Shown here: positions 1-64,000 of the stretch, piece after piece
Numbering within the stretch: position 1 is the first letter of the stretch
Layout: each line of letters starts with the position of its first letter
Assembly (NCBI RefSeq): GCF_000003815.2
Contig: NC_049980.1
Span: 24,237,808-24,301,807 of the forward strand
Direction of reading: 5' to 3'
DNA from: Branchiostoma floridae
Taxonomy: Eukaryota; Chordata; Leptocardii; Amphioxiformes; Branchiostomatidae
DNA length: 64,000 bases
Notes under the pieces: model-generated
What the model was told of the DNA's origin: nothing
The model's database searches: none
What the model saw: only the letters and a program-made list of their open reading frames with translations
Position numbers and translations under genes: made by a program

Positions 1-186
1 AATAAACTTAAATTTCTTGTATTATGATTATAGGTTAGGTACTGGCTGCTAAGGATGAGGACAACTGATGAACAATGCCTCCTGCCAATTCATAGCGGTA
101 TTACAACAGAGATTGGCTTCAGTCTGCTTTCAAATGCCACATCTGAAGTTAGATAATAACTATAGACTCTTCCTTTTCATTCCCAG

Positions 187-3100
187 TACAACCTCTCCCA
201 GTAGTAACCACTTCAACCGTGAGGACCTGTCTCCCCAGCGCCTGGACCGCAACCCCTCCTCTTCCACTACCTCATCACATGACTTCCGCACTCTGGAGGA
301 GCGGGAAGATCGACCAATAGGAAGCCAGTATGGTATACCGCGGATAGACCAAGATAGAGGTAGGTTTTGTCTGTTACAGATACCTTAACAATATCATGTG
401 GCATAGTGAAACCACTCAAACTATATAATACCTAATACATTCCTTAGTTTGTTTAACTTAGTTTATTGATTAAGATGTGTCATAAAATGTATGCTGCACC
501 CCTGAAAGGTTACATACATGTAGAGCAATGGAGGACAAGCAGGGATGGAGGGAGAGTGTCATGGATATCAGTGTGATCAACTCAACCAGATGATGATGAT
601 TTAATTTTTTTGTTTGCACAAAATTAGATATTAGAATGTTATGTAGCAGGTACCAGTGATGCTATTTCTAAACCAGCACTTGGCTGGGCAATTTGGGGAA
701 ACAAAAAATATAATACGAAAGGAAAGAAAGCTCAGTTTGGGAAAGTGTCCCTAGTATAAGATGGAAAACTCAATGTTAGTTTGATAGTCTGGTAATTCTC
801 AAACAGTTTTGGTAATCATCTGCTGTTTTATGAGTTGTAATGTCTGTGCTCAAATTCAGCCCACAGGCTGCTATTGTCATGACACGTTATGTCTATCAAT
901 CAATAAACCATTTCTACTAAACAGACACATTTATACACTGGCCTTATCCTACAAACCAGTACACACCTCTGGATAGAATGGGAGCATCCATACCTATGGA
1001 ATGATAGATTACTGTACCCAGTTCTATACTTCTTACTCTGTGCTGTTAATGCACCATGTAAGATCTCCAAGGAGATAGAAGTATGGGAACTGGATTGTGA
1101 TCTGAAAAACCAAGCCCTTATCCCAGCACCCAGTCCATTTGGAGTGAATACCTCTTGTCCATTAAACCTTTACTTTGTCCCAGTTGTAGGATTAATGACT
1201 GCTGTAGTAAGCCAAGGTCTCTCTCCTATATTGGGTACCAGGTATTTAATCTAGACTAGTGCTTCAGGGTAATTGAATTTGCGGGTCTCCATCCATCCTA
1301 CCTTGGCAGTGTTCAACCTCACGGTTATTGTTTTGGGAATTGGAATTGAAGTTAACTGCTGTTACGTGTTACTAGGGATATATATTGAGATATGGTGGAA
1401 ATTATATTATGCGTGTTATCAGTAAGTGGAAAAAAGCTGTATAAGTTATGATTAGGTATGTGGCAGTTCATAGAGCCCCAAGTGCATGTGTGACTGTGAC
1501 TAGACTAAGATGTTTGTACAATGTCATACCAAAAGCAAGGAAGAATCTAGACCTCGTTAACTGTAGTTGCTTGACATCATAACTTGTTGTACATGGCAGA
1601 ATATGTTTTCTCTCTTTTTAAGCTTCTGCAATGTTACATATGGTACTTTCAGCAACCCCACCTACTTTCAAAATGGTCTGACCCATTCCTAATTTGGCAT
1701 TTCTATTAGTGTGACAAGCGGCATTGGCCACAATTTGGTGGTAAATATTTAATATCTCTCTAATTACACTAACACAAAGAGTTGCCACAATACAAGAGTA
1801 ACTCTACCCACACCGCCTAAGACGGTTGCTGTTGTTCCTGTGGCCATGGCCTATGTCTTGTTAGTACCTGGACCCAAGGAAGACTTCTTATACAGGCAGT
1901 TTGCAAGGACACCTGTATGTAAAGCACGTAAGTACTCTGTAGATTGGTTCACATCCTTTTCTAGGAAAAGATGTACTCTAACTTGGTGTTCGTTGTTACT
2001 CGGCTAATTGTAACGGTTTGTTGAATTCAGGTGAGGTGCATGGCCTTCCTGGCATAGTGGTTGGTCCGTTTTTTTAGTCTAGTCCTGTATGTATGCTTTA
2101 ACTGAAGAAACAGGGCTAGGATGGGGAGTTGACAAAGAATTTCTGTGCACACTAGAAACTCTCTTACAGTACACTTATGTGACGGTAGAAGAGTCATTTT
2201 GCATACATAACATGTGTACAAGTAAGGTGGTATCATTTTACATTCAGACTTTCTCTCTGTGAAAGTGCTAGGGAAAATCTAACCTGGGAGAAAACAGGAG
2301 TTCTTCTGTTAGTTTCATTTGTCAGCAGGGAAGACACATACAATGGGTTTTTCTGTTACCATTTTATATCTTTCTCTGCGAAATTAGCAGGGAAAACATG
2401 AAATTAATTTGTGAGCAGTGAAAGCCCATTACACGTTAGTACTGATATAATCACAGTTTAATATTTCATGAAGACCCCTAACAGTGGTGCAAGGTAAGGC
2501 AGGAAAGATAGTTACTATGATGACAAAATGATGTTCCCTTGTGACATGTATATCATGACTCATACACAATTCATATCATGTAGATACAGTCAGACTCTGA
2601 GCCACCAATTAGAAATGATACACATCAGGGTTTATGGATATTATTTGTCATGTACATGTACTCTCATTACTAAGTGCAACTTTTAAGCACAACAGTAACA
2701 ACAGTAACAATGTAAATAGAGAAGGTAGGCACATACTGCTTACACATGCTGGTAAGCCAGTCCCTTCTAAGACCCTAAGTACATGTTTAGTATTATATTA
2801 GATGTGTTTCAAAGGGAGTGTGTCATAGATATGTACGACGTATGTCTTATACATTAACAGCGTAAAAAGCTTTTTATAATCCAATTACAACATAAGCATC
2901 AAATAGGATGAGATCATGCTTTGGGCTTTTAGTTCAAAATCAACCTTCCCCCTGTAGTTCAGGGCTAAGATTTATTGTAACAGATAAATAAAAAGAAAAG
3001 CACTCCTCCATAGGGGATGTGACCAAAAGCCCAAAGCCCCAAACAGATTTCAAGTTGTTAAGGGATACATACTATGTTTTTTTCATTTTTTTGGATAGCA

Positions 3101-6100
3101 CTATCTATGCAACTATGTGTGTAATGTTATAGTGTACAATTTTAAGCCTTGCTCACTCAGTCTGAACTTGAATAGTACTGTGTAGTAGTTGCACAGAGCC
3201 TAATCCACTTTATACCCACCCTGTGGTACTGTCAACACAAAAGACAAACACAAGCTGCCTCCATCTGGAAGTGTGGAACAAAAGGATTCCAACCATGACT
3301 CATGGCTGTGTTACACGTGTTCTGATTGGGAAGGTGGGTGCAGCTAATGAGAGTTGTGCTGGCGCATATTAGAAGTGTTTTCAGCTGTCGGACGTCCTGG
3401 GTCCTGATTGTAAGTTTGTATTTATAGAGAGTGAATAAAGCCTTCCCACTTCTGGTGCTGAAGACTTGAAAATTACAAACAAATTTTACTAAAAGTTTCC
3501 TAGTGGGTTTCTAGCAAACAGGCATCTAAACTAATGGTAATAGGAAGGACAACCCCAAGTCAACTGCAAACACTTGCACCACATCTTCATAAAGGATGCT
3601 GGAGCCGCATGTTTCCATTTAAAACTTTATTTGAACCAAAATGCAACATAACTTTTTCAGTGCTTTGGGCTTGAAAGAAGCATCCAAACCAAAATGAACT
3701 GAAATGATCCCTCAATTGGAGTACAAAAATGCACAAATTAGGTTTCCAAAATAAATGAGTTTCACTCATGCTGGGCCACAAAGGCACTGCCTGGATATTA
3801 GCTCTTGGCATGGGTTGTCTCAAAACTGGTTTTCAGGGACAGTCATCATTTGTACATTTGCATACAGATAAAATTTGTTCCTTTTCCCATTGAAGCCATT
3901 TGTCGTTGTACTTGTGAGTTAGTGTATTAGGGCATAAGCAAAATTTGAGTTTGCGGATTATGAATTAGAACTTAGCTAATGTAAAAATGTTATTTGTGAA
4001 AAGGGAATCATATTTATAGTGTTATGAAGAAAGCATTTTGAAAATGCACCTATTTTAAAGTAATCATAAGTTACTTAAGCAAAATATTATGACCTGATAT
4101 CAGTTTTTAGATGCCACAATCCTATCAAGTATATTCAAATACGATTTTGACAATTCGGAGAATGAAGTGAAAATTCTGATATATGGTGCTGAAAACATGG
4201 CTGTTCTTATCAAAATATTTTATATTTCAATTTAGTGATTGTACTGGACATTCAATGATTTTGATAGCTCATATCATGGCCCAGGTAGTTATTGCTCCAT
4301 TTGCAACTGTCTTATACACTGTGTGATTGTGCCACACAGAAAGATGTACATGTAGCTGCCCTTCATGCCCAGAGTTATGTGTGAATGAAGATGTCTTTCT
4401 TTTCAGTATTGTCAATATCTGAGGCAATTATGATATTGACTTCTGCAATTGTTCTAATTTATTTCAACACTGTAAAGGACCACATCAATGCTTTGTGTCA
4501 ACTACAGACATTAAAAACGAGTCTTGCAGTGCAGTTCAAACATCCTTCACAGAGACACCATTAGCCTATTCAGTGCACCGTGGCTCCTGTATTGAGCTGT
4601 TGTATTCCGAGCAAATGGAACGTATCCCATCAGCCCTGATTAATGGCTTAACTTGACCTGCAGGGCATTCAGGGAAGGAAAGACTTCGCTAAATGCTTTG
4701 CTCTGAGGCTTTACTAAAATTCTGTTTCAGATAGTTTCATTCTTTATTTGCCTATCAAGGTTGTCTATAGTCTACACTCCACAGTGTTTTCCTAAAAATC
4801 CAAAAGTGCACATGCAGGAAAGGAAAGACATTATATGGTACACTTGAAGCACGGGACAATTGCTCTGCAGATTCACATCTTTTGATGTGTAGCGCTGATG
4901 AAAAGCAAAGTACTGTATGTATCATGGATATTTACATAACAAACTACTGATGTACTGTAAATACTTGAAAGAGTGTTACATATTAGCATTAAAGTGATGA
5001 TTGGACAGTCAGCACGATGATGAAGCCATATCTAATGACTCTGTGTGTTCCTCCATCTGATGTCTCCAATGAGTCCAATCCTACTAGCCAAACTGTGTCA
5101 GTTGATGCTGGAATACTCCACTTTCTGTAAAGGATGGGGTTATGAAGATTTGTCTGTGCCTGTAACCGGCATAATAAAAACTTAGTCAGTGTCTGCCAAA
5201 CCTGTTGAACCTACATATACATTGTAGAATATACAAATAATCATTCCCTTTACAAAATTAATGTTAACATTTCAAATGCCTATGTCTTCAACACCCTGAA
5301 AATCAAATCAACTCTCATTTCTTCCTTCCTGCTGCAGTTTGTTCTTCATGATAACCTGTCAGTTTCAGTTCCACCATGATTGATTCATGCCATATGGCCT
5401 GCCCTGCCACAGGCAGTAGTCTGTCTCATTTACCTTCAACAGCAGACACATTTGCATGGACCATTTTGCCACATTGATTTTGCTCCCACTACATGGTAAT
5501 GCATTCTGTTGTAGATTGGCAGCAACATGTTTTGGGCTATAGTCTAGAATGTTCCAGATAGGTATTGCATGGTTTCTCAGCTTCAGACCAGATTTATTCC
5601 TGTAGGGTCACCCCAGTGCAGTAGTGGTTGTGCCAGGTCTCCTGTGTATCATATAGTATATCTAGTGTTGACAGTGAAGGTGAATGGAGAGAATGGAGAT
5701 TGTGAAATATTGGAGAATGGCGCATGAAGGAAATTGCTTCGTCTCTTATGAAGTATTGGAGAATGCCCTTACCACATACGGGATCACATGCACTTGGAAA
5801 CCTTATGGCCCCCCTGATGGTTTCTATGGTAAGATATCTTTCAAGCCAATCTGTTCTGGAGATAAGATGCTTGTACAGGTAACAGACACATTTTTTTCTT
5901 ATCTTGTCTCATTATCATTAACAATAATGAATCTTAGATAGCACTTACAGAGATTATTTGTCTCATGAATATGCCAGTGAATGTGTAGTTCTTACTAGAA
6001 CTACATTACACATTTCCGTGATACTGATACTGATAGTAATGTGTACCGGTAGGTCTTTTACATATCAGCCAGTGCTTTGTTCTTCTGCATCCCTAACCCC

Positions 6101-9100
6101 CAAATGACAAGATTAGATGCCATGAATATTTCATTGCAGGCTTCAGGCACTGAAGCACAGCCAGCATCAGGCAGATAAGAAGGAATTGTATTACATACCA
6201 AGCACATTAGATTGTTGCACGTGCCGTTACGGAGTGTTTCTGTGATGATAATCTTTAGGAGGTAATCCCACGAATGGTCATGGATATTGACACTGACCTC
6301 TACGGCTCTACCTACCATTGCAAGAGCCTGATGTGATGACTCACTCAATATACATGAGCCTGAAAAATCAGATAACTTTGTGAATTTCTTTTAGTGATTT
6401 TTGGCTTGTGAATACAGTGAGTATAGACAGATGACTTTAATATTTTTCTACCATTATTGTTGATAAACTGCCAGCTTTAAGTCTGTTACTGGGAATTGCT
6501 TCTCATCAATTATTTAACATAACAACACAGGCTGGGTCATTTCTGGTTCAACTAGCTCATTGATATTGTTCACTGTTTTGGGTCATGTGGTCACTAAGAT
6601 ATACTGTTACAGTAGTGGTAACCTCTGGGAATGGAACCTGAAACAGGTAAAACATGGTAGCCATGCTTTGGTAGTAAATTAGCTGTAAGATGTAGACCAA
6701 TTTCTGTTTCTTCCTCATGTGACTCTTCAATATGCATGGATGTAATGTCTTCTTTGCCTTGTGTCAGTTGTTTATGTCATGTTACAGCGTTAGAATTTTG
6801 GTACAATAGTAAATTTTACTGACCTTCTGATATCATTAATATCATTGATGTTATCAATTCTATATACTGGAGCTTTATCATTTTGCACAAAGAGCTATGT
6901 TCAGACCATGTGATTGGTGTATTCTATATGTCTGATGGCATATTTCTGTGAAACACAAGGTCATTTTAGATTAGGTGCAAGATTGGTATCCCTCTCCCTT
7001 CCATTTTAAGGACATATGATATGTTGAAACTAGAAGAGAATTGATGCAGGAAACATGTCCACGAACAAGAGGAAACCAGGTTTATCTTATTCATTTTCAT
7101 GTACATGTAGAGGCCTGATCATTCAGTTGTGTTGGTTGTCTGTATAATGTAGAAGTACATGCATAAGCTTTGTTAATCTTTCCCGTGTTTACCCCCCCCC
7201 TCCCTCAGCATTTAGATCTGATGTGAAATCAAAGGATGGAGTAAAGTGGAACGCGTTCAAACCCACATGGGAGCGGAATGCAGGGATCCACAGTTCCTCC
7301 TACATCCTGCGGGAGACAGTAGTCCCCACTCCACACACTCCATATACCCCCCACACTCAGGTAGGCCAGCCTGTCAGCCAGCTTGCTTTACCGCCATGTT
7401 TGTATTTATCCAGTTCGGCGGGGTTTGTTGCGGTCGTCAGATCAGAGTTGTAGCACCCACCTGAGGGAGTCCTGTGTCTCGAGAGAGTCACCCACATTCA
7501 GCAATGCTTCGGTGAGAATATGCTGCACGTCGCTCATTTCTGCATGCGGTGTATAGTATTAGATAGACTAATTTACATACTTAATTTACACACTAATTTA
7601 CATACAAAAGTCTGCTGGAGTCATATACACTGAGCACTTCTCAAGAAAAACATGCGTTTCTACAAATATACAGCACTGCGTGGGTGAGAACACTACAGTA
7701 CATGTCGCTCATTTCAGCACAAATCTGAAGACAGCCTGCACAGCACAATTATCCAATCAAGGGAGCATAACTTAAACACTGGATATGGAGTCAACATACA
7801 TGTACACTGAGCACTTAGAAAGAAAACATGTAATGTAAGAATGTCCAGCATTGGTGGATAGATGGTGGCCTTAATAGAAAAATACGTTAGTGTTACCTGT
7901 AATTGAGGTGGATTCTGTATGTCAGCAATGGGGCTCACTGCTGCCCTTCTGCATGTAATAGTAACATGGGATGGCAAGAGAGTTACAGCATGCCAGGAAT
8001 GTGGAAGAAAGAAGCTATCGTATTGTATCACCTAAAGTTGAAAGGCTGTCTTTAAATGATTCCCATACAATAGGACAATAGTAAACCTCGTATTGTTTCA
8101 GCCCCAGTTGCATCTAATTACCTTGCCATTTTCCTACACATAACCTATCCTGTTGGTCCTGCTCAGATCAACGGCATCTCGCTGTCCAGGAACAGTAACA
8201 CAGGGATGGGGCTGGGGAGAGGAGACGAGCTTCCATTGGCTCTAGGAGCCTTGTCATTGTCATCTCCTGTCAGGAGAAGAGAGTCCAGTCCTAAAGCACC
8301 TCCCAAGTAAGTACACTTAAACTACATGTAGAAATACCCCAGTACGTTACACAGTAAAAAATCTCAAGCATTGACTTGTGACAATGTGACGTTAACGTAT
8401 TCTGCCATTCGTTGCTGTTGTGTCTTAAGAAAGTGGTTGACATGACTTAGCCTGATCTGCATCCATGTTCATCTGAAGTCTGCTCCAGCTGTCACCATGG
8501 ACGGATCTCAAGCTAGTGTGTTTACTGCAAATGCCTAGAACTGTACATTGGTAATGTGACGTTGAAGAACATGAACTGACTGTGAATGAATTTTCTTCAG
8601 GTGGAGACTTGAAAGCAAAACTTCCATATCTTCACCAGCTGGTCAGAGATGTGAGTACAATTTATTATCGTAGTAGTCATATAGTACTACAAATTATATA
8701 ATTATTTATTTACATCCTATTTTGAAAGACAATGCAGAAGTTGTCTATTGTACGTGCACAAAATGTAGTTGTGACCAAGATTGTCGTTACCATTATGTTG
8801 TATGTAAGGCTTAGATATTCCTAGGAGGTCGGAATGGGCAAAATCTTTGTCCGTCCCCTGCGAAGGACGGAAGGACAGATGCTGGCTAGAACCCTGCATT
8901 GGCATGTTTAACAGTCACTTGATACATGCACATGGTGATAAGATTTAAGAAATGTTGATCTTTTCCCTTTTCCTTTCCATAGCAAAGTACCCTGACCCAG
9001 TGTCTGGAGCACCTACCAACTTCCAGCAGAGACTAGCGGAGCTTTCCGTCCTAGAGCAGGACACGATACGATACGAGCGGACTAAAAAGTCAAAACGGAA

Positions 9101-9125
9101 GGCCAAACAAGACAGAGACTCCTAG
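187..9125 (+). CDS. 3' part of an unidentified Ser/Pro-rich protein gene (5' end outside window)
   Basis: Five coding exons join in one frame: 187-359, 7209-7360, 8167-8306, 8601-8650 and 8983-9125 (stop TAG). Each has AG before and GT after, and the splice phases agree (1, 0, 2, 1), giving 218 C-terminal residues. The first visible exon has an acceptor, so the N-terminus lies left of base 1. The chain is mostly low-complexity, rich in Ser, Thr, Pro and Arg. More ordered stretches are around DRPIGSQYGIPRIDQDR, DGVKWNAFKPTWERNAG and a C-terminal helix LAELSVLEQDTIRYERTKK, followed by a Lys/Arg-rich tail that could be nuclear-localising or membrane/nucleic-acid binding. I do not recognise the family and assign no function. 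The acceptor of exon 2 has a long C-run polypyrimidine tract. Gene existence is well supported; identity is open. Confidence 0.72.
360..7208 (+). other. Large intron of the first gene
   Basis: This 6.8-kb AT-rich intron separates two exons whose phases match directly (one base left over, then two bases), so no further exon is required. I see no convincing coding exon, RNA gene or intact mobile element. An open stretch at 5684-5880 ends in a donor-like sequence but lacks a usable acceptor and would break the frame. Confidence 0.6.
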
Positions 9126-12100
9126 GAACATGTGTTTTGTCTTTTTTTATGTTTCCATGTGGTGTTTTCTTCCAATCCAAGACACTGTTCGGAGCTTTGA
9201 CGTTGTTACATAGATATATGTGTATATATGGGAACTACGTAAGAATGCAACGAGAGAGGGAAAGAATGCCAGTCTAGAGATACTGCAACAATGGTACAGG
9301 ATCAGCTGAACAAAAAGTCAGAAAATGCAGACATACTCTCCTTGGACATACCAGCACTGATGGTTTATAACTGTGCTGTAGCAGCGCCACCTATCGAGTT
9401 ACTTATGAACTGCTGAAGATATGAAGTTCCTTTGGACTGCCCGGAGCACCGTGATGTGCTGTGTGAAGCGCAAAGTGCAGCAACACCACCATGTGACTGT
9501 TACTCAAACTGCAGCCAAAGCTGTGCAGTGATGTGAACCAAATATTTTTGGGCTGCCTGGCTAAGGTTGCTTGCATCATCACTTGCAAAGGCAGTCATCA
9601 TGATGCCACTGAAACTGCTCACAAGGGAACGTTGTAGCTACAACCTCGGAAGTGATTACCCACCACTGTATCTACAAGTGTGATATGTTATTAGAGGCCT
9701 GACCAAGTTACCATGGTCCCACATGGGCGCAGCATCATGGGAAGGGTGTGGGGACCAGCTGTGACTGCAGCAGCAGTTTTGCAATGTACATGTGTGAATA
9801 CCAGTGCCAATCTAATGTGCATTAATGCACACAACAGTGTAGATCCGAGGGGTGTACAGAAACAAATCTGCAAACAAAGGAGAAAGTAGAGGACCAAGGA
9901 TACACACGCACATTTGGAAAAGTTAACATTGGCACTCCAGTGCAACTAAGTAACAACACTTTTGGTTGGTCAAGAAATGCATTTTCAGTCTTCCCTCTGG
10001 AACAAACAGAATCACTCAAATTTATAGTTATTTGAAAAAAATGTACTTCTTTTATATAGAATGGTTCCACGCACAAGCTCACCCCTTTGATGTACACTGT
10101 TGAGTGCGTTTCTGGCATCTTGATGTCTGTTAAGTGACGTTGAGAGTCTATAGTGCCTATAACGTTTGAACAGTGATGGTAGATAAAGTGTGTTCTTGTG
10201 CAGATGTCAGTACGTTGTGAGTAGATAATGTGTTAGCAGCTAGCATCAGCCCTACTCTGTGTGATGTGTACTACTGTAGTAGGTAAACTTTGTTGTAACA
10301 ATTAGTACTGATGTACAACAAACTAGACTTCTCATATTCAACATGTAGTTCATCGGAGCTGACTCCTCTGAAGGCATGTGAAGCGCAGCTCTATGTTTGA
10401 GACTTCTTGAAATCTGTTCCTATATACTGGTTTAGTTCACTTCAAATCCAACAATTGTAGCCTTAAATACTGTTAGCAAGAAAGGTACAATGTAGCCACA
10501 CTGTGCATGTTGCAGACAGCCATCAAGGTATCATTCCAGTAAGACGTTCATATATGTCCACACAAATTCTAGTTGGAAAGTCTAGTTCTATTGGTGAGTA
10601 CTTATCGACTACTAGATACTTCAGGCTGAAGTCTTAACCACTGGCATTGATGCAAAATATGTCATCTGATCAGCTTCAAATGGCTAGGGTAGTGTCTGAA
10701 AAGGTTCACTGCTAACATCAGTCTGCCCTGTTTTACACTCTAGCTCCTCTATAGTCTGGCATCTTTTATTTTCTGCAAGTTTGCCAGAAAAAATGTCAGG
10801 CATTGTTCCAAGAACAACATGAGATGTGTAAGAATAAAATATCATGGATAACACTTCAAGCATCACTCGCTCTTATTCTTCACATTGTGCTATGAATGTC
10901 TACAAATCAGCCTGCTCAACAGTTTGGCTTTCTGATTCTCTTCCCTTTATTTAGGATGAAATACGATAGGTTGATTCTCGGACGTCTGACGTGTTGACAA
11001 CCCTGGTGACAGGCTACATTTACCTTTGAGTGGATGATCATAACAGTTTCCTCTGATGCCAGTCCTTATTATCAGGAGTGCCCACTTATGTCCTCCAGTC
11101 CGCACTGATATTTTTGTTCTCAGAAGACATGTTCCCATGAAGGGGCTCATGCCTCAAGACAGTGAATAGTTTTTGATCCAGCCCATGCCAATGTTACCAA
11201 GAGAGTTTTTGTTTTCTCGTTGCTACCAACAACTTTGTTGCTCTTACCATCATGATTCCACGTATCTTTCATCATGGTAAACANNNNNNNNNNNNNNNNN
11301 NNNNNNNNNNNNNNNNNNNNNNNNNNNNNNNNNNNNNNNNNNNNNNNNNNNNNNNNNNNNNNNNNNNNNNNNNNNNNNNNNNNATGACTGAAAAAAACAC
11401 ACTAAGTCTGTAAAATGACTGCTCAGTCCAGAAAGGGGTAGATCGAATTGACTAGAAGGAGCTAACTTGACATGACTTGGTGACTCCAAATGGGTGATTC
11501 CAAGGACAAGTCACAAGTCAACAAGGAGCATTTTGGCCGGACAAATCAAAAACTAATTGGAGACATATTCTAGCACCACGAATGTCAGATTTCATTGAAG
11601 GAATGAGGCACCACGCTAGCAGAACAACACACCATTATAGATGTCATTTCATTGACTGTTGGACGTTTGGCCTACAATCTTCACCTGATCCCAGCATGGT
11701 ACCTCCTATTCTTGAGTAAAACTGGCAACAACATAAACTGGTAAAATATCAATAAGGCATGAAATGATACTTTGCATAACTTTCCCTTCAAGTGTTGACT
11801 GTTGGCTCCATACAAACACACTCAAGTGAGCATTTGGCCCTCCAGCGGAAAGGTGTTACGGTTCCTGCAAACAAGAACTGGTCGAAAGGCGAAACGAAGA
11901 CATCTTAACTGTAAACCAAGAAGCCGTGAAACACTCAAGTCGCCAATTGGCAACAACTTGAGTTTTCAGCCAACCGCACCTTCTGTCCCATAGTCAGGGG
12001 TCTAAGAGAAAGTGTATAAGAAGTGTTTGGAAGAGTCTAGAGGTTCACATAAAGTGACTCGATGTCCCCTGTTGAAAGTGTCTTCTCCAGTGAACAGCAC

Positions 12101-13506
12101 ACAGATGCGCCTGGTAAGCTGACTTTCTTCTTACAGTTTAAAGATGTCAAATTCATTTAAATTCTAAGTGTAGAGTACTCGATAGATAGAGAGACCTTGT
12201 AGATAAGCATCCACCATAAATGTTCCAAAGCGATGTCGCCAATTGCATGTTCAGTGATAGCGTCAATGTAGACCAAATGTCCTAAAAGTACAAGGTGTTA
12301 CGGCTGAGTATGTTTGATTGGTTTGACAAATTCAAACTTGAACTTTTGTTGATCTTTCTACATTGCAAAACTAGTTGCAAAACGGAAACATTTGCTGTCG
12401 TGTTGGCAGAGGGCATTGTCCCTGTTGCGTTACAAGAAAGCCAATTAGTTTCCTTCATTTTGGCTGTTTCCACCCCCTACCATTTGCCTATGAAAATGTT
12501 ATGTTGGGCATGGCGTAGTGTGCAAACGGCTTTTGTGCAGAAGCGCGAAATGACGTTTTATCCAACATTAGAGTTGAATGTTTTGGGATGAGAAAAATGT
12601 TTTGTATTGGAATGGAAATAAGATAGACCATTCTCAAGAAAAGCGTGGTCTAAGGCATCTTTGCTTCATTCGGAACGATTCAGAGTGGAATCAATTGGAC
12701 GTTCCACAGAAAGTTCTTGAAGTACCTCTGTAAAAACATCTCAGGGTTGAACAAGACATGTAATACCAACAAACCTTGTAACCCATGGAAACCAGGTAAA
12801 TGTGGGTTCCTGTTTTGGAGGTTGACACAAAAACCTACACGTACGCAGGCACTCTCTCATTGAAGGTGTTAGCTTTGGACACCCTGAGCTGATTCTGGTA
12901 AGGTAAGACTACAACTAATCAGACTTTCTTTTCGTCTAAATCTTCTTTGCTAGACTTACAACAGCTTCGTTACTGGCAAGTTAATATGAAGTTGAGTAGT
13001 CATCTGAGAATGCGTCCGACGAGTGCGTTGTCGACGCTCAATATACATGAAGACCAACAATAACGCGTGCACACATCTTAACATAAAATTCTGTGGTGTT
13101 CATTAATCAGTAATAATTTAACGTTACATTTTTCGTCTTTCTTGCAGGAATTAAAGAGCTGATGAACAAGAAAGATAAACTGACAAGATTGACCAGCCTG
13201 CTAATTTTGCCAGTTTGATGAGATGCCGACGATTACAAAAGAAATGCGCCCAAGGACGTGCTTTTCCTGACTTTACATATAACGTTATTACGTTGAACTT
13301 AAAAGATTTAAAACAACTGTACTATTAAACTCCAGCATGCAGCGTCAGTGATTTGGGAATATTACCAGCGGATTCTGATGAACGTCAACTTCTAAGAGAA
13401 CAGTTCTCAAGTGAAACGCTCTGACAACTTACACACCTGATTTGGACTTAGAAGTTTTTCTGTGGACACTATAGCGAAAAAAAGCAAAAGTGGAAAAGAA
13501 ACCACT
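9126..13506. other. 3' UTR of the first gene and intergenic region with an assembly gap
   Basis: After the TAG at 9123-9125 the sequence continues as probable 3' UTR and then AT-rich intergenic DNA. Open frames on both strands are short and lack splice or codon support. The 5' UTR and promoter of the next gene must lie in the right part, but I could not fix a transcription start. Confidence 0.5.
11284..11383. other. Assembly gap (100 N)
   Basis: Exactly 100 unknown bases, the conventional placeholder for a scaffold join of unknown size. The distance between the first and second genes is therefore not known, and the order across this point depends on the assembly. Confidence 0.99.
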
Positions 13507-16500
13507 ATGAGTTTTCCTTTCAAAGTTCTGTGGTTCTTGGCCGCGGCACACCTGTTGTTGGGCCTCCTGGCGGTGTTGCTCGGAATCGCAGACATTGTGA
13601 CTCACGTTCAGGCCAACCCAGATGGAGGGTTTGAAGTAACTTTACTAGCAGCACCAATCTGGTGTGGAATCCCTGTAAGTTTTTCTTCCACTTTAACCTT
13701 TACTAAGACGACCTTTCTTTAATGGCCAACGACATAAGGTTACCCCTGAAATGTGCAACCCGAGGTTCAGCAAATTAGCAACAATATCGCAACTAAACGG
13801 AGTCCATCGCAATTTCTTAGTCTGGCCAGCACTAAGTTTACTCTACCCATTTCTGTACCATTCCTTCACTTTGTGGAGGAGAAGAAGTGTTTTAACTTTA
13901 ATATGCATGTGTGTCATTTGTTCGTGTGCAGTTCCTGGTTGCAGGAGGGCTGGGCCTAGCAGTGTCACCCTACAAGCCCAATGTCCAAGAACAGGTGAGC
14001 TTTTCTCTCAAGTTTGACTTTTTGATGACAATTGTAACCTGGAGTGGAAGGAGGTGGGGCGATGACATCCGGGAGTGGATGGGCATACCACTGGCTGAGT
14101 GCGCCCACAGAGCCAGAGACAGAAGTGAGTGGAGGAGGCTGATACTGGATGCTACCATAGTCCCCGACCCTCAGACATGAGGATGGGCCTAGGTAAAGGT
14201 AAAGGTAACCTGGAGTGCAGTGAAAAATGGTCTTTTCTACTGTTGGGTTGATAGCCAATGGATTGCCTGTTTCCAACTGTCTTTCCAGACCCGCCAACAC
14301 TGGATCTGCTGCATGATCAACAGTATCCTGTTTGGGCCAATCATGTTCATCATTGCCATGGTGGATCTCTTCCTGGTGAGTTACTCACACTATCATGGTG
14401 TTCACCTTAATCATATCCCTCTGAGTACCAGTGGAGAGTGAGGATAAAGAGTTCAGTATGCTGTTCATCAAAGTTGAAAGTGCTGTATAAGATTTGCTTG
14501 TTAGCTATGGACTATATTTCATAGTAATCATTTACTGTACTTCTGAAGATTAGTGGACTTACAGCTGTAAGGTCTTTTTTTCCACCCGAGTGCACATTAT
14601 ACTGGTTAGAAACATTCCTATATGGTCCTATATGTAGTTTTTTTAGACAAATGAATGACAAGCAGTTTCAGATGGCAGTTTTGTTTAGACCATTTAACGT
14701 TACGTTGTCCATTATCTGTAACAACAAGAGATTCTGACCATGCCGAATGGTAATGCAGGTTATGATGAATTCTCCACCTTGTAGGAGGTGCAGACCTCCT
14801 CCATACAGGACCGGGACATTTCGTTTGAGATCGGGTTCATCATCATCTCTGTGCTGGAGACGTGGTGTGCCCTGGGCTCCGTCACCATCTACTGCCTGTA
14901 CAAGGCACCACGGCAGGCTAAGGAGGTGGGTGGACAGAAATTGTTTGTCTAATTTCCTAGAAGAATGGAATGAGGCTATAAGTGCCTTACTCACGTTCTT
15001 TGTAAGTCATCATTGATTTTGATGCCATAAAGTTTCCAAGCAGGCTGTGTCAACTAACCACCAACACGGATCTAAAATTTTCCAGAACAAGATGCACTCA
15101 CATTACTATCTCAACAATATCCCTCAGTTAACAATTGTAGGACGAATGTGATCCAGCTGTAAATGAAATGTAGTACATTATGTATAGGTTAATGTTGATA
15201 GCAATTTTAGTGTCTGTATATGGGCAATGTTATCATTAGTCATACTGCATGTTTGATCCCTTCTTCCTCTTGACTGCCAGCCCGAGGAAGGTGAGGTCAG
15301 GCTGTCCCCCTTTTCTCTGCTGGCACGCCACTGTACCGCCTGCAGTGCCTTCTGCAACAGGAGGAGGCATGCTGACAAGAACAGCTGGGTGACAGGTAGG
15401 TTCTCAACACAGACACCCTTTGCTGATGGTTAATGCTTATCATATACAGAAATACATGTGAATGAACCCAATAAAAACCATGATTTTATGAAAATGGGGC
15501 CCTTGCATGATGCCTGGTTGGTCCAGAAATTGAATCAGATCTAGCTGACCCCCTGCCCAACAGGTGATGATGATACAGAGGTGGTCATCACTTCCTCAGG
15601 AGCGGGTCTCCATGACAACGAGTCAGGTGTCCATCCCATCCCCGAGGACGCCTCTCCAGAGGAGAAGGAACTGTTCCTGGTGGCGCGGCGGCTGGAGGAG
15701 GAGAACGTCCGTCTTCAGAAGCAGCTGAAGGTCAAGTCACTGAAGGCAAAAGTCAAGAAGCTGCAGGTGTGTGTAGGGCTCAATGGTTATGTAACTACTT
15801 GTCCAGGGGCAACTAAAATTGATATGTCTGAACAACATCCCTAGAGCAAGCATGGCTCTGTGAAGTGTGCATGCAGCACTGTATATTGTTTTTCTTGTTT
15901 TTTCCAGCAAAACAACCGTGCCCTGTCACATAAGCTGAACAAGGTGCATGATGGGGACTCTGAGTCAATTATGATCAAAGGTGGGCTAGCCATTTAGCAT
16001 CTGTTTTAAAACTTAAGTAATACTCAACATGTAATCATATATTCCATACAGTCAACTGGTTTAACCACATGGTTACTTGGTACATCCTTCTTTCACTAAC
16101 AGTCTAGTTGTCATGTGTGTCAAAGAGAGTTGTGAACTATAAGTAACTGTGTCTGGTAGATACAAAAAATAACCATCTGCCATGATGGCTACAATTATTG
16201 CATGAGCAAGGACATCGTAATGAGCAGGCATATATGCAAATTAAAAAGTAGAGTAGGTTTCGTTGGAAAAATCTGTTACACAAGACTACCTATATGCTGC
16301 CTTTCCCCAAAGATTTAGCACCTTCCAGCACACAAGTGCACCATGGGAAGACTAGGGTGCATGATGGGAAGGAAAGGCAGCAACAGGCAGCCCTGTCTGA
16401 CAAGAGCCAACATAAGCAGGCAGCGCGAGACAAGAACAGGGCAACGTCGGCTGTCAAAAAGGGAAACATGAAGGCAGAGGGTGTCCAAAACCCTGATAAA

Positions 16501-19091
16501 CTTGAGACAATTGATGAGACTCAGAGTAACAATGATAAGAAAGCAGATATAGACTGTGAGTGTGGGGAGCCAGCTGAGAAACACAAACAGGGAGATGACA
16601 AGGAGAAAGCTGAGGAGACTAAGAATAGCAGTGAGGATGAAGCTGAGGCAAATTGTGAGGCTGAGGAGCCAGCCACAGAAGAAGTCTCAGCACAGGAAAA
16701 ACCCAATGAGCACACCACTACAGCAGACGTTCATGTAGAGGAAACACAAGATCTGTCTCCTGAACGTGGTGGGGCTCTATGTACATGTAATGGTGTTCTG
16801 CTCTGCATGCTGTTTTCTTGTACATTGACATGTCTTTTACCCTGCATGTGGTTGTGGTGTCTACTCACTCTACTGTCTAATGCATGACACTCTGCAGATT
16901 CTCTCAACACTCAAATGATGAATTCCAGTTTCAAACCTCCTTCACTGGGCAAAAATTTACTTAAGTTTAAACTTCATGTCCATTTTGGCTTTCAAAATCA
17001 ATGCCTATAAGGTTATTACAGGTGCAACGGTAAATCAAACTTGCTTATTACTGACATGTCTTACAAATGTTTATTCATAGAGGAGGAAATCCGCATGAGA
17101 CTTAAGGAGGCCCAGACATCCAAAAATGTCAATGCAATAAAAAATGCCATCAAGGAATTCCAAGATGCCAAACTGGAGGACTTTTCTGAAGACCTTCCAG
17201 CAGCACAAAAACAGCTGCTGGTCCTGGAGTTAAAGGCAGGTGAGTGATGTGCAGAGATATGTCACATTTGCCAGTAGGTTTCAGGTTCAGAGGCCAAGGA
17301 AATTTCAACATATCTAGATATGGCTTATGTCTTGTCTCCAGACTTTCTGTGTACAAATGTATCTGTATCTATATAGGCAGTATAACTGGCATTCAGCGTA
17401 ACACACCAGCTTCACAGATACATGGCATGGCAACAGCTGGTTAGAATCTGTATCAATATAGCTGTATATTTGTCCTTTGGCATAACTCACCAGTTTTGCA
17501 ATGTATGCATGTCTAAATCAATTGTTGCATTTCTCCACAGCTTTGGACAAGGCTATATCTAACAGACAAGTGTCCAAGATTGGGTCAGTCTTGACGGAGA
17601 TAAAGAAGAAAGGACTTCAAGACGTCATGTCCAGCGAAGTCGCACGGGCCAACAAGATGCTCATACTCATCAAGCAGATGGATAAACTCAGACAGGAGGT
17701 AGGGGACCTTACAAATGAAAGGACATATTTTGAGGCCAACTGGAATGTGAAGATAAAAAGAAAAGTACTGTCAGTTGTCTCCACCTATTACATTAACACA
17801 ATTGTTGGATAGTATCACATAGTAATAGTATATAGTATTCACAACCTCTTTTTCAGTGCCATGGCACCAGAGTAGGATTTTACTGTGACTTTACCCCTCA
17901 GGGATATCTATACCCAACAAGATATCTAAGCTTCAAAGCATCAACATTGTAGCAGTAATACTCCAAGGTACTGAATGTTATTGAAATGCTGTTCTTTCTC
18001 TTTTTGTTTATTCAAATCAACAGGTGATGAACATCAAACAGTCGACCATTGCTGAAATCCGGTCTTACAAGAATGCCTCTGAGCCTGTTCACAAGGTCAT
18101 GACAGCAACCTTCCTGCTACTGGGGGAGCATGAGAAGGACATCAAGGTGGGTAGGGCACTGCCTAGCAACCAGCAGGGGTGGCTTGGGACACAGGCTACA
18201 CAGTCCAAAGGGCAGAACTAAGATTAAGAACTGTTCCTACAATTGTCAGCAACTTCTATTGCTGAGAAATAATGAAACATAGGGTTGTGCATGATCTAAT
18301 ATGTAATTTTATGTATCCCCCCTTAAGAATGGAGTAGCCTATGTTGACTATCAGTCACTGCTCGTGTTGTTCAGGACTGGTCCGCCTTGAAGATACTGGT
18401 GGGGAAGTCAGGCAAGGATGCCCTGAAGCAGAGGGTGGAGCATTGCAATGTTGCCAAGATACCAGCTGCCGTTGCAACCAAAGTGCAGGAGATGCTGGTC
18501 CCGTTCCGCCTGGAGGAGGTTCGGGACCACAGTGCTGGAGCAGCCACCTTCTTCCTCTGGGTGAGATACAGTCTCTTACTGTGGTGTTGCTCCTGCAGTT
18601 TGGGTGCATCATGGATTGGGGCTGTCTATGGGACCCTTTCGTCTGTAGTCAGACGAATATTAGCTTGTCACTAAAAAAAAAACATTCACCCTGTCCAGAA
18701 CTTCATGATGCATATGTGATGAAAATGTAGTTTGGGAAGCTTTAAAGTTTAAACAATGAAAATCAAAAACATAGGCTCCCAAACAATGAGTTAGACAGAA
18801 GCAATTTAAAGCTGGACACAGCCTTGATAGGATGTTAAGAGGGCAGGCAGCTGTAGGGAGGGAACAGGCCTACACTGAAGCTGTGACCCCCAGGCATGTT
18901 CCTTTTGTGATCATGAGAAAAATGTAGCCTTTTTTTACGTTATGAATTTCACTCATGCATCAAAACTGTACATGATGTACATGATTAATACTGTACTGCA
19001 TTGAATTATTTTGTTTTACTTTCTGGTGCCCCAGGCAAACGGAATGGCAGATGAAGTACTGGAGGGAGCAGCACAAGGGGCGGCAGCTTAA
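13507..19091 (+). CDS. Four-transmembrane (CD20-like) protein fused to a dynein-stalk-like microtubule-binding region
   Basis: Thirteen exons join in frame: 13507-13674, 13932-13994, 14289-14375, 14785-14925, 15281-15395, 15564-15766, 15908-15980, 16313-16768, 17081-17239, 17541-17698, 18024-18146, 18375-18560, 19035-19091. The product is 662 residues. The ATG at 13507 has A at -3. Residues 1-150 hold four hydrophobic segments (about 6-31, 44-67, 86-106, 118-145) in a layout like MS4A/CD20, sarcospan or FAM189 proteins, with APIWCGIPFLVAGGLGLA spanning TM2. A cytoplasmic tail follows: Cys/Arg patch, acidic stretch, coiled coil (about 222-280) and a Lys/Glu-rich linker (284-435). Residues 436-541 are two helical repeats. 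Residues 542-655 resemble the dynein heavy chain stalk tip: EIRSYKNASEPVHKVMTA, DWSALKILVGKSG, then FRLEEVRDHSAGAATFFLWA. There are no AAA+ modules. Inference: a membrane protein that could bind microtubules. The fusion rests on phase agreement only. Confidence 0.75.
16769..16887 (+). other. Readthrough extension of exon 8 encoding a hydrophobic tail
   Basis: If the donor at 16769 is not used, the frame of exon 8 stays open to a stop ending at 16887. It would add about 40 residues, mostly Leu, Cys, Trp and Met (GVLLCMLFSCTLTCLLPC in the middle), enough for a membrane span. This could be chance intron sequence or an alternative C-terminus that replaces the stalk-like region. Confidence 0.3.
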
Positions 19092-20813
19092 TCATGGTGA
19101 ACAACACTACCTACATGCATGTCAGTTACCTACATGTAGGTACATGAGATGTCAATGCCTGAACAGAATATACATATTTCTGTAGGCTCTGAGCTTGTTC
19201 AGTCTGGTTGACTTTGATCATTGTTAAAGGAAACCATTGGAGAAGTGTAAATTCATTATGTTCTGTCGGCGACTGTACCACAAAGTTGATTTCTGTGATA
19301 TGTGCCTCCAGAGGTTTGAACAGAACATAAGCAGAAAGAGTGCCACCCAACTGCATCTACAAGCAAACATTAATGTTAAGTGTTTCACCAAGGTAGAATT
19401 AGGAATAGGAAGGATTCTGTATCCAGATTGTCTGTTGTTACACACAAACCCGCCTATTGGCAGCTGATTTAGTGTGAAGCTATTTTATCAGTGCAGGGTG
19501 TAATGTACATGTACATGTACTTGTTGATGTCTTGAAACATTTTTTTGTTGTAAAGCATAAACCTATGAGTTATCTACCTCATCATATCCAATAGTTTTTA
19601 CCTGACCGTAAAGTGTACGTTCATTTTCCTAGTACCACTTAGATTTATATGCTGTGACAAATATGCTTTGTAACCACAAAAGACTTTGTTTGATTTTGAG
19701 ACTATTGTGTTTCAGCTCTCCAACACTTTATTAGATTTTATATGCACCAAGGGAGTGATATAGATGGGGATAGGCATGTTCCTATGAAACATGCATGTAC
19801 TGTTGCCCTAAGTTGTTTTTTTTTACTTGAGAACGATATAACTTATGATAAACTTGAATATACAGTCAATCTCTCAGACAACCAATGCACTCAATTTCTT
19901 CTGAATGTATCAGCTGTAATATAGTAAATACACTGTATACATGTATAGGTGAAATCTTTGCACACTTATGTGGATAATACTATTTGAATGTGAATAGTGC
20001 TAAGTATCATCAGACTCTGTTTTTTCCAAGATCAAACATAGGAGATATTTTTTAAACTTATGTACAATGTAACAGACGAGCTAAATGGTACTACATATTA
20101 CATAAGAAACTTTAAGGTACTACATATTGCTCATATGTAATATATTTTTATATATGTTAACATCTATAGAGAGACATTTGTAGAGGACAACACAAGTTCT
20201 TCTTTCAACACTGTAACAAATGCACTCTTCCTTGGGATTGATGACATGGGTACAGCAAATTACATTCAATTTGTACCTTTTTCTAATAATACATTGTTCT
20301 TTCAAAATGCCAACAATGGAGGATTGCACATAGATTTGACACTTATATTAAGGTTGGCATCTTTGAAGTAGTTAAAAGTTCAACTGATTTTGAGTACTTT
20401 TCACTTAAGGAAAGAGTGTGACAGACAGACTGTATGAAATGTGTGTCTATGTTTAACTTAATAAACCAGTTAACATATAGCTGTTTTTTGTTACCTACTT
20501 GCTTTATAGGCACACTACAAAGGCCATATCTATATATCACAATGAATGATTGTGGCACCCAAGCCTAGCACAATTAATACCTCCCCAGAAGGGCAACAAA
20601 TACAACACTGTCATAATTGCTCCTTTCAACCTTCAATACAGTAGACTTTATAAGGTCAGTTAGACCTTCACACCTTCTCCGATCAGACTGAATCTGTAGG
20701 TCCAGGTATCCCACACCAGTGGGCTAGTTGGGTAATCCTTACAGCCATGACAGATAAGCATACAATAAAACAAACAAGATGAACATGACAGAAGCAGTTC
20801 TGGCCTCCCAGTC
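19092..20813. other. Convergent 3' region between the four-TM/stalk gene and FAM91A1
   Basis: This 1.7-kb AT-rich interval carries the 3' UTRs of two converging genes. Plus-strand AATAAA signals lie at 20460-20465 and 20764-20769. A minus-strand AATAAA (plus-strand TTTATT, 19727-19732) could serve FAM91A1. If these are used, the two 3' UTRs overlap in antisense. A short block of repeated TACATGTA lies near 19504-19520. I see no coding gene. Confidence 0.4.
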
Positions 20814-23800
20814 CTACTTGCCGTCCCACATTGTTAGTGTCCCCTCGTGGAACAGTAAATTCCTGGTGGGGAGGGGCACGCCGTGGTCCTGACTAGTGGT
20901 CCCTCCAACAGGGGCTGGGCTGTCTCCCCCCTGCTCTGGTACAATGGGCAGATCCTGAGGAAGGAGCAATATTTAGCATGTAAGTGAGTAGAATAAATTA
21001 AAATTTGCACTGGCAAGCCAAAAGAGGAAATATTCTGATTTAAATGGAAAAAATACATTACATACATACATTTTCAAAATTGAATTCTTCAGTACAAATA
21101 CAGATAATCAGGAGTTATCTGTGTACATAATCTAATCCGCAATCCTTCTAATAACAATCTTATATCAAAGCCCTAAGCATTACCTGCACATAACATGGCA
21201 CAGAGTGAATGAGAAAACATAATCATGAAGTAGACGGTACAGACCTGGTTTTCAGATATGAAGTCCAGCAGCTGCAATACCAGTTTTCGACTGGAGTGGA
21301 GCAGCTCTCCAAGGCTGCAAAAGGAGTTCAGATCATGGTTCAGATTCAAATGTACACGTTGTTCTTTAACTAAAGCCAAGTGTAAAAAGCTTTTACTTTA
21401 AATGTAAAGAACAACAATAGAATAGAAAGAAAACATGACAAACATTGAGTACTAGATTATCTATTTTCTTGCCTTTTGAAAATAAAAAGGTAAAAGGAGA
21501 AACCAAACTAATGCTTCATTATGAACCTGCTACATGTACATTAAGGTGCAATGGCCAACCCACCTCTCCAGCCTACACAGGCCCTGTGCAGCCATCCTCT
21601 CACACACACGTGTGTTGAGTTCCCCGTTAAACAGTGGGATCCCATAGAACATGTCCAGCATGACCCACTCAGCCTCCGCATCCTCCGTCTGGCCTTCTTT
21701 TCTTCCGTTGCTCCTCAGCGGCGATGAGACATCGAGCGAGAGCGTGTCCCGATTCACCATCACAAACGAGTCCCCACTGTTCTCTCCATTGGAGGATCCC
21801 TCCTTCTGTCCTTCCGTGACGTTCTGTCCTTGTTGTGTTGGCATGGTGATGACCTGGGCAGAGGGTCGATGAGTCTTGCCAGTTTTCAGCATGGTGACAT
21901 ACCCACAGGTGTGGCTGAGGTCCAGTTGGGAGGCCAGCTTCTGCACCGCATAGTGAGCCTGCATCATGTTTCTGGAGAATAAAACTGACAAAACACACTG
22001 TTTAATGTACTGGGAGGCAGTAAGGTGTCCATAAATGAGCTTAAAGTTAAGAAGGCAATAGTTTTCAACTACATTGGTGGTCGATCCCTACCTTTGTCAC
22101 CTGCATCCTCCAGAGGGAAGGGGACATATTCTGTCTCACCATCTGTGTACAGTCCATGGGCCTGGGGCAACAAGCAACAAGTAGTATATACACTTAACAC
22201 ATACACACTGCACACTGTACCACTAGGTAGGTAAGCATATAAAAACTGCAAACTCTCTTCGCCCTTAGTTTTATATTTTATAAGACCTGTAAAACAGTAC
22301 ATACTATGGAAAAATACTTAGAATTAGATAATATTGATTTACGCTCGGCAATCAGCAAAATTAGAATTAGTGCCCACCCTCTCGAAATTGAGAGAGGGCG
22401 GTACAAGAGGCTATCCGTGTGTGAAAGAACGTGCAAACAATGCACGTCAAACGTGGTGGAAGACGAGACACATTTTATGTCAATCTGCTCTTTCTATAAT
22501 CAAGAAAGAAAAGAGCTGTTCAAAGAAGCCATCAAATTCCATCCAAACTTTTTCACATTCACTGACAAAAAGAAAGCAGTTCACCTTTTAACATCACTAA
22601 ACCCACACATAATAGAAAAAGTGGGATCTTTCATCTTCCACTGTCTTCGAAAAAGGAGTCGAACCCAATAACCCAGGATCTAGAGTTAGTTTTTACTAGT
22701 TTAAGACTAGAGTAGACACTTGTGTTATTGTATTTTACACTGTTTGAATCTATGTTACCTGCAATTAGCCCGCGGGCAAGAATTTGCAATAAACTTGATT
22801 GAATATATTACAATGTAGGTGGATAGAGGTTACACCATAGAACCTCCTTTGTTACACCCAAAGCCACTTAGTAACAAAACCCTCTGAAAATACTATAACC
22901 TGCTTTACATCGTATCTGTGGTTGCAACACAATGCTCTGCTCAGAAAACACAAAAATCCACATATTATTACGGAATGTCTATACTATAGTCCTTTTCACA
23001 AACGTGCAAGTTGGCACTCATGAATATGATAAGATCTTGAAATATATTATAGGAGAGGAAAGCAGAAGAGGTGAAACAGGAAAGGTTGGGTAGGGCTACC
23101 AGGCTGAGGTTTTAAGGAACCAACATTCAAGCCTCCATGCATACCATACTTGTGTCCAATAGATGACAGTGTTGTGTAGGATAACTTCTTTTGTTTAAAA
23201 TTTGGCCCATGAAACAGGTCGGATTCACAGGCCATCCAAAAATAATCATTTGCATAATTAATGCCAACTAGTGTTGGACAGGCCAACCAAGTCCGTCTAT
23301 GTTTTATTTTTATTGTGGTTTCATGTATCAAAGATGAAACAAAATATCATAATAAACATCAGTAGACCAGCTACAAACCTTTTTATTGTGTTAATGAATT
23401 AGTTTTGTTGTTATTAGATACAACTAAGGAAACATTCTGTGTTCTTAGTATAATATACAAGAAGGAATTGCTTCCGATTGCTTTGCACATAAATTATGTT
23501 AATGAGCTGCAGTATAGTACAATGGGTAAGGCTATTATTATGGCTCTTTTCTTAGTACTTTTTGGAATAAAAAAAAACAAAATATTATTCCTAAGATTGA
23601 CACAGGCAAAGAAGATAGACGGTAACTGTTGTTAGTGCTTTTATGTTCATTTTCCCTAGAAAACATTTCTCCCAGCGTGCATTGCGAAAAAGAAAGTAGA
23701 GGCGAAGCCAGTTTGCGAAGTGGTTTGTTTTCCACCTAGCACAACACTAAAAATAGGATTGTTTTGTGTATCAAATTCTAGAGCTTGGAGAAGTACGCGG

Positions 23801-26800
23801 CAGCAACTGATTGTTCAAAGAGAAAGTGTCAGAATGCGTTTTCACTTTTTATAAATATCAAAACATAGATGCAGGACTTCCCTCCATCTATAAAAATAAA
23901 CAAGGATGTTCAAAGTAAGCATGTATTTTATCTGCAATGTACTTGCATTTACACACACTACAATGCGGATAAGAAAGTATCCAGGTTCTAGTTTCAGTGT
24001 CTGTACCTGTATGAGCACTGCGGAGTGTGTGAGGGCGTCGTTCAGCGTGAGGAGGACGTTGGATGTTGCCACCACGCCCGGGTCGTGACCCCAGGTGGTG
24101 ATGAGGAGGCGGTCGTACTCCTGGAACACGGACGGCAGCCGGCGTAACCGGGTACCTCGCACCTGTGCACACAGGACTGGTCAGCAGGAAACACTTGAGA
24201 CTCACTCACAAGCTATATCTGATGTCAGTCTCAGCTTTGTTCTCACCAAATATCTATCACACATTACTCAGTTATGGCACAAGCAGTGCTGTCTCCAGCT
24301 TTGATTTTTCTTCTGTCCCACTCATTGTTTGGAAGTCTGTGTTGCTGATTTTCTGTCTTAAATCTGTCATTTCAAACTGTCGTTTCATGTGATGAATTCG
24401 AACTTCAGGTGTTTTGGGGTGGAATCTTTGTCCATCCCAACACGCAAATTTACGTCCAAGGAGTTGTCCTGGAGATAACCCTGGTACAAGTTATACATAA
24501 GAACTAGCCTTAAGTTGAAAGGGAATCTGATGTTATGTTTAGGAAAATAAAGTGGTACATAATGAACATTGGGAACTCACCAGAAGCAGGGTAGGAGGAC
24601 CACAGCCAGTCACATGGTACAGGAACAACTTAAACCAGATGGAGTTTACCTGGATTGTGGCAAAACAAATGTTAGATGTAGTGTTATCAAATTATGTGCC
24701 TTAACAGTTTTTACAATTATTTCTATCATCAAATTAAATAGCATGAAAGTGAAACACAACCATCAGGAACTACATTATGTGCTTCTTTCGGTTGTCTTGG
24801 GTTCGATGGATGAAATTACTCATACTCACAATCTGGTTTATCATCTGTCGTACATATCGTCTTTTTTAGCATTGTGTCAGATTTTTAAAAATTAAGTTGC
24901 ATGAATTGTATACAAAGTGATGAGTGTGTGGTGGATTGCAGTTGTTGCCTACCTCAGGAATGGCAGGGCCGATGTGCTGTGGGGTGCAACTGCTGACAGG
25001 CCGGATCTCGTTGCTCAGTGGTGCCATGGAGATCAGCAACCTGCACAAATGGAGTATTCAGAACATTGGCTGAGCAATTGACACTCAACCTCACAACTAG
25101 ATGCAAAACTGAAGATACCAGGAATAGAAACTATATTGTTGATGTGACACGTACATGTACATGGATGGTGTGGCATACTTGAATTTTGTGAGTGATTGTC
25201 ACATTCAATCCTTTAAACCCTTTGAAATGTCAACTTTCATGATTCTGCCACATTAAAAAAACAGAGGCTTTCTCAAGTATGTCTTGAACACCTGGATACC
25301 TGAAGTGTACATACTTCAGGGATTACTGATGCTGCATTACTAGATTCTTTAACTTTAAGATGTAGTGGTTCTAGCATACCTGGTGGAATTAGCAGAGTTT
25401 GATGGTAATGAGTTCTCCCTTACGTGTAGTTTTTGTTGAGCACCCTACTGCACGTGCCCGGGTCCAGTCCTAGAAGGCTCTCACAGCGGACCAGGTCCAC
25501 CCCCAGCCCCGTGTTCTGGAAGTCTGGGTCTGGGGAAAGGTCCTTGTTGTGGCGTAAGAACACCAACGTCTTTCTTAAGGTGTTGGCATGCTCAAAGTAG
25601 CGCTGGGCCTCTCCCTCTCCTACTGTCTCTATCTGTAGACAAAATAACAGAATTGTGAGCAACCTGGAACCAGCTACAGGGACCAACAGAAAGGAACTGT
25701 TGTACTCCTTAAAATCAGTCTCTTGATGACAATCCTTGATAGGAATAGGTTGATATGTTTTTGGACAAAGATAGTGCACAGAAAAGGTACCATCTTTATG
25801 ACCATAACTCAGCTGTACATTTCGCTATACAAATTATGCCCATACATTATTTTTTTAAAACCTAGACTGACATGTGCAGTACAGGTAGTTCAGAGGTTGA
25901 CATTCATTCAGTAGTGTTCACAACTTACAATTTTTTTTCCCAACTGCAACCACCCTGTAAAACATACAGGAAGGCATGTGACAAACCCACCTTCTCTAAC
26001 TCTGCCAGGAAACTATCCAGTGACTCATCACACAGTTTTCCCACTTCAAACATGGTGACAGCATGGCTCTTCAGACCCTAGCATTGATAAAGGGAACAGT
26101 CAGTGGTTGAACAATTTTTGTAAAATCCCCAAGTTTGCTAACTCTGCCTACAAATACACATTCAGGATTCTCACTATGGTGTACTTACTGGTGACAGATT
26201 CCCCATCATGAGGAACGCTGTCAGGGTGGAGTCAAACAGGAACCCGATCCTCTTGGTGTATCCTGAGGTGGTGACACTGCCGATGCTGGCTGTGTCAGCT
26301 GGGGAAGGGGAAAAAGGTATGCATCAAACAATGCCTTAATTGCAACAAAGTTATTAATGCATCTAAAGTCTTACCTCTCAGACAGGCAGATAAACATGCA
26401 AAATACAATGGCACAAGCAAAGATTTCACAGGTGGAATCAGTGTCCCCGAAGCTCAGACCAATAGACTGTTCAATTAATCAATCTTTATTATACGTTCAG
26501 TTTGTACAACACAAATTGTAGACTGTAACATAAGGTTAAGTGTTCTTTCCCAGTCATCGTTTTATAATTTTTACTGTGCTCAGGACTGCTTTGTAATGGC
26601 CAATGCAATTCATGGGTATACTTGACTGCCACTGTATCTATGCTATGTTGATTTTCTTTCAATAAAGGAAGAAAGAAGAAAGAAAGATTTCAACCAAAAG
26701 ATCTAAGGTGAGAAATTGTTGATACCTGAGCTGTGCTCCTCCAGACTAGCTGTGTCGACCTCATCAGCAGACAGCTCACCGCTGGCAGGCTGGACAGTAG

Positions 26801-29800
26801 CACCCCAGTCTATCAGCAGCTGTTCCTCCTGGGACAACCTGGGGACAGCATTCAGGAGTTCAGCCAAATGTTACTGTATGGTTATGTCTATGGTGAAGTA
26901 TGATATCTTGTTGATGGGTGCAGATTGATACCAGCAATCCAATGGATGATAGCAGTGATACCAACACCTTGGAAAAAGGCAGGATTTAGCTACCTATACC
27001 TTCAGTAATGGTCATAATACAGTCAGAGAAATTCTACAGAGAAGTTTCAGAGTTATGAACCATTATGTGATAATCGAATAGTGAGCATGTGCATGTCCTT
27101 GGTGCTGAACAGCAGTCCCATACATACTTTTAAGTAAGCATAAAAGGCTTGAACAAATGTACTTGGGCCTAAAAAAGTAACATTGGTGGTCAAAGCCTAA
27201 TTTGTTTCTGCAACACATAACAGGTAATATCTGTCCTTGGTGCTGAATGGCTGGTCACTGGCCTTCCTGTTAGCAGTGTACATTTAAACATCAAACATCA
27301 TGAAAGTGTACAGTAGAGGTTTGCCTGAATCAGATGTCTCTATGACAGAGCTTACTTCTTCTGTGTAGAGATGGGCCTGTTTCTCCAGGAGGGATGGAGG
27401 CTGTCAGCATCCGGGTCAGATCCCTTCTTCTTGGCAAAACCCAGCCGGCAGAACATAGACACTGCATTCTGTAACATAAGGCATAGAGAACACACAATAA
27501 GTCACAACTACATTTGTATGATCCCATGCATGTCCACTGTGGGCTGAATACACCCCCAGTACGAGGGGTGAAGCAAAATTTTAGATTGTTACAATTTGGG
27601 TAGATCAGAAAGATAGTCATTTCTCATAGATGATGAAATAAGCATCGTGTTGCGTACATTTCAGCATTGTTAATTCTACATGTATAACAGAAAAATGAAA
27701 TATTGCAAAGGTCTCATGAGATCCAAGTACAATCACTATCATATTGATTTTAAACAGGCACACATGCATTGCACACAACATTGTTTTGAACCCCACCTTG
27801 ACTAGTTGCAAGTCTATCTGCAGTACATTGGCCAGTTCTGTGACTGTTGTGTGCTCATCAATAGACACAAAGATCTTGTACAGCAGAGTCTCCAGATAGT
27901 CCCCCTGCACTCGGTTCATCACAAATCCCTCCAGCGGGGGGACTGTTGGGAGAACATCAAAATTAAAATTTCTGTCCTAGCTTCCAAAACAAGATTGATG
28001 ACAGGCTAAGAGAAGATTAAAAGTGTTCAGTATAACAGGCAAAGTGACTGACATATAATAACTATACCTGTGTGCAATAATAAAATCCAAAAGCATGCCA
28101 GTGTGGACGAGATTGAACAGTACCATTAAATGCTTGTTACTCAGTTCAGTTCAGTACACTGCAAAAGCTAAAAGAACTTACCAATGATGCAGTCATCATC
28201 ATTTATAGGTACCTCCAGATACACAAGTCCCTTGTGGTACAGACCTGTCACGGAGACAACAACATAAGTACTGAACCCTACAGCTAAATGAAACATACAT
28301 GCACAAATACAACTGCTACACAGTGTAAATGTAGTTTAATTTCTACTGGACAGAGATTTGTGACATCAGACGAGCCCAAAGCAGGGAAAAGGCAAAATGC
28401 TAACATCATGCACCCCTAAACCTCTAAAGTATTCTCAGCAATTCTATTACTAAGTCACATATATACATTATTTACCGCAACAGCTTTTTAAATTATCTGT
28501 TTTACTCTTCTTGATTAAAAACCTTAGGCCCACTTCAGACAGACAACACGTATATAGTCGTGCGACTGTTATTGACTATTCGTTGTGGGCAACGGTTGTC
28601 TTTAGACATGCAAATTAAAAATGGCGGGAGAATTCTTCATTTTCGTCATGCAGCAGATTACTATTCTTTTGCTTGCAAACAAATATTGTCCCCAACAAAG
28701 AATGACACAGAGACGGGAAAATCTGGAATTAAACCTGGCGTTCGTGGCCGCCAGTGGTATTACAGATTACTACTAGTATCATGAAGGATGTAGCCACTGG
28801 TGGTGGGGCATTGCGCTGGAACAGGCAGTTTCTGATGACAAAAATACGTTTCCATTACTGACTGCATGTATATTTACGGAGAAAAATTCCCTTTCAAATA
28901 GAAAAAAACATGCTGCAGGCTTATTAGCATATGATCCAGTCCCGTCGCCGGCGACGATTTTTCTTTAGACATGTGAGGAATAGTCGCGGACCCCCCGCTG
29001 AAGGGTCGCGCGACTGGGTCCGAGGTGGTCGCACGATGATTCCATAAAAACCCGCACGACTATTTTGATCCTCTTTAGACAGCCTTAAATTATCGTCGCC
29101 GGCAACGTTGTTGACAACAACAGTCGCACGACTATGAAAGTGTTGTCTGTCTAAAGTCGGCCTTACTTACTCTGTATAAATTTGTAGTCAAGCATTCCTA
29201 TCTCCTGTGGCCCACTGTCTATGATTGTGTCCACCAAATTCTTCTCAGCAACTTTACACATCTAAAAAAAAAGAAAGAAAAAACACACATTGTCAGATTG
29301 GGTCTTTCCATTTTCAACATGTTTTTGTTCTGAACCAAGTGGTAGTGAGTGCAAGTCCTAACTGTTCTCACTCATCTAACATGTACGCTACTGAGAAAGT
29401 GTCATGGTCCAATGTTTGTTGTGCTAGGAAAAAAGAGCTAGGGGAATTTCTTCAGTACAATGAACTTGTAAATATTGTCCATCTTCTCTCTGTGTAGCTT
29501 AACTGTTCATTGAGTTGATTTGAGTTTAACAAGTTAGATCACCTTCAATTTCACCTAAGCTCCATTTCTGTATCACCTCATCACATACATGTACATGTAA
29601 CTGTAAGGCACACCCAGCCTACCTTGCTTGATGTCATCCTCTGTGATGTAAGCTCCATATCTGTACCATACATGTACACGTACCTGTGAGGTACACCCAG
29701 CCTACCTTGATGTCGTCCTCTGTGATATAAGCTCCTTATCTGTACCATACATGTACCTGTGAGGCACACCCAGCCTACCTTGATGTCGTCCTCTGTGATG

Positions 29801-32800
29801 TAAACTCCATATCTGTACCATACATGTACCTGTGAGGCACACCCAGCCTACCTTGATGTCGTCCTCTGTGATGTAAACTCCATACCTGTACCATACATGT
29901 ACCTGTGAGGCACACCCAGCCTACCTTGATGTCGTCCTCTGTGATGTAAACTCCATACCTGTACCATACATGTACCTGTGAGGCACACCCAGCCTACCTT
30001 GATGTCGTCCTCTGTGATGTAAACTCCATATCTGTACCATACATGTACCTGAGTGGTACACCCAGCCTACCTTGATGTCGTCCTCTGTGATGTAAACTCC
30101 ATATCTGTACCATACATGTACCTGAGTGGTACACCCAGCCTACCTTGCTTGATGTCATCCTCTGTGATGTAAGCTCCATATCTGTACCATACATGTACCT
30201 GTGAGGCACACCCAGCCTACCTTGATGTCATCCTGTGATGTAAGCTCCATTTCTGTACCATACATGTACCTGTGAGGTACACCCAGCCTACCTTGATGTC
30301 GTCCTCTGTGATGTAAACTCCATACCTGTACCATACATGTACCTGTGAGGCATACCCAGCCTACCTTGATGTCGTCCTCTGTGATGTAAACTCCATATCT
30401 GTACCATACATGTACCTGAGTGGTACACCCAGCCTACCTTGCTTGATGTCATCCTCTGTGATGTAAGCTCCATATCTGTACCATACATGTACCTGTGAGG
30501 CACACCCAGCCTACCTTGATGTCATCCTGTGATGTAAGCTCCATTTCTGTACCATACATGTACCTGTGAGGTACACCCAGCCTACCTTGATGTCGTCCTC
30601 TGTGATGTAAACTCCATACCTGTACCATACATGTACCTGTGAGGTACACCCAGCCTACCTTGATGTCGTCCTCTGTGATGTAAACTCCATATCTGTACCA
30701 TACATGTACCTGTGAGGCACACCCAGCCTACCTTGATGTCATCCTGTGATGTAAGCTCCATATCTGTACCATACATGTACCTGTGAGGTACACCCAGCCT
30801 ACCTTGATGTCATCCTCTGTGATGTAAGCTCCATATCTGTACCATACATGTACCTGTGAGGAACACCCAGCCTACCTTGATGTCATCCTCTGTGATGTAA
30901 ACTCCATATCTGTACCATACATGTACCAGTGAGGTACACCCAGCCTACCTTGATGTCGTCCTCTGTTATGTAAACTCCATATCTGTACCATACATGTACC
31001 TGAGTGGTACACCCAGCCTACCTTGATGTCGTCCTCTGTGATGTAAACTCCATATCTGTACCATACATGTACCTGAGTGGTACACCCAGCCTACCTTGAT
31101 GTCGTCCTCTGTGATGTAAACTCCATATCTGTACCATACATGTACCTGTGAGGTACACCCAGCCTACCTTGATGTCATCCTGTGATGTAAGCTCCATATC
31201 TGTACCATACATGTACCTGTGAGGTACACCCAGCCTACCTTGATGTCATCCTGTGATGTAAGCTCCATATCTGTACCATACATGTACCTGTGAGGCACAC
31301 CCAGCCTACCTTGATGTCGTCCTCTGTGATGTACCCAGCCTGAGAGATCCACCAGGGCTCCAGGCTGATGTCCACTGGGGTGGTCGGCAACAGGTCCCTG
31401 ATGGGCTTTCTCCGGAAAAATTTCTACAAAGAAAAATAACATTGACTTAAACAAATCATATGCAAGCTAGAGGAGAATCCAAAGTACAGGTGTTGCATCA
31501 CTCCTGATGTATTTATAAGAACACCATTTCACAGGTAGTTACAAGGTCATGAAATGAGAAATTTTCCTTTTTTTCAATATAAAAAAATCACCATTTAAGA
31601 CACATATACTTCTTTTATCATAATGCAATGTTAGTATTGTTGCCAGACAACTTCCCTACTCTTTTCAGACAAGTCAGCACCACTCTACCTTTGATGAGCG
31701 ACACTGGTTCATCAGATCAATGTACTGGTTTCTGCCTATGCCCATCAACCGCAGACCTGTCAAAATGATATAAAAAATTAGGACAACTTAATGTGGAGCC
31801 ATGCACATCTGTTCAAAAATCATGTATTCCAGGACATTTTTACAATTGTGCACTGTTAGCTATGAATGAAACATTTGAAGCATATATTTGACACATTTGA
31901 AGTTTAACTCTGTACCTTTATTTTGTACTATGTGTAAGAGTTGTTGCCATATATCGTACCGTGTACCATTGTAATGCAATAAAATTCATTCATTTCTTCA
32001 CGTATAGACAGTCCCAATTTGTAACTCACAGTCAGCAGCAGTGAAGTTGGGCAGGGAGTCGTAGCTCTTCTCGTTGGCCATGGTGTCCTCCATGATCCTG
32101 AGGTAGTAGGAGAAGGGGGTGATGCGCAGACCCTTCACCATGATGTCAGACAGGTGGTACGGGTACAGCAGCAGGTGCTCACGGCTGTACTGAAGCAGGT
32201 CCTCGTAGTAACGCTTCTCGTCTTTACGGACATGGCGTACTGTGGGGGTACAGGAGAGCAATTTGGTTAACACGAAGATATTTTTACTGTATCTCATGCT
32301 GCAAAAAAGGATCATAGATAAGATGTGACCTCAGGGGCTACTGACAATTTCCACTAAAACATTTATTTTCATATTCCAGATGTGACATACTTGTTGTAGT
32401 AAGCACAATGTAAATGTAGGTTGTGCACTGTGCAGGCAAAAAAAACTTGGAACAATATGTACAAATTTTGATGATGTGTTTCAGAGACAATTGTCATTTT
32501 CCTGTGTCTGTCATTAGTCTCAACAAGCAGTCTTTACAGTGCACATTATCAGTCTCAAACAGGTTTTACAGATAGCAAAAGGCTAACACTGTCATGGTTA
32601 ACTCATGAGTAGGCCACCTCCAGTGTAAGTGCGCACTAATGAGCATGACAACCAGCCCATGTACATGTAATGTCATCAGCTGTTTATCCATCTCCTGCTG
32701 AGAGGGCACCAAGTCAAGGCTACTGTAGTTCAACACACGTCCACAAGGGGGCACCCAAGGGAAATGTATTGCGTTCTTGTTATTCAAAACAGTGAACTTT

Positions 32801-35800
32801 GATATTCTAAAGGTTAGGAAGGCACAGAGTGTTTCCACTAATAATTCTCAAGGCCTTGAGTGATTTTCAAAGTGACTGATTGCTATCTTATTGTATAGAC
32901 CACTCCAGATCAAAGTACACCAACAAGTACTAGACTTTCTGCTATCTTAAGTCTTCTTCAACAATAGTAATCTCTTGATCTATCTAATGACCTCTACTAC
33001 ACCCTCCTCTCACTTGTGTTGTACTGACCTGGTCTGGCCTGTTTGTGGTCTCCAAGGTCTAACCACAAAAGACTTGAGGACTAGTTGGCTAGACCCAAAG
33101 AAAGAAACACTATCAACTTCTACATCACTTTACATATTGACGGTTGGTAGCCATTGACTCAGCATATTTCATAAAGCTGTTCCCAGAGAATGTTTACTCC
33201 CTCTGGAGCTGAATACCTCTCAGTGCCATCTGGTAATAACCTTCAGGGTAAATCCAGGCCTTTGCTGGGATGATTAACTTTTCCCTATCTGATGACCCTT
33301 GACCAAGATTGGCGGGGAGTCCTCAAACTTCCGATCTCCAAAATCCTACAGGTAGTTATGGGATAGCTTAGTGGAGAAAAAAGACTTCGACACACACTGA
33401 CTGACTTGTCTTCCAGTTGGCCTTGTCCTTTTAATGGTGTTAACATCAATAGAAAAGAACAACTCCTCTATTAAGATATGGTAAATATGTAACCTTAGAC
33501 AGTGCTGCTTAATGTATGTGTTATATAACCTTACTGATATCAGATCTTACACAATAACATGAGCAATCACGTGTTACACATTAAAACTAATAACCCAAAT
33601 AGCTAAAAGACAATCAGACAAAGACATAAATCATGGATATACATAATATATGAAATTGTCATCAACACAATGATAGAGTGTTATTAACACGAGAGGCAAT
33701 TCACACTTCACACTCATTTTAAGATGATGGGCAGATAGCCTGGTTAAATCTCGCTTATAGCAGCCCGCCAAACATCTGCCGGTCCCCTACAGCCCTGGAC
33801 AGCGGAGTTTGTGTTACACAGACTAATGGGCAGATAGCTCACAAGATGATTGAGTTATCTGATATCCAGAGTAACCAACAAAATATCTTTAACATATTTC
33901 TAAATGTCTACTACCCTGTGAAGCATGTCCTTCTCAGGTGATATAGGGCGCTATGCACCTGGTCTATACAAGCAAGGACAAGCTGAACTATGCTCATTTG
34001 AGCCCATAACACTGAGGAAATGGTGAAACATGTTTGTTGTGTACTTGTTCGAATAAAGTTCCTATACGGAGAACATGCAGCTACAGCGTCTTTTCTGAAG
34101 ATGTGGCGTAAGTGTGGATGAATGGCTTGAGGTTGTCCTGCCCCACATACTCTACTTCTCAGGCTGGAGATACAATCATACTTAATATCTAGAGCAGGTG
34201 TTGTATAGCGTGTAGGAAAGGAGGCTTAGGGTCCCAACATTCCCATCCTTAGGCAGGGGGAGGAGTAGAGTTGTAGACACGTAGATCAATGTACTAAGAA
34301 TGTCTGGAGCTTAGACTGTCAGTTTTTGCGCCTTCTACTTAAGATTCTATAAATTCCATCCTTTCACCATCTGTAAACACAGTGCTGTATGGACGACAAC
34401 ATCAGTTAGGACTGAAGCAGTCAAGTTCTAAGGTTAGACAAAGGTTACGGTCTGGTTCAAGGTGAGCTGGCAGCCACCAGGGGTGGTCCACAGCCGGCTT
34501 TTGACTTTATCAACTGGAACCCTGTCCACAGTCGCACACAAAAGCTGCACTGTTCCACATCCTACTAGGAAGGATACTTATTAAACATTTTACTATCCTG
34601 CTGTCAACCTCAGAGGATGCTAAAGGATGTCCATGTCCCCTGACAAGTGTAAGACTTTACCTTATAAATTTCCTTATTTTAACAAAGTTAAACAAAATGT
34701 TGGACTATTCAAAGTTGAACCAATGAAGAGCAAAGCTGCCATTAGGGCCTTTTCATTTGGAACAAAAGGTTAGTTAAGGTCTCTGAAAACATTTTAGGGA
34801 TAAAGTTAGACAGGATACATAAATCTGATTTATCATGTGTAGTACTTCTTACTCTAAATGTAAACAATCTCAGCAGGATATTACAATGTTATCATTCCTT
34901 TCTATAAACATGGCTGAAAACAGTATATTGAGTTATTGAAAGTGCGCTGTCTACTTTGATTAACGTTACCTCCATAAAATTAGGTCAGCATATAATGGGA
35001 CATGCTGCGCCATATTTAAGGGGCCCTGCATGGGGCACACAGTGTGCCAGATGAGGAAGAGACTGGTTCTTAAGACTTCTGTAACTTCTCTAAATAAATC
35101 GTTAACTTTAGTGACCATCTTTAGGACGTTTACACCTACTGATGAATGTTTAGATGCACTAGCCAAAAGTTTAGAACATCTACAGAAACAAATAGTTAAC
35201 AAAACTGTTGTACCATTTACATTGTACTTTACTAATTGTAGAGCACTGATTGCTAAACGTTTCACAAACATTAAGATTTACAGCTGAGAGACTGATTGTC
35301 TATCTGTGGTAATCCAGGTGTGCAGCTGTGTGGCCCAAAGGTGAAAGTTGAAGAGTGACCCAACAGTCCTGTTTGGACAGTGCACCAGTGTACTTCTGTA
35401 GTGGAGTGTGTTTAACATGTTTTAGCACCTGAAAAGGAAGGCTTTACTGCGCCGGAACAACTTATTGCTTCCAGTCCTCGAGGGGACAGTAAAATATCAA
35501 ATGTCTTAATTCTTATTGGAATACTCAAGCTAAAAGGTCATACTAAAATCTCCAAGACAGTAATCTTGTTCAGCCAATGACAGGGTCACATTTTCAAACC
35601 ACTGTGCCTAGCTGGGCAGTTTTATGAGACTGAAGTATGGATAGTGAGTGAGTGAGGAAGTATAATGTAAAACACAAGAAAACACACAAAATGTTTTTAA
35701 AACATGAGCATAATTTCTGTATAAAGACATTCATTTCTTGTTCCTGCCAACAGGCCAGCTAAGCCCCTGATGTTGACCCTGACATTAAATTTGCTCTTAA

Positions 35801-38800
35801 CAGTGACTACCTGGAAGATGGCCAGCTTCATCTATTGATCAATCAAACAACTAATGGACCAACCAACTACTTATCTGTTGATCAAATACATGTAACTTCC
35901 AACACAAAGTAAAATGGAAGATATCAGCTGTTGGTTTCCCATAACCAATGCTGGGTAAAGAACATGTGGGTGGCCCATGATCATTAACAGTGTCTGCAAG
36001 CAGCATGCCCAAGGAAAAAAAAACTTTTACAGGGTCCATGAACTAACTTTCTATCAATTTGCTATTCTGAGAGAAAAGATATTATCAGTGTAATGGACTG
36101 GAGATAAGCAATAATTTACGAGACAGTTGAAGAATGAAGTAGAAATGATTGTAAATAGCTGAGACAAAAGGATATAACGCAGTTAAAAGTCCCAATCCTA
36201 TAACGTTCATAATGCATAGAAGATAATGTCTGACTTAGAAACAAACCATGCATATACACAAGCTACATTTTGTACTGTATGTTTTTCTTCTATGTAAGGT
36301 TCAACCTCTTTTGTCACTGAACGTCTGCACTAACTGGAAGATGGCCAAACCAACTGTAAACAATAGGGATAAACTGTGGTCCGACCTGCTAGCTCACCTA
36401 TGCTTCTTCACATATAGCTGTGGCTAAACCTTAAGGAAATGTCCCTCTATAGGCCATGGGTGTATCACACACCTGTGAGTATGTACTGATTTTATCCACC
36501 TGATCAATAAGAAATGAAGATGTGGAATGTTTAGTGACATGTTGGACACACAGGACTCGTGCAATGATGATTACTTTGTCCCCACTTCCAGCCATCTATA
36601 CAGCTGTGTTTGAAAGACTTGGAAAGAGAGATCTTCTATCACAATACCGAAAGCATTGAAATCAACAACCCTCATCTCCAGTCATCTTCAGAAAGTCATG
36701 TTCAACTTTTGAAGTGACTGTCATTTCCAAGTTCAATGCCATAGATGACAGCCTATGTCTTTTATCACACATAAATTCATTGATAAATAGAAAAAATGGT
36801 TGATTCAGAAATGGTTTTTTTTTTATACCTTTAATATAGCTGCTTTTTTTTCAGGTACATGGAATACGTTGATACAAAATGTCTTGTATATGACAATACC
36901 CAGAGGTAGATGACATGATTAAATATGTTTTTTTATGCTACACTTGCATGAAATGCCAACACAGTGTTCCTCCCTAAGGTAAGTTACAAAGTCAAGTTCT
37001 CCGTCATATAGGAAACAGCCATCATCCTTATCTCAAATTGGATATTGTGTACAATATATTGATATACATACACAGTTGCACTGTGTTAACTTTACAGATC
37101 AAATCTACTTCATAAATCCTGGACATCAGGAACACATGATAAAACTCACTAAGCCTTGACTCAACATTATAACAAAAAGGCGAAAGGCAATATGTATAAT
37201 TATTCATATTCACATGTATAAAAGTATGAAAAATATATTACACAACCTGAAAACCACATTTGTTAACCTTCTCTGAAGGATTTGTAAACATACAATAATT
37301 GTTTTCTGATGACCACAAAAAAAATCTTTCAGCATTTGGACGCACATTTCCAACAAATTTCTCAGTCAAAACAAGACATTGCTTGCTGTTTCCTGTGAAT
37401 CATTGATTACACAAGTATTCTTTGATTTGATTTTGCAAATGTGGAATTCAGATAGTACCCTGAAACAGGCATAACATTGACAGGTGTGGCACACCTGGTG
37501 TCACTGAAAAAATAAGGTCTGCATTCTAATGCTACAGACTGACATAACATGGCATGCTACTGGTAACGTTACATAGTACAAAGAAACATGCTTCTAGCTT
37601 CCAGACTGACAAGTCTGGATTTAAATAAGTTCTGTACATATGCTGATGGTTGGTAATATACTGCCAATGTTTACTACTAGACTGGCTTTGGTGATCTTTA
37701 TGTACAACTGCAAGGTTTCTGAAACAAACTGGCATGTAATATCTACTATCTGTAACTGATAAAGGGCACTCACACTGACTTCCTGAACACAAACAGATCA
37801 TGGAACTATCAACATGCATGTTTCTATCTTTTTTTTTTACAAATCTGGATATGGTAGTCATAATCCTCCACATAACACTGTAATAACTAAAAAAACATCA
37901 TCGCTTTTATGGCAGTAGAGCTTTTACATCACCTCAAGTGTCAAAGGAAAAAGGGACCATCTATTTATTGAAGACCAGCCAATATATACACTGAAACTAT
38001 GCCATGTTCCTCTGACAGTCTGTTGTAAACCCAGATAGGTTTACTTTCCACTCAGATCAAAGCAGTCTCCTCCAGTTGATGCCAGTCCAAACTGGGCTCC
38101 ATTGCCTGTTTGATCTGGTCTGAACTGGTTCAAACTGGTCTGATCTTCATTGACACCGACTTTAAGGAGTAGAACGCTCCCTTCCAATCCCACCACACGA
38201 TGCCCTGCCAGCTGGCTGACTCCCCTCTCCGCTGGTATTTCCCATTGAGTAGGGAGTGACTACACGAGCCATACCACCATCCCCCTCCCCCATCTCTCTG
38301 TGCACAGTTCCCCTCCATGGCATCATTGTCCCTGTCCTTGGTGGTGAACGCCCGTCCATTGTTCATACTCATGGAGTCCCCGGCTGTACCGGAGTAGCCA
38401 CCGAGCTTCAGCATGAAATCCTCGCTGTCCTCACAGACTCGGAAAGAGGAGTAGATGGCGTACGCCTTGTTCCCTTCCCAATCCTCCAGGTCCACTCGGA
38501 GCTTGTAGTGTCCCTGGTTGCTGAGACGGTAGATCTGGTTCAGACCCAGCCAGTATTCGCCCGTAACTCGGCCAAAACCATTCTTGTAGTCGGTCCAGCT
38601 GCGAGCGAAACTCACCGACCTAAAAGAACAAGACTCAGTTTCAGCATGAAGGCTCATCCATATTGCATTGTCAGATGCCTGACCAAGAGTGGAGAAGTCG
38701 GTCGAAATATTCGTATAGTGAATCAACTCTTAAGTGTAGTTTGAACTTTTTCAAAAAGCCTTGTGATCAGTTTCTTTATCAATCTTATAATTTCAAACAA

Positions 38801-41800
38801 CTGTGCATTCTTTCCCATCCTAACTCATTACGTCACAGCTTTAGAGATTAAGGATGATTGTACAAGGATGATACACAAGAGAATCATTGACAGAATTTAC
38901 CTAGGCTCAAAGCCTCACACTGAAAAGAAGTGAACAATAAACCGTAGGACATGAATGTTGCCTAGAAGTCTTACCCGTCAAACCTCCTCTGCAGTACAGT
39001 CCATCCCCCCTCAGCTGTCTTCATGTCACAGTACACAGGGATGGCTGGGGTCTTCAGGTACGGGTCCTCTGGGATGGTGTACACATGGTTCAGTCTGTAA
39101 CCTCGCTGGTACAGGTCGTAACAGTCACGGATATTTCCTACACCAAAATGGGAAAAAAACAGCATTAGAATCTTACTCAGACTCTCTACTTTTTAATGTA
39201 AATACATGTAGATCAAAATTCTTCATTTTGTAGACCTTTCTACCACAATGAATAGTCTTTATATGTGGATACTAGGCTTAGAATAAACCTTGTCACCATG
39301 ATATTTTAGGTAGCTTAATGTGCATTTCTGTAATAGTTGAATGTGCAACTCAGAACTTACATGTATGCAAATACATTTATATCATTTGAGAATGGATTCA
39401 CATCAGTCGTAGTGCTACATAATACAGTACTTCTTAATGAAGAAATCAATCATCATTAAGTTGCACTACAAGCAAGTTGAGATACATAAAGCTATCATAT
39501 TCTGACTTACATTGTGACAATTTTCCATAGAGCTGAAATGATCATAGTGGTCTTTATTATTTAAAAACAATTTGGTACATTGTTGAATCCATGATCAATT
39601 AATCTGAATCTTTAATAACTCTTATCATACATGGATATTTTTCTCCTCGTTAAGATGTGAGATAATGTGGTCGTTACATCCCAGCAGGGGTGCATGATGG
39701 GTAATTGCTCCCCCTGTCAGCAGGTAGCGAGGTGGAATGACCCCCGGTTATGGCTCACGGCTGTAAATTGTTTACCCCACAAACCCCATCATCAGACAAA
39801 GGCTCTGCGTTGGTGGAATTCTTTTGTCTTGGACTCAACACTTTGCCTTCAGCATAGCTTCTATTGAATCAATCTGGGTAATTTGGAATATAAAAGCAGC
39901 TGTAATGTTTGTTAAGTACCTTGAGTTAATGACCATCATGAAAAATTAATACCATCTTCAAAGTTGCATTAAATTTTTTGATACTTTAGGTAACTTTTAA
40001 ATTTCTTTCTGGTACCTTAATTAAAAATCCAGACAGTAACCTTTCCTTTCCTTTACTTGCTTTACTGTGATGAAAGTATCGCAAGCTGCACATCAAAGAC
40101 AGTAATGATCAAAAGCATGAGCACAGTGGTAGTCTGTCACATCATAGGTCACTTTCCCTCGGGTTATTTACTTAAGAATGGTAGAATTATTCTGTAATTA
40201 TCAAGAAGGTTCCTTACTTTGACCTTTGAAAACCATACAGTAACTGTACCTTTTTTACGATCTTGATAGTAAGCCATTAAATCAATAGATTAATGGCATC
40301 TTTAGAATAAAGTCCCAACAATTGCATACATTTAAAGGTACATTTGTATGTAATAGCAAAACAGCATGGTATGATCACTCATGATCTCCTTACAAGTTTA
40401 AGAAAATTGACACCCCATCACAGCTTACGAGGAACCCCGCTCTCATGTTTTTTACTACACTGTATACTGACATCACTGGCAATCTGGCACTGCCGCATCT
40501 TATATGATTATGGTACTATTAGTATTACAAACAGACACATATCATGTCTTCTATCAAATCACAAGGTTACAAGTTATGATACAAAACCCATGGAACTGTT
40601 TGTCTTTTAGTTTGCTTTTGTCACTGGTGTTTCCTTAAAGTCAAAGTGCAGTAACGTTAACAGTACTAGTTCTAAAAGACTAAAACAAGTGCAATTTTCC
40701 ACAACTTTTGTGTCTCCACACAGACAATGTCTTGTGATTCATCTGTTATCTTCAGTCTGTTCATTCAGACAGATAATGACTGCACCAGAGGCTACCAACA
40801 GCCAGAAATTAGCAAACAAGCGCAGCCATACAGGGGACCAATATGCTGATTGTCTCCTCTTGATAAATTCTAACAAAGGCTTCAAAGAACTGCACCGGCT
40901 CTGGAGCTAAACCACAAATGAGAAAACACTAGACTGTTCCAAACCAGAGGAACCACGATGTCCCAGTGTGATATAGAAAACATTTGTGCTGAATAAAGAC
41001 CCTTTACAGCACAGATAAGGAAGGGAGGAGTACAAGTTTCTTGTGAAATAATTTACAACATCTTGAATGACATATTGACATTTCTTTGGTTGCCTCATAT
41101 CAAGATGCCCTTAAATGGAGCTTTCAATGCACATTCAGTCAGTTGAATTTTGCAGACAGCTGCAGCGTCCAAGGAATGACAGATAACCTTAAGAAAATTG
41201 TAATTTTGGATATCTAACCATTTTATTGAAATAGTGACAAGAAAAACATGTTATGAAAACATTCTATCCATAAATGAATGTCACAAGAAGTATCAAAATG
41301 GTTTATGAGTTTTGGCTCCAGATCAAAGGACAGGAGATGGGAAGTGACCTGATGACTGACAATTTTCCCTGCTGGAGATCTTCCATATTAAATCCTTCCT
41401 CATTCAGGCGATCAGGGGACATACCGCATTCCCCTTCCCTCTCCCTGCCAACATGTACATCATTGTGCTACTATATATAGCAGACTGGGCATAAGTCCAT
41501 ACTGCACAACTTCAACAATAACTGGCAAAATATGTCAAACGCCCATTAGTCATTTTCACCTATTGAATGTCAATTTGCTATAGGCTGCAGTTTCAACAAG
41601 TTGTAAAAGATGAGAACTTCACTCTGTTGAAATGATACTCTGAAATGCCTTTCTACACTCAAACTCAAAAGTATACAAAATGTGCATCCCACACCCTAAA
41701 CATCTCTGACAGGTGTGTGCGTGTTTGATGCTAATCCTCCCATTGGAAGCACCGGTAAACACCTCAGTCAGAAGGCAGGATGATGTTTGGCCACTGAGTC

Positions 41801-44800
41801 AGACATGACTTACATGTGCCTAAGCACTGTTTGTTTGCACAGAGAGTCAGGTACAATGGCCCAGCCATGCCATTGTGCTACATGTATGTGTTGCAGATCC
41901 AGACTGAGGTAGACATTCAGCTATGTGGGATGACTGTGTTACTGAGATCATCTCAAACATGACTCACTGACTTTAAAGTTTAACTCACAGTTCAGTTAGA
42001 TTCATTCTACTGGCATCATTATATCTATCCTTCTGCAGATTTTCACTGAGCTTGATTTATATCATTCATTTGGACAAGGTCTTCTGTAAAGTCTTATTAT
42101 AATGAAAAATGATTTCCAGTGATAGAGACCTGGGAAACTTAAAGACAGTCCATTTGACCATAGCCTGTCAAAATAATTTTGCAATTAACTTAAAAGTCAA
42201 GTGGCTGTATCACAACTGTGTTATCTCATTAGCCTAGCAGGTAATTTTAATGGTGGCTTGTTGACATCAACAGGGGGTGAGGATGGCATTAAAAGTGAGG
42301 AGAGAAGAGCCAGTCAGGATTGTCTGCCAGGAGATTAAAAACGTACCCTGTAGTTGAGGGGTGTTTTAAAATTTGCTGAAATAACCTGTGTCACACTAAA
42401 CACACACAACAGTGATCTTTCTAGTGAAGTTTGAAAGTTCTTTTATGCATCCTCCTATAGCTAATAAGAAGGTTGGTAAGGTGAACTTAACACCAGGGGT
42501 TTCATTTACATACACAATATTCCGAACACATGCATGTGGCATCCAGTTAGACTGGGCAAACTTCAATAATGTTTACATAAAGGATCAAACCTGAACAGAA
42601 AATTTTCATCAGGGAGGTTCCGGGATCAGAATTAAGACAGTCAGTCATCTATACAAATACATAGAAGCTTTTGAGGGGAGGTTCGGTTACTGTGATACTG
42701 TCATTCCTTAGTAAAGCAATAAACATTGTCAGAATCAAGACACCCTTCCATAACAGTTCTGAATCTATACAAATAACAAAGACAAGACTTAGCTCTTGCC
42801 TAGATGTAGGAAACTTTTCATATTGGATGATGTGACACAATGACTAAAAAGAGCTGACATTGCAAAAATAAATAAATGAACTTGAAACCTATTTCAAACC
42901 CTTTGCAGACACAACAAAAATAGATGTTACAGTTGAATTATGTGACTAATCAGATGTATTTCTTAAGGTGCAAGTTACAGACAGTTAGAAGTACATGTAA
43001 GTTCTAGGAATCCAAGGGAAAAGAAGTTGATCCCCTGACCTCATTACCAAGTCTGACAGAGTATGACGTATTAATGCAACATAAGATCATTACAATAATT
43101 GCTTCATGTATATATGATGAAGTGCTGATCAATTATGCTAAGTACAGCTGGGTAGCATGTTTGTCTCTTGAGATCATGATTATGTTTCATACCTGACCAA
43201 AAACTGTAACAGGAGCCTATTCAATGTCACATCTTCTGTTTCTAATCATTTTACAACAGAACTAGAAGATCATGAATTTCGAACAATAAAAAGTGTTCTT
43301 TTCAAATGATACAAGACTAAGTGATGCTATCAGATTTGTCCTTCTATAATTATCTTATACAAAATGTACATTGTACAGTTACAATACAGAATTTTTAATA
43401 ACAAAGAGAAAATATAAGTCCTAGGCAACTTCAATTTACCCTACATTTTCACCTGATCAAGACTATGTTAGATCACCTAAAAGTTTGTCATCATTTGTCT
43501 TGACCACACTACAGCATACATCTTACCAAGGAGGTTAAAGAATCACTCTTTCTTTAACCTCCTTGATCTTACAATGTACATGTTATTATGTTAAGTATAG
43601 AATACTGATGTGGTCATCACTTCTTTGACCAAATGAATTAGTGATGAGCCAACCTGTCCCTGCATGACATTGTTTTGTGGACCCTGGGGTCAGTTACTTC
43701 ACCTGGTATATGTTTCATGTCTCTTGTCTCCTGTACAAAGGATGGACATCCCAAAGGGCTAACACTGACTCATCCCTTACCATAGAGTCTCTAAACTCAA
43801 TGGTACCTAAAGTACTCTATCTGTCTGAGGGCATTGATTTAATGAGTAGATGTCTTTAAAGCTATCAAAATGACTTACGTTCCTCACCAACAAAACTCTA
43901 CAACCGTTTCATAAAAAGTACTTTACAAAAACTGGTAAAAAATAAACTTTTGCTTGTTTGTTTAATATAAATGTGTTGACTCAGACTAAATGCTATCGCA
44001 GCAACATCTAAAGTTTTCAGAATAGAAAATACTAGTAGACTCAAGTTGTCCCTACATGTAGTTTATAAAATCTACTCTGAATTCTTCCATTATTATAAGG
44101 CCTGTCTCCCTACCAAACATTGACATGTCTGTCCAACCCATCTTGTTATCGCTCTTACATTAACTTGAAAGTAATAAGCATATGGCTCAGATATAATGAC
44201 AGACTACCTTCTGCAGGTATCTGAGCTAACATTTGACATGACATGACATACTTACCCACAGTATTGTAAGATGACACTAGTCCGTGTAATTACTCAAAAC
44301 TTCTGCACACCTGTATCCTGGCATTTCAACTTCAGACAATTGCCACTGAGCCTATTGTTAAAGTTTCTCTCCAATATGCTTTTTGCAAAATGAATGCTTG
44401 CGAGTAACTTAGTCCATTATATCTGCACTGTTGTCTACAAAAGTCTACAGACACTCCCTTCAATTTCTTTAGAGCACTGTTTCCTTTGGAATCAGCCCCT
44501 CCCAAACCTTTAAGACAAACATAGCTCTTCAAAAGGTTACAGTGCAGGGGACAAACATGTCTGTTTAGAATTTTAAGACCTATTCTGGTACCCTTTATCT
44601 ATCTTCTTCAGTTCTATGATAAAAATAACCCTGTACAAATGTATGAGGAATCTTTAGGATGGACACTTCTCTTTTCACCAGGGCTCTCCAGGTTATGGGT
44701 GAGACATGTTAATGACTTTGGACATGTGTGTTGCCAAAACACGAGTAGAAACATTCTTCTCAAATAAATGATAGGTTTTATCTTGGAACCGTACAATTAT

Positions 44801-47800
44801 GCTGACACATGAACCACACCTAAGTAGCATGCTCAACTCTGACTTCCTGAAGGTCATGGCTCACATACAATGTCACTGAAGCAGAAATATAATATCCTGA
44901 AGTTCAAATTTGGGGATTTATACATTAGTCTTAAATACATTTACAGATCAGAGTTTAAAATTTCAAAGAAATGTTGCCTGACAAACCGAAGTCCACTTTG
45001 ATCTCCACCTAAGTATTCTTGGTATTTGGACACAATCGAGCTAACGTTTTTGTCTGACCTACAAGCCCATCAGTCACACTACAACACACTACATGGCACT
45101 TAGGTACACAAACACTTTTGTGCTTCCTTACACCTGAGGCTTGAAGAACTGAATATAGTAAAGACTATGGAAACACTGGTTCATAGACACCAAAACTAGG
45201 TATTGCATAAAGAGTGCTGACTGATTTAATTGGAATGTCTGGTTTTGACTTACGGAATTTAAAAATAAATGACAAGGAAAACAAAGCAAAGGGAGACTCC
45301 CTGCTTTCACATCATTGCAGCTGAATTTTTCTGTTGTTGGGTGACAAACCCATCTTTTGCCCCCCTTGAGGAGAAAAAAGGTTGGTGACACAAATGGTCA
45401 AATGTGTCTGCACTTTTCATTACAACTTTTGGAAACATACAAAAATGTAGATTGTGGCTATTTATGATCAAGCTGGTTGTATACTAGTGCACATACTTGT
45501 ACATAATATTATACAATAATTATGTATATGTTGTATTTAAGGAGAAATCTTTTTTGTCCCACTCCTTGTTTGGTACCTCATCTGTCATTAAAACTTATAA
45601 AGCACACTGAAGTTCAGATTTTTTTGACAGATGGTATTTTTTGGTATGATTTATTTTATTCTCAACAAGGAAATTTCTGTCCCAAGATGTTCCTGGAGAC
45701 AGCCCTGGTTCTGTGGTCATGGTGCTGAGTTTGAAAATGTGATAAGGACTCACCTGAATTGTTTCTAGAGTAGGAGTCTGTAATGTCCCTCAGCCTCACG
45801 ATCAGCTTCTCGTTTATCTGGTTCAGCTTCTCCAGCTGCTCAGCCTGTGCATTCACCTGCTCCTCCAGAGCCTTCCCCACCTCCCTACCCTCCACATGGG
45901 GGGATACTGCTGCTACTGTGGTCACATTGTACCGTACCTGCAAACACATACAGAATACAGATTATAGTGTCACATTGTACCGAACCTGCAAACACATGCA
46001 CATTCTAATGTCACATTGTATTGAACCTGCAAACACATACACAATCTGATGTCAAGTTTCCAATTTGTGTTCAAACACACATAATATATACATTTATATA
46101 ACTTCAACGATCACTTACAAGTAAGGTTATTTTGCAACCTTTGCTACCATATTACACAGTACAGTGCAAAAATGCAATTAAATCCAGTTTTGGAGAAAGC
46201 GATATGTTCTGAAGAAGTGAAATTTCATTGGAGAAAGTAATCTTTTTCCAAGCTAAATGACTCAAAAGAAATACTCCATCTGATTTTATTGTTGTTCTGG
46301 CAGAGATACAAGTTTTATGTTATCTTAAGTCATGAGGCACAATAGTTGCAACTTGGTGTTCTCTGGCTAGTCTTGTTGCTATGAAAAAGTCAGTCAGTAT
46401 ATATAAGGCTGTGACTGATCTAAGCCTGAGGGTGGAAAACTAATTTCCTGCGATCGGAAACTTTGAGACATTCATAAGTACACTCCATTGAAAGTTAATA
46501 TTTGCAAGCAATTTTTAATCAAATGGCTTGCTGCCTGTTTTCACTTTGCTAAGCAATTGATATCAAGTTCCTTTCATATCACTGTTTCCATGACAGGAAC
46601 ATAGTAACTTTCACAACAGACTGCAAAGACTATACATTTCATCAGATCTGCTAGCTGGGGAGTTTAAAAATATGGGTACTGCTTTACATTAAAATGACAC
46701 ACACATAATTACTGGAATATAAATATGGGTACTGCTTTATGTTGTGATAACATAATGATTAAGTACAACATTTTGCTGCTAGCAGATAGCTGATGTGGGA
46801 TGGGCAAATTCTTCTTTGATTGTATTCTTTAGTAAGAACCTGGACATAAATGTACATTCTGATACTGGACCAGGTGTGCTTTCAAATGTCAACTTGCTCA
46901 ACCTGCATCTGATTCAGTATTTTTCCCTTGTTTTTTTTGCAACCGGCACACAAAATAATCTAAAGCGACTGTTATATATGGACAAAAGCCCAAAGACCAT
47001 GTTATTGATACAATGCAACTAATGAAAGTGATTAATGATGATTAAGACAATTTACCATAATTACAGACAACAAATTTAGAGACACTGAAATCTGAGTGTG
47101 TCTTGCTCCAATTTCAGGACACCAACAACAATAAACCATTTCATTTCCATATTTTGTTTATGCCGAGAACAATGTTAAGAATGGAGGTTCACAAAGGTTG
47201 GATTGTGGTGAGTGTCCCCTGACCAGGCCTGCCAGCCTGCAGGACAGCATTGCAAGCATGGATTTCTGCACAATTACGCTACATCTAGGCCTGCCTCGCA
47301 GCCTTCTGACCCGGCGGGCAGGTGTAGGGACGGCTGCCCATTGTGTGGGACGTGCCAGCCATGCCTCCTCCCCTGACCCGTGCAAGCGTTTTGCAGTAAC
47401 GTGCCGAGGCACAATGAAGCCCGTCCGACAGGGGTTTAACCTGCGTGGACTGGGTGCAAGAATCGTCATGCCATCTTTCACTTGTGTTAACCTTTTGATG
47501 TTACAACTTGAGGTCTGTCCAGTGTTATCAGACCAAAAGATGATGGTGTATTGTACACGTCATGAACACCCGGAAAATAGAATGTACAGTACATTACTGT
47601 ACATTGCAGTATGGTATATATGATGCACCTTTTGTATTGGTCAAGACACACAACAACAGAAATGGCTTTTGCTTTACAGGATGGTTTAAGATTGTTGAAG
47701 CTTACTGATACCAGTACAAACTTGATGATGTCACAAGTTTAATCATGAGGTCACTGCTATGACATCACTTCCAGACTAGTAGCATATTAAACTTGAAGCA

Positions 47801-50800
47801 GTGCTTGCTAGAATTTGTGTGTGCACAGTCAAAGATGCAACTGTTTTGCAAATGTATAAATTCAACATTGCTGCTTGCATACAGTCATACCAGGTGCACT
47901 GGATGCCTGTGCATGTCAATGCTACAGCACATTGCAAAAAGATGTTGAATTGAAGCATAAAGAACAGGACACAAATCGAAGCACCTTGATCTGTCTGTGT
48001 CCTGTTCTGATTCATTTGAGCCCATCACCTAGATAACTGATCTATCAGATGACCATGATTAGACCTGCTGTATCTGTTATCTACATTCCTATCAGTGTTA
48101 CAGTAATCTTCAACAGTAACTGCAAGGCCTTTAAATTATCTAATTGAAGGAGGTGCTAATTTCAGGGGAGGGACTGTCCAGATTTAGTGCAGATGTGATA
48201 GGAACACAGGGGAAAACATACGGCTTCGCATGTTGGTCTCTTTGTTCAGTTTCATCTGCGATTATCTTTCTTACTTAGACCACATCTTTCAACTGGAGAC
48301 AATCACAGGACAAGTTCTTATCTTCTCCAATATTCTCATTTCCCTAGACACAATTTTGACATTCCAGCCTGTTACTCCCTACATAATGCCAGGGTGTGTA
48401 ATGCACTTATTTAGTTGTCTCGGTGTTGAAAAACATGCAGACAACAAATGCAATCTTTACCATTTTGTACTCATTACAGGTTTTCAACTCAATAAGCTAG
48501 AATTTAATGGCACACCAAGGTGATGTTTTTCTTGGTCACAATGTAAGAAACCCATTATCTACAAAAGTGGAACAAGAGAGTACACACTGTACATTAGTGT
48601 AATAGTGCTGCAAAAAGTTGATGCATATCCAGGAGTATCTACAGATATGGATACTTCATGTAGACATATATCCTTGCTGACTGCCACTGAACACAACAGT
48701 TACCTCTCACCTAGATAGGACTGTATTTTACATTGTGCTTCATTTTGCATGGACTTTACCGTTAAGTTAGTACATCATGATCATCCATAAAAAGTATTTC
48801 TTTCCTGACATTCAGGTATCCAGAATCTTGATTGGAAAATGAATGCCGGTTATCATAATGTCAAGTTAAAGCTGAATCCATATGCATGTGCTCTAAGTTG
48901 GTAACATCAAAATAATTTCTTGCTTCCAATTCTATACAACTGCAAACAATGATCTTCCCTCAACAGGTAATAACTTTCTTAAATTCACAGCACAACCTTT
49001 TTTTTTATTAAATGGCCTCCTTCGGTCAATCCAACGAACATCACAACCATGCACTGGGCTACTTAAATGAGAAAGGGTACAAACTTTTGAGTAAATCACC
49101 AAGGTCAGAAGAGCACTGTAGTTATCAATCTTCACCCTGCCGCCACTTTGACCTCTTCTAACTACAAGACATCTATAATCTCTCAGCTGCTAACTGTTAA
49201 CAACAGGGGAGGTACCAGAACTTGCACATAATCTAACCAGCAGAGCTTTTAAGGCACATTACAGAACAGTCTACAAGAAATTTCCTGCTGGGATTTACCC
49301 GAGGTCCTGGGTTCTAATCCCATCAACACACATGACCTTTCCAGTGATGAGAACTGAATCCTCGGCATGGTTTATAAGGCAGGATGTGCACTTTGTTTAG
49401 TTTAAAAACCATATCAAAGCTTCAGGACACCTTAAGCTTAACCTTGTTTGAGTGTACTGGCTACATTTTCAGGGTACTGAAACTATTGCTTCAGCTGAAA
49501 AAATTACTTCAACTGAAAATGTTGCAGTGCTGTTTTCAAATGTTTTGAAACGACTGATCACATTTAGTTTTTCAGTCAATTTTACTCCAGCTATTTGCCT
49601 CAGATGATGACAATTTGCCCCTGTTCAATTATACTATTTTTATAGTAGATTAAACTATCTTAGCACAAGCCCAAGCAACATTTGTGTTTACCAGTTGTCA
49701 CCCTGACTGAAAATATTCCTTAACTTGCAATCTCTTCAGCAATATTGACTACAAAATAGCTTGGTGATACATAGGGTTCCTATTTCATTGGAGGGATACA
49801 ACCCACATGCATGTCTGAGTGTGTTTACTTTAACATTACAGACTACACAGCATTACCTGGGCATTTATCTTCAACATAATGTAGTATAAGGAATGCAATT
49901 TTCTTTCACAACAGGTATCTTGAGGATTACCATGCTCAAAGGCTGTGTTGTTTTCATTAGGGGACTGTTGGAAAATGGACTATCATGAGATTATCATTGT
50001 GTGCAGTGATGTAGAAAAGGGACAATGTAATTTTACAGTCTTTTCAAACTCTTTATGAAAGGTAGTTTTGTTACATGTGTTGAACTTTGAACCTTCGAAA
50101 ACATCTGCAATTATCTTGATTAGGACTTGAAAAGTCTGACACATTAAAACTTGGATTGGGACAGACTAGTCTCTACCAGACTCCCACCTGGCCGAAAAGA
50201 AATAGGGGACTTTGGCCATGTTAGGAATAAAGCCTAGTAGGAGTTATTTGGCCTAAGAGTATTGCCCGGCAGCGGTGAGGAAATAAGTCCTCTGGACGGC
50301 TGACTCCCCTAGCGTGCTATTGACTCTGTCCAATTTCTACTATTAGACCACTGATCCACTGAGCCTGGTGGAGGCTAGGAACAGACACTATGTACTGAAC
50401 ACTGTAAGAGGGATTGTCGTATTGCTAAAAATATTCATGATTTTCTAAGTATTTTGGCTTGACTCACCTGTCTTAACTGTGCAGACTGCTGTTCTACAAT
50501 TTTCTCCAGCTCAACTATTCGATTCTCCAGGCTGATTAGTTTACGACCCTGTGAGGAGAAACAAATTACATTGTAACTTCCGTTACATTTTTCATTGTGC
50601 ATTTTTGTCTGACACTGATAACAACACTTGTGTACTAATGACATGCAACCTATATGTCAACTTTTTGAATTTACCCCCCTGTGCAACACAGATAAGGTCT
50701 GCAATGTTTTACTAGAAAATTCTTACTAATAGGGAGTATTGAAAAACTTCTGTTACAGTAGTAACCGAAGATAACAGGAAGACATATTTCTAAGTTTGTT

Positions 50801-53800
50801 ATTTGCAGAGTCCAGGTCAAATGCTCTATATCTTAAAACTTTCTACCAAACTTTCAAACAACCTTCTATCTGCAAAAGCTACATCTTTGACAGACCACTA
50901 ACAGGAGCATACTGTAAATGCATTTAAGTTCGCGGGGATTTAATTTCGCGGTAGCGGGAAAAAGGACTTTTCGCGGTGGATTTAAGTTCGCTGTTACACC
51001 AAAGACTGCAGTCTAATACCACAATAGAAAAATGTTCGCGGTGGATTTAATTTCGAGGTATAGTGGTCACCGTGAAAACCGCGAACATTAATCCACCGCG
51101 AACATTTCTGCATTTACAGTAGTAAAACTTCTACAGTTGTAATACGATCCTACATGTACATGTATTGTGACTGAGACAAATCTTACCTGTCGTCCCTGCT
51201 CATCGTTCAGCGCCACAATCTCTCCCGAGGAGTAAAGTTTGCTCAGAGCGTCCAACTTTGTCTCCAGTGAATGCAGCTGGAGCTGTAAAGACCCAACCTT
51301 GTTGTCAAGGTCAGCGATGGATTGTGTCAAATCTACGCTGTCCCCGCTGGAGTAGCCCTGATCACTGGAGCTACTGTGCTTCTGCTTCTCCAGTGCCACG
51401 GAAGTGTTCAGATACTTGATTATTGTGTCTTGGTGTTCCAGCTTTAGCCTCTGGACCTCAGAACGGAACAGACCCAACTCTTCATGGAGGTGTATCTCCA
51501 AGTCTTTGGTGTGCAAACTATCATTCAGCAATTTTTTCTCTAGATCAAACTGCTTGGTCTGCACCTCGTATACACGAGTCTCAACACCTCCAAACCTCCT
51601 CTGCAGATTTCTGAACTGCCTCTTTAAGTCACTGTCATCCTCCTCACCGTCACCTGGTCCCTTGTGCTGTGACTGTGAACAGGCTTGCTGGTTGTCCCTG
51701 CCGTACGTGAGGAAGTTACAAGTGCAGCCCTCGGCACTCAAATGTCCACTGCCGGAGCGATACAGATCCCTGGTGGTGCTCTGAGCCGTGACGTGTATCG
51801 CTGTAACGCCACATGCCAGCACGAGTATAGCCAACATACACATGACCGTGTCGTGTTTATGGCAGTTCCAGTATTTGGATCTGAAGAAAGGAGGAGCACA
51901 ATACAAGTCCTGTCCTTCCAAGACTTAAACTGTTTGTGCTTCCCTGAATGAAGCCATTACTTTAGGAAAAGCTTGAAATGGAGCCTGACAGCGACTGTAG
52001 GGGGCAACACAAATTACCTTTTTCTGCTTGAAAGAGAGCATTCCCCAGCGCTCCACACACGAGAGCACACTCAACTTTATCCAAACAAACTGTGGGCTCC
52101 ACACGTTGAACTTCTCACTATTCCACAAGTTCATTAATCCACCTAATAAATATCACCACTTTGGTTGACTTGAAAGTCTGAGACTGCAAGTCACACAGAG
52201 GGGCATGTTTACGATATTTACAGTCCTTCACTCAATTCACACTTCTGCTGACAGTAACAACCACCTCGAGTGAACTCCAAGCTGATCCTCCAAGTGGAAA
52301 AGTCGACCAAAAGTTGTTTGGAGACGCTCAGACCTTTCAAGAAAACCACACATCCAGAGGGAAGAGTATACAAATAGCCGAGATGGTTGTCTCGTACCCT
52401 CAGCAACCTGTCAGACCACCACGTTTCACATCCAGGACAGTCCAACTTTCCCCTGGCTTGCAGTCCTCAAAACTAGACTTGACCACACGCAGCAAGCTGT
52501 TGACTAACAGATGACTCCCCCTTATACCTAGTCACATCCAATGGGTAAACTTTGCCGTAACGTACTGAGACTGGACCATAAGAGTGCCAAATTGATGTCA
52601 ACACCAGCATGCGATAACACCCACTAAAACGCAGGCAGGGTGACAAGGTATATAACCTGGGGTGAGTAACAGAGATAATGATGCTCAGTCACCCTTCCAC
52701 CAATCAGCACCGACCTGTGTAACAACAACCTGCCCTTATATGGACAGTGCCAGGGGCCAATTGGGCAGAATGATGACGAAGGGGCGGGGCAGGGAAGGGA
52801 GGTACGTAATTTCTGAAGTTTGTACCTGAGCGTACGGGCTTCATCTGTACAATGTCATGGGCCAAATAGAAAGACTTATACATAGGGATATTATACTTGG
52901 CATGAGGGCTGGATAATTGGCTAGTGTTGCTCTTCAGACCTTCAAGTAAGGCTGTCCTTTCATTTGACACATTTGCCTAAGGGGAAGGTTAGTAAGAGGC
53001 AATCATGGTATGAAAGACGCCAAACCACAGCACATATTGTAGACTTCTAGTCTACACTGAAAAATGTCCCTGAAATTAGAAGGATCTCAAAGTACATTCC
53101 TAAATTTGTGCCTTTTCAATTGTCGGGTGCAAACTCCCGTGGGGATCAATTATGGAGGATTTACAAAGAGAAAAATTTTCTGGATCAAAGGATCAACATT
53201 ACTGTTTTACACTACAAAAGCCATCGGCTTTGTGCCCTGTATGTGTATTTTAAAAGAAGCAAAAGAATCTATAGGTGCCTCTTTAGAGTCATCATTTGGT
53301 GATGATTCTCATCCAACTATCATTACTATATACACATTGTACACTTTATCACCGACCACTTTTTATCAAAAGCTCCGCAGGAAAACTGATCAGTTATTCA
53401 GTATCACTTTTCTGTGAGAATTGATCAGCATCATCTTTGTGCAAATATGCTTTAGGATATACATTTCCTTCAAAGTTCAATAAAACACTGCATATCGTGA
53501 ATGCTGGTCTGGTACAAATACTGGAGAAAAGGCACAAAGTCTGTGACTAAAACCCTGCAGGGGTAGGCTGGTTCAGGTCGGCTGAGTCAGCTAAGTGGGG
53601 TGTAGCCTGGGGCACAGACTGACAAAAGTGGCTGTGGGCAAGACGATACCAACTTGTGGCACCAACAATGCCGGACTCCACATTTTTGAAGGGCTATACT
53701 TTGGTGATGATTACTGTCCAAAAATGACAAGTGCTTACATAAACATGCTCCACTGCTACTGACCAAAGGGTTCCTGGAATTTCTTTGTCTGCCGGGTATT

Positions 53801-56800
53801 AACAGTTGGAAAGTTATTCAGAACATGCTTCGAAGATCCCTAAAGGAGAACATTCAGTAAGGATAATACTCCAGATTGAAGAAGGGGCGTCATGACTAAT
53901 ACACTTACAATTATGATATGAACATTCTCAGTTCAAAGATACCAATCTCAGTAGGAGGAGTGACTCAACTTCATAAGGTTTCTTCCTCCCACCCTACTTC
54001 AGTTTTAAGATAAGGCACACCCAAAGTAAAAGTTCAAAGCAATTGAAAGACATGGGTGAAAGACTTGGGCATGAAGCAGGAGACCATGACTTGGTTCCTT
54101 GACCCTTTCTTCCCCATGTACACGTAGTCGTGCGCTGCATTTCCGAACTGACATTACATAGAAGTCTGAAGTGTGGGAAAGGAGCAGGAAGGGAGACATT
54201 CTCTCTCCTTGTCTGGCACTGTGACTGGTGCAAAACTTCACTACACGTGTAGCTGACAGGACCTTGTATGTCGCTCTGTTTTGTTACATAACTCTGGACA
54301 CAACATTGGCAGCAGTTCTGTTGACAACGGTATTCTTAAATTATTTCAAAGTCAAACCATTACAGCAAGATTACTTTGGTTTCAATGTGTAGCAAGCTAC
54401 TCCACTTTGATAGCAACCCCTGGAGAAGACAAAAACCTTATCAAAACAATACCCAGAATACAAGGGAACAGTCATTCTATGCAAATGACTGGATTTAGTT
54501 TTCTGCTTCAAGATTCATTACTTGAGCTTCATGAATCTGTATGAGAGTATAAAGGACTGTAATTCTATCTACATGCTCTATTTGTTGTCGCACTCTCCAG
54601 TTTGGAATAAAAGGTTAGCTTTCAAGTACATAATTTTCAGCCCAGATGGCACATAAAAAGTAATGAATAGAAAAAGAGGGGAAGGATTTGACTGCCACTT
54701 TCAATGTCTTGGATCTAACAAAAACTCAACATGTCTGCTAGGGTATTGGGATGTTGATCTTTACCCCAGCACATCCCTGTGGCACTGCAGGATAAAGACA
54801 TCCCTGCAGGGGAGCCACCAAATTAAGGCATCAGGAAGATGTGGCCAATTTCTCTGTCACCCTGCATTGCTGAAGGAGGAGACGTACACAGAAGCTACTA
54901 TGTTGTAATGCAAAGTGTCCAGCAGAATTTACATCTTTTTCACTACCTTCTGACGTATTTGAGGCCATCACATCTGAGAGTATACAAAGTCAGACTGCAG
55001 GCTATAATTTCAGCTAAAGCGTGATATAATAGCATGTCTGTGTACTTTCAAGTGAATAGAGTGAATGAATATTTTAATATTCAAAATAGTTTGGTCATTC
55101 AGTGGGAAATCAAGACCATTGAAGTTATCAAGAGTAAAGCTGTCTTAATCTTGTACACTTCCTTTACTGTGTATCATAATTACGAATCACTGTCTTGTTG
55201 TACAACAATTTCAGCAATCCTGCTTGATTTAAGACAGTCATTACACTCAGAGATCCATTACCCAGCAGGGAATGGTGATAATGCCATCATGGTGGTTAGA
55301 AAATGCCCATAAAACAGCAGTAAAGCAGCTTATGTGAGAAGCACAGAGATAAGAGATAAGATAACTTTATTCTGGTTGTTGTTTTTGCAACAATGCCAGT
55401 ATAAGTTGATATTTGATGGTTACAGAATAAAACTTCATGTCTACTAATCCAAAAATTTAGACTGCTTTCAGCACAATCTGAGCTAGTGGGGTTATGACCT
55501 GCTAAGTTTTGTATCCATATGATCCATATCAGGATACATTAAGATAAGCCTCATAAAGTTTAATGCATCTCCAAAATAGAGATTTCCTTGTCTCCTGTAT
55601 TTTCACACTTGTGTAACATCCATTGGCATAATACCGATGATCAACGCATCATTTTCTCCAGTTACATGTTGCTGTTACAGCTTACCTTTGCCACTTCTTC
55701 TGTGTAAATTATTTTGTCTCTCTGGTCCTGCTAAAAACACAATATCGTAATTGGAACACACCGCGGAATTGCACGGAGAACGGGCGCGTGGTTGGAAGGG
55801 GGTGCACTATACCGGTCGAACGAAACACGGCACAATTAACTGCCGCTATGTACCTTTATTCATCCTCTGTTGTTCCTTTCTTTCCTGTTAGTAGTTGCAC
55901 AAAACAAAAATCTGCATGAGCATACAAAAAGTCATGAGAAAATGGGCGTATACTGACAAGAATTTTCTTTTAATTTTGGTCCGTCACAACCGCTATGACG
56001 TAAAACTTTACTGCTGGCCGTAGCATTAAAAATGGCGGGAAAATGGCGGCGTACGTTCAATTTGACCCATTCAGCCGTAGATCCGGGCTATTATGCAACG
56101 GTTCCTCACACTTTTACACGAGTTGTAGGTCACCAAAAGAAATTCAAGATTGCTGTTGAATCATGCTCGTCTTGTGCCGTGAGCACATGTGATTATTATC
56201 TACAAATCTGGCGATGAACGTGACAGTGTGTTTGTCCCACGACAAGCTCGCCAGCCCCGAAAATGACCTGAAAACTTTTGGCCTTGTTGTCTTCGAATGC
56301 ATTGTTATCGATGCTTTGTAAATTATGTATTGGACACCTAGACGTCTGAAGTGTGCATACCTCAGAAATAACTATTGTTGCATGTGTAGATCTCTTTAAG
56401 TTCCACTATTTTTAATCGACCGGTATAAGGCTTATGACCGGTATTATGCCAATGCATGTTACTACTAGAGAATAAATTGCTATGATCCTATCAAAATAGA
56501 ACAGTGACTGCTTTGAATCAAAAGACGCTGGAAAGTGTACTTAAGAGAGTATCTGCTATACCTCAGAGTAGATCTCCCAACAGTTATTAAGGACAATGGT
56601 TACAACTTCCAAGATGTTGTCATTTTGGTCAGAGCTTATTTCACACCTGCCAGGGATGAATACCAAAATGTTCCCAATGGGATAAAGTATGTTCTTAATG
56701 AAGTAAATAACACTCGGCATGGGAACTTCTTGTTAAGTCAGTTAGGTACACATACAGCAATAAAAATGTATACAGGGCAATGATGTAATGAAGGGTTCAC

Positions 56801-58769
56801 ACATACAATGTACATGTGTATCAAGTTCTGCAACACAATCTAGTAAAGATGTACATACTGAAGATAAGAAATACTAAATACATCTACAGCAATTGAACAT
56901 TTATTAGTAATTTTAACAGTTTGCAAGAAAAGACTAAAGAACAACATAACAAATAGTTTCACATTGATCAAAGTCTATGAACAGTGGTACAATCTTGAGT
57001 AAACAGTACCATATACAAATGTACAACCTCTAACTGGTCTGTACATTGATTTTAAGTGTGTGATTTCATCCACAATCATACAAGTAGTTGAAACCAGACA
57101 GCTCTACAGTAAGATTCATCCATGACCTTCATGAAGCCTGTGTGCTACAGGTGAGGAATCAGGTGTGAAACACCCATTAACCCCCTGGGTATAAATCTTA
57201 CTTTACTTGTGCCTGGCTGCATCCACTGCTTAACACCTGGTTGGGTGGGAAAATTACCCCACTTGACAGAGTTTTGTTTTTTAAACTGGATGTTTACTTG
57301 ACCCTTACCCCCTCCATTGTAATGTTTCCTTCCTGTGTCCCTTATGTAACATTGTATCTACTGACAGTCAATTGTAGTTAAATTCAGTCCATATACGTTC
57401 CATGTGTGTATTCATATATGTTCCTACAATTAATGACAAGAAAGAAAAATTGTGCATGTCTTGAAAAAATTTAAACCTAGTCTGTAACATTTTCTTATCA
57501 ACTCACCAATACCATAGAAAAACTTGTTTAATATAAATTTCTTATTAAGAAGGATTGGGAGTTCATCATAACCATCTTACAGTTGCCTGATGTTACTTGG
57601 GATGTGTAAATATAGTTTTAAACAAAAACAATACAATGGATCTACTCAAAGTATTAATAACACTGCAGGAGGCCAGGGGAAAATAAGTTTATTCAAGTGG
57701 TTTTAATGAGTGGTTGAACTAGTGATGACAATCTCATCTTATCTATACAGCACCACAGCAGCAACTGAGACCAATAATATACAATATGTTGAGCAGTGCA
57801 GCAGCACAGCCTAGCATCTAGCACTGATACTGCAGGAATATGCACTCATCAGGTAGGAGAGGTGTGGCAGTGTCAACACAGAAAAGAAAAATACCTTGGC
57901 CATCCTTCAGTTGATGACAGAATCACTTTGTTGGTCACAAAGCAGAAAGCAGGAAGAAATGTTCCCATGGTTTGTTTTTATTTCAACTCTACATACCAAC
58001 ACTAGAATAACATGCAAAAGCAACAAACAGCTTCTAATATCAAGTGCCACGCAAAGGTCACAATCATTCCATGTGTCATCTATGGTACTCATCAGATTTG
58101 ATCTATCTACTTGATTGTCATAATAACTTCAATTGTGCATCATATGTAGCTTGTAGAACATTAACATAACTGAACATTACAAATACTTGATACTAGTAAT
58201 ACTAATATTCTGGAATCAGTACATTAAATGCATTGTCAGACAATTATAATTTCATAGCAGTGTCTGTAACATTATACCCTAAAAGTGAAACAATGACTCA
58301 CCCAGGTTGCCCTTGTATCTGAGCTGGTTCCTGATGCTGAAGGTCACCACTGCCTTCTCATACTCCTTCTGGGAGTTCCCCATGGCCTGGGCAGTGACAT
58401 GAAGTCATCATATTATACATACATGTCACTCTCTTCAAACTATTGATTAAACTCTACAAAGAAATTATCTTCCTACTGAAACTGTTAGCACATGTAAAAT
58501 GTTGAAAAATAGTAGTTATTTGATGTAAGTAAATTATAAAAGTTAAGTATATGATATACAGATCCTCAACATTCCATATTCCCTCTTAAGTAGCAGGTAT
58601 GTTTGCCAAAATTAAGCCGTGTCCTAACTGACATGAACATAGAAATTGCATCTGATATTTTGATTATGGCAATGATGATCCTGTCAATGGTGTAAGAAAA
58701 GTAATTAATTCAGTTACTGATGGCACAATTATGATAGGGCACAAATTATTACAAGCAAATTCACAGTTC

Positions 58770-58826
<57 letters not shown>

Positions 58827-59227
58827 TTCTGAGTCTGTGTGCATACTTGCATGAGTGCATGTGAGCAATCATGTATCAGAATGTAGAACATCATACATAT
58901 AGTGTAATACTCATTTACTGTCTGGGGTACAGATCATGAGCATCCTGCACATGATAGAAGCAGAAATTTACAAGTTACAAACAACACAGCACACATCATG
59001 GACAAAACAGTAATGCTGTTATGACTCTCATTACCTACAACAACGTAGTCATAATCATATATACAGACTGTCATATATCGATTTTATAGATTTTATCTAT
59101 AATCATAAATATTTTGAAGCAGCTTTTCGCCCCCCCTCCCCATATTTTTTCTTACCTGTTTGACACTGGCCGGTAACTTGGCCCAGGTGTAGTTATGGCG
59201 TATATGGAATTCCACGTCAGCGTTCAT
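20814..59227 (-). CDS. FAM91A1: FAM91A1 orthologue, WDR11-complex / trans-Golgi vesicle capture protein
   Basis: Twenty minus-strand exons, all phase-compatible, encode 831 residues (human protein about 838): 59156-59227, 58302-58386, 32030-32239, 31689-31756, 31310-31423, 29171-29261, 28182-28244, 27797-27942, 27356-27468, 26726-26838, 26189-26298, 25991-26077, 25424-25632, 24953-25040, 24581-24649, 24007-24162, 22092-22161, 21564-21984, 21245-21314, 20814-20954. Diagnostic blocks are [19 protein letters not shown] (about residue 80), [68 protein letters not shown] and the C-terminal [15 protein letters not shown]. They span the N- and C-terminal FAM91 domains. Known role of the family: partner of WDR11 and C17orf75, and bound by TBC1D23 in tethering endosome-derived vesicles at the trans-Golgi. 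Residues about 635-720 (exon 18) are longer and more variable than the rest. Intron 2 (26 kb) contains another gene. Confidence 0.96.
22306..22805 (+). mobile_element. 3' end of a non-LTR retrotransposon (decayed LINE fragment) in FAM91A1 intron 17
   Basis: A 121-codon open frame (22306-22671) contains the pattern often found at the C-terminus of LINE polyproteins: [13 protein letters not shown], then [19 protein letters not shown] and a run of Glu/Lys-rich helix, i.e. a CCHC-type zinc-binding end. It stops at 22671 and is followed by about 130 bases of noncoding tail ending in a CAATAAACTTGATTGAAT sequence. The reverse transcriptase and endonuclease are absent, as in 5'-truncated LINE insertions. 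It lies antisense to the host gene. The exact clade (CR1/L2/RTE-like) is not resolved. Confidence 0.7.
24303..24485 (+). repeat. Dispersed repeat, copy 1
   Basis: This stretch in FAM91A1 intron 15 matches 45546-45710 over its length with small gaps. Shared blocks include TTCTGTCCCACTC, TTGTTTGG, CTGTCATT and the end CCTGGAGA..CCCTGGT. It is a decayed interspersed element of unknown class. Confidence 0.5.
26478..26690 (+). repeat. Possible decayed retroposon with (GAAA)-rich tail
   Basis: In FAM91A1 intron 10 a segment ends in CAATAAAGGAAG followed by a GAAA-rich run, and begins with AATCAATCTTTATTATAC, which looks like a polyadenylation-signal tail on the other strand. No coding remnant is visible. 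The class is uncertain. Confidence 0.3.
28527..29162. mobile_element. PIF/Harbinger-type MITE
   Basis: A 636-bp element with about 50-bp terminal inverted repeats (about 85% identical by eye) beginning GGCC(C/G)ACTT(C/T)AGACAG and containing ATAGTCGTGCGACTGTT. It is flanked by a 3-bp direct repeat TTA (28524-28526 and 29163-29165), the target duplication typical of PIF/Harbinger transposons. Internally there are further inverted GTCGCCGGCGAC and CGCGCGACT motifs. A short frame from ATG 28621 to TAG 28776 (51 codons, preceded by AAAATGGCGGG-like context) could be a remnant of the parent element's gene; I cannot assign it. It sits in FAM91A1 intron 6. Confidence 0.85.
29581..31331 (-). repeat. 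Minisatellite (about 24 units of 71-78 bp) built from the FAM91A1 exon 5/intron 5 junction
   Basis: CCCAGCCTACCTTGATGTC on the plus strand recurs about every 72 bases from 29610 to 31299. Read on the gene strand, each unit holds a copy of the last 24 bases of exon 5 (codons for YITEDDIK), the donor AAG|GTAGGCTGGGTG, and about 40 bases of intron ending near TACATGTATGGTACAGAT. The right-most copy (donor at 31309) is the true exon end; the other roughly 23 lie in intron 5. Variants differ by an inserted GCTT or a missing CTC, so higher-order blocks (for example 30131-30425 and 30426-30720) seem to have been copied together. Confidence 0.93.
31905..31997 (+). repeat. LINE-like 3' tail
   Basis: In FAM91A1 intron 3, a short segment rich in T and GTA triplets ends with TGCAATAAAATTCATTCATT, i.e. 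a polyadenylation-like signal followed by an ATTC repeat. This is the usual form of a severely 5'-truncated CR1/L2-type insertion. No coding part remains. Confidence 0.35.
32240..38129. other. Left part of FAM91A1 intron 2
   Basis: Nearly 5.9 kb of AT-rich DNA between FAM91A1 exon 3 and the stop codon of the nested FReD gene. Open frames near 34966-35287 occur on both strands but have no splice support or family resemblance. A minus-strand AATAAA (plus-strand TTTATT at 37964-37969) lies about 160 bases after the FReD stop and is its likely polyadenylation signal. Otherwise nothing recognisable. Confidence 0.5.
38130..51843 (-). CDS. Secreted coiled-coil protein with fibrinogen-related domain, nested in FAM91A1 intron 2
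   Basis: Five coding exons on the minus strand: 51187-51843 (coding part of an exon whose acceptor is at 51881), 50468-50548, 45754-45937, 38975-39137 and 38130-38619. Phases agree; the product is 524 residues. [15 protein letters not shown] at the start looks like a signal peptide. Residues about 80-300 are largely heptad-rich coiled coil with NDS, NTS, NVT and NNS glycosylation sequons. Residues 308-524 form a complete FRe[36 protein letters not shown], the calcium-site motif [18 protein letters not shown], and [10 protein letters not shown] at the stop. The NCA/GSC and RDC/VYC cysteine pairs are present; the Cys in FRVCEDSE is an extra one. Architecture matches angiopoietin/ANGPTL and other FReD lectins; ligand unknown. 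An in-frame upstream extension could make it a type II membrane protein instead, but I found no phase-compatible upstream ATG. Confidence 0.87.
43527..43565. repeat. Perfect 15-bp inverted repeat (hairpin)
   Basis: CAAGGAGGTTAAAGA and its exact complement are separated by 9 bases, and both arms are bordered outside by ATCTTAC in direct orientation. It lies in an intron of the FReD gene. The stem is too short for a normal microRNA precursor and there is no U-run after it. Confidence 0.6.
45546..45710 (+). repeat. Dispersed repeat, copy 2
   Basis: Matches 24303-24485 in the same orientation, sharing TTTTGTCCCACTC, TTGTTTGG, CTGTCATT and the terminal CCTGGAGA..CCCTGGT block. It ends about 45 bases from the FReD exon at 45754. 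Confidence 0.5.
45921..46039 (-). repeat. Tandem triplication of a splice acceptor in the FReD gene
   Basis: Three copies of a roughly 30-bp core lie at 45921-45950, 45969-45998 and 46010-46039 with spacings of 48 and 41 bases. Read on the gene strand, each has TATGTGTTTGCAG| or TGTGTTTGCAG| followed by the start of the exon (codons for V-R/Q-Y-N-V-T). The left-most copy is the true acceptor (exon ends at 45937). Using copy 2 would hit TAA within 12 bases of exon-like sequence; using copy 3 also leads to an early stop. Confidence 0.85.
46040..50467. other. FReD intron; GC-richer island at 47198-47480
   Basis: Mostly AT-rich intron. At 47198-47480 base composition turns clearly GC- and CpG-richer and both strands stay open for about 100 codons. 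No family is recognisable. It could be a regulatory island, a processed-pseudogene relic or an unrecognised exon. Confidence 0.4.
50912..51119. mobile_element. Palindromic MITE with CTGTAAATGCA ends and TA target duplication
   Basis: A 208-bp element begins CTGTAAATGCA and ends with the exact complement, flanked by TA on both sides (50910-50911, 51120-51121). The interior repeats the motif TTCGCGGTGGATTTAA in both orientations, so the whole element can fold back. TA duplication suggests Tc1/mariner-type mobilisation. It lies in an FReD intron 66 bases from the exon at 51187. Confidence 0.75.
51881..52620 (-). other. Probable 5' UTR exon and first intron of the FReD gene
   Basis: A donor AAAAAG|GTAATTTG (exon end at 52018) pairs with the acceptor at 51881, making a short first intron. 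The frame that is open in 52018-52134 (starting MNLWNSEKF) would reach a stop 8 codons into the next exon if spliced this way. It is therefore best read as upstream ORF or leader. A second upstream frame of 75 codons lies at 52218-52445. The true leader structure needs transcript evidence. Confidence 0.4.
52645..52795 (-). promoter_or_regulatory. Candidate promoter of the nested FReD gene
   Basis: In the direction of transcription (right to left) one meets a GC box GGGGCGGGGC (52781-52790), a perfect SRF CArG box CCTTATATGG (52734-52743), a CCAAT box (ACCAATCA, 52699-52706) and a TATA element GGTTATATACC (52647-52657). A start about 30 bases after the TATA would be near 52620. Order and spacing are those of a classical regulated RNA polymerase II promoter. 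The CArG box predicts serum-response-factor/myocardin control. Confidence 0.6.
52800..55685. other. Right-central part of FAM91A1 intron 2
   Basis: AT-rich DNA upstream of the FReD promoter. I found no exon with a protein resemblance, no RNA gene and no complete mobile element. Open frames here are short and uncorroborated. Confidence 0.45.
55686..55730 (-). other. Possible 45-nt cassette exon of FAM91A1
   Basis: On the minus strand TTTTTAG|CAGGACC ... GCAAAG|GTAAGC bounds 45 bases, a multiple of three. Placed between FAM91A1 exons 2 and 3 it keeps the frame open and would add 15 residues ([15 protein letters not shown]) inside a conserved helix. Exons 2 and 3 already join perfectly without it, so it is optional at most. 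It could also be leader sequence of the nested gene, or chance. Confidence 0.25.
56032..56783 (+). CDS. Possible small two-exon gene inside FAM91A1 intron 2, opposite strand
   Basis: A CpG-richer stretch (55750-56290) carries TGACGTAA (CRE-like) and AAAATGGCGG (YY1-like) just before ATG 56032 ([20 protein letters not shown]). A GT donor after 56128 leaves one base. An acceptor CTCCCAACAG| near 56585 supplies two, continuing as [20 protein letters not shown] to a TGA at 56781-56783, about 105 residues in all. The second part looks like ordinary protein in composition, but I do not recognise it. Alternative donors (such as GCC|GTGAGC) exist. Both the joining and the gene itself are tentative. 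Confidence 0.3.
58772..58826. repeat. (GT)n microsatellite
   Basis: About 27 GT units with one GC interruption near the middle, in FAM91A1 intron 1. Confidence 0.97.
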
Positions 59228-60307
59228 GATGGAACTTATTATATGTAGATACGAAAATGTTGGGAATGGTTCGTCTATGTTGTGATCAAAGGGAAAAATC
59301 TACACATTTAAAACCAAAACACTGAAGTTCCGCAGACGACCTGCCACCATCATGAAATGGATGAAAACGAGGCTGGCGTGAACCATGACCTTTTGAATGA
59401 CTTGGCGCGAAATGCGGTCTTTCCGTGTTACCTCTATCATGTCTATGATCTGTCCATATCTGGTCCTAGATACCGTAAAATTAAAAGGAGAAACGTTCAT
59501 GAGGATTTAATTTCGCCATAGGAAGACAACGAAGTGTCCCCGATGGTTTTAAGGCACGGTTTGATGTTGAAAAATGGGTGTTGACAAATTTTCGCGATGG
59601 ATGAGGTCAGTACGAAAAACGCGAACATAAAACCACCGCGAATCTTACAGTGTTTGCAATAACTCATTACAAAAACTAAAGATGCTATTCCCAAAATGAC
59701 GAATACTACGAAATCAATGATCAATTTCTGCTGACAGTAATTAGTAAATTTAGTGTCTTTTTGTATCACAGCGTTATTTGCTTGGTTCCTTTAATTCCAT
59801 GACGAATCAACGCCAATGTTAGCCTAAATATAAGCGGAAGCCAATATGCCGTAGATCTCAATATCCTTCAGTGAGGCTTCAGTGACTTGAGTGAGATAGA
59901 AAAAGATGGATGGAAAAGATTAAAGTTTCTTCATATCAGGGATGAAACAACGATTGCCAATGATTTCAAAGACGAGAAAAAAAGACACAACAAAGAACAA
60001 AATTGCAATATGAGGACCATGATTCTATGATATATGGATATCCGATAAAACCGATAATACCAGCTCATAGCCTCACGCACCAAAAAAAAGGCGCGGCTGT
60101 AACCATGGAGACGACCCCGATTGGATATCGATATCTTACCAAGTGGGTCAAAGGTGAACCCTGTCGAACGGCTGTTGGGTTTTGTTCAGGCCCCGGCCTG
60201 TCAGGCACAGATTCCTGCTACATGTTTAACGTTACAACAACGGCCAGAAACAACACGGACTCATCACAGTCGGCACTGTAAAGGAAGACACACCGTAGAT
60301 TGTAGAA
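59228..60307. promoter_or_regulatory. Head-to-head intergenic region between FAM91A1 and the RING gene
   Basis: About 1.08 kb separates the two start codons, so a shared bidirectional promoter region is likely. It contains scattered CpG, a decayed fold-back element (59467-59652) and, at 60099-60112, GTAACCATGGAGAC, which resembles an RFX X-box. I see no clear TATA box. Confidence 0.45.
59467..59652. mobile_element. Decayed relative of the palindromic MITE
   Basis: It begins ACCGTAAAATT and ends near AATCTTACAGT, with GGATTTAATTTCGCC and CGCGAACATAAAACCACCGC inside. These echo the ends and interior of the element at 50912-51119. The inverted repeats are degenerate. It sits 240 bases upstream of the FAM91A1 start codon. 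Confidence 0.5.
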
Positions 60308-62928
60308 ATGGGACAAGTACGGTACCACCGATTGGTAAGTTGGCGCTTTTGTTATTTTCGCAACGAAAGGGAGATGCTTTCAGTTTCAGCAAGGACGTTG
60401 CTTTCAGGTTTCAAAATAACGTCATCAACATGTTACAGTTTGTGTGAAGAAGAATGTAGCCATGCTAAATCTAACCCTCTATGAGATATCTGTCTAATCA
60501 ATTTTAGAAGCTGAAACATATGCATTACTCCATGGGGGTCTGGTGATCTATCGTACAGACCAACTACACCCCCCTCCCCCTCACCACCACACATACAACC
60601 TGGTCCAGCTCTCTGCCACATGCTAGTTTTTGTAACGACAAAAATGAAATGGGGACGTAAGTCTCCCTAACAAACAGCCAGTGACATTTCAAACTAAGTT
60701 AAGTTTTGAAAACAATTATGATGGTGTAAAAATACAAGGCACATCATTCTTTAATGCACAGTGTACTAGTACATTATAATTGGGGCACTTGGGGCAAGAA
60801 GTTTTGATTGATTGATTGATTGATCTTATAGGGTAGTCCCTTCAGTCTAGATGACTGATTTCCAAGGGAGCCCTGAACATGTTCGCACATGTTTACACGG
60901 CGGGGTTATAACGCCCCTTACGGGGTGACATACCCTTTCGCTGGTAAATCACCGTGTGGCTGATACGGTATGGAGGTTCGCCAGGCCTCCATCCGGGTGA
61001 TTTGAAGTGAATCACCAACTCCAGACAGAAGGGTTTGTTCCATCTCACACCGCACCATCGCACGTGTGGGGGTTCTTTAACGTGCATGGGGTGTGACTCT
61101 CCCCATACACGGGATCTCCATTTAACGTCCTATCCAAGGGACGGCCCTAGCCGAAGCTAGGTACTCATTTTCACCTGAGTATAGTGAGGAAATTCGTGTA
61201 AAGTGCCTTTCCCAAGGGCACAAGATCGGTGACACGCAGCCGGATTTGAACCCGCAACCTCTCGGTCACGAGGCACAAATCCTGCCACTGCGCCAAGCGA
61301 TCTCACAGTTTCACTTTCAGATCCTGTTAAGCACTGAAACCAGCATATTGCCATTGATGTTTTTACAATGACATTTTGTACATATTGGAAAATTCTGTTA
61401 ATCAATGTACAAATTGGAGATACTAAAGATGCACTGTTTCATGGCAGTTAATGTTACCAGTAACATGAGAGACGAAGTTCAAATGATATCTGTGTGTGGT
61501 AAATCATACAGTGCAGGACTTTCCATCATTTTCAGTAAGGTTACTTGAAAGTACAAAAATCATGTTTCTTGGAGGTTAAAACGAGTAGGAACTTCAAAGT
61601 CCTGTTGAATGTTCATCACATTATCCACAATATCAGTGGACTTGATAATGCTGAATTATCTCACATGATCTCATGACTCCTCTTTGCAGTGCCCCCTGCT
61701 GATCCTGACCATGGCTGCAGTGTGCGTCATGATGGTAGCATCTATGCAAGACCCAGAAATGGACAGCAAGGAAATTCAGAATGTGGGAGCAGCTATAAGA
61801 AGAGCAGCAGAATCTGTGCAAAAGGCTCGGTCAGACATCAAAGAAGCAGAGAGAGCAATAGAAAAGTCAGGACTACCTGAGGAACTGTCTGCAGCATTCA
61901 GGGTGGTTCTAAGGGAAAAGGTTGAAGAGGAATTGGGAACAGGACACCACAACACGGGCCAAATTGGGAAAACAGACAGTATTCTTGTTGAACAGCTTCT
62001 AAAATTGGTACCAGAACATTCAGAAGGCTATGCCTCTCAGGACACAAGAACGCATCCTGGACTTCTAATGACAGTATGTGATCTGGTAAAAACTGTACTC
62101 TTGGTTCCTGTCCATATGGTGGCATTCATTGTTTGGAGGGTAGGGCAGTTTTTGTGCTGGTGTCTGGACAATTTCATGGCTTCCCCTGTCTTTGTGTACA
62201 AGACTTTGCAGTGGATCAAGTGGTTTGGAGCAACTGTTATTTCTGTGCTAATCAAAAGTGTTGCACTTTTGGTATCACTGATATATGTTCTCATTGCCTT
62301 TGTTTTGTATACAGTTTACTCAGCAGTTGCCTTTGTGTTCAGCACACTGTGGATGCTGCTATATGGAATGTGTTCCATCATAATGATACCTATCCACATC
62401 CTTATCCTGTCCTCTCCCCTGCTGTTCATGTACCTTATCAACCAACCAGATGCTAACCACATCGTGCGCTGGCTGCAGGAAACAGCACGCAGTGTACAAA
62501 CATTTATCAGAGACATGTTTGTAGAATACCAGTCCAGACAGCAGCCGTTACCAAACCCGTCAGTGCAGGCCTCACCCCTTGGGTTCACCGCATACCCGAC
62601 TGTGAGTTCAGCACCAAGGACAGAGGTACCGGCAGATGCTGAGGGGTGGGAGTTTCACGAACACCTGCTGCAGCCTCGCAGGAGTGGCAGGCTGAGTAGC
62701 CTGCGGAGACATTTCTTCATAGAGGACACAGAGAATGACAACTCCTGTGTGGTGTGTCTGGATCGCCCAGCGAACATGACGCTGAGGCCGTGTGGCCACC
62801 GGTGCGTCTGTAGAAGGTGCGCGTGGAGGATCCTGAACCCCAGGGTTGGAGAGGATGGGGGGAAATGTCCACTGGACAGGCAGCCAATCTTTGTGGCCGT
62901 GCCTGACCGCATTTGTGTGATTATGTAG
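60308..62928 (+). CDS. Multi-pass membrane protein with C-terminal RING finger (probable E3 ubiquitin ligase)
   Basis: Exon 1 (60308-60334, nine codons, MGQVRYHRL, donor TTG|GTAAGT) joins in phase 0 to exon 2 (61690-62928, acceptor CTCCTCTTTGCAG). Product: 421 residues. Residues 10-27 are hydrophobic (signal anchor or signal peptide). Residues about 35-95 form a charged helix (VQKARSDIKEAERAIEK). Residues about 134-260 carry four to five membrane spans rich in Leu/Val/Ile. A Pro/Ser-rich linker follows. Residues 362-405 are a compact RING: CVVC, then RPCGHRCVCRRC, then CPLD. The final ligand position is Asp rather than Cys, as tolerated in some RINGs such as RBX1. Compact C-terminal RINGs of this kind occur in membrane E3 ligases (for example MUL1) and IAPs. 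Substrates are unknown. The short first exon is less certain than exon 2; a start at the Met in LILTM is an alternative. A possible AATAAA lies at 63634-63639. Confidence 0.82.
60805..61306 (-). mobile_element. tRNA-derived SINE
   Basis: On the minus strand a tRNA-like head has an A box TGGCGCAGTGG (61285-61295) and, 32 bases later, a B box GGTTCAAATCC (61242-61252), i.e. an internal RNA polymerase III promoter. A unique body of about 400 bp follows, containing a CTTGGGAAAGGCAC block. The 3' end is an (AATC)n tail (about 60806-60824 on the plus strand as GATT repeats). Length and order are those of a nearly full-length SINE, inserted in the intron of the RING gene. Confidence 0.8.
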
Positions 62929-64000
62929 CTTGTATATAAAATGTACTATTTGCAAAATTCACGGCTTGGCCACCTGGATGATATGGCAAAGCATATAGGG
63001 ATGAGGAGATTTGGTCAGTATTGCAGTGTAAAGTATGTCCCAAAATTTGGGATGAAATATCTACATGGTGGATATAATTCAGAAACTGTAAATACTCATG
63101 TTGAAGTAAAAATGGTGTGGATAACTAGAATAAGTCACACATGGCACTGGACTTAGCAGTTGCATTCCTGATTTCTTCTAAGTTTTTGTTTTCTAATATA
63201 AGATATTACCATATTGTTCCAATTTCAATATAATACTGTACTGTTTCAGAGTAATTGATATGTAATTTTTTTATGAAGTGGTTAGTTGTGACTGAATGGA
63301 GTATCCAAAGTATACATACATCATGTCAATTTAATACAAAAAAGATATCTGGATCATACTGCCATGTAGAGCCATCCATTGTTCTTTAACACACAGAAGG
63401 CTGGGCCCCACTCTGGAAAACCAGACTTAGTGACACGGTGTACACAGAAAACGTGTTTTGTATGAGGGTGATAGTTTCTCTGTATGTTCGGTCTGTCAGA
63501 GAAATCAAAAACATGAAAAAACACTTACTCAGATGCAGAAGTAAAAATGGTTTATTTGCATTGAAATCAGCACCATTGTGTAGATAAGAACAAGATCACC
63601 AAGACAAGATGCCTGAGGTAGCTGTACCAAGGAAATAAAGTTCCGTATATCAGACCACTACTAAACTGTGAAATTAAACCCAAGTATTACACTTATGACA
63701 ATTCAGGGTTTCAATATGAAGACAATACATAACAAACCAACAGAAATCAAAAGAAACAAAAGCAATTATTGGAATATTGAACTTTTCCCAACAATACAAG
63801 CAACTTTTATCTCAGAGGTAATTGGTACTAGCTTTAAATTTTACATGGTATGAAAAGGCGCACTGCAATTTTACAAAGCTCTGTACATGTGCAAAATATT
63901 CATCCATTCAAGATCCCAAGGCTTGTGTAGTAAAGCAGTTCAAAACACACACATCCAGTTCATCATTTCACTCCACAAAACATATTGTGCTTAATCACTC
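62929..64000 (+). other. 3' UTR of the RING gene and flanking DNA
   Basis: AT-rich sequence after the TAG at 62926-62928, with AATAAA at 63634-63639 as the first good polyadenylation signal I see (about 700 bases downstream). No other coding region is evident to the window end. Confidence 0.5.

Follow-up and report, generated by a model that had tools for sequence, protein, structure and literature searches.

The dynein stalk tip, the microtubule-binding domain of these motors (PF12777), sits between AAA4 and AAA5, and inside the motor the grip of the tip is set by the registry of CC1 and CC2. To our knowledge the stalk tip is known only inside the motor, and among the titles found in the open-licence literature no non-dynein stalk-tip protein was described. 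Two further groups of described proteins are compared with the present locus: the CD20/MS4A four-pass membrane proteins and the KY (kyphoscoliosis peptidase-like) proteins with Ig-like_KY repeats (PF23265). The accessible part of PMC2826416 concludes that invertebrates lack MS4A genes, and lancelet sequences were among those examined there.

In the window, the 64,000-nucleotide stretch of Branchiostoma floridae NC_049980.1 that was analysed here, 13 exons on the plus strand (13507-19091) join into one open frame of 662 aa and all 12 introns have GT-AG borders, which bears out the 13 phase-matched exons of the initial annotation and establishes the gene model at the level of sequence. The protein would run from four hydrophobic segments through a coiled-coil-like stretch and a charged linker to a C-terminal stalk-tip-like module. 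Exons 1-4 (13507-13674, 13932-13994, 14289-14375 and 14785-14925) encode aa 1-153, where hydrophobic segments near aa 7-25, 42-67, 90-113 and 118-140 correspond to four membrane spans, predicted by hydropathy only, that fall within the first 150 residues. Exons 5-7 (15281-15395, 15564-15766 and 15908-15980) encode aa 154-283, a Cys-containing stretch followed by a coiled-coil-like segment (about aa 225-275), for which Pfam returned weak matches only (E 0.024 and 0.3). Exon 8 (16313-16768; aa 284-435) is a charged low-complexity linker in phase 1 at both ends, and the phase-1 acceptor of exon 9 (17081-17239; aa 436-488) is the entry point of the module. Exon 9 encodes a first helical-hairpin repeat and exon 10 (17541-17698; aa 489-541) a second, which occupies the place of dynein CC1. 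Exon 11 (18024-18146; aa 542-582) carries stalk-tip H1 and the next helix (IAEIRSY...VHKVMTATFLLLG), exon 12 (18375-18560; aa 583-644) the rest of the tip through the end of H6 (DWSALKILVGKSG...SAGAATFFLW), and exon 13 (19035-19091) aa 645-662 and the stop. A likely poly(A) signal (AATAAA, 20460-20465, plus strand) follows in the 3' UTR.

The CD20-like membrane segments of the initial annotation stood in part: the four hydrophobic segments are present, but the CD20/MS4A family (PF04103) scores 21.8-23 bits, with E 9.2e-5 and 23 bits for aa 1-171, which is below the Pfam cut-off of 27.9, and the weak Pfam match covers aa 10-87. The best PDB match of the membrane part is the Fc-epsilon receptor beta (E 0.27, aa 3-147; tied with another at the same E), which we take to be an MS4A protein. 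A CD20 kinship of the membrane part is therefore only suggestive, and no second copy of this part was found in the B. floridae genome at E up to 10.

Exons 9-13 constitute a module carried by at least 14 loci in the B. floridae genome, so that the dynein tip previously annotated on a membrane protein is present but is not a one-off, the 14 loci having several N-terminal partners. These differ between loci and include the four-pass membrane protein of the window, KY Ig-like repeats (six loci) and charged helical stretches. All six C7 copies lie directly downstream of KY Ig-like repeats, and the module is thus a recurrent C-terminal partner; the upstream frame of C7a matched Ig-like_KY with E 3.8e-71, together with a sub-threshold CARD_2 match (E 0.033), and no match above a curated cut-off was obtained with the open frames upstream in C14, C204 and C5. 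The phase-1 entry intron was common to the seven loci read (the window and six paralogs, C204, two on C7, C10, C18 and C5), those of C5, C7a and C10a being read by eye from DNA, and the introns flanking the last long exon, with an acceptor before the first Trp and a donor after the last Trp, were common to 14 of 14. The intron before H1 was not common to the module loci. Overall, this arrangement fits the module shuffling that had been proposed from the window alone. Exon capture from a particular dynein was considered and rejected, as both dynein loci that were read have their intron some 9-10 residues past the Trp, whereas in the module it precedes the Trp, and no intron is thus shared with those two loci. 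Two matches were set aside in the genome searches with the module: one on C4 (E 6.67) was dropped as a coiled coil, and the last match of the family search, whose query carried some residues misread at splice joins, was one of the PF12777 genome-scan loci (C13, E 0.19) and was not counted in the family.

Neither the window protein nor its C-terminus alone had a dynein match in Pfam, NCBIfam or phmmer (PDB). The PF12777 profile search of residues 436-662 that had been put forward as a check accordingly gave no match for the window protein, while the positive control, the tip of mouse DYNC1H1, scored 36.5 bits with this profile. The relationship became visible through the paralogs. A family profile built from 11 of the 14 module loci was compared with the PDB, and the first 52 among the best 60 of 67 matches (E up to 1) were dynein heavy chains with E values from 8.8e-9 to 0.075, eight of which carry labels without the word dynein and were assigned by length or as known dynein entries. 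DNAH6, a heavy chain labelled only as AAA+ protein, DNAH10 and DNAH2 were the best of these, and the first non-dynein match was DRC2 (E 0.099). Seven of the 11 family members matched PF12777 itself (E up to 10), the best of them at 4.5e-5. The C5 paralog, when joined, scored only 12.6 bits where the cut-off is 24. A PF12777 genome scan (E up to 0.001) listed 33 matches from its best candidates, and all 14 family loci were missing from these.

With a profile of five dyneins, all 11 members scored 24.1-46.1 bits, whereas the best of 220 shuffles reached 4.5, and hhalign gave 98.4% (P 9.8e-15) for the family against these dyneins and 90% (P 1.5e-6) for the window sequence alone, results that are not fully independent of the family-profile search because four of the five dyneins were chosen from its matches. 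Mouse DYNC1H1 alone as query gave 6.9-19.9 for the members and 4.1 for the best shuffle. The window module was the lowest of the 11 with both queries, and its 24.1 bits with the five-dynein profile exceeded the best shuffle of either set of 220 (4.5 and 7.4), so its stalk-tip pattern is, on these scores, beyond chance. A tree separated the family from the five dyneins with 99/100, from an alignment in which some residues at splice joins (Gln before Trp, final Val) had been misread into the proteins. Structure prediction of exon 12 alone (62 aa) was uninformative (pLDDT 50). Taken together, the comparisons indicate at the level of sequence that the module is homologous to dynein tips. The initial annotation, in which a four-pass membrane protein ends in a region like the dynein stalk tip and lacks AAA modules, is upheld, with homology supported through the paralogs.

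The same annotation had stated that all AAA+ modules were missing, and Pfam indeed returned no AAA match in the 662-aa protein at E up to 10; the absence of CC2 had gone unnoticed. After the H6 Trp, the window protein continues for 18 aa to the stop and an antiparallel CC1/CC2 stalk was not found. Wherever the last exon was located (12 of 13 paralogs and the window), the protein ends soon after H6 without a CC2 return helix, the paralogs having a last-exon pattern of about AxGMIxEVE and then a short tail. These ends demonstrate, as far as the predicted proteins go, that CC2 is absent from the module.

Our preferred reading, to which we give an even chance, is that the gene product is a four-pass membrane protein with a dynein stalk-tip homolog at the end of its long tail and, if it holds tubulin, would be a static tether. 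The module (two helical hairpins, H1, H2-H6 and a short tail) would be a C-terminal building block set on differing N-terminal parts. Since there is neither AAA ring nor CC2, ATP switching through stalk registry would not operate, and if tubulin is still held, the protein could form a static, ATP-independent tether from membrane to microtubule (or cilium). The tail probably lies on the cytosolic side, where it may bind and tether microtubules. A wider proposal, which we advance tentatively, is that the stalk tip has turned into a mobile C-terminal module outside motors that confers a constitutive ATP-independent grip and defines a new class of microtubule linkers bound to membranes and scaffolds, with the grip sitting on a four-pass protein here and on KY Ig-like and charged helical proteins elsewhere.

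The contacts with tubulin were judged against the salt-bridge list in the accessible part of PMC7042235 using the 11 aligned family members, and they point in two directions. The equivalent of Arg3382 in H6 is basic in 0/11 (Asp in 8), that of Lys3299 in H1 is basic in 0/10, and H6 carries Ser, Gly, Ala, Ala and Trp residues that are invariant in, and specific to, the family (the small ones as S-x-G-A-A). These changes, along with the lack of CC2, could mean that the module descends from a dynein stalk tip and no longer binds microtubules, having become a protein-protein or oligomerisation domain with S-x-G-A-A as its new contact surface. The KY Ig-like partners, for which we know of no obvious microtubule role, are also consistent with such a change of function, which we regard as a real possibility that falls short of probable. 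Against it, the H1 Glu and the H1 Arg/Lys are each kept in 11/11 and the H3 Lys/Arg in 10/11, and an Arg lies one place ahead of the lost H6 position in 9/11. The H3 place adjoining the Trp is basic in 4/11 and is Ser in the window protein; Dictyostelium dynein makes the same bridges via shifted H3 residues, according to the same portion of PMC7042235. Microtubule binding by the window module, as the tether reading assumes, is thus plausible from the residues it retains.

A different objection is that two genes were joined, one comprising exons 1-8, with a hydrophobic tail and its stop at 16885-16887, and another that begins further downstream, close to exon 9. Among the 12 donors, that of exon 8 is the weakest (1.2 bits with a rough typed-in donor score, in the 90th-95th percentile among all 4062 GTs of the window by the same score), which leaves its exact place unsure, and past this donor the frame stays open as far as 16884 and encodes a hydrophobic stretch at the C-terminus. 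We nevertheless consider two genes unlikely, as phases and splice sites agree across the junction, the phase-1 acceptor of exon 9 matches the corresponding exon in the six paralogs read, and the phase-1 ends of exons 5, 7 and 8 allow several joins without loss of frame. Additionally, AATAAA and ATTAAA are both absent between exons 8 and 9, the next AATAAA being inside exon 9 (17136). A single transcript probably spans exons 8 and 9. A chance helical resemblance without common descent from dynein tips is highly improbable. In its favour, the window protein alone lies below the Pfam and phmmer thresholds; the PDB dynein matches of the family profile, the hhalign result for the family and the excess of all 11 members over the best of 220 shuffles argue against it.

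In comparison with the described systems, the window protein shares four hydrophobic segments in its first 150 aa with the CD20/MS4A proteins and differs in lying below their Pfam cut-off and in its 662 aa, most MS4A proteins having up to 300 aa according to the accessible part of PMC2826416. The likeness to KY proteins lies in the six C7 KY-repeat loci that precede the same module, whereas the window protein itself has no KY match in Pfam and no module match lies beside the KY loci on C2, C4 and C18. With the dynein microtubule-binding domain the module shares the tip elements, in the same sequence and at the same spacing (E-I-R/K-x-Y/F, P-P, V, L-L-G, W, V-x-x-S and a final W), and a helical stretch in place of CC1; it differs in its C-terminal position, where dynein has the domain between AAA4 and AAA5, in the lack of AAA ring and CC2 in the window protein, and in the loss of the H6 basic contact. 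Natural proteins with the tip but neither return helix nor ring would reveal the function of the tip in isolation. The family would thereby allow the necessary contacts to be tested in a natural setting and would add a membrane-anchored candidate microtubule linker, in which a domain of a giant motor appears to be reused with several partners behind a common phase-1 intron.

Rebuilding the gene from the window DNA placed it at 13507-19091 on the + strand, with 13 exons, 12 GT-AG introns and a single frame of 662 aa. Its translation comprised four hydrophobic segments (aa 1-153), a Cys-containing and then coiled-coil-like stretch (aa 154-283), a charged linker (aa 284-435) and a stalk-tip-like module (aa 436-662). 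Scoring of all 12 donors with a rough typed-in donor matrix gave 2.7-8.1 bits for 11 of them and 1.2 bits for that of exon 8, whose open frame holds four alternative right-phase donors scoring above zero (0.5 to 2.5), one lying beyond the chosen donor. As exons 5, 7 and 8 share phase 1 ends, the frame into exon 9 is independent of the exon 8 donor. The exon 8 frame also remains open beyond this donor (16769-16887, + strand) up to a stop preceded by a strongly hydrophobic tail. This extension is possibly a form made by intron retention, in which a fifth membrane segment is present and the stalk tip absent. The locus is very probably one fused gene, and position and phase point to presumed single transcripts for this gene and the paralogous fusions.

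The initial annotation described the N-terminus as CD20-like; the four hydrophobic segments agree with this, but the PF04103 match (21.8-23 bits) lay below the cut-off of 27.9. At E 0.27 the membrane part matched two proteins of the PDB, Fc-epsilon receptor beta and a hypothetical membrane protein (7qhm), and a search of its own genome (513 Mb) found no second copy of it. According to PMC2826416, invertebrates were judged to lack MS4A genes, lancelet sequences having been examined. Judged by sequence, the membrane part is a predicted four-pass protein with CD20-like features, and no more.

A search of the same 513 Mb, in which the window lies at C2:24237808-24301807, with the window C-terminus matched other loci at E values down to 1.9e-20, and a typed family consensus recovered the same locus set. 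The module was present at 14 loci, on contigs C2 (the window gene), C3, C5, C7 (six), C10 (two), C14, C18 and C204, so that the original observation was true but underestimated its spread. The family alignment included 11 of the 14; for C3, C18 and C10b (the second copy on C10) mainly the last long exon had been read, and these three were left out. The C5 copy showed, by eye, an apparent one-base frame change in the first hairpin exon, due either to an error of the assembly or to damage in the copy itself.

The dynein similarity proposed for the C-terminus failed as a single-protein Pfam test, as neither the whole window protein nor its C-terminus matched PF12777 at E up to 10; the mouse dynein tip (DYNC1H1) scored 36.5 bits as a control in the same scan, and phmmer found no PDB matches for the window protein. 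This verdict changes when the relatives in its own genome are taken in. A PDB search (E up to 1) with the corrected 11-member profile gave 67 matches, and among the best 60 dynein heavy chains took the top 52 places, from 8.8e-9 (DNAH6) down to 0.075, eight of these, labelled without "dynein", being assumed dyneins by length or recall. The first non-dynein was DRC2 (E 0.099), TatB being the only other among the matches listed. Structures of the tip with a stalk stub (6kio, 6kjn, 6kjo; 130-141 aa) matched at about 3e-6, spanning just profile positions 46-102. Individually, 7/11 members matched PF12777 at E values no higher than 10, the best being 4.5e-5; the window member was not among them, and the C5 paralog joined from its exons scored 12.6 bits against a Pfam cut-off of 24. 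With hhalign, five PDB dynein tips aligned to the family at 98.4% (P 9.8e-15) and to the window sequence alone at 90% (P 1.5e-6). A profile of five dyneins, four picked among family-profile hits and the mouse tip chosen without the family profile, scored all 11 members at 24.1-46.1 bits (best of 220 shuffles, 4.5); the mouse tip alone scored them at 6.9-19.9 (best shuffle, 4.1), the window member being lowest both times. In a tree of the 14 family rows and five dyneins, built with splice joins uncorrected, the two groups separated with support of 99/100; the window row grouped with C5 at 89/82, a branch that is not firm, and two dynein branches were long. The module is highly likely to be homologous to the dynein stalk tip.

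Upstream partners of the module varied. Each of the six C7 modules (C7:10535000-10572000 and C7:12605000-12629000) lay 1.5-3.5 kb, between nearest hits, downstream of kyphoscoliosis peptidase-like (KY) Ig-like repeats (PF23265) on the same strand, a layout for which searches of open-licence literature listed no paper; KY loci on C2, C4 and C18 had no adjoining module hit in the own-genome search. Between the repeats and the module of C7a is a stretch resembling a CARD, with a sub-threshold CARD_2 match (E 0.033), and a stretch in C7b looks similar by eye. Glu/Lys/Arg-rich stretches precede the modules of C204, C10a and C18, upstream frames of C5 and C14 gave no Pfam match above cut-off, and nothing telling was seen upstream of C10b. 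Elsewhere in the window, a 199-aa open frame (38133-38729, - strand) reads like what we take to be a fibrinogen C-terminal domain, a 419-aa frame (61669-62925, + strand) has several hydrophobic segments, and a frame at 22243-22668 (+ strand), to which a stretch on C18 is similar, presumably resembles the terminal portion of a non-LTR retroelement protein.

PMC7042235 assigns dynein salt bridges to K3117, E3122 and R3124 (helix H1), R3152 and R3159 (H3) and R3201 (H6), and PMC6629372 gives D427 as the tubulin partner of K3299. These residues were carried to mouse numbering by alignment and by the common partner D427 of K3299; R3201 = R3382 is our own equation. The H1 Glu and the H1 Arg/Lys were each kept in 11/11 members, and the R3342 (R3159) place was basic in 10/11. 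The place after the Trp (R3152) was basic in 4/11 and Ser in the window protein. Lys3299 was replaced in 10/10 members read at this place (all but C7b), by Gln in 7 of them, and the adjacent Lys3298 place was basic in 4/10. None of the 11 had a basic residue at the H6 Arg place, where 8 had Asp; the position just before it was Arg in 9/11. The residues thus give a mixed verdict: binding would be possible, but a changed mode of binding or another partner is almost as likely, and the case that the module may bind microtubules is evenly balanced.

At the entry of the module, the acceptor is followed by two bases and then the first whole codon (phase 1) at each of seven loci, of which the window, C204, C7b and C18 were read by script and C5, C7a and C10a by eye. 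The intron between the two hairpins is likewise in phase 1 at five loci, read by script in the window, C7b, C5 and C18 and by eye in C14. The intron before H1, compared at 12 loci (all but C3 and C18), was not common to all: the window and both C10 copies shared its place, C204, C5 and C7b had one at another place, and C14, C7a, C7c, C7d, C7e and C7f read straight through; C10b seemingly has an extra intron within the H1 exon. At all 14 loci the last long exon starts directly before the residue preceding the Trp and ends after a Trp codon. In 12 of 13 paralogs a candidate last exon with the pattern AxGMIxEVE could be picked out within 1.5 kb, ranking first by a simple score in most (tied in C7d, second in C7e); none was found in C204 within that distance, and in C10a the DNA read ends before a stop is reached. 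Wherever the end is readable, such last exons leave the module without CC2, the stalk's return helix in dynein.

With neither ring nor CC2, the stalk registry switch described in PMC7042235 and PMC6629372 cannot work here, and a static role would be the natural inference for the module. Two dynein-like loci on C13, L001 and L002, have in common an intron that lies some 9-10 residues past the tip Trp, and in this the module differs from them. In L002 the tip exon is present a second time as a partial copy.
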